Source: a virus. Taken from it: DNA of 27,879 nucleotides. The stretch covers positions 1 to 27,879 of IMG/VR virus record IMGVR_UViG_3300033064_004296. One strand, given 5' to 3'. The notes beneath the pieces were generated by a model. That model had not been told where the DNA came from. It ran no database searches and saw only the letters and a list, made by a program, of their open reading frames with translations. Below, piece after piece: positions 1-27,879 of the stretch (the first letter of the stretch is position 1; every line of letters starts with the position of its first letter). A program made the translations under genes and the position numbers.

Positions 1-251
1 GCTTGAGGAATTGCCACGTCAGTATATAAGAATTGATCAAATAACAAGGGTTTAAGGTTTCGGTTTACCCGTTCTTCATTAAGGTATTTAATGAATAGGT
101 TTTCGTATTTTCTCAGACTATCTGAAGAATATTTCAAATAATCCCAATCGCACGGAATTTGATATTCAACTCCACTTCTGAATACCGAACCACATTGTCC
201 GTAGACAAAATTGGATAAAACTAAGAATAGGATAAGAGTTAGTCTGTTCAT
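1..251 (-). CDS. Secreted CAP/SCP-domain protein, 3' end cut by window edge
   Basis: This reading frame starts with ATG at 251 and stays open to base 1, giving 83 codons with no stop, so the gene is partial. The N-terminus is a classic signal peptide: Met-Asn-Arg, a hydrophobic run (LTLILFLVLSNFV), then a YGQ cleavage region typical of Bacteroidetes. The mature part contains FIKYLNEERVNRNLKPLLFD, which fits the first helix of CAP (SCP/PR-1/YkwD) domains, whose consensus is roughly L-N-x-x-R-x-x-x-x-L-x-P-L-x-x-D. The catalytic-like His/Glu residues of the family would lie beyond the window edge and cannot be checked. A TATATTTG element lies 4 bases upstream of the start. CAP proteins are secreted and bind lipids, cell wall or proteins; a phage role in the envelope is inference. 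The CAP call rests on one motif only. Confidence 0.6.
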   Translation of the reverse strand, partial: MNRLTLILFLVLSNFVYGQCGSVFRSGVEYQIPCDWDYLKYSSDSLRKYENLFIKYLNEERVNRNLKPLLFDQFLYTDVAIPQ

Positions 252-255
252 ACTT

Positions 256-263
256 CAAATATA
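256..263 (-). promoter_or_regulatory. Bacteroidetes-type -7 element (TATATTTG) before CAP gene
   Basis: On the minus strand the sequence reads TATATTTG, matching the TAnnTTTG -7 consensus of the Bacteroidetes primary sigma factor. It lies only 4 bases upstream of the ATG at 251. No clear TTTG -33 box is seen at 19-21 bases, so this is a half-match. It would give a transcript with almost no leader. Confidence 0.35.
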
Positions 264-276
264 AGTAATTTGTTTG

Positions 277-285
277 TATTTATTA
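277..285 (+). promoter_or_regulatory. TATTTATTA element (candidate late promoter)
   Basis: TATTTATTA lies 2 bases before the ATG at 288. It is one of ten such elements in the window. Here the gap is too short for an ordinary -10 box serving this start, so its role at this site is unclear. Confidence 0.35.
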
Positions 286-287
286 CT

Positions 288-1412
288 ATGAATCTAAAGA
301 AAATTTTAGTTGAGCAATTAAGTCCTGAATCTGATTTCGGGAAAATCCTTGCCATTAAAAAAGGAACGGTAGATAAAACAGATATTGAGTTCAGTTCAGA
401 ATACATTAATGACTTTGATGACAAATATGTGTATTTCGATTTTGATGATGCTGAAAATTATTTGAAATATTTTTTGGATCCTGAGTATGCTGAAGATGGG
501 TACGGTATAGAGGACATTGACCAATGGGTATATGCGTTAAATTACGGTTTCCGTGATAATGAATACTTGGATTGGAGTGCCGTTGATGATGAGTGGGAAA
601 GTGGATACCCAGTTGATATATTAAATACAGAAAACAAAGAAAAATTAGATAAGATTATTTTATTATTGAAACCTGATGGTCAGGATTTGATTGAAAAATC
701 AAGCTACGGTACTCGTGTGTTATATAAAGATGCAGAAAAAATAACAGCATTTCTAAAAGGATACGATACCATTAAAAACCCACTTTTGGATGTATACCAC
801 GATGCCATAAATGAATCTCATAGTGTTGCAGCTAGTAAAGATATTGAAGAAGACGCAGAAAAAATGTTAGAACCTTTGGGTTTTGAGTCCGATGGTAGAA
901 ATTTTCATTACTATAAAATTCCTTTATCTAATCTTGCTTTACTATACTCAAGGTATTCAAATAATGTCAACGACGACATAACAACCGTTTTAAGAAAATC
1001 TGCTGATAAACTATTGAAATTCCCATCTACCGACAGCGTTTGGGAGTATTTGTCGGAATCGGAAGATGTTGAGGTGTTTAATCGAGGTTATCAACCAACG
1101 GCCTCTGAAATATTGGATAATGCATTAGAACAGGTTTTGGAAGAATCAAAAGACCTTGAAGAGTATAGAAAAATCTACAACTACATTTTAAAAAATTATG
1201 GGTTTGAAAAAAAACATCGTATTCCAAATGTCGGTACAGATGCAAACTCTAATATTGGTTTTTCGGTTGATTCAGTAGATCCAACAACAAATAAGTTGGA
1301 TGTAAATTTTGAACAAAATTGGAGACGGAAAAAAACAACAATGACCTTTTCAGATTTTATCAATCTATTGAATAATACAAGATTATTCAATTTTGGTGAC
1401 ATCTTCGATTAA
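288..1412 (+). CDS. Unknown phage protein, 374 residues
   Basis: I do not recognise a family. The frame is open from 270, but the first codons encode MFVFIT directly over the TATTTATTA element, so I prefer the ATG at 288, whose product begins MNLKKILVEQLSPES. The protein is acidic, with many Asp/Tyr/Phe residues in the first 120 positions (for example YVYFDFDDAENYLKYF) and a mixed, more helical second half. There is no signal peptide or membrane segment. It is divergent from the CAP gene, with only 36 bases between the two starts. Its stop overlaps the stop of the convergent peptidase gene: the bases TTAA at 1409-1412 contain both. The amphipathic N-terminus resembles those of other structural-region proteins in the window, but a virion role is only a guess. 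Confidence 0.7.
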   Translation: MNLKKILVEQLSPESDFGKILAIKKGTVDKTDIEFSSEYINDFDDKYVYFDFDDAENYLKYFLDPEYAEDGYGIEDIDQWVYALNYGFRDNEYLDWSAVDDEWESGYPVDILNTENKEKLDKIILLLKPDGQDLIEKSSYGTRVLYKDAEKITAFLKGYDTIKNPLLDVYHDAINESHSVAASKDIEEDAEKMLEPLGFESDGRNFHYYKIPLSNLALLYSRYSNNVNDDITTVLRKSADKLLKFPSTDSVWEYLSESEDVEVFNRGYQPTASEILDNALEQVLEESKDLEEYRKIYNYILKNYGFEKKHRIPNVGTDANSNIGFSVDSVDPTTNKLDVNFEQNWRRKKTTMTFSDFINLLNNTRLFNFGDIFD

Positions 1413-2461
1413 TAATCAAGATGTTTCTTTAATACCTCATATAGATCCTGAATTTGATCCCCATCGAAGAAAATCAGATCATCAGAAATTTTATCTTTGA
1501 TAGATAGACCAATCGAGTCAAAAGTCAAAATGTTATCACCAACAACAATAGTTGATTCATCTTCAACATCTTCCTGTTCAGTGTCGTCAATATCGGAAAG
1601 GGAATTATAAGACTTCCAATCATATTTGTATGCTTTGTAGATGTACTCATATTTTTTGTAACCAAGTTTGTTAACCAAGTCCTCAGCCATCCAAATTGAG
1701 TTTTCAACATCCTGTAAAACCACAAACTCCTGATTCGAGTGCATATTGTAGTATCCACAAGAAAAGTTGATACAAGAGAAGTCACCCTTTTGTTTGATTT
1801 GTGATACATCCGTGTATGGGTGAGTCTGTTCTGAAGCCACTGTATCCATCCAAGTCTCAAACGTAGATTTGGCAATTTTGATGAACTCACCTTCATCATC
1901 GTATAATTTAACACCCCAACAAATACGAGTAATCAGGTGATCACCAGGTGCGTCGAATTGAACAGCGTAACCAACATCTTTTAAGAAATCTACATCACAT
2001 CGTTGCGACCCGTGACAACCTGTTTCTTCAGAAACAAACAAACCAATTTTTACTTTCGGAAGGATACGGAGTAACTCTAATGCGATAAAAACACCAGCCT
2101 TGTCATCACCACCAATACCAGTAGGTTGTCCTGACGGTGTATATGATTTTAGAATATCAAACTCAGTAGAATCAAAAGTCTTTCCGTAGGTGAATGGTTT
2201 TGATGAACGTTCTTCTTTAACAACAATTTCAGGAACCATTTCGTGAACAGTATCGGTGTGTGCGATAAACATCGGATAAAATTCTCCATCCATCAATTCT
2301 CCTTTGGTGATGTAAATGTTTTGTAGATCATCACGGTAAAATGAAACACCTGACATATTATCAATTTCAGTGCAAATGTATTCGACGATCTTTTCTTCCT
2401 TGTAGGTTTTAGATGGTACCGATAAAAGTGATTTGAATCTATTGAGTTGCTCTGTTTTCAT
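1409..2461 (-). CDS. Co-catalytic zinc aminopeptidase, M20/M28/M42 type (PepT-like)
   Basis: This is a metallo-exopeptidase of clan MH. All expected metal ligands and catalytic residues are visible in order: HTDT (His68, Asp70), GGDDKAG (Asp119/120), SEETGCHGS (Glu145 as general base, Glu146 as ligand), Asp170 in VQFDAPGD, and His241 in YNMHSNQE. The GGDDKAG and EETG..GS motifs are closest to tripeptidase T and M28/M42 enzymes. About 70 residues separate Asp170 from His241, shorter than the M20 dimerisation lid as I remember it, so the enzyme looks compact. The C-terminal ~70 residues, after position 280, form an acidic extension with no recognised motif. There is no signal peptide, so it should act on peptides in the cytoplasm. 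It lies 46 bases downstream of the ClpC-like gene on the same strand, which suggests it trims peptides released by proteolysis (inference). Confidence 0.85.
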   Translation of the reverse strand: MKTEQLNRFKSLLSVPSKTYKEEKIVEYICTEIDNMSGVSFYRDDLQNIYITKGELMDGEFYPMFIAHTDTVHEMVPEIVVKEERSSKPFTYGKTFDSTEFDILKSYTPSGQPTGIGGDDKAGVFIALELLRILPKVKIGLFVSEETGCHGSQRCDVDFLKDVGYAVQFDAPGDHLITRICWGVKLYDDEGEFIKIAKSTFETWMDTVASEQTHPYTDVSQIKQKGDFSCINFSCGYYNMHSNQEFVVLQDVENSIWMAEDLVNKLGYKKYEYIYKAYKYDWKSYNSLSDIDDTEQEDVEDESTIVVGDNILTFDSIGLSIKDKISDDLIFFDGDQIQDLYEVLKKHLDY

Positions 2462-2465
2462 AGTG

Positions 2466-2473
2466 CAAATATA
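2466..2473 (-). promoter_or_regulatory. Bacteroidetes-type -7 element (TATATTTG) before peptidase gene
   Basis: The minus strand reads TATATTTG, a full match to TAnnTTTG, 4 bases before the ATG at 2461. No TTTG -33 box stands out upstream. The same sequence at the same distance precedes the CAP gene, which makes chance less likely. Confidence 0.4.
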
Positions 2474-2507
2474 TGAAAAATTTTGTTAATAAAAAAATTT
2501 AAGGGGA

Positions 2508-4523
2508 TTATTCATCCCCCAAAACTACTTCTTCCTCTTTTAGAACAAGTTGGTATTCACCTTCAGTCGTGATCCTTTTACGTAGAACTTCTTCTGAGAT
2601 CAAATCTTCAATTTGTTCTTGGATCGCTCTCTTGATAGGACGTGCTCCATACTTCTCATCAAAACCAATCTTTGAAATGTGTGAACGAACTTCGTCATTG
2701 ATGTTGATAGTGTAACCCATTTTGTTGAGACGATCAAGAAGTTTTTGAAGTTCAATATCTACGATCATCTTAATCTCTTCTTCTTTGAGGGGATTAAACA
2801 CTACGATTTCATCGACACGATTAAGGAACTCGGGAGTGAAAAAGTTTTTCAGTTCTTTTTGAAGGACTGACTTCTTAAGTTCTTCGTTATTACCTGATCT
2901 TGAGTTAGTGTCAAAACCAACTCCAGTTCCAAAATCCTGTAGTCTTCTGACACCGATATTCGATGTCATAATAATTAAGGTATTCTTGAAGTTAATTTTT
3001 CGACCAAAGCTGTCAGTAAGGAACCCGTCATCCAACATTTGAAGAAGAAGGTGAAAGATATCTTTATTTGCCTTTTCTACTTCATCAAATAAAACAACAG
3101 AGTAAGGTTTGTTTTTTACTGCTTCGGTGAGTTGTCCACCTTCGTTGTAACCAACGTAACCTGGAGGTGAACCGATCAAACGTGACATAGAGTATTTTTC
3201 TTGATACTCTGACATATCAACTCGGATAAGTGCTTCAGGGTCTCCAAAGATTTCTTCAGCCAATCGTTTTGCCAAGTGGGTTTTACCAACACCAGTAGAT
3301 CCAAGAAAGATGAATGAACCAATAGGTCGGTTAGGATCTTTAATTCCTACACGGTTTCTACGGATTGACTTAGATATTTTACTTACCGCCTCTTTTTGTC
3401 CGATTACGGATTTGCTTAAATTCTTTTCAAGATCAAGAAGAGCCTCTGCTTCATCAGAAGTTAGTTTAGATATTGGGATTTTTGTCATCATAGACACAAC
3501 CTCATAAACCATATCTTCGGTAATAATTTGACGATTATTTTGTTGTTGTGATTCAAACTTTTTCTTTTCTTCTTCAAGTTTTTTGAGGATTTTTTTCTCT
3601 TTGTCACGAAGTTGTGCGGCGTCTTCGTAACGTTGTTGTTTCACAACCAATAGTTTTTCATCTTTAATGTTAATTGATTCCAACTTGAGTTGCTCAATTA
3701 GTTCAGGGAACTTAACGTTAATTTGTGATTTTGCACCAACCTCATCCAAAATGTCAATTGCTTTGTCAGGAAACTCACGGCCAGTGATGTAACGACCTGC
3801 TAATTGAACACAAGCCTCAAGAGCTTTATCTGAGTAGGATACCTTGTGGTGTTTTTCATATTGAAATTTAAGTTGTTTAAGGATTTCCAAAGTTTGTTCA
3901 GGGGTTGATCCGTCAACAATTACTTTTTGGAAACGACGATCAAGTGCCCCGTCTTTTTCAATGTGTTCACGATATTCATCCAAAGTGGTGGCACCAATAC
4001 ATTGAAGTTCACCACGTGCGAGTGCGGGTTTAAAAATGTTGGAAGCGTCGAGTGAACCTGATGAATTACCCGCTCCGATTATAGTGTGGATTTCATCAAT
4101 AAAAACAATAATGTCAGGGTTGTTATGGAGCTCTTCAAGAATGACTTTAAGACGTTCTTCAAATTGTCCACGATATTTTGTACCTGCAACAATTGATGTC
4201 ATATCCAAAGAAACAATGCGTTTTTCGCAAAGATTCTGAGGACAATCTCCTTCAAAAATTTTCATAGCCAAACCCTCAACTATTGCCGTTTTACCGGCGC
4301 CAGGTTCTCCAACGATGATAGGGTTGTTCTTTTTACGACGAGAAAGAATTTGTGCAATTCGTTGAATTTCTTTCTCCCTACCAATGACAGGGTCAAGTTT
4401 TCCTTGTTCTGCCAACTTGATAAGATCTCGTGAAAAGTTATCTAATACAGGTGTAGTTGAACTATTGGGTGTATCTCCCTTTTTTTTCCCTCCTTTATCG
4501 TTTGGGTCTACTGATTCGATCAT
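2508..4523 (-). CDS. clpC-like: ClpC-type AAA+ unfoldase lacking the N-terminal domain
   Basis: This is a two-ring Hsp100 unfoldase of 671 residues. D1 has Walker A GEPGAGKT (72-79), Walker B IIVFIDE (138-144) and an arginine-finger region DRRFQ (195-199). D2 has Walker A GSTGVGKT (408-415), Walker B VVLFDE (476-481), FLNRVDE (566-572) and sensor-2 GARP (626-629). Between them, residues ~285-312 form a short coiled insert with a UVR-like motif ([15 protein letters not shown]), typical of ClpC rather than ClpB or ClpA. The usual N-terminal double Clp repeat is absent: after a 28-residue Lys/Gly-rich leader the protein goes straight into [23 protein letters not shown] at 535-537, in FGTGVGFD, sits where ClpC carries its ClpP-docking loop. 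It probably unfolds proteins for host ClpP; no ClpP gene is in the window. A TTTG-N20-TATCTTTG promoter precedes it. Confidence 0.92.
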
Positions 4524-4544
4524 AGTTTTTTAGATTTAATGGTA

Positions 4545-4576
4545 CAAAGATAACCAAAAAAATAAGAATATCCAAA
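4545..4576 (-). promoter_or_regulatory. Bacteroidetes-type promoter of the clp gene
   Basis: On the minus strand TTTG (4576-4573) is followed after 20 bases by TATCTTTG (4552-4545). This matches the Bacteroidetes TTTG / TAnnTTTG consensus in both boxes and in spacing. The leader to the ATG at 4523 would be roughly 15 bases. It suggests transcription by the unmodified host polymerase, hence early expression (inference). Confidence 0.6.
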
Positions 4577-4579
4577 TTT

Positions 4580-4592
4580 TGACAATTTGTCA
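4580..4592 (+). promoter_or_regulatory. Perfect palindrome TGACAATTTGTCA next to clp promoter, possible operator
   Basis: Arms TGACAA and TTGTCA flank a single T. The palindrome begins 4 bases beyond the -33 box of the clp promoter. Two more TGACA copies follow at 4611-4615 and 4619-4623. The site lies in the 174-base gap between two divergent genes, the usual place for an operator. The binding protein is unknown. Confidence 0.35.
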
Positions 4593-4627
4593 GTCGAAGT
4601 TTTTTCACACTGACATTTTGACATATA

Positions 4628-4657
4628 TTGTTTCATTTTCAAGTGTTGGTATATTTT
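4628..4657 (+). promoter_or_regulatory. Candidate promoter for the UVR-repeat gene
   Basis: TTG at 4628-4630 and TATATTTT at 4650-4657 are 19 bases apart, one mismatch from the Bacteroidetes TAnnTTTG consensus. The start site would fall near 4664, leaving a leader of about 34 bases before the ATG at 4698. The region is very AT-rich, so chance matches are likely. Confidence 0.3.
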
Positions 4658-4697
4658 TTATAAAAGTAGTTCAAATAAATTTTAAAAACAAAAAAAT

Positions 4698-5141
4698 ATG
4701 TTCGGTAGAAAAAAATTTGGAATGGGATACTTTGATATTCTCTTCAATGATTTAAATAATATGATTAATGAACCTTTATTAGTTAAAGGTAGGACAAAAG
4801 TTGAAAGTGGTTCGGACAAAAATGGACAATGGACAAAAGAAACATTTACATCTGTGGATGGATCCTATAGTGTAACAAACATTTTTAGAAACTTAGGTCC
4901 TGTTCTAAATAAATCTCAAAAGACTGAACTTGATGAGATTTCACACTTGAAGTCTCAGTTAGAAACATCGATTGAAGAACAGAATTTTGAAAAGGCGGCA
5001 GAGTTGAGAGATAAGATCAAATCTTTGGATACTAACAAAGAAAAGATTTTAGAGTTACAATCTGAATTAAAGAAGGCTGTTGATCACCAAGATTTTGAGA
5101 AGGCTATAGAACTTCGAGATGAAATCAAGAAATTAAGTTAA
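4698..5141 (+). CDS. Tandem UVR-motif protein, candidate Clp adaptor
   Basis: This is a 147-residue soluble protein. The C-terminal half carries two successive UVR-type motifs, IEEQNFEKAAELRDKIKSL (about 92-110) and VDHQDFEKAIELRDEIKKL (about 128-146), each an Asp/Asn-Phe-Glu-Lys-Ala helix followed by Leu-Arg-Asp. The N-terminal ~70 residues (MFGRKKFGMGYFDILFNDL and onward) are not recognised. UVR motifs are known in UvrB, UvrC, ClpC and McsA, where they mediate protein-protein contacts. The gene is divergent from the ClpC-like gene, whose product also contains a UVR motif, so an adaptor or regulator for that unfoldase is a reasonable inference. No nuclease or kinase motif is visible, so it is not UvrB, UvrC or McsB. 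The start is preceded by an A-rich stretch, and a strong terminator follows the stop directly. Confidence 0.8.
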   Translation: MFGRKKFGMGYFDILFNDLNNMINEPLLVKGRTKVESGSDKNGQWTKETFTSVDGSYSVTNIFRNLGPVLNKSQKTELDEISHLKSQLETSIEEQNFEKAAELRDKIKSLDTNKEKILELQSELKKAVDHQDFEKAIELRDEIKKLS

Positions 5142-5144
5142 TAT

Positions 5145-5172
5145 AAAACCCTCACTTTGTTGAGGGTTTTTT
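5145..5172 (+). terminator. Rho-independent terminator after UVR gene
   Basis: AAAACCCTCA (5145-5154) pairs perfectly with TGAGGGTTTT (5161-5170) around a 6-base loop and runs into T residues. It starts 4 bases after the gene's stop and separates the accessory block from the head block. Confidence 0.9.
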
Positions 5173-5191
5173 ATTTTACCATATTTGTTAT

Positions 5192-5200
5192 TATTTATTA
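5192..5200 (+). promoter_or_regulatory. TATTTATTA element (candidate late promoter)
   Basis: TATTTATTA lies 15 bases before the ATG at 5216, directly after the terminator at 5145-5172. This is where a new promoter for the head block would be expected. Confidence 0.5.
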
Positions 5201-5215
5201 TAAAATAATTAAGAT

Positions 5216-5464
5216 ATGGCAGTAAAAAGTGAAAAAATAGAGGGTAAAATTATTCTTTGTGAGTTTGATTCCACAAATTTGAAAAGTGCTAAGTATAATA
5301 CCGAAGATCAGACATTATTGGTGACTTTTGGTAATGGTGGACAATATGAATACGAAAATGTACCACATAAGGAATTTGTAAAACTTAGATTGGCAGAATC
5401 TAACGGAAAGTATTTTAACACCGAAATCTCCAAAAAGTACAAATACAAAAAATTAACAAACTAA
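5216..5464 (+). CDS. KTSC-domain protein
   Basis: This 82-residue protein is almost entirely a KTSC domain (named for its similarity to a C-terminal domain of some lysyl-tRNA synthetases). Visible family features are STNLKSAKYN near residues 20-29, the strand pattern LLVTFGNGGQYEYENVP (about 39-55) and the final GKYFNTEISKKYKYKKL (about 69-80). It corresponds well to the full domain length. The family is common in bacteria and phages; its function is not established, and nucleic-acid binding has been suggested. It is the first gene after the terminator at 5145-5172 and is followed after 21 bases by the nucleotidyltransferase gene, so the two are probably co-transcribed. Confidence 0.8.
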   Translation: MAVKSEKIEGKIILCEFDSTNLKSAKYNTEDQTLLVTFGNGGQYEYENVPHKEFVKLRLAESNGKYFNTEISKKYKYKKLTN

Positions 5465-5485
5465 TTAACTACACTACTTATAGTA

Positions 5486-6232
5486 ATGGAAAGTTTCAAT
5501 AAAATATTAAGTAGTTTTAATGTTCAGGATGAGTTAAATTCAAAAATTTGGATTGAACACAATGGACATTATCATATGAGAGAAGATGTCAGAAAAAGAC
5601 TATTAGATATTGCTGAAGAATTTGTACGGTTTATTGGTATGGATATATTTGTTCAGGATGTTATGATGACGGGATCTTTATCTAATTATAACTGGTCTCA
5701 ATTTTCTGATGTTGATTTACATATTATGTACAATTTTAAGGACTCAAAAGATAAAGAAGAGATCGTAAAAGAACTTTTCAAAATAAAAAAAACATTATTT
5801 AACTCCACACATAATATTAAAGTAAAAGGTTTTGACGTGGAGTTATATGTTCAAGATACTTCAGAACCACACGTTTCGTCAGGAGTTTATTCTGTTCTCT
5901 TCAGTGATTGGATCAACGAACCATCTAAAGATGAGGTGGTAATTGACAGTAAACTTATACAAAAGAAAACAGAGTCTTGGATGGAAAAAATAGATAACCT
6001 TATTGAGGATGTTGAAGATGAATACCTTGAAACTGCTTTAGATTATATTGACCTTTTAAAAGAAAAATTAAAACAATACAGGAACGACGGACTTGAGAGA
6101 GAAGGTGAGTATTCTTATGAAAATTTGGTATTCAAGTTCTTGAGAAGAAACGGATATATACAGAAACTATTTGATTTTACTAACGAATTGGTGGATAAAA
6201 GATTGTCTTTAGAACAAAAAAATATTATATAA
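5486..6232 (+). CDS. DNA polymerase beta-superfamily nucleotidyltransferase
   Basis: This 248-residue protein shows the hallmark of the pol-beta nucleotidyltransferase fold: GS at 63-64 in MMTGSLSNYNWSQFSDVDLH, the metal-binding pair Asp75 and Asp77, and a third Asp117 in GFDVELYV. All three acidic residues are present, so it should be active. These enzymes transfer an NMP to a protein, RNA or small molecule; the substrate here cannot be read from sequence. The C-terminal ~90 residues are helical and charged, with no known domain. An antitoxin-like HEPN partner was not seen next to it, so a toxin-antitoxin role has no support. It sits between KTSC and small virion-region genes and probably belongs to the same transcript as the KTSC gene. 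Confidence 0.8.
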   Translation: MESFNKILSSFNVQDELNSKIWIEHNGHYHMREDVRKRLLDIAEEFVRFIGMDIFVQDVMMTGSLSNYNWSQFSDVDLHIMYNFKDSKDKEEIVKELFKIKKTLFNSTHNIKVKGFDVELYVQDTSEPHVSSGVYSVLFSDWINEPSKDEVVIDSKLIQKKTESWMEKIDNLIEDVEDEYLETALDYIDLLKEKLKQYRNDGLEREGEYSYENLVFKFLRRNGYIQKLFDFTNELVDKRLSLEQKNII

Positions 6233-6265
6233 TAAATCAAAAATAGAAAATAGTTTATTTCTGTA

Positions 6266-6274
6266 TATTTATTA
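6266..6274 (+). promoter_or_regulatory. TATTTATTA element (candidate late promoter)
   Basis: TATTTATTA lies 12 bases before the ATG at 6287 of a small protein gene. Confidence 0.5.
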
Positions 6275-6286
6275 AGTAAAAAAACT

Positions 6287-6481
6287 ATGGCTGCTATCAC
6301 TGCTTGTACAGAAAATCCATATACTGTTGACCTTGTAGGTTATTTACCTGGTACTGGTCAGACCGTAGGTTCAATTGTGACATATGACACACCACCACCT
6401 GTGTGGACTTCTGAAACCGGTGAAGTAGTATTACAATGCCAATCCGTAGCCTTAGGTGGTATCAACGGACTAAATAATTAA
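6287..6481 (+). CDS. Small unknown protein, 64 residues
   Basis: This short protein is rich in Thr, Val, Gly and Pro, with two Cys (MAAITACTENPYTVDLVG... VVLQCQSVALGGINGLNN) and almost no Lys. Such a beta-prone, weakly charged composition is usual in small capsid decoration or tail-tube accessory proteins, but I recognise no family. It has its own TATTTATTA element 12 bases upstream and a 13-base gap to the next gene. Having a separate late-type element suggests it is needed in quantity (inference). A reading-frame artefact is possible given the size, but the start context (AAAAAAACTATGG), the clean intergenic gaps and the element all support a real gene. Confidence 0.65.
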   Translation: MAAITACTENPYTVDLVGYLPGTGQTVGSIVTYDTPPPVWTSETGEVVLQCQSVALGGINGLNN

Positions 6482-6494
6482 TAAAAAAGTACAA

Positions 6495-7709
6495 ATGGGA
6501 GATTTAAGACCTTTGGGGAGTGAAAGATTAGAAGGTACGGACAAAATCCGTAGAATTATGGAGATTGCTCGTTATAATGAAGTACAACCAACTTCTATAA
6601 ATGAAAATAAAACTTCTGAATATGTTATTCAGTTGGCTGACGGTAAATTCTATGGTATCATAAGAGAAAAGTCAGGATATATTGTTAAAAAAGGTTTGAC
6701 AGAATCAGTTTTGGATTATGCTGAACCAATGAAAAATAGAAAATATTTTAATTCATATTCTCAAGCGATGAGAAAAATCAATTTGATTGCAGGTGAATTA
6801 AACAGATTACACGAATATACTGAGGGAATAAATTTGATTGGTGAAGAAAAGAAATTTATTTTAAAAACTCCAAAACCTGAGGTTCCCGCTGAAGATCCCA
6901 CCGCAGAACCTGCAATGGAATTACCATCATCTATGGATACTCCTGAACTACCAACATCTGAACCAACTTCTGATACAGGACTTGAAGATTTAGATTTGGG
7001 ATTGGATATGGATATGTCATCACCCGAGGGTGACGAAGAAATGTCTATGGATTTGGATACTGAAATGACACCTGGCGATGAAGAAGAACTTTCTTTTAAA
7101 TCAGTTCAAAAACTAACAGGTAAGTTAGGTCAAAAAATTAGAACATTAGATGGACAACAAGGTATGTCATCTGAAGATATCAAATACGTTTTAAACTCAA
7201 TTCTTTCGGCTTTGGATTTGTCAAAATTGACAGAAGAAGATTATGACGATGTTATGACTAACTTTGAAGAGGCAGAAGATGGTATTGACTATGGTGTGGA
7301 CGATGAAACAGAATTAGATATTGAAGCAGGTGACGATTTGGGTTTGGGTATGGACACTGAAACTCAAGAGATGACTGAAGATGATGATATGTACTTGGGT
7401 ATGGGTGAGGAAATGAATATGGATACTTTACCCTCTTTAGATTTCGAACAACAGACTATTGAAGTTTCTCCTGACGACATTAAGACTGAACTTCACTCTA
7501 CTATTGATCAAGTATTATCTAAGTACTTCGCACCTTCAGAAGAAGAACAACAAATGTTTGAACAAAAAGAAATAAAAAAATTCTTGAACAATAAAGTGAA
7601 ATCTTCAGTAATGAAAAATCAAGTAAAACAACTTTCTGAAAGTATTGAACAGGAAATGACTGCTGAGTTTATTTTAAGAGAAAATAATAACGTTAAATTT
7701 TTAGGATAA
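6495..7709 (+). CDS. Acidic low-complexity head-region protein, possibly interrupted by TAA
   Basis: This 404-residue protein has three parts. The N-terminal ~120 residues look folded (MGDLRPLGSERLEGTDKIRR and a YVIQLADGKFYGIIREKSGY strand region). A very acidic Asp/Glu/Met/Pro-rich middle follows (about 130-335, with runs such as LDLGLDMDMSSPEGDEEMSM). A C-terminal helical part covers about 345-404. It resembles scaffold or core proteins in composition, but no family is recognised. After the TAA at 7707-7709 the same frame stays open for 24 codons and ends at a TGA that overlaps the next gene's ATG (ATGA). So the protein may originally, or by readthrough, continue to 7784. It lies between the small 64-residue protein and another unknown gene, upstream of the terminase. 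Confidence 0.75.
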   Translation: MGDLRPLGSERLEGTDKIRRIMEIARYNEVQPTSINENKTSEYVIQLADGKFYGIIREKSGYIVKKGLTESVLDYAEPMKNRKYFNSYSQAMRKINLIAGELNRLHEYTEGINLIGEEKKFILKTPKPEVPAEDPTAEPAMELPSSMDTPELPTSEPTSDTGLEDLDLGLDMDMSSPEGDEEMSMDLDTEMTPGDEEELSFKSVQKLTGKLGQKIRTLDGQQGMSSEDIKYVLNSILSALDLSKLTEEDYDDVMTNFEEAEDGIDYGVDDETELDIEAGDDLGLGMDTETQEMTEDDDMYLGMGEEMNMDTLPSLDFEQQTIEVSPDDIKTELHSTIDQVLSKYFAPSEEEQQMFEQKEIKKFLNNKVKSSVMKNQVKQLSESIEQEMTAEFILRENNNVKFLG

Positions 7710-7784
7710 ACAAACAAACACAATTTAGTTTTCGAAGCAGATAACGTTCAATTGAAAGTAACTACTAAGGGTGAAATTTTATGA
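7710..7784 (+). other. In-frame coding-like tail after the TAA of the preceding gene
   Basis: Reading on in the frame of the 6495 gene gives TNKHNLVFEADNVQLKVTTK, then GEIL and TGA at 7782-7784. There is no ATG in this stretch. The tail alternates hydrophobic and polar residues like beta-strands, and its TGA overlaps the ATG of the next gene in the usual phage ATGA arrangement. It is best explained as the original C-terminus cut off by a nonsense change (AAA or CAA to TAA), by readthrough, or by a sequence error. Confidence 0.5.
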
Positions 7785-8188
7785 AACTTGTATACGTAAA
7801 TGCATTGGGACCCAATTATAAGGGAGATAACATCTACGAGTTTATTTTTTCAAACCAAGAAGATATATGGGGTGATGATTGGGATAAAGAACCATCAGGT
7901 GGTTCACCCTCTCCACCCCATATTCAATTTATAGAAAAAGTAGGTGTTTTAAAAAATTCAGGGGTAGAATTAATTCTTATACAAAACTCTGACTTTTTTT
8001 CTGTCTATGATTCAGTAGAAGGTGTAGTTGCATTGGCTTGGGAAAATTCAGACTCTGAATCTATTACTGATTTTAAACAAAAACGATTGGTCTTTCATTA
8101 TGGTGACGATGAGAAGACCTTAGCCGATAAATTATATGAAAGAGATATCGTACTAAACTGGGAAAAAAATTTAGTTGGAAATGCTTAA
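7781..8188 (+). CDS. Unknown protein, 135 residues
   Basis: No family is recognised. The product is acidic and Trp-rich (MKLVYVNALGPNYKGDNIYE, IWGDDWDKEPSGG, ALAWENSD), with a beta-alternating N-terminus and a helical end (KTLADKLYERDIVLNW). It has no signal peptide or membrane segment. Its ATG overlaps, as ATGA, the TGA that ends the in-frame tail of the upstream gene, and its stop overlaps the start of the next gene by 8 bases. This tight packing marks it as part of a head-gene operon and suggests translational coupling. Confidence 0.75.
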   Translation: MKLVYVNALGPNYKGDNIYEFIFSNQEDIWGDDWDKEPSGGSPSPPHIQFIEKVGVLKNSGVELILIQNSDFFSVYDSVEGVVALAWENSDSESITDFKQKRLVFHYGDDEKTLADKLYERDIVLNWEKNLVGNA

Positions 8189-9050
8189 CAAGATGTACTC
8201 TAAACTATTAAAAGAAGGGTTTTCAAGGAAAACCTTATCTACATTATCTGAAAAACAAATTTCTGTTTTGTTTAAGAAAATAATATCAGAACAGGGTGGG
8301 GCTGCCGAAAAATTAGGACAGTTAAATCCAGAAATCGAAAAAGTAAAAAAAGGTTTATCAGACATTCAAAATCAAGTATCTGGCTTAGTTGGTGAAGACG
8401 ACAACGAGGAGGAAATGGATGACGATAACCAATTAACTCAAACTCAAAAGTCAAACGACGGTTTGGATCCCGACCAAAGAGTGTCATCACTTGACAAAGG
8501 ACCTTCAGATTATGGTAACGATCCTGAGGCGGATAAGGTTATGGACAAAAATGACGCAGATGGAATGTCTATTGAGTCCGAGATAAAAGAAAGGGCAGTA
8601 TCGAAACAACAACAGAAGTTTATGGGTTTAGTTAAATCATACAAAGAAGGAGATACAAAACCTTCTGAAGTTTCTGACAAAGTTAAAAAAGCCTCTAAGT
8701 CAATGACTAAGACAGAAATTGACAAGTTCGCAGGTACAAAACACAAAGGTCTTCCAACCAAGGTTAAGGAGATGTCTTATGGGGATAAGGTTAGACAGAT
8801 TGAAGAATCTTTACTATCTTTGGTGAGTAAATACACTGCTGAAACTATGACTAAGAAAGATTTATTAGGTCTATTAGAATCCCCTGGAACCAAAGAAGCA
8901 CCAACTAAGGATCCAAAAACGATTCCGGATAAACCTGACAGAAAAACTCCATACCAACCTAAACATCAGCCTAAACCAAAGGCTCGTTTACCAAAGGGAT
9001 TAAGTTTTGACGAACTAAACATCACATTTAAAGATGAAAAGAAAGATTAA
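8181..9050 (+). CDS. DUF3008-like protein with acidic linker
   Basis: An earlier TTG at 8175 is in frame, but ATG at 8181 (MLNKMYSKLLKEGF) is preferred; ATG at 8196 is also possible. The N-terminal ~35 residues are an amphipathic helix pair (KTLSTLSEKQISVLFKKIIS). An acidic linker with repeated Asp/Glu follows. The central segment (about residues 140-195) reads SKQQQKFMGLVKSYKEGD, then SDKVKKASKSMTKTEID and FAGTKHKGLPTKV. This matches the phage/bacterial DUF3008 pattern of K-x-Q-Q-x-F-M-G-x-V, K-x-A-K-S-M and F-A-x-T-K-H-K-G-L-P. The C-terminus is Pro/Lys-rich. The function of DUF3008 is unknown; it is frequent in phage head-gene neighbourhoods. The gene overlaps its upstream neighbour by 8 bases and the next gene by 17 bases. 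Confidence 0.75.
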   Translation: MLNKMYSKLLKEGFSRKTLSTLSEKQISVLFKKIISEQGGAAEKLGQLNPEIEKVKKGLSDIQNQVSGLVGEDDNEEEMDDDNQLTQTQKSNDGLDPDQRVSSLDKGPSDYGNDPEADKVMDKNDADGMSIESEIKERAVSKQQQKFMGLVKSYKEGDTKPSEVSDKVKKASKSMTKTEIDKFAGTKHKGLPTKVKEMSYGDKVRQIEESLLSLVSKYTAETMTKKDLLGLLESPGTKEAPTKDPKTIPDKPDRKTPYQPKHQPKPKARLPKGLSFDELNITFKDEKKD

Positions 9051-10299
9051 CGAACAAGGAATTCAGTATGACGGACCTGAAAGAATGGATCCGGACATTC
9101 AAAGTAAGATTGAAAAAGGTGAAACGCCTCTTTCGGATAATCCTGCGTTTCCTGAAAGTGAAGATCAGTCAACTTTTGAAGAACTTATATCATCAAAACG
9201 ATTTAAAGATGTTGTTGAGAAGGTAAAGCGTTATACTGGAATGACAGACATTTCAGGACAAAACGCATTTATGCAATTACAACGTCTGCTTATGAGTGCC
9301 GTTCAAGAAGTTAAACAAATTGAGAACGGTAACGAAGCTCAGTTAGAAGACTTGGCAGTAGAATTAGTAAAAAGAGAAATGTCGATACCTGACGATGCGT
9401 TTCAGTACGATGTAAAATTACTTGGATCGCCAAGTCAAATGGATACTTCTAAATTGGCTAAACAATCAGAAGAACCATCATCTGAAGAAATTCAACAGAC
9501 CTTTGGTGTTAGTGAAGATGAGGCCGAAGAGGATTTGGAAAACTTTATGGCAGCCTTCGACAAGTTTGATTTAGAGAAAGCAAAAAGACGTTTTATTAAT
9601 TCATTAATTCAAGGAGCATCAAAAAAAGGACACTATATGTTTAGTCTTGTTGAGGAGGAATTAAATCAAATAGACCCAAAACTTTTGAATCTTTACGGAG
9701 TTTTAATGTCAATCAACGATTTGTTGTATTGGATTATTCCTGATAAGATGATGGATATGATGGCTGGATCAGGTGGTGGTGTTGCAGGTACAGAAGAAAT
9801 TGATGATACTACGGATCCCCCAACAATTAAGGCACGTGGAGTATTCTTCCCTGTTTTGGTTCACGAGGTGTTGAAGGGAGTATATGAGGTTATGGGAACT
9901 CAGGGTCTTCCTGACGATCCTAAAGCTGCTGAAATGGTAATGGCATCACAGGATACTCTTCCTTATGAGGTATGGGATTTGAGACTCGGACCGGTTATTT
10001 GGGAAAAGTTCACTCAATCATATCCTGACAAGATCTATGAAGATGATCTAAAAGAAATCCAAAACTATCTATTCTCGAGGTTCTCTGCACTTTCTACAGA
10101 ACAATTCTTTGAATTAGCTAAAGAAATTATGGGTGGAACTGAAAATGGTAAAAAGGCAGTTGCAAAAATGGTTGAGGAAATCATTGAAGAATTGAAGGGT
10201 CAGGCCTTTGAAGATGCCTTGTCTGGTGACTTTGATGATGACGATGACTTTAATTTAGACAATTTCTTGGGTACATTAGGTATTGGACCTAGTAAATAA
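9034..10299 (+). CDS. Unknown 421-residue protein upstream of terminase
   Basis: I do not recognise this protein. It starts within the last 17 bases of the DUF3008-like gene (AAAGATGAAAAG). The first ~60 residues are polar and disordered-looking (MKRKINEQGIQYDGPERMDP). Then come mostly helical segments, a Met/Gly-rich patch (MMDMMAGSGGG, about 240-250), a hydrophobic conserved-looking piece (RGVFFPVLVHEVLKGVYEVM, about 269-288) and an Asp-rich C-terminus (DFDDDDDFNLDNF). It ends 19 bases before the terminase, the position of the small terminase (gp16) in T4. It is much longer than gp16, and no DNA-binding motif is visible, so that assignment is not supported. A structural or packaging-related role is only positional inference. 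Confidence 0.75.
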   Translation: MKRKINEQGIQYDGPERMDPDIQSKIEKGETPLSDNPAFPESEDQSTFEELISSKRFKDVVEKVKRYTGMTDISGQNAFMQLQRLLMSAVQEVKQIENGNEAQLEDLAVELVKREMSIPDDAFQYDVKLLGSPSQMDTSKLAKQSEEPSSEEIQQTFGVSEDEAEEDLENFMAAFDKFDLEKAKRRFINSLIQGASKKGHYMFSLVEEELNQIDPKLLNLYGVLMSINDLLYWIIPDKMMDMMAGSGGGVAGTEEIDDTTDPPTIKARGVFFPVLVHEVLKGVYEVMGTQGLPDDPKAAEMVMASQDTLPYEVWDLRLGPVIWEKFTQSYPDKIYEDDLKEIQNYLFSRFSALSTEQFFELAKEIMGGTENGKKAVAKMVEEIIEELKGQAFEDALSGDFDDDDDFNLDNFLGTLGIGPSK

Positions 10300-10318
10300 A
10301 CTTACTAACTATGTTTGA

Positions 10319-12088
10319 ATGTCAAACCTATCAAGAGAGCAGGCAATACTCGAATACGCAAAATGTGCGAAGAATACCACGTATGCTCTAAAGACATATC
10401 TTCAAACATACGATAATACCCAATCAAAATACGTTCCGTTAGATCTATTTCCTGATCAAATAAGTTTGATCGAGGATTACGATAAATACGAAGAAAACAT
10501 TGCTTTGAAGTATAGACAGGCGGGGGTATCTACTGTTACCTCCGCTTGGGCATCAAAGCGTTTGGTATTTGCAAAAAAAACAAAACCTGAAAAAATCCTG
10601 ATTATTGCCAATAAACAGGACACCGCCATTGAAATGGCAAACAAAATCAGAACATTTGTGGATCAATGGCCTGATTGGATGGGTGTCGGATTTTCTAATG
10701 AGAAAAACGCACAAAAACACTTTAAGTTAAGTAATGGATGTGAGATTAAGGCAGTTGCAACCTCAAAAGATGCCCTCCGTGGATATACACCAACAATCCT
10801 TATTTTTGACGAGGCGGCATATATTGAAGCAGATGAAGACTTTTGGTCGGCTTGTATGGCCTCACTATCAACGGGTGGTAAAGTTATCGTAATTTCAACT
10901 CCAAACGGATTCGATCCGATTTATTACGGGATTTATGAACAAGCAATTCGTGGTATGAACGATTTCAAAATTACAGAGATGTTTTGGTATAGAGATCCTC
11001 GTTATACAAAAGATCTAAAACTACTGAAAGTCAAAGACATTATTCACTATATGTTGAACCGTTCTGATTACAAGGATGAGGAAATTACCTTGAGTTACTC
11101 GGATGTTGAGCCACGTAAGAGAGATTTTGAAGAAATCAAAAAACACTTTAACGATGGGTACAAACCATATTCTTCTTGGTTTGAATCGATGGCCAAGAAA
11201 CTTAAGTTTGATAGAAGAAAGATTGCACAGGAATTAGAGTGTAACTTCTTAGGTTCAGGTGATAGTGTAATACCACCTGATGTTATTGAACGAATGAAAG
11301 ATCAAGATATAATTCCACCTATAAATAAATTTATGGGTGGATCTATTTGGCAGTGGGAAGAACCTGTTGCTGGTCACCGATACATTATGGGTATAGACGT
11401 TTCTAGAGGTGATTCTGAAGACTTTACCACATTCTGTATTATTGATTTTGATGAAAGACACCAAGTGTTAGAATATTTAGGTAAGATACCACCTGATATA
11501 GCGGCTGAAATTGCTATGAAATGGGCAACTATGTATTCAGCGTTTGTTGTTATTGATATAACAGGAGGTATGGGAGTTTCTACTTCAAGAAAAATGCAAG
11601 AACTTGGATATAAAAATCTTTATGTTGATGGTGTGAATATTGCGGACAAGTGGAAATATAATCCCAAAATGGAAGACAAAATTCCTGGTATTAATTTCAA
11701 CTCAAAACGTGTTCAGATTGTTGCCGCTTTTGAAGAGGCTTTACGTCACGGATTCAAGATTCGTTCTTCAAGGATGTTAAATGAACTTAATACTTTTGTT
11801 TATGTTAACGGAAGACCTGACCACCTAAAAGGACAACACGACGACCTTATAATGGCTTGTGCGATGCCAATATATGTTGCTGAAAACTCATTTAGTCTTT
11901 TAGAGAGATCTGAATCACAAACAAAGTCAATGTTGGATAGTTGGACGGTTCAGGAACATCAACCCACAAATTCAGTCAGAGATTTCAATCCTGCATTACC
12001 TGCATCGAATAATCGTGGTGAAAGACCCGGTACGTATAACCCACAACCACAAGATTATGCTAAATACTCTTGGTTGTTTGGAAGATAA
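10319..12088 (+). CDS. terL: Terminase large subunit, gp17-like
   Basis: This is the DNA-packaging motor ATPase and headful nuclease. The N-terminal ATPase has a deviant Walker A: KYRQAGVST at 64-72. The usual P-loop lysine is missing (Val70), and Lys64 sits before the loop, as I recall for lambda gpA. Walker B is ILIFDEAA (160-167), and the coupling motif is VISTPNG (191-197). The C-terminal RNase H-like nuclease has Asp360 in MGIDVSRGD, Asp413 in VVIDITGG and Asp508/509 in GQHDDLIMA. At 589 residues it is close to T4 gp17. The final ~60 residues are a Pro/Asn/Gln-rich tail. It acts on the portal at the prohead vertex; the portal gene follows after a 49-base gap containing a TATTTATTA element. 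There is no Shine-Dalgarno sequence at the ATG. Confidence 0.95.
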   Translation: MSNLSREQAILEYAKCAKNTTYALKTYLQTYDNTQSKYVPLDLFPDQISLIEDYDKYEENIALKYRQAGVSTVTSAWASKRLVFAKKTKPEKILIIANKQDTAIEMANKIRTFVDQWPDWMGVGFSNEKNAQKHFKLSNGCEIKAVATSKDALRGYTPTILIFDEAAYIEADEDFWSACMASLSTGGKVIVISTPNGFDPIYYGIYEQAIRGMNDFKITEMFWYRDPRYTKDLKLLKVKDIIHYMLNRSDYKDEEITLSYSDVEPRKRDFEEIKKHFNDGYKPYSSWFESMAKKLKFDRRKIAQELECNFLGSGDSVIPPDVIERMKDQDIIPPINKFMGGSIWQWEEPVAGHRYIMGIDVSRGDSEDFTTFCIIDFDERHQVLEYLGKIPPDIAAEIAMKWATMYSAFVVIDITGGMGVSTSRKMQELGYKNLYVDGVNIADKWKYNPKMEDKIPGINFNSKRVQIVAAFEEALRHGFKIRSSRMLNELNTFVYVNGRPDHLKGQHDDLIMACAMPIYVAENSFSLLERSESQTKSMLDSWTVQEHQPTNSVRDFNPALPASNNRGERPGTYNPQPQDYAKYSWLFGR

Positions 12089-12115
12089 TATTCAGTTTAA
12101 ATAGAACTGACTTAC

Positions 12116-12124
12116 TATTTATTA
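12116..12124 (+). promoter_or_regulatory. TATTTATTA element (candidate late promoter)
   Basis: TATTTATTA lies 13 bases before the portal ATG at 12138, in the 49-base gap after the terminase. Confidence 0.5.
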
Positions 12125-12137
12125 GAAAAAATATAGG

Positions 12138-13988
12138 ATGGCGGAAAATAATTTTACAATTTGGCAAAGATTAAGTCAGGTTTTTGGACCGGATTCTACT
12201 TTGGACCAACAATCCCCTATTTACAAGTTTGACAAAAAAGAGCTTTTAAAAACTACAGATAAAACTGAGTTTGAAAGAGAGAAGTTACAGGCACAACAAT
12301 CAATGTACCTTTCCCAACAGTGGACAAAGGTAGAAAACAACTTATATACCCAAGCCGTCTACTATGAACCAACAAGATTGGCATCATATTACGACTATGA
12401 GTCAATGGAGTATACTCCTGAAATTTCAGCAGCACTCGACATTTACGCAGAAGAATCTACAACAACAAATGAAGATGGATTTATATTACAGATTTACTCA
12501 GAATCTAAAAGAATCAAAGGTATCTTGGCGGATTTATTCAATAACAGATTGGATATCAACACTAATTTACCAATGTGGACAAGAAACACTTGTAAGTATG
12601 GTGACAATTTTGTCTACCTCAAATTAGATCCCGAAAAAGGTGTTACGGGTGTACACCAACTACCAAATTTTCAGGTTGAAAGAATGGAAAGAGGTATGCA
12701 GTTTACACCTGGTAGAGGTGCCGTACAAAGTGACAACGATTCGTTGAAGTTTTTATGGAAAGAAAAGAATATGGAGTTCAACACTTGGGAAATCGCACAC
12801 TTTCGTTTATTGGGTGATGATAGAAAACTACCATATGGTACTTCTATGTTAGAAAAAGCTCGTCGTATATGGAAACAACTATTGTTATCTGAAGATGCGA
12901 TGTTGATCTACAGAACATCTAGAGCCCCTGAAAGAAGAGTATTCAAAATTTTTGTTGGTAATATGGACGATAAGGATGTTCAGCCTTATGTAAACCGTGT
13001 TGCCAATCAGTTTAAAAGAGATCAGATTGTTGATCCAAACAATGGTAATGTAGATATGCGTTACAATCAAATGGCGGTTGATCAGGATTACTTTATTCCT
13101 GTTCGTGATCCAAATGCTCCGAACCCAATCGATACTCTACCAGGTGCACAGAATCTATCTGAAATTGCCGACATCGAATACATCCAAAAGAAGTTGTTGA
13201 CTGCTCTTCGTGTCCCTAAGGCATTTTTAGGTTTCGAGGAGGTTGTTGGTGATGGTAAGAATTTGGCATTACAGGATATTAGGTTTGCTCGTACCATTAA
13301 TAGGATTCAAAAATCGATGATTCAAGAATTGAACAAGATTGCGATTATTCACTTGTTTGTTCTTGGGTTTGAAGATGAATTAACGAACTTCACGTTAGGA
13401 TTAACAAATCCATCAACGCAGGCAGATTTGTTGAAGATTGAACATTGGAAAGAAAAGATTTTACTTTACAAAGACGCTGTATCTGATCCAGGAAATGGTA
13501 TACAACCAGTATCTTCATCTTGGGCTAAAAAACATATACTTGGGTTTTCTGATGAAGAAATCAAACTTGATATTCAACAACAGAGAATTGAAAGAGCGGT
13601 TGCTGCTGAACTTGAAAAAACATCGGAGGTTATTACAAGTACGGGATTATTCAGTAATATTGACAAACTATACGGAAACAAAAGTCCTGCGACTGGTCAA
13701 CAACCTGAGGGTGAAGTCACGGAACCAGCAAACACAGGTTTTGAAACTGGAATGGAGGAAACACCTCCGATTGATTTTGGAACTGAACTAGGTGGTGGGA
13801 CTGAAACACCTGGAGTTGGTGGTGGAGAAACCGCTGCGGAAGTAACACCTGAATCTTTCAGAAAAGATGGTATGAATTTAATCATTGAGGATAGTGATAT
13901 CACAGGTACTAAAACATTAGACTTATCTAAAGGAAAGAAGTCAATTCAAGAAATTGAAGGCAAACTCAATGAGTTATTGAATAAGTAA
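12138..13988 (+). CDS. Portal protein, gp20-like
   Basis: This is the dodecameric portal at the unique capsid vertex and the docking site for terminase. The 616-residue protein shows the T4-type portal layout: YYDYESMEYTPEISAALDIY (about 83-102) followed by AEESTT, then WTRNTCKYGDNFVYLKL (about 142-158), a beta-rich stem region, and SEIADIEYIQKKLLTALRVP (about 340-359) leading into AFLGFEE. A helical region with RFARTINRIQKSMIQELNK follows. T4 gp20 is a little over 500 residues; the excess here is mainly a Gly/Pro/Glu/Thr low-complexity stretch at about 515-575 and a short charged C-terminus. It lies between the terminase and an unknown 242-residue gene. The T4 order 17-20-21-22-23 is kept, apart from small inserted genes. 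Confidence 0.92.
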   Translation: MAENNFTIWQRLSQVFGPDSTLDQQSPIYKFDKKELLKTTDKTEFEREKLQAQQSMYLSQQWTKVENNLYTQAVYYEPTRLASYYDYESMEYTPEISAALDIYAEESTTTNEDGFILQIYSESKRIKGILADLFNNRLDINTNLPMWTRNTCKYGDNFVYLKLDPEKGVTGVHQLPNFQVERMERGMQFTPGRGAVQSDNDSLKFLWKEKNMEFNTWEIAHFRLLGDDRKLPYGTSMLEKARRIWKQLLLSEDAMLIYRTSRAPERRVFKIFVGNMDDKDVQPYVNRVANQFKRDQIVDPNNGNVDMRYNQMAVDQDYFIPVRDPNAPNPIDTLPGAQNLSEIADIEYIQKKLLTALRVPKAFLGFEEVVGDGKNLALQDIRFARTINRIQKSMIQELNKIAIIHLFVLGFEDELTNFTLGLTNPSTQADLLKIEHWKEKILLYKDAVSDPGNGIQPVSSSWAKKHILGFSDEEIKLDIQQQRIERAVAAELEKTSEVITSTGLFSNIDKLYGNKSPATGQQPEGEVTEPANTGFETGMEETPPIDFGTELGGGTETPGVGGGETAAEVTPESFRKDGMNLIIEDSDITGTKTLDLSKGKKSIQEIEGKLNELLNK

Positions 13989-13989
13989 G

Positions 13990-13998
13990 TATTTATAA
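13990..13998 (+). promoter_or_regulatory. TATTTATAA element (candidate late promoter)
   Basis: TATTTATAA starts 2 bases after the portal stop and lies 11 bases before the ATG at 14010. Confidence 0.5.
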
Positions 13999-14009
13999 TA
14001 AAAAATATT

Positions 14010-14738
14010 ATGAAGTCATTTGGTGAAATTAAAACTTCTGTCGAAAAATCCTTAGTAAAAAACTACGGAACAAAAACTTTTAACTCTTTAATGAAAGAGT
14101 TCAAGAAAAACATTTTGGATGATAAGCAAATTTCTGAAATGTATTTTCTATACGATGCCCTATCAAAACCATCTGGTCTCAACAAAGAATATGTTTTGGA
14201 GTATGTGAACGAATCAACTAATGTTTTGAAAGATCTTATTCAAAAAAATACTGAAAAGTTAGAAAAACTTTCTATATGGGTTGATCAGATGATTCAAATT
14301 GATGAAAACGAATACACAAATATCGACACAATTATCTACAACAAATCTGTCAAGGATTTAGATAAAGTTATTGAGTCAAAAAATACAATCAAAAGTATTT
14401 TGATTTCTGAAAAAAAGGAATTAGTGAAAGAATCTGTAAACATTCCATTATCATCGATGATGAAAATTGCATCAAACGTATTCAATGAGAAATACGAAAA
14501 CATTTCAGAACAAGAAAAAAATGAACTAAAGAATCTTTTTAGTTTAACAAAAGAAGAAACCAAACAACAAATTATAGAATTGACTGAAGAAGTAGTTGGC
14601 AAACTTCAAAATAAGATGAATGAAGAAGAAGATTCTGAGGTTAAAGTAATGATTGAAACTACAATTACCAAAGTACAAGAATCAAAACAAGACTTAGTAT
14701 CCCTTTACAAATTGAAGCAACTTTTTTCAGGATTATAA
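14010..14738 (+). CDS. Unknown helical protein between portal and protease, 242 residues
   Basis: No family is recognised. The protein is almost entirely helical and charged, rich in Lys and Glu, with coiled-coil-like stretches (VLKDLIQKNTEKLEKL; EETKQQIIELTEEVVGKLQN; ITKVQESKQDLVSLYKLKQ). It has no signal peptide. In T4 the space between gp20 and gp21 holds the small core proteins gp67 and gp68. Position and composition make an internal core or scaffold component plausible, but there is no sequence evidence for homology. It has its own TATTTATAA element 11 bases upstream. Its last 6 bases overlap the end of the convergent bS21 gene (TTATAA at 14733-14738 holds both stops). Confidence 0.7.
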   Translation: MKSFGEIKTSVEKSLVKNYGTKTFNSLMKEFKKNILDDKQISEMYFLYDALSKPSGLNKEYVLEYVNESTNVLKDLIQKNTEKLEKLSIWVDQMIQIDENEYTNIDTIIYNKSVKDLDKVIESKNTIKSILISEKKELVKESVNIPLSSMMKIASNVFNEKYENISEQEKNELKNLFSLTKEETKQQIIELTEEVVGKLQNKMNEEEDSEVKVMIETTITKVQESKQDLVSLYKLKQLFSGL

Positions 14739-14924
14739 TTCTTGATTGTTTTTCTTTTGTTGATAAATCGCTTTTTGTTTTTTTTCTCTTTTTTCTACTG
14801 ATTTTTTGGTAAACTGCTGACCATCTCTTAGTTTTTCCATTTGTTTTGTTTTGATAACTTTGAACTTATAACGCTTCAAAGCCTTATCAATAGATTCTCC
14901 TTTTTTTACCTGAATTACAATCAT
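14733..14924 (-). CDS. rpsU: Ribosomal protein bS21, phage-encoded
   Basis: This 63-residue protein matches bS21 over its full length: MIVIQVKKGESIDKALKRYK, then a Lys-rich second helix with LRDGQQFTKKSVEKREKKQ, and AIYQQKK near the end. The GESID-AL-K and QQFTKKS-R motifs are those of Bacteroidetes bS21. Bacterial S21 binds the 30S platform near the 16S rRNA 3' end. In Flavobacterium the protein helps sequester the anti-Shine-Dalgarno tail, with Tyr54 in contact as I recall; Tyr54 is present here at exactly that position. It probably replaces or competes with host S21 in ribosomes during infection. It is the only minus-strand gene inside the head block and is convergent with the 14010 gene. 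A TATTTATTT element lies 2 bases before its ATG. No Shine-Dalgarno sequence is present. Confidence 0.92.
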   Translation of the reverse strand: MIVIQVKKGESIDKALKRYKFKVIKTKQMEKLRDGQQFTKKSVEKREKKQKAIYQQKKNNQEL

Positions 14925-14926
14925 AA

Positions 14927-14935
14927 AAATAAATA
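14927..14935 (-). promoter_or_regulatory. TATTTATTT element before rpsU
   Basis: The minus strand reads TATTTATTT, 2 bases before the rpsU ATG at 14924. The start is fixed by homology, so a -10 box here would place transcription initiation inside the gene. This site may be chance or may have another role. Confidence 0.3.
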
Positions 14936-15022
14936 TACCAAAAATATTTAATTTTTTTTTGACAATAAGAACTTATATGATTAAAATTGATTAACAATAA
15001 TAAATGAATAAGTTGAATATTA

Positions 15023-15469
15023 ATGAAAAAAGGAAAGACATCGAAGCTCAATATCTTCGACAGAGCTAAATGTTTATACGGGACTGTAGATTCTAAAGAA
15101 CTAAAATCAATATATATTGTATTACAAACTTGGGTTGAACCAAAAGTTGATTTCGATAATTGGACGAGAGTCACAGGAAATTTAAAAAGACAAATACAAC
15201 ATAGTATGTTAGAAGTTGTTGACGACATATTCTTTGAAAAACACAATATTGTTGATTTGGATCTTCGTACAAGTGGTATACAAATGGACAAAAAAAGTTT
15301 TATGAATTTAGAAATTACTCTCTTCTTAAAAAACAAGAATTGGGATTTTAAATCACCAATTTTAAAAAACCAAATTAAACAAATTATTTCAGCAGTTTAT
15401 TTCGATGACCTATACAACTGCATATATTTTGATTTACATAAGACTAAATCAGAAAAAGTAAAAGAATAA
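15023..15469 (+). CDS. Unknown protein, 148 residues
   Basis: I recognise no family. The product begins MKKGKTSKLNIFDRAKCLYG, is basic at the N-terminus, and continues as a mixed alpha/beta protein (IYIVLQTWVEPKVDFDNW; IVDLDLRTSGIQMDKKSFMN). No membrane segment or catalytic motif is visible. It is divergent from rpsU across a 98-base AT-rich gap, in which I see no convincing promoter on the plus strand. It lies 22 bases upstream of the prohead protease gene, which has its own TATTTATTG element. The position suggests a head-assembly function, but nothing in the sequence confirms it. Confidence 0.7.
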   Translation: MKKGKTSKLNIFDRAKCLYGTVDSKELKSIYIVLQTWVEPKVDFDNWTRVTGNLKRQIQHSMLEVVDDIFFEKHNIVDLDLRTSGIQMDKKSFMNLEITLFLKNKNWDFKSPILKNQIKQIISAVYFDDLYNCIYFDLHKTKSEKVKE

Positions 15470-15471
15470 GG

Positions 15472-15480
15472 TATTTATTG
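15472..15480 (+). promoter_or_regulatory. TATTTATTG element (candidate late promoter)
   Basis: TATTTATTG lies 11 bases before the ATG at 15492 of the prohead protease gene. Confidence 0.5.
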
Positions 15481-15491
15481 TAAAATATATT

Positions 15492-16202
15492 ATGAAAATA
15501 TTAGGTCCAAACGAACAGGGTAAAGGAATTCTAGTGGAATGGGATGCAGGATATGTGTCACCAACAGATAGTAGAAACGTTGCAATGATCAAAGAATCAT
15601 ACGGTCAATTGGAACATTCAAAACCTTTTGAGTTTTATGCCGTTTTACAAAAATATGGAACACCTAACAGAAATGGACGTGTGTACCCTGAAAGAATACT
15701 TAAAAGAGAAGCTGACAATTACAAAAAGGCAATCCAAAAAGGTTTATCTATTTCCGAATTAAATCACCCTGAATCATCTCTAATTGACTTAGAGAGGGTT
15801 TCTCACCTTATTACAGAGGTATGGTGGGAAGGTCACGTTTTGATGGGTAAATTGAAACTATTGACCACACCAGGGTTCCACGAAAGAGGTATCGTATCAT
15901 CACCTGGTGATATCGCAGCTAACCTTATGAGACAAGGTGTTACTATGGGTGTGTCTTCAAGAGGTGTAGGATCACTCGTTAAAAAGGGGGAACAAAATGA
16001 AGTTCAAGATGATTTTGAACTTATCTGTTTTGATTTGGTATCATCTCCATCTACTCCAGGTGCATATCTTTTCTTGGATGAAAAAGATAGAACAAGTTAT
16101 GAGGAGAATATTGAAGAAGAAACAAAGATGAGAGTTGAAAAACAAGAAACCAACAAGTCTCTTGACTTGATGAGAAAGCTCACCGATTATTTAGGACATT
16201 AA
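15492..16202 (+). CDS. Prohead core serine protease, gp21-like
   Basis: This is the maturation protease that cleaves scaffold and capsid proteins inside the prohead, of the herpes-assemblin/T4 gp21 fold. Visible motifs are NGRVYPERIL (61-70), ISELNHPESS with candidate catalytic His92 (87-96), VTMGVSSRGVGS with candidate nucleophile Ser155 or Ser156 (150-161), and ELICFDLVSSPSTPGA (176-191), the conserved late strand with Asp181. At 236 residues it is close to T4 gp21. After about residue 195 comes a charged helical tail, perhaps self-cleaved. It precedes the scaffold and capsid genes, as in T4. Likely target sites (I-x-E followed by Ala) can be seen in the capsid protein and in the 20220 gene product. 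Confidence 0.92.
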   Translation: MKILGPNEQGKGILVEWDAGYVSPTDSRNVAMIKESYGQLEHSKPFEFYAVLQKYGTPNRNGRVYPERILKREADNYKKAIQKGLSISELNHPESSLIDLERVSHLITEVWWEGHVLMGKLKLLTTPGFHERGIVSSPGDIAANLMRQGVTMGVSSRGVGSLVKKGEQNEVQDDFELICFDLVSSPSTPGAYLFLDEKDRTSYEENIEEETKMRVEKQETNKSLDLMRKLTDYLGH

Positions 16203-16215
16203 TACTTTTTTAAAA

Positions 16216-16422
16216 ATGGATGAAAAATACTTTGTGGCAAAAGTTCAATACGATTTGCCTGATGAAAACTCTGGTAGAGTAAAAAAGATCAGAGAAGAGA
16301 AACTTATTAAAGGTTACAATGTTACTGAGGTTGAGTCTAAAGTAACGAAAAAATTTGAAGGTTTTCCTCACGATTGGAGAATTACTTCAGTTGTGGAAAG
16401 TAAAATTGACGAAGTTTTTTAA
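16216..16422 (+). CDS. DUF4494-like small protein
   Basis: This 68-residue protein begins MDEKYFVAKVQYDLPDENSG and ends ITSVVESKIDEVF. The pattern, a W/Y-F-x-x-K-V-x-Y-D strand, KK-x-x-E-x-x-L, a central T-E-x-E helix start, then F-x-x-T-x-x-x-x-x-K-x-x-E-x-F, agrees with the N-terminal part of DUF4494, a family I know from Bacteroidetes. Full DUF4494 proteins are longer, about twice this size as I remember, so this is a short version. Function is unknown. It sits 13 bases after the protease gene and just before a strong terminator, so it closes that transcript. Confidence 0.55.
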   Translation: MDEKYFVAKVQYDLPDENSGRVKKIREEKLIKGYNVTEVESKVTKKFEGFPHDWRITSVVESKIDEVF

Positions 16423-16449
16423 ATAAAAAAAAATTATAAAATATTTTTT

Positions 16450-16476
16450 AAATCGGGGTTATCCCGATTTTTTTTT
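16450..16476 (+). terminator. Rho-independent terminator after protease/DUF4494 genes
   Basis: AATCGGG (16451-16457) pairs with CCCGATT (16463-16469) around the loop GTTAT, extended by an A-T pair, and is followed by a T run to 16476. It separates the protease transcript from the scaffold-capsid transcript. Confidence 0.9.
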
Positions 16477-16516
16477 GCTAAAACCATCAAAACCTAACTT
16501 TTTTTGATATTGTCAA

Positions 16517-16525
16517 TATTTATAA
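16517..16525 (+). promoter_or_regulatory. TATTTATAA element (candidate late promoter for scaffold-capsid)
   Basis: TATTTATAA lies 31 bases before the scaffold ATG at 16557 and 40 bases after the terminator, so it is the best candidate promoter for the scaffold and capsid genes. The longer leader is exceptional among these sites. A second, weaker TTTATAA follows closer to the start. Confidence 0.5.
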
Positions 16526-16556
16526 GATGAAATAAACCCTTGCTTAATAATTTATA

Positions 16557-18017
16557 ATGGCAAACGAAAAAAAATCCTTAGTTGAGGAGGCACTTTTACA
16601 AATGAAAAATTTGGAAGAAGCCGTAACAGAAAATGCAAAAGGAATACTTGCTTCTACAATGAAGCAAGAAATCAGCGAACTAGTAAAAGAATCTTTATCT
16701 CTTAAAGAAGATGAGGTTGATGTTGAAATGTCCGATATAAAGTCAATGTCTGAACAAGATATGGATGATATGGAAGACGAAACGGAAGATGAACTTGAGA
16801 TGGACAATATGGACATCGATATGGATTCTGATGAAGAGTCTGATATGGAAGACGAAATGGGTATGGATTTACCCGATGAGTTTGAAGTTGATGATGATGA
16901 AGAAGTTCTTTTACCTCTTGATTTAACAGGAGCGTCTGACGAAGAAATACTTAAAGTTTTCAAAGCTATGGGAGAAGATGATGGTATCATCGTAACCAAA
17001 GATGGTGAGAATATTCATCTAAAAGATGAGAATGATGGTGTCGAATACCAAATTCAAATGGAAGGTGATGAAGATATGGAAGATATGGATATAGAAGAAA
17101 CAATTGAAGAAATGGATGATATGGATGAAATTGTTTACGAAATTGAAATGGAAGACGACGATGAAGAAGAAGAGGAAGTTGAAGAAGATGAGCATATGAA
17201 CGAAGATTCAATGACCGTTAAACCTAAAGGAGAAGGATTTGGTAAGGCCGGTTCAGGTATGTCCAAGACTTCTGTAAATACTAAAGGTTTTAACGGAAAA
17301 ATGAAATCAGGTAATAAAACAATGGGTATGAACCTAAAACCAAAAAAATTCGAATTCACTGAAGAAGAAGAAACGGTAGAGGGAGATTACGGTATGAACA
17401 AAGGTAATATGTCTAAGTCTCGTAGAGATTACGAAACTACTGAAGGACAACACGGAGGTAACAAAGGTGATATGTCTAAGTCTCGTAGAGATTACGAAAC
17501 GAAAGAAGAAGAAACCACAGAAGCTTCTAGAACTTTAGGAAACGGTTCTATGAATGATCCAAGAAGAAAAGGGTTACCTAAGAAAAAAGTTCGTACTGCA
17601 CCATTAACAAACGAAAGTGAGTTAAAATCTGAAATAAATTCATTGAGATCTAAAAATGACGAATACAGAAAAGCATTAAACATCTTTAGAGATAAGTTAA
17701 ATGAAGTTGCTGTATTCAACTCAAATTTAGCATACACTGTTCGTTTGTTCACAGAACATTCTACAACAAAACAAGAAAAAATTAACATCTTGAAGAGGTT
17801 CGATTCTGTTGAAACTATTAAAGAATCTAAAACTCTATATAAAACAATTAGAGAAGATTTGGGAACTAAAACAAATTCTACTATCACTGAATCAGTTGAA
17901 AGTAAAATTCAAAAGTCTCCAACTAAAGGTTCTGCAACAAATTTGATTGAATCAAAGACATATGAAAATCCCCAATTTATGAGAATGAAGGATTTGATGT
18001 CAAAAATTAATAAATAA
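16557..18017 (+). CDS. Acidic prohead scaffold/core protein (gp22 position)
   Basis: This 486-residue protein lies between protease and major capsid protein, exactly where T4 has its scaffold gp22. The first ~55 residues are helical (SLVEEALLQMKNLEEAVTEN). Residues ~55-220 are extremely acidic Asp/Glu/Met-rich, with one folded-looking island near 120-165 (LPLDLTGASDEEILKVF). Residues ~220-350 are Gly/Lys/Ser-rich and contain two near-identical 41-base DNA repeats encoding NKG(N/D)MSKSRRDYET. The last ~130 residues form a coiled coil plus a short basic tail. High acidity and coiled coil are standard for phage scaffolds. The assignment rests on position and composition, not on sequence homology. 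Expected fate: cleavage by the protease and exit before DNA packaging. Confidence 0.75.
   Translation: MANEKKSLVEEALLQMKNLEEAVTENAKGILASTMKQEISELVKESLSLKEDEVDVEMSDIKSMSEQDMDDMEDETEDELEMDNMDIDMDSDEESDMEDEMGMDLPDEFEVDDDEEVLLPLDLTGASDEEILKVFKAMGEDDGIIVTKDGENIHLKDENDGVEYQIQMEGDEDMEDMDIEETIEEMDDMDEIVYEIEMEDDDEEEEEVEEDEHMNEDSMTVKPKGEGFGKAGSGMSKTSVNTKGFNGKMKSGNKTMGMNLKPKKFEFTEEEETVEGDYGMNKGNMSKSRRDYETTEGQHGGNKGDMSKSRRDYETKEEETTEASRTLGNGSMNDPRRKGLPKKKVRTAPLTNESELKSEINSLRSKNDEYRKALNIFRDKLNEVAVFNSNLAYTVRLFTEHSTTKQEKINILKRFDSVETIKESKTLYKTIREDLGTKTNSTITESVESKIQKSPTKGSATNLIESKTYENPQFMRMKDLMSKINK
17397..17500 (+). repeat. Two 41-base direct repeats inside the scaffold gene
   Basis: Copies at 17397-17437 and 17460-17500 differ at one base and are offset by 63 bases (21 codons), so the reading frame is kept. 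They encode NKGNMSKSRRDYET and NKGDMSKSRRDYET. The near-identity at DNA level suggests a recent duplication. Confidence 0.9.
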
Positions 18018-18041
18018 ACTAAAAACTAAAAAACTCACAAA

Positions 18042-19868
18042 ATGGGAGCATTATTAGAATCAGGTCTAGTTGGTAACATCGGTCTTAAGCACCTTAAGGT
18101 TATCAAAGAAGACACAATCAACAAATGGGACAAGCTAGGTTTCTTGGACGGACTAAAAGGTCACGTAAGAGAAAACATCGCACAATTGTACGAAAACCAA
18201 GCGTCTCACTTAATAAACGAAGCTGCATCGACTGACTCATCAGGGTCATTTGAAACTGTAGTCTTCCCTATCGTTAGAAGAGTATTCTCTAAATTATTGG
18301 CTAACGATATAGTATCAGTACAAGCTATGAACCTACCTATCGGTAAGTTGTTCTACTTTGTACCTAAAATTCAGCAGTACGTTGAACCAGACTTTAACCA
18401 ACACTATGCACCAATCGGTTCACCAGAAGCGGTTGATTCAGGAGAGAACAACGTTAACCAAGGTTACACTTTAGCGACTGGAGCATACGCTAAAAACCTT
18501 TACGACTTGTTCTACGAAGGTAACGAAGCAGCTTTGAATCCTCCAGGATTATTTGACTACTCTAAGGGTCAATTCTCTGCTGTTACCATCGGTGCTCAAA
18601 CTGTACAGTGGGACGGAGATTACTTGGTTCCAACTCTTTACACAGCAGCAGGTAGTCCATATAGAAAAGTTCTTATTCAACTTTCAGGTTTTTCTAATAA
18701 CGGATCTTATGGTAAATTGATGGGTCCCGACGGAAACACAGTTGACTCAGAAGCATTCTTGTCAGATTTAACAATTACTACACCAGCAACTTCCGAGTTC
18801 TCAGGGTTTTCTAACAGTATAACATCACCTTTGTTGTTTAGAGTTGTAACTCAGAAATACGGTAAGGGTATAGTTCAATACGGTGGTCAATCACAACCAG
18901 CATTTGGTTCTACGAACACTGCTAACGGTGGTGCTTACGAGAACATCTGTGATAGTAACGGAATCATCTTCTTGGAAGTTGACTTACAAGTTCCTTGTTC
19001 AATCGGAGCAGAATCATTGGATGGTTACTCTGGTTATTCAATTAGTTCTGACGCAACAATCAACGATCAGTTTAATGGAACTTACAGAATCTATGCAGAT
19101 TTAGAATTTGAAGATAGAATTGGTGAAGTTTCTTTCGACCTTGAGTCAGTAACAGTATCTGTTTCTGAAAGAAAGTTGAGAGCACAATGGTCACCTGAAT
19201 TAGCTCAAGACGTGGCTGCATTCCACAACATCGACGCTGAAGCTGAATTGACAGCTTTATTGTCTGAACAAGTGGCAGCAGAAATTGACCGCGAAATCTT
19301 GAGAGACTTGAGAAAAGGAGCAGCTTGGAACCTACGTTGGGATTACAACGGATGGAAGAGAGGAACTACTGCAAATCCATTAACTCAATACACTCAGAAG
19401 GATTGGAACCAAACGTTGATCACAGCAATCAACCAAATTTCAGCTCAAATCCACAAGTCAACTCTTAGAGGTGGCGCTAACTGGATTGTAGTTTCTTCTG
19501 AAATCAGTGCAATCTTTGATGACTTGGAGTACTTCCACGTTTCAAACGCAGCACCTGAGCAAGACCAGTACAATATGGGTATCGAAAGAGTTGGTACTTT
19601 AGCTGGTAGATATCAGGTATACCGTGACCCATACTTCCCACCAAATACGGTGTTGTTAGGTCATAAAGGTTCATCTTTATTGGATACAGGTTATGTGTAC
19701 GCACCATACGTACCTCTACAATTGACTCCAACAATGTACAACCCATTCAACTTTACCCCAATTAAGGGTATTATGACACGTTACGCTAAGAAAATGGTGA
19801 ACAACCGTTTCTACGGACGTATCACAGTTGATGGTGTAAGAACATTCGACTTGAGAGAATTGAGATAA
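18042..19868 (+). CDS. Major capsid protein, gp23-like
   Basis: This is the HK97-fold shell protein, 608 residues. T4-type landmarks are an N-terminal propeptide ending at HLINE|AASTDSSG (predicted protease cut after Glu60, compared with the LTE|AEI site of T4 gp23), FPIVRRVFSKLLANDIVSVQ (about 75-94) with PIGKLFYF, RKLRAQWSPELAQDVAAFHN (about 377-396), then DAEAEL, and near the end LAGRYQVYRDPYF, VYAPYVPLQLTP and a TRYAK motif. Between the propeptide cut and the RKLRAQW motif it has roughly 115 residues more than T4 gp23, in a Gly/Ser/Thr/Asn-rich beta-like region (about 180-340). This suggests an enlarged surface insertion domain. It follows the scaffold gene by 24 bases, probably on the same transcript, and is closed by a strong terminator. 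The start has no Shine-Dalgarno sequence. Confidence 0.96.
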   Translation: MGALLESGLVGNIGLKHLKVIKEDTINKWDKLGFLDGLKGHVRENIAQLYENQASHLINEAASTDSSGSFETVVFPIVRRVFSKLLANDIVSVQAMNLPIGKLFYFVPKIQQYVEPDFNQHYAPIGSPEAVDSGENNVNQGYTLATGAYAKNLYDLFYEGNEAALNPPGLFDYSKGQFSAVTIGAQTVQWDGDYLVPTLYTAAGSPYRKVLIQLSGFSNNGSYGKLMGPDGNTVDSEAFLSDLTITTPATSEFSGFSNSITSPLLFRVVTQKYGKGIVQYGGQSQPAFGSTNTANGGAYENICDSNGIIFLEVDLQVPCSIGAESLDGYSGYSISSDATINDQFNGTYRIYADLEFEDRIGEVSFDLESVTVSVSERKLRAQWSPELAQDVAAFHNIDAEAELTALLSEQVAAEIDREILRDLRKGAAWNLRWDYNGWKRGTTANPLTQYTQKDWNQTLITAINQISAQIHKSTLRGGANWIVVSSEISAIFDDLEYFHVSNAAPEQDQYNMGIERVGTLAGRYQVYRDPYFPPNTVLLGHKGSSLLDTGYVYAPYVPLQLTPTMYNPFNFTPIKGIMTRYAKKMVNNRFYGRITVDGVRTFDLRELR

Positions 19869-19888
19869 TCAAATCTTTGTAAAAAGAG

Positions 19889-19915
19889 AAGGGGACCTTT
19901 GGGTCCCCTTTTTTT
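19889..19915 (+). terminator. Strong rho-independent terminator after capsid gene
   Basis: AAGGGGACC (19889-19897) pairs perfectly with GGTCCCCTT (19902-19910) around a TTTG loop and ends in a T run. It lies 20 bases after the capsid stop. It also confirms that TAA is a true stop in this genome, because reading through it would enter the hairpin. Confidence 0.93.
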
Positions 19916-19918
19916 GTT

Positions 19919-20179
19919 TTAAAACTTTCTAATTTCAGGTTCAGGTGGTACGATGGTTGGTTGTTCAACCGGTGTAGTTAGAACTATAATGGATTTTTTA
20001 ATTACCTCATTTTCTACACCTTCATATAAACCTTTTTCTTGATTAAGTTTTGCTGACTGAACAACACAGAACAAAGCCTGTTGTGGTGTCATTTTATCAA
20101 TAAACCTTTTTACGTCATTTTCATCGGAGTAATTTAATACACCAAATAACTTACCGACGGATATTTTTTCTTCACTCAT
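19919..20179 (-). CDS. Unknown protein, 86 residues
   Basis: No family is recognised. The product starts MSEEKISVGKLFGVLNYSDE, has a helical middle (DVKRFIDKMTPQQALFCVVQ), and ends with a Pro/Val-rich tail (PVEQPTIVPPEPEIRKF). It has no signal peptide. It is convergent with the capsid gene, its stop lying just beyond the capsid terminator, and divergent from the 20220 gene across a 40-base gap. The start is ATG at 20179. Good codon structure and clean boundaries support a real gene, but the role is unknown. Confidence 0.7.
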   Translation of the reverse strand: MSEEKISVGKLFGVLNYSDENDVKRFIDKMTPQQALFCVVQSAKLNQEKGLYEGVENEVIKKSIIVLTTPVEQPTIVPPEPEIRKF

Positions 20180-20195
20180 TTTATTTTGATTAGGA

Positions 20196-20204
20196 TATTT
20201 ATAA
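20196..20204 (+). promoter_or_regulatory. TATTTATAA element (candidate late promoter)
   Basis: TATTTATAA lies 15 bases before the ATG at 20220, within the 40-base divergent gap. Confidence 0.5.
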
Positions 20205-20219
20205 TATAAGTAATTCGAT

Positions 20220-21101
20220 ATGGAAAAAAATACACTATCAGAAGATTTAGCTGTTTGGTTCGGAAAAAAGAAAAAACCGAAGGGTTCGACACAACCAAAA
20301 GGACCTTGGGTTAATATATGTTCAAAAAAAGACGGTAAACATCCCCCCTGTGGTAGATCTGATACTGATAAAGGTGCATATCCAAAATGTAGGGCTGCTG
20401 GTGTCGCGAGTAAGATGTCTGACTCCGAAAAGAAAGCGGCTTGTGCTCAAAAAAGGAGGGCAGAAAAGAAGGACACTCAAACGGGTAAGGCTCAAAAACC
20501 TGTGATGACTTCATACAAGCCAAAAGATAAGAAAAATGAATCTATTGATAGGTTAGTTAATATTGTACTTGAAAATATTAACGACAACAAAACAATAATT
20601 TCGGAGGATATGAAATATCATATCAAGAATAATGTTCCTGTCAGTGAAAATATTTTTAGAACAGGAAGTAAAAAATATTTCGAGATAATAAAAGAAGCAC
20701 GGAAGTTAAGGTCAGAAGGTTTCTACAATAACGAAGAAGATAATGATATATTGGATTCGGATTTGGGTACGTTCTTCATTTATGAAGGTGAAAGATTACC
20801 TTTAGATTATCCGATGATTAATGAGGCAGAGTATCAGGGTACGAACGTGGAATTAGGTAAACCTAAAAAGGGTGGATCGAAAAAATGGTATGTTTATGTA
20901 AAAAACCCAAAGACCGGTAAGATTATGAAGGTTTCTTATGGTTCTCCTGTGATGACTGCTAAGTGGAATGACTCAGGTGCAAGAGCATCGTTTGCTGCAA
21001 GACATCAGTGTGAAAAGAAAAAAGATAGAACCAAAGCTGGATATTGGGCGTGTAGAGCTCACAAAGATTTTGGTAATAATGTTCCTGGAAGATATTGGTA
21101 A
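20220..21101 (+). CDS. Basic two-domain head-associated protein with putative protease site
   Basis: This 293-residue, Lys-rich protein has two domains. The first (about 8-85) has a Cys-containing pattern: LAVWFGKKKKPKG, PWVNICSKKDGKHPPCGRSD, YPKCRAAGVASKMSDSEKK and a third Cys region, seen in a phage/bacterial DUF whose number I cannot give with certainty. The last (about 219-293) reads SKKWYVYVKNPKTGKIMKVS, a SPVMTAKWNDSGARASFAAR stretch, HQCEKKKDRTKAGYWACRAH. This is a domain I know from T4-like marine phages near capsid protease genes. Just before it is PMINE|AEYQG (Glu202), matching the INE|A site predicted in the capsid protein. So the C-terminal domain is probably released by the gp21-like protease inside the prohead. 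Nucleic-acid binding is suggested by the basic charge only. Confidence 0.7.
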   Translation: MEKNTLSEDLAVWFGKKKKPKGSTQPKGPWVNICSKKDGKHPPCGRSDTDKGAYPKCRAAGVASKMSDSEKKAACAQKRRAEKKDTQTGKAQKPVMTSYKPKDKKNESIDRLVNIVLENINDNKTIISEDMKYHIKNNVPVSENIFRTGSKKYFEIIKEARKLRSEGFYNNEEDNDILDSDLGTFFIYEGERLPLDYPMINEAEYQGTNVELGKPKKGGSKKWYVYVKNPKTGKIMKVSYGSPVMTAKWNDSGARASFAARHQCEKKKDRTKAGYWACRAHKDFGNNVPGRYW

Positions 21102-21688
21102 TGATTTATAAACAAGAAAATATAACCCCCAACAAGTTTATAAGAACTTTCAAATCTGATGTTGATATTTCTGAATTGGTGTGGCATCGAGATAAGAAAA
21201 GTCGTATTGTTGAAGTATTGAATGATTCAGATTGGTTTGTTCAATTAGAAAATGAACTACCGAGGAAATTAAATAAGGGTGATATCTTTTTTATTGCTAA
21301 GGAATCCTACCATAGAGTTATAAAGGGAGATACCGATTTGATGGTTCAAATAATCGAAGAGAAAGGAATTAAACTTCCGATTGGTATGCTGACAACAATG
21401 AGTCGTGGTAAGAAATATGCCAAAAAAAATAAAATGGTGACACCACAACTTGAAGATATTATTGATACTGGTGAGACAGATTATGAAACGGTTGTTGAAT
21501 TCAAAAAGTATTTTGACAGTAAACGTCAAAATATTACATTACAGGAATCTTTTAAGGGTAAACCACATCAGGATACAGAATATATAGATTGGCTCCTTAG
21601 AGGAGGTGAAATGGGTCAAAAATGGGTCAATAAGGTAATCAGAGAACATACCATTTCAGAAATGAAGATAATCAAACCTTTTTTATAG
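21101..21688 (+). CDS. Cupin-like phage protein
   Basis: An in-frame TTG exists at 21095, but ATG at 21101 overlaps the previous stop as TAATG and is preferred; the product is 195 residues. The N-terminal ~85 residues look like a small cupin barrel: ISELVWHRDKKSRIVEVL, then WFVQLENELPRKLNKGDIFF and AKESYHRVIKGDTDLMVQI. The two His residues (in HRD and YHR) are in the places where cupins carry metal ligands. I know this domain from T4-like cyanophages and pelagiphages. The remainder (about 95-195) is Lys-rich with LPIGMLTTMSRGKKYAKKN and a C-terminal YIDWLLRGGEMGQKWVNKVI motif, not recognised. It is coupled to the 20220 gene by overlap, so the two probably work together in the head (inference). 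Enzyme activity is not implied. Confidence 0.65.
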   Translation: MIYKQENITPNKFIRTFKSDVDISELVWHRDKKSRIVEVLNDSDWFVQLENELPRKLNKGDIFFIAKESYHRVIKGDTDLMVQIIEEKGIKLPIGMLTTMSRGKKYAKKNKMVTPQLEDIIDTGETDYETVVEFKKYFDSKRQNITLQESFKGKPHQDTEYIDWLLRGGEMGQKWVNKVIREHTISEMKIIKPFL

Positions 21689-21818
21689 AAACTTGGTATC
21701 CCAAGTTATAAAAATTTGGGTATTCTTCATAAAACTCTTCCACTGCAACGTCAAGGTGTCTGCATTGGGTTTCCATTACTATGGTTTCTCCGTTTTTAAG
21801 TTGATATGTTGTGCTCAT
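21672..21818 (-). CDS. Small unknown protein, 48 residues
   Basis: ATG at 21818 to TGA at 21674-21672. The product begins MSTTYQLKNGETIVMETQCR and ends in YNLGYQVSIKKV, with an acidic middle (VAVEEFYEEYPNFYN). It is soluble, with no known motif. It overlaps the end of the convergent cupin-like gene by 17 bases and lies 26 bases downstream of the tail end of the next minus-strand gene, fitting the minus-strand operon. The AT of its start codon lies inside the right arm of an 11-bp inverted repeat, so its translation may depend on RNA folding or on ribosomes arriving from upstream. Confidence 0.55.
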   Translation of the reverse strand: MSTTYQLKNGETIVMETQCRHLDVAVEEFYEEYPNFYNLGYQVSIKKV

Positions 21819-21861
21819 TGTTCAGGTGGCTAATATAATAAAAATTATTTACCTGAACAAT
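21817..21861 (-). repeat. 11-bp perfect inverted repeat over a start codon
   Basis: ATTGTTCAGGT (21817-21827) and ACCTGAACAAT (21851-21861) are exact reverse complements around a 23-base AT-rich loop. In minus-strand RNA one arm lies in the coding-like tail of the upstream gene and the other covers the first two bases of the ATG at 21818. A partial third copy, CCTGAACA, is at 21867-21874. A hairpin controlling translation or RNA processing is possible; no T run follows, so it is not a normal terminator. Confidence 0.6.
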
Positions 21862-21916
21862 ATTTTCCTGAACATCTTTTTTCTCCGTCCAAACCTGCGG
21901 CATCTCCTGTACACAC
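21845..21916 (-). other. In-frame coding-like tail beyond the TAA of the 22288 gene
   Basis: Continuing past the TAA at 21919-21917 in the same frame gives VCTGDAAGLDGEKRCSGKYC, then SGK and TAA at 21847-21845. It contains a short internal repeat (CSGK twice). The segment follows naturally from CARGIASAKSKYDVYPSAYA in the gene body: phage proteins with this motif usually continue past the position of this stop. A change of CAA to TAA would explain it. Confidence 0.55.
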
Positions 21917-22288
21917 TTATACCGCGTGTCCGTTGGCGTATGCACTTGGATATACATCATATTTTGATTTGGCAGATGCGATACCACGAGCACATAATTC
22001 GTTATTTTTTTTCTTTCCCTCGGACATTTCATAGTCAATATCCTCAACATCTTCTTCGGTTTCGTTCATAAGAAAATCAAATACTTGATCCATATTGGTT
22101 TTGGCTTCGGTAATGTGATCATCAGCCCAATCGTGTCCGTTCTGTAAAATTTGATCAACCATATCTTGATCCATCTCCAAGATTACATCAATCTGTCTTT
22201 TCATTTGTTTTAGGTTTGAGAAAAACATATAGTTTTCTCCTCTGTTCTCTCTAAGAACTTTTTTGATAATGTTGGTTAAATCACTCAT
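21917..22288 (-). CDS. Phage protein with CARG...YPSAYAN motif, probably nonsense-truncated
   Basis: The 123-residue product has a helical N-terminus (MSDLTNIIKKVLRENRGENY; QMKRQIDVILEMDQDMVDQI), an acidic segment (NETEEDVEDIDYEMSEG) and a C-terminal motif CARGIASAKSKYDVYPSAYA. I recognise this motif from small, abundant phage proteins of unknown function, where it continues with further residues and a Cys. Here TAA follows GHAV, and the same frame then continues for 23 more codons with two CSGK units. The start is coupled to the upstream 504-residue gene by an ATGA overlap (22285-22288). Whether the product ends at TAA or is read through cannot be told from the sequence. Confidence 0.7.
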   Translation of the reverse strand: MSDLTNIIKKVLRENRGENYMFFSNLKQMKRQIDVILEMDQDMVDQILQNGHDWADDHITEAKTNMDQVFDFLMNETEEDVEDIDYEMSEGKKKNNELCARGIASAKSKYDVYPSAYANGHAV

Positions 22289-23799
22289 TTTCTGTTAACA
22301 ATTTCAAAATTAATCTGATCCTTATATGTATCTATGTTGACATCACTTTCTACTTTAATGTCAATGAAATATTCATTAGGTATTTTATCTCGTGTGTCAA
22401 ATATAAAATAATAACTATCGGCAGTTTTATTTATTCTAGTCCAATCTTGAACCTCAACCTGTGTAGTCCCCTCTTTAACATAAACCCTGTAGTATGCTTT
22501 GATTTCATTGATCAATACATTTGTGGTGTATGCTTGTCTTATGATAACATCTACCTTCCTAACGTCTGTATTAATAATTTTTTCATTTTGTTTGATTCCT
22601 GCAAAACTGAATGAGTAAGCCTTTGGGCTTTCTGTCCTACCACCTATCTGATAATATCCATCAGCGGCAAGTAATATAAATTCGTTTTCTACGTTACTTA
22701 GTGGTATTCCGTTGATTTCTAAACCTTGCCATAAATCATAGAACATACAAGGGATGGTGGTCGCAGTTAGACCATCAACATCTACTTTATAAACTCCCGT
22801 TGTCACTTGACAAGTAGATAGACCTGTAAACCCTGATAATGCATCACCTGATGAATCCAAAATGTTTACAGTGGGTAGGTTGTCCAAATTAATTGGGTTT
22901 CCATTTGTATAAACATAAAGGTACAAACTATTATCCTTTCCCTGATAGAATGTGTTTCTATCGTCAAGGATTAGGTCATCGAAGTCCGTTTGAAGGAATG
23001 GTTCGTAGAACGTTTGTGTTTGAGGGGTAAAGAATCCCACTGCGTAGTTTTCTGTCATTCCTGTAATATTCTCCAATTGAGGTAGGAATGATATTCCCCA
23101 TCCTGTTACACCTGTAATACTACCATTTAAAATACCATTTATTTCATCCGTCATATCTAAGTTGATATCTTCATTTCCAAATTCAAAATGTTGAATGTCA
23201 AGAATATAAAGATTCGAAAAGTTCAGACCTGATAGACCACCTGTTTGACTATTGGTGTTGTCGTATATACCTGGAAAACTCCAAGGATAAATTGTTGTTC
23301 TTTGATACCAGTTTGTTGGTCTATCTGAATATGATTTATCGGTTGCTAGTTGGTTTGCAACAGACATTGAGTTGGCGGCATTTAACGCTCTTGCGTTGTC
23401 GTAATAATCGTATCCAACACCGGCGTCCCAATCTTGAGGGATACCTGTTTCACCTGATGTATTCGGAATTCTGTATAACACCAAATCAAAAGAAGTGGCT
23501 CTTCTTTTTCCGTTTGACCATCTTCCGTTGAGAAGTTCTTCATCAAATGATGAAGTGTTTGTCATTTTAAGGGTGTGTGTTGTTGCTGTGGTACAACCTG
23601 TTCCTATAAACCCTGTTGTATATTTTTCTTCTAAATCTAATAGGTCGATATCAAATAGGTAACGGCTAAAACCTGACGGTGTAAGAATATTGTCTACACT
23701 ACCAAAAAATAACTCAGCAACAGGGTTTTGTGCCGTGTTCGTATAAGAATTTTGAATAATCGTGTCACTTTTACTAAAGTAAGACCTATAAATTGACAT
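22285..23799 (-). CDS. Large structural (probable tail/neck) protein, 504 residues
   Basis: This is a beta-rich, weakly charged protein full of Gly, Thr, Asn, Tyr and aromatic residues, the usual look of a virion surface or tail protein. It begins MSIYRSYFSKSDTIIQNSYT and NPVAELFFGS, has a WYQRTTIYPWSFPGIYDN segment (about 168-185), an Ig-like or carbohydrate-binding-like middle, and a final FIDIKVESDVNIDTYKDQIN strand. I cannot assign it to a T4 gene. It has no signal peptide or membrane segment. A TATTTATAT element lies 12 bases before its ATG, so it starts a transcript that also covers the 22288 and 21818 genes. It lies downstream of the baseplate OB-fold gene, so a tail or neck component is the best positional guess. 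Confidence 0.7.
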   Translation of the reverse strand: MSIYRSYFSKSDTIIQNSYTNTAQNPVAELFFGSVDNILTPSGFSRYLFDIDLLDLEEKYTTGFIGTGCTTATTHTLKMTNTSSFDEELLNGRWSNGKRRATSFDLVLYRIPNTSGETGIPQDWDAGVGYDYYDNARALNAANSMSVANQLATDKSYSDRPTNWYQRTTIYPWSFPGIYDNTNSQTGGLSGLNFSNLYILDIQHFEFGNEDINLDMTDEINGILNGSITGVTGWGISFLPQLENITGMTENYAVGFFTPQTQTFYEPFLQTDFDDLILDDRNTFYQGKDNSLYLYVYTNGNPINLDNLPTVNILDSSGDALSGFTGLSTCQVTTGVYKVDVDGLTATTIPCMFYDLWQGLEINGIPLSNVENEFILLAADGYYQIGGRTESPKAYSFSFAGIKQNEKIINTDVRKVDVIIRQAYTTNVLINEIKAYYRVYVKEGTTQVEVQDWTRINKTADSYYFIFDTRDKIPNEYFIDIKVESDVNIDTYKDQINFEIVNRK

Positions 23800-23811
23800 A
23801 TTTGATTTTCT

Positions 23812-23820
23812 ATATAAATA
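23812..23820 (-). promoter_or_regulatory. TATTTATAT element on minus strand (candidate late promoter)
   Basis: Read on the minus strand, TATTTATAT lies 12 bases before the ATG at 23799. This shows that the element keeps the same orientation relative to the gene on both strands. Confidence 0.5.
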
Positions 23821-23822
23821 TA

Positions 23823-25418
23823 TCAGTTCAACTTTATATTCTGATTCAATATAGTTTGTTGAGCCTCTAATATCTGTTTTAGTATATCATCAGCCTTTGT
23901 TCCGTCTTGAGAAACTGGAACGGGTGGCATACCAGGGTAAGGGTGAACGTGTGTTATTAAAAATCTAACAATCAAGTTAATTAAATCCATTAATTGTTCT
24001 CCTCTCACCATAGACGACGTATTTGGTTCAATAATATCGGTAATGTAATTAATGTCTATTCCGTATAGTGTGGTTTCATCAAGGTTGATTTGATCCAAAC
24101 CTGGTATTTTTGTGTTGTGAGATAAAAGGTATAATGTGTTTGCCCCCATCAAACTTACGGTTTCATCCACTTGTGAAACTCTTTCGGGTATATTAACCTC
24201 AGTTGTTGTTTTAAAAGGTGCTTGGCTTTTTCCTGACTCATCATACACCAATGAATAACCTGGAGTTAAATTAGTATCGAATAATTGAATACCATTGAGG
24301 ATATAGGTGATGATTGCAATCGAACTTACATCTACTGTGGATGGATCACCGAAATTATTGATGTAATCTGTTAAACGGAGACTTGGTCTAAAGTAGAATG
24401 GAAATTTATTGATAATTGATATATCCCTACCGTTTGTTGAATCTACATTGGTTCCATTTACGTTGATTAGTTTACCCGCGAAAACTCCTTTGATAAACGT
24501 GTTTACAAGTTGAATAACCTCGTCTTTTGTTTTTGCCTGAAAGTTTTGAAATGCAATAAATGCATTTGTTGCGTCTGTAAGGTTTGTTCTGAAATCTAAA
24601 TTTTCTGTGTTGGTTACAGGAAGTTCTTTCAACTGATAAAGATAAATTGAACCTGTAAATGCGTTTTGGGTATTTTCAGGATTCAGGATATCGTACTCTA
24701 CCAACATCTTTACAGCTTTCGATTGTTTTTCTATCCTGATTTTTTTTTCGGCTGGTCCGTATTCTTTTACCGTGTCAAATTTACTAACCTGAAGGAATGC
24801 TCTTTTTGGATCCGCATCAGGAATTTGTCCTCTTTGATATGGTTTGTTTTTTCCTGCACGGATAAGTGTGGTGTTTTCCTTAACAATTACGTCGGCAGTC
24901 CCACGACCCAAGACAGCATTATCCGAAGGTTCAGGATATACCCCTTGATTGTTTTTGTTTTTGAACTGTAACGTTTTTGGGTCCTTTATGTTTGGAAATG
25001 GTTTGTTTCTTGCCCCTGCAGTTAAGTTTGTTTTTGCAGATTCAAAGGATTCTAAGTTTGTTGTTGTTGGTGACGAAAATGGACCCTGAACGTAGAACTT
25101 ATTTGGTAGTGTTATTTGTGATGGGTTGGAGTATATGATGTGAACATATTCATCTATTTGTGGTACTACGTTAATGTAGTAGGGAAGTAGAGGTAAAAAA
25201 ATAAATGGATCTAAAGGAGACCAAGGTCCATTCTTCTCAGGGTTCGAACTATTCGGATTAAATTTTTCAACAGATCTTTCCGTGTCCTGTACGTTTTGGT
25301 TTTCAGGGAATACTCTGACACGACCAAGCATAAGTGGATCGTTATTATCCACTACCTTACCAGGGTAGATAATTTGTCTAAAATTTTGAGGTAACTCCTG
25401 AATGTTTACGTTACTCAT
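23823..25418 (-). CDS. Baseplate hub protein with gp5-type OB fold
   Basis: The N-terminus reads FRQIIYPGKVVDNNDPLMLG followed by RVRVFPENQNV (residues ~13-43). This is the signature of the T4 gp5/VgrG-like OB-fold domain (G-x-V-x-x-N-x-D-P-x-x-x-G-R-V-R-V), continued by the DEYVHIIYSNPSQ strand (about 89-101). A long central region follows, with FRPSLRLTDYINNFGDPSTV (about 334-353). Near the C-terminus is HVHPYPGMPPVP (about 489-500), common in phage baseplate hub proteins. No lysozyme domain or triple-stranded needle repeats are seen, so this is the hub part without the cell-wall enzyme of T4 gp5. The product is 531 residues. Its start overlaps the upstream 66-residue gene as ATGA (25415-25418), indicating coupled translation in the tail operon. 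Confidence 0.75.
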   Translation of the reverse strand: MSNVNIQELPQNFRQIIYPGKVVDNNDPLMLGRVRVFPENQNVQDTERSVEKFNPNSSNPEKNGPWSPLDPFIFLPLLPYYINVVPQIDEYVHIIYSNPSQITLPNKFYVQGPFSSPTTTNLESFESAKTNLTAGARNKPFPNIKDPKTLQFKNKNNQGVYPEPSDNAVLGRGTADVIVKENTTLIRAGKNKPYQRGQIPDADPKRAFLQVSKFDTVKEYGPAEKKIRIEKQSKAVKMLVEYDILNPENTQNAFTGSIYLYQLKELPVTNTENLDFRTNLTDATNAFIAFQNFQAKTKDEVIQLVNTFIKGVFAGKLINVNGTNVDSTNGRDISIINKFPFYFRPSLRLTDYINNFGDPSTVDVSSIAIITYILNGIQLFDTNLTPGYSLVYDESGKSQAPFKTTTEVNIPERVSQVDETVSLMGANTLYLLSHNTKIPGLDQINLDETTLYGIDINYITDIIEPNTSSMVRGEQLMDLINLIVRFLITHVHPYPGMPPVPVSQDGTKADDILKQILEAQQTILNQNIKLN

Positions 25419-25615
25419 TGTTTTGTTCTATTTTGAAACTCATCAAATAATTTATTGTATGCCTTTTCTGTTGCATCTAAATGGTGTGTAAGTTTAATAA
25501 TCAAACCTTTTGTATTTTCAAAATCTTCGGCCAAGAAATCCATCGATGAGGTAAGATCTTTGTTGGATTTGTTTTTATAGTTTGTCAGAACTTCTTTTAT
25601 TTTTTCTTCGTCCAT
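25415..25615 (-). CDS. Small helical protein, 66 residues
   Basis: The product is a short charged helix bundle or coiled coil (MDEEKIKEVLTNYKNKSNKD; LIIKLTHHLDATEKAYNKLF). It has no known motif. It lies between two large baseplate-region genes, 2 bases after the stop of the 643-residue gene and overlapping the baseplate hub gene as ATGA. Such strict packing supports a real gene. It could be a chaperone or small baseplate component, but the sequence gives no proof. Confidence 0.7.
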   Translation of the reverse strand: MDEEKIKEVLTNYKNKSNKDLTSSMDFLAEDFENTKGLIIKLTHHLDATEKAYNKLFDEFQNRTKQ

Positions 25616-25617
25616 AA

Positions 25618-27549
25618 TTAGTAAGATTTTCCTGAGGCTTTTACTGGTTTAGTAAAACCAGGACCTGCGGCGGTTATTACAGTTAAAGGTGGTATGAATA
25701 TTTCTGTTTTACCATTTTCTGCTTGTTCTGCATTTTGACCCTTAATCATATTAAAAAAAGCTTGATTTATTTGGTTGGGAGATCCGTCTGGTAGGTCACC
25801 TGTAGGTAAACCTGATTTTTGAAGATTTTCGATTACGTTTGCAAATGCTCTTGTGTCTGAAACACCATTCAGAAATTGTGCACCAAACAAAACAAAGTTA
25901 GGTATTTGTAATCCACTATTTTTCAGTGCTAATGACAAAAGTTTCAATAGTTCATCAACCACGGATTTACATCGTCGGAAGTCAATTGCAATACTGGCCA
26001 ATTGATAAAGTACAAAGGTTATACTCGCAATCATTTTTAATCTTTTATCCTTTGCTTCTGTGGCAATTTCGAATACTAAACTTTCCACCAAAAGTTTAAT
26101 ATTCTTTTTTATTAATTTGAAAAGTTCTTCTATAAATATTGCGGTGATTTTACTCATTATCTTAATAATATAGTTTTTGAATGCAAGTAGAAAAGTTTTC
26201 GCATCTTCAACTAAATCGGCAATCTCACTTTTAAGTGCTTTAATCATTACCATCAATCCTAACAAGACTTTTGGAGATATAATTGAACTCAACATTGCTC
26301 TTGGTAGTTGTTTTAAATAATCAAATTTTACAGACAAATTTATCTGTAAACCCGAAGGATACGATAACAACCAATTTGGGTCCTTAGATAATTCATCCAA
26401 AGATGATTGAACTAACGTGGAAGCTTCGGTGTCATTCTTGGCATTTCTGACTTTTTGGATCATAAGTGACGTTGATTCCACATTCACGGGAAATCTCACG
26501 TTACCGCAGTCTTCGAATTCAGTTATACCTTTTACAATGTTATCAATTTCGTCATTGAGACTTCTCAAATCTTGAGGGGATAATTCATAAAAAGTATCGT
26601 CAATAAAATCTAAGTCTGAAAGTTTGGATGTACCTGCAACATCAATTTCTTTTCTTTCATCAAAACAAAGACCCATCATTCTTTGTAGTATTTTTTGTAG
26701 GTATCCATTAACTTCAAGTTGATCCTTTGGGATGTTCAATGAAAAATCGACCATACCCGTCAATAGGTTCATAATGTTAGCGTATAACACTTCAAAATCC
26801 AAGATGTTAATACTAGAGTAGTAATCAACCAAAAAGTCACCAACTCTATTAACGTTGTTTAATCTTGAGTTGAGAGTAACTTTAAAAAAGTCACCTGGGG
26901 TACCGTTACCATCCTGAGTTGCGTATTCGATATTGAAAAGTTCTTGACCTGATGCTCCGATGTAATTTTGATTGAATTCTTGATTGTAACTAAAACCGAT
27001 ATTCTGTAACCTATTGTACAATTCCCTATTCATACTAAAAGGGAGTGTGTTGATATCTACAGGTTCTTTTTCATATAAAAAGTTGGCGATAGGATCTGCG
27101 GGGTCTTCAACTAATTTTTTGAAGATATCAACTGATTGAACCCTTACATATAGAGTTGTGGGTTCAAATTCTTGTTCTTGTGCACAACCAAGAGTTGAAA
27201 CTGTTTCAGTGATAATAATGTCTTTGAGTTTACCTTTAGTCGCTATTGCCGCCTCTGTAAAATATTTTAATAAAATATTGACAGTATCCGAAGATGTGGA
27301 TCTTGGTGTTGTTAAAGAAAAAATATCAATTAATTCGTCTAATTGATTTTTAACTTCTTTCTGTGACTTATTTGTTTTTTCAGTAAAGTCATCAAGTGTT
27401 TTGGACACTGAACTTTTTTTTGGTGAAAAATTGTCACCGGAAGATTCTCTTCTTTGTAGATCTTGTGACTTTTTATTTTCTACGGTGGTTTGGTAGGCAC
27501 TGATTTTAGATTTGACTTGTTTGTAGTCGTTTTGTAAATCGGTAGACAT
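25618..27549 (-). CDS. Large probable baseplate/tail protein, 643 residues
   Basis: No family is recognised with confidence. The N-terminal ~100 residues are helical and polar with coiled-coil potential (MSTDLQNDYKQVKSKISAYQ; LDDFTEKTNKSQKEVKNQLD). The middle is mixed. From about 440 to 530 there are strongly hydrophobic helices (AMLSSIISPKVLLGLMVMIK; IIKIMSKITAIFIEELFKLI), which could be membrane-active or tape-like segments but are not typical transmembrane helices. The end is Gly/Pro-rich (FIPPLTVITAAGPGFTKP). It is located immediately upstream of the 66-residue and hub genes, 10 bases after the 27877 gene, so it very likely belongs to the baseplate module. Its exact T4 counterpart cannot be named. 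Confidence 0.7.
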   Translation of the reverse strand: MSTDLQNDYKQVKSKISAYQTTVENKKSQDLQRRESSGDNFSPKKSSVSKTLDDFTEKTNKSQKEVKNQLDELIDIFSLTTPRSTSSDTVNILLKYFTEAAIATKGKLKDIIITETVSTLGCAQEQEFEPTTLYVRVQSVDIFKKLVEDPADPIANFLYEKEPVDINTLPFSMNRELYNRLQNIGFSYNQEFNQNYIGASGQELFNIEYATQDGNGTPGDFFKVTLNSRLNNVNRVGDFLVDYYSSINILDFEVLYANIMNLLTGMVDFSLNIPKDQLEVNGYLQKILQRMMGLCFDERKEIDVAGTSKLSDLDFIDDTFYELSPQDLRSLNDEIDNIVKGITEFEDCGNVRFPVNVESTSLMIQKVRNAKNDTEASTLVQSSLDELSKDPNWLLSYPSGLQINLSVKFDYLKQLPRAMLSSIISPKVLLGLMVMIKALKSEIADLVEDAKTFLLAFKNYIIKIMSKITAIFIEELFKLIKKNIKLLVESLVFEIATEAKDKRLKMIASITFVLYQLASIAIDFRRCKSVVDELLKLLSLALKNSGLQIPNFVLFGAQFLNGVSDTRAFANVIENLQKSGLPTGDLPDGSPNQINQAFFNMIKGQNAEQAENGKTEIFIPPLTVITAAGPGFTKPVKASGKSY

Positions 27550-27559
27550 TGTAAGTTAA

Positions 27560-27877
27560 TTAATGTAGTTTATACCCACCGTCAAAGTCTTCATTTTCTA
27601 AATCTTTCTGAATTAGTGCCTGAATAACATCTTCGTCCATTTCAGCTAAACTGAAATTATCCTGATTGGAGTTGTTTGACTTTTCCCAAATAGTTGATTG
27701 TAGTTTCGAAAGTGTCAATTTCTTTTCTATTGTATCGTTAATGATTTTTTGTTGTTCTTTAAGAACTCCGGTAATTGATGCCACATTTTTTGGATCGTTC
27801 ATCATACCAATAAGTTTATTTTGAATTCTAATTACAGTAGTTCTTTGTTCTACAAGTTCATTATAGATTTCCTGCAT
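27560..27877 (-). CDS. Unknown helical protein, possibly truncated by window edge
   Basis: The 105-residue frame begins at the ATG two bases from the window end (MQEIYNELVEQRTTVIRIQN), so a start further upstream cannot be excluded. It is helical and charged, with KEQQKIINDTIEKKLTLSKL as a coiled-coil-like centre and an acidic C-terminus (DLENEDFDGGYKLH). No family is recognised. It lies 10 bases before the 643-residue gene and is part of the minus-strand tail operon. Confidence 0.65.
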   Translation of the reverse strand: MQEIYNELVEQRTTVIRIQNKLIGMMNDPKNVASITGVLKEQQKIINDTIEKKLTLSKLQSTIWEKSNNSNQDNFSLAEMDEDVIQALIQKDLENEDFDGGYKLH

Positions 27878-27879
27878 AA

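Follow-up and report, generated by a model that had tools for sequence, protein, structure and literature searches.

The virus described here encodes a ribosomal protein bS21 that keeps residue 54, which mediates repression of the bacterial bS21 gene (rpsU), and the mRNA element that receives this repression is absent from the phage gene, which seems to be uncoupled from the control that its own protein should exert. The window, by which we mean the entire stretch of 27,879 nucleotides analyzed, is a 27.9-kb virus contig, and "genome" is used below for that fragment together with its relatives. On balance, we favor the interpretation that a T4-like Bacteroidota myovirus has in this protein a working paralog of bS21, made late along with the head proteins and sequestering the anti-Shine-Dalgarno (anti-SD) sequence of the ribosome.

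Identity of the phage bS21 protein

An initial reading of the sequence (the first-pass annotation) described a phage-encoded bS21 with Tyr54, and this assignment is well founded. The gene product is MIVIQVKKGESIDKALKRYKFKVIKTKQMEKLRDGQQFTKKSVEKREKKQKAIYQQKKNNQEL, with tyrosine as residue 54, and it exceeds the curated cutoffs of both Pfam PF01165 (43.9 bits, cutoff 27) and NCBIfam TIGR00030 (36.5, cutoff 28.95), placing it in the bS21 family. The top two PDB sequence matches are both bS21 chains, 9i5v at E 1e-11 and, from the F. johnsoniae ribosome, 7jil at E 2e-10, and in each case residues 1 to 57 align on 1 to 57 without gaps. Because the alignment to 7jil is gapless over this span, Tyr54 of the window protein corresponds to Tyr54 of F. 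johnsoniae, and the protein has the aromatic residue in the register characteristic of Bacteroidia-type, anti-SD-sequestering bS21. Viral bS21 genes were gathered in three scans, and position 54 in 81 distinct phage proteins is Tyr in 78, His in two, and Phe in one. Only five INPHARED records of cultured phages match the window bS21, none with a named host. In a weakly resolved tree of bS21 (64 columns), the phage proteins form one group, among which two SD-free bacterial copies are placed.

Residues K20, K22, K40, R46, K51, and A52 are kept in phage bS21 as in hosts, as is position 54, but phage and host proteins differ almost completely at positions 21, 23, 24, 27, and 28, with F23, G27, and T28 in hosts and V23, K27, and Q28 in phages. 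This pattern agrees with the published reading, in which phage bS21 replaces the host protein and favors late phage mRNAs through its N-terminal half, which has diverged and is close to the path of the mRNA, with SD pairing and autoregulation being irrelevant; the same region is reported by Chen et al. 2022. We think this explanation somewhat improbable, as no phage-specific leader sequence for an altered bS21 to read was found apart from a TATTTAT box, and that box is probably within or ahead of the mRNA start. A simpler proposal, that the phage copy merely supplies bS21 once host expression is shut off late in infection and has no regulatory consequence, leaves unexplained why sharp phage-diagnostic residues are kept over a deep clade, and we regard it as quite unlikely.

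Genomic setting

The bS21 gene lies antisense within a T4-type head block (Table 1) in the order TerL, portal, 242-aa gene, bS21, 148-aa gene, protease, 68-aa gene, 486-aa gene, and MCP. TerL, portal, protease, and MCP are all on the plus strand, and the first-pass annotation had noted the position of bS21 inside the late head block on the opposite strand. The 3′ end of the 242-aa gene and the bS21 stop overlap by 6 bp, and in T4 the spot taken by bS21 and its neighbors is instead occupied by gp67 and gp68. Many independent contigs have bS21 between portal and protease, a conserved synteny that refutes, for the window, the idea that the gene is bacterial and its contig wrongly assigned to a phage; we give this idea virtually no credence here, although it is likely to be correct for one look-alike (L202). 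That locus was dropped as a viral bS21 and is most likely a bacterial rpsU, with integrase, type I restriction, and SAVED genes nearby and a TGAGATG leader as in bacteria.

Table 1. Features of the window and of related loci (positions refer to the window unless a locus label is given)
Feature	Position	Strand	Remarks
Terminase large subunit (TerL)	10319..12088	+	
Portal protein, T4 gp20 type	12138..13988	+	
Hypothetical 242-aa gene	14010..14738	+	Convergent with bS21; TATTTAT box in 59/59 relatives
Phage bS21 gene, 63 aa, Tyr54	14733..14924	-	Pfam, NCBIfam, PDB alignment; 43 close viral relatives
bS21 leader, 30 nt, without SD	14925..14954	-	aaattaaatatttttggtatatttattttt
TATTTAT box, putative promoter box common to head genes	14929..14935	-	-11 to -5 from bS21 start
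148-aa divergent neighbor	15023..15469	+	No family match; place of bS21_CN (Chen et al.)
Head maturation protease, T4 gp21 type	15492..16202	+	
486-aa protein, scaffold (gp22) place	16557..18017	+	Position only
Major capsid protein (MCP), gp23 type	18042..19868	+	Relatives include Flavobacterium phage immuto (41% identity)
Phage bS21 genes with strong SD	L126:6001, L127:1377, L131:4521	+	AAAAGGAGGA leader
Genomes with multiple bS21 genes	L232, L268, L269 (G120); L240, L270 (G200); L266, L279 (G105)		

The 148-aa family adjoins bS21 in about 80 distinct forms, occupies the place of the conserved opposite-strand neighbor bS21_CN (fam498) of Chen et al., to which it may correspond, and has the strongly conserved motifs MKKGKT, GTVDS, LDLRTSGI, and SFMNLEITLF. 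AlphaFold predicts a confident alpha/beta fold (pLDDT 90, pTM 0.85), to which no PDB structure is similar at E ≤ 0.001 and which has one match among viral models, the unnamed phage model A0A8S5L9A5 (TM 0.80), to which no function is attached. With no solved relative and a sole model match lacking a function, an explanation of the system through the fold of this neighbor was dropped.

Several genes elsewhere in the window are of separate interest. Positions 2508-4523 (minus strand) encode a ClpA/ClpB/ClpC-like AAA+ unfoldase that lacks the N-terminal domain and carries a VGF motif, which we take to resemble the ClpP-binding loop. The adjoining gene at 4698-5141 (plus strand) encodes a 147-aa McsA-like protein with two UVR motifs, and the two products may work together in proteolysis directed by the phage. 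A phage protease acting against host bS21 has been a matter of speculation (McNutt et al. 2023, PMC9976891). A relative of PepT/M42-like metallopeptidases (phrog_4191) is encoded at 1409-2461 (minus strand), and the product of 5486-6232 (plus strand) matches phrog_36119, a family of unknown function, well and a nucleotidyltransferase palm domain (PF22600) weakly, below the cutoff.

SD usage in the phage genes

As a measure of SD use, we computed how strongly (in kcal/mol) the last 22 bases of each leader pair with the 16S tail. The 24 window genes have a median of −1.5 kcal/mol with one at or below −6. By the same model, 11/22 T4 genes are at or below −6 (median −5.9), compared with 0/20 (median −1.7) in Flavobacterium phage immuto as annotated. 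The window is without SD use, as expected for a Bacteroidota phage, and the first-pass claim that its gene starts lack SD motifs stands. A gene starting at 7781 (plus strand) is the only one there with a sizable SD-like leader (aagggtga, −8.5 kcal/mol). Normal SD use elsewhere in the phage genes, which the same annotation had named as evidence against its proposal, was not seen: 302 longer ORFs of related contigs have a median of −2.0, with 2.3% at or below −8. The absence of SDs is the default of every gene in these phages and so need not have been selected at bS21, which counts against our main explanation. The window bS21 leader itself pairs at −2.9 kcal/mol with the canonical 16S tail and at −1.8 with a Chryseobacterium-type tail, and at −2.9 it does not reach the pairing below −13 that marks the extended SD of SD-autoregulated Bacteroidota rpsU.

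Phage and host bS21 leaders compared

Among 84 distinct phage bS21 leaders, the median pairing is −1.35, none is below −13, and 82 are weaker than −8, although these 82 are not independent cases because the SD-free state probably reflects one or a few evolutionary events, given that the phage proteins form a single group in the weakly resolved tree. A mock window further upstream of the phage bS21 genes has a similar median of −1.6. In contrast, all 80 Flavobacteriaceae rpsU leaders (42 distinct) pair at −17.6 to −24.8 kcal/mol through gagaggaggtg and its variants; nearly all of these genes are in records whose names give Flavobacterium or another member of the Flavobacteriaceae, and it is to Flavobacteriaceae that the contrast applies. 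The most informative comparison, which the first-pass annotation missed, is that host rpsU departs from the general lack of SDs and the phage copy conforms to it.

A phylum-wide sample is more heterogeneous. Pairing with the canonical tail is below −13 for 38 of the 67 bacterial bS21 genes and weak (≥ −8) for 26, SD-free second copies among them. The notion that an SD of any kind is missing from many bacterial rpsU genes had to be revised after allowing for the alternative Chryseobacterium anti-SD, to which the TGAGATG leaders of at least six of the 26 are fitted (about −11.9); most of the remaining genes, second copies included, appear SD-free. A canonical extended SD is therefore not universal in Bacteroidota rpsU, as the 38 of 67 indicate, which counts against our main explanation. 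It also leaves room for the alternative that no SD was lost as an escape, the rpsU genes of the hosts having no extended SD or the phage gene having been taken from such a lineage, and the weakly pairing bacterial genes and the two SD-free bacterial copies that group with phage proteins in the tree are consistent with it. However, the six or more TGAGATG leaders reduce the pool of SD-less genes, none of the 84 phage leaders contains TGAGA or pairs below −6 with the Chryseobacterium tail, and Chen et al. 2022 assign most of these phages to Flavobacteriia, and we consider this alternative unlikely. We note that bS21 is present in two or three copies in some Bacteroidota genomes, and of these copies a single one has an extended SD (Table 1). 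One SD-free copy (L232) has the phage-like residues V23, K27, and Q28 and lies beside genes for an NYN-LOTUS protein and for an ECF-like sigma factor.

The presence of an SD at bS21 in a single phage subclade also counts against the main explanation. In contigs L126, L127, and L131 (two distinct leaders and proteins with the same synteny), the AAAAGGAGGA leader pairs at −12.2, and bS21 is the only real gene with a strong SD, as in hosts; a −12.8 match in the same three contigs was judged to belong to a spurious antisense ORF. Because the proteins of this subclade are nested within the otherwise SD-free phage group, the SD appears to have been gained or, less simply, retained.

A sequence box shared with head genes

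Counting both strands, the window contains 15 copies of the sequence TATTTAT, nine of which are on the coding strand within 60 nt upstream of one of the 24 genes, where a first-order model predicts 1.0. In distinct leaders of relatives it is present at the protease (67/67), the 242-aa gene (59/59), the gene in the scaffold position (35/35), the portal (48/64), and bS21 (57/84), and TATTTGT is found in 18/84 bS21 leaders, a set that may overlap with the former; the backgrounds are 0.027 and 0.014 per 60 nt. TATTTAT is absent at MCP (0/49) and rare at the 148-aa neighbor (3/75), where AATAAAC is found instead (30/49 and 53/75, respectively), so that the 148-aa gene shares its leader class with MCP and not with bS21. 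The Bacteroidota promoter element has the consensus TAnnTTTG, and by its resemblance TATTTAT may be a related promoter box, presumably acting late. A head-gene box of its own on the opposite strand would explain late co-expression of bS21 without an operon. Most relatives have the box near −24 relative to the start of bS21. In the window clade only 4 nt separate it from the start codon, and the bS21 mRNA of that clade may therefore be nearly leaderless.

A possible interplay with host autoregulation

In F. johnsoniae, experiments show that rpsU is autoregulated by bS21-lacking ribosomes through its extended SD and that Y54A derepresses rpsU, and rpsU is typically the sole gene with an extended SD in Flavobacteriaceae (McNutt et al. 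2023, PMC9976891). With these observations in mind, the explanation that we favor would run as follows. The phage bS21 would be made late from a promoter box of the head-gene type and translated without an SD, and it would enter host 30S subunits, where Tyr54 is predicted to keep the 16S tail in its pocket and the anti-SD hidden, so that the ribosomes would remain adapted to late phage mRNAs, which lack an SD. By filling bS21-lacking ribosomes it may also hold host rpsU low, as is expected if Flavobacteriaceae rpsU is stimulated by such ribosomes through the extended SD. The SD-free phage gene would be outside this loop and immune to it, and the host's own feedback would then exchange the host copy for the phage copy.

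The regulatory part of this scheme, in which the aromatic-54 protein turns down host rpsU, its own SD-less mRNA is immune, and the SD-bearing subclade is instead tied to bS21-depleted ribosomes, is one that we advance only tentatively, because these phages may lack an SD at bS21 simply as they do at their other genes. A poisoning role is also conceivable, by analogy with the Pelagibacter phage bS21, which nearly abolished translation in E. coli ribosomes (PMC6375957). bS21 is the ribosomal protein commonest in phages, and the host bS21 switch of Bacteroidota is defined and comes with an assay (rpsU'-gfp, Y54A, and a depletion strain). Keeping the protein face while lacking the SD operator makes a vague notion of ribosome takeover testable, by asking whether host rpsU is repressed and whether the phage gene escapes.

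Comparison with known systems

The window bS21 is a further case of the kind reported by Chen et al. 2022 (PMC9723584), and both the arrangement and the Tyr54/anti-SD inference are already published. That study describes bS21-encoding Bacteroidetes phages with genomes of about 293-331 kb and no integrase, antisense bS21 within the head block, Tyr54 in 54/61 phages with an aromatic residue in all, and late transcription of bS21 together with head genes, and proposes that phage bS21 keeps the anti-SD stacked. The first-pass proposal that a late Tyr54 bS21 preserves SD-blind ribosomes fits all of our findings, but it is the reading of Chen et al. and does not include the comparison with host rpsU. 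No analysis of phage bS21 leaders was found in the accessible parts of PMC9723584 and PMC9976891 or in the open-access literature, to which the search was confined, and PMC9723584 likewise yielded none of promoter boxes. What appears to be new relative to Chen et al. is the contrast of SD-less phage leaders with the host extended SD, the SD-bearing subclade, and the shared putative promoter box. McNutt et al. speculated that autoregulation serves as a counter-defense against phage bS21.

The window resembles the phages of Chen et al. in having bS21 on the reverse strand between two hypothetical genes in the TerL/portal/protease/MCP block, in Tyr54, and in Flavobacteriia-like predicted hosts; it is a 27.9-kb fragment, and no difference in kind from those phages was found. 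Flavobacterium phage vB_FspM_immuto (MW353176) has a related MCP (41% identity) and shares the head gene order and SD-less leaders, but no antisense bS21 or 148-aa relative was found in it. Pelagibacter phage HTVC008M likewise has a viral bS21, which was shown to enter E. coli 70S ribosomes (PMC6375957), although its alphaproteobacterial host lacks the Bacteroidota-type anti-SD sequestration. The F. johnsoniae bS21 is alike in its gapless alignment over 57 residues and in Tyr54; however, its rpsU gene has an extended SD and is autoregulated, whereas the phage gene has no SD and encodes V23, K27, and Q28 in place of F23, G27, and T28.
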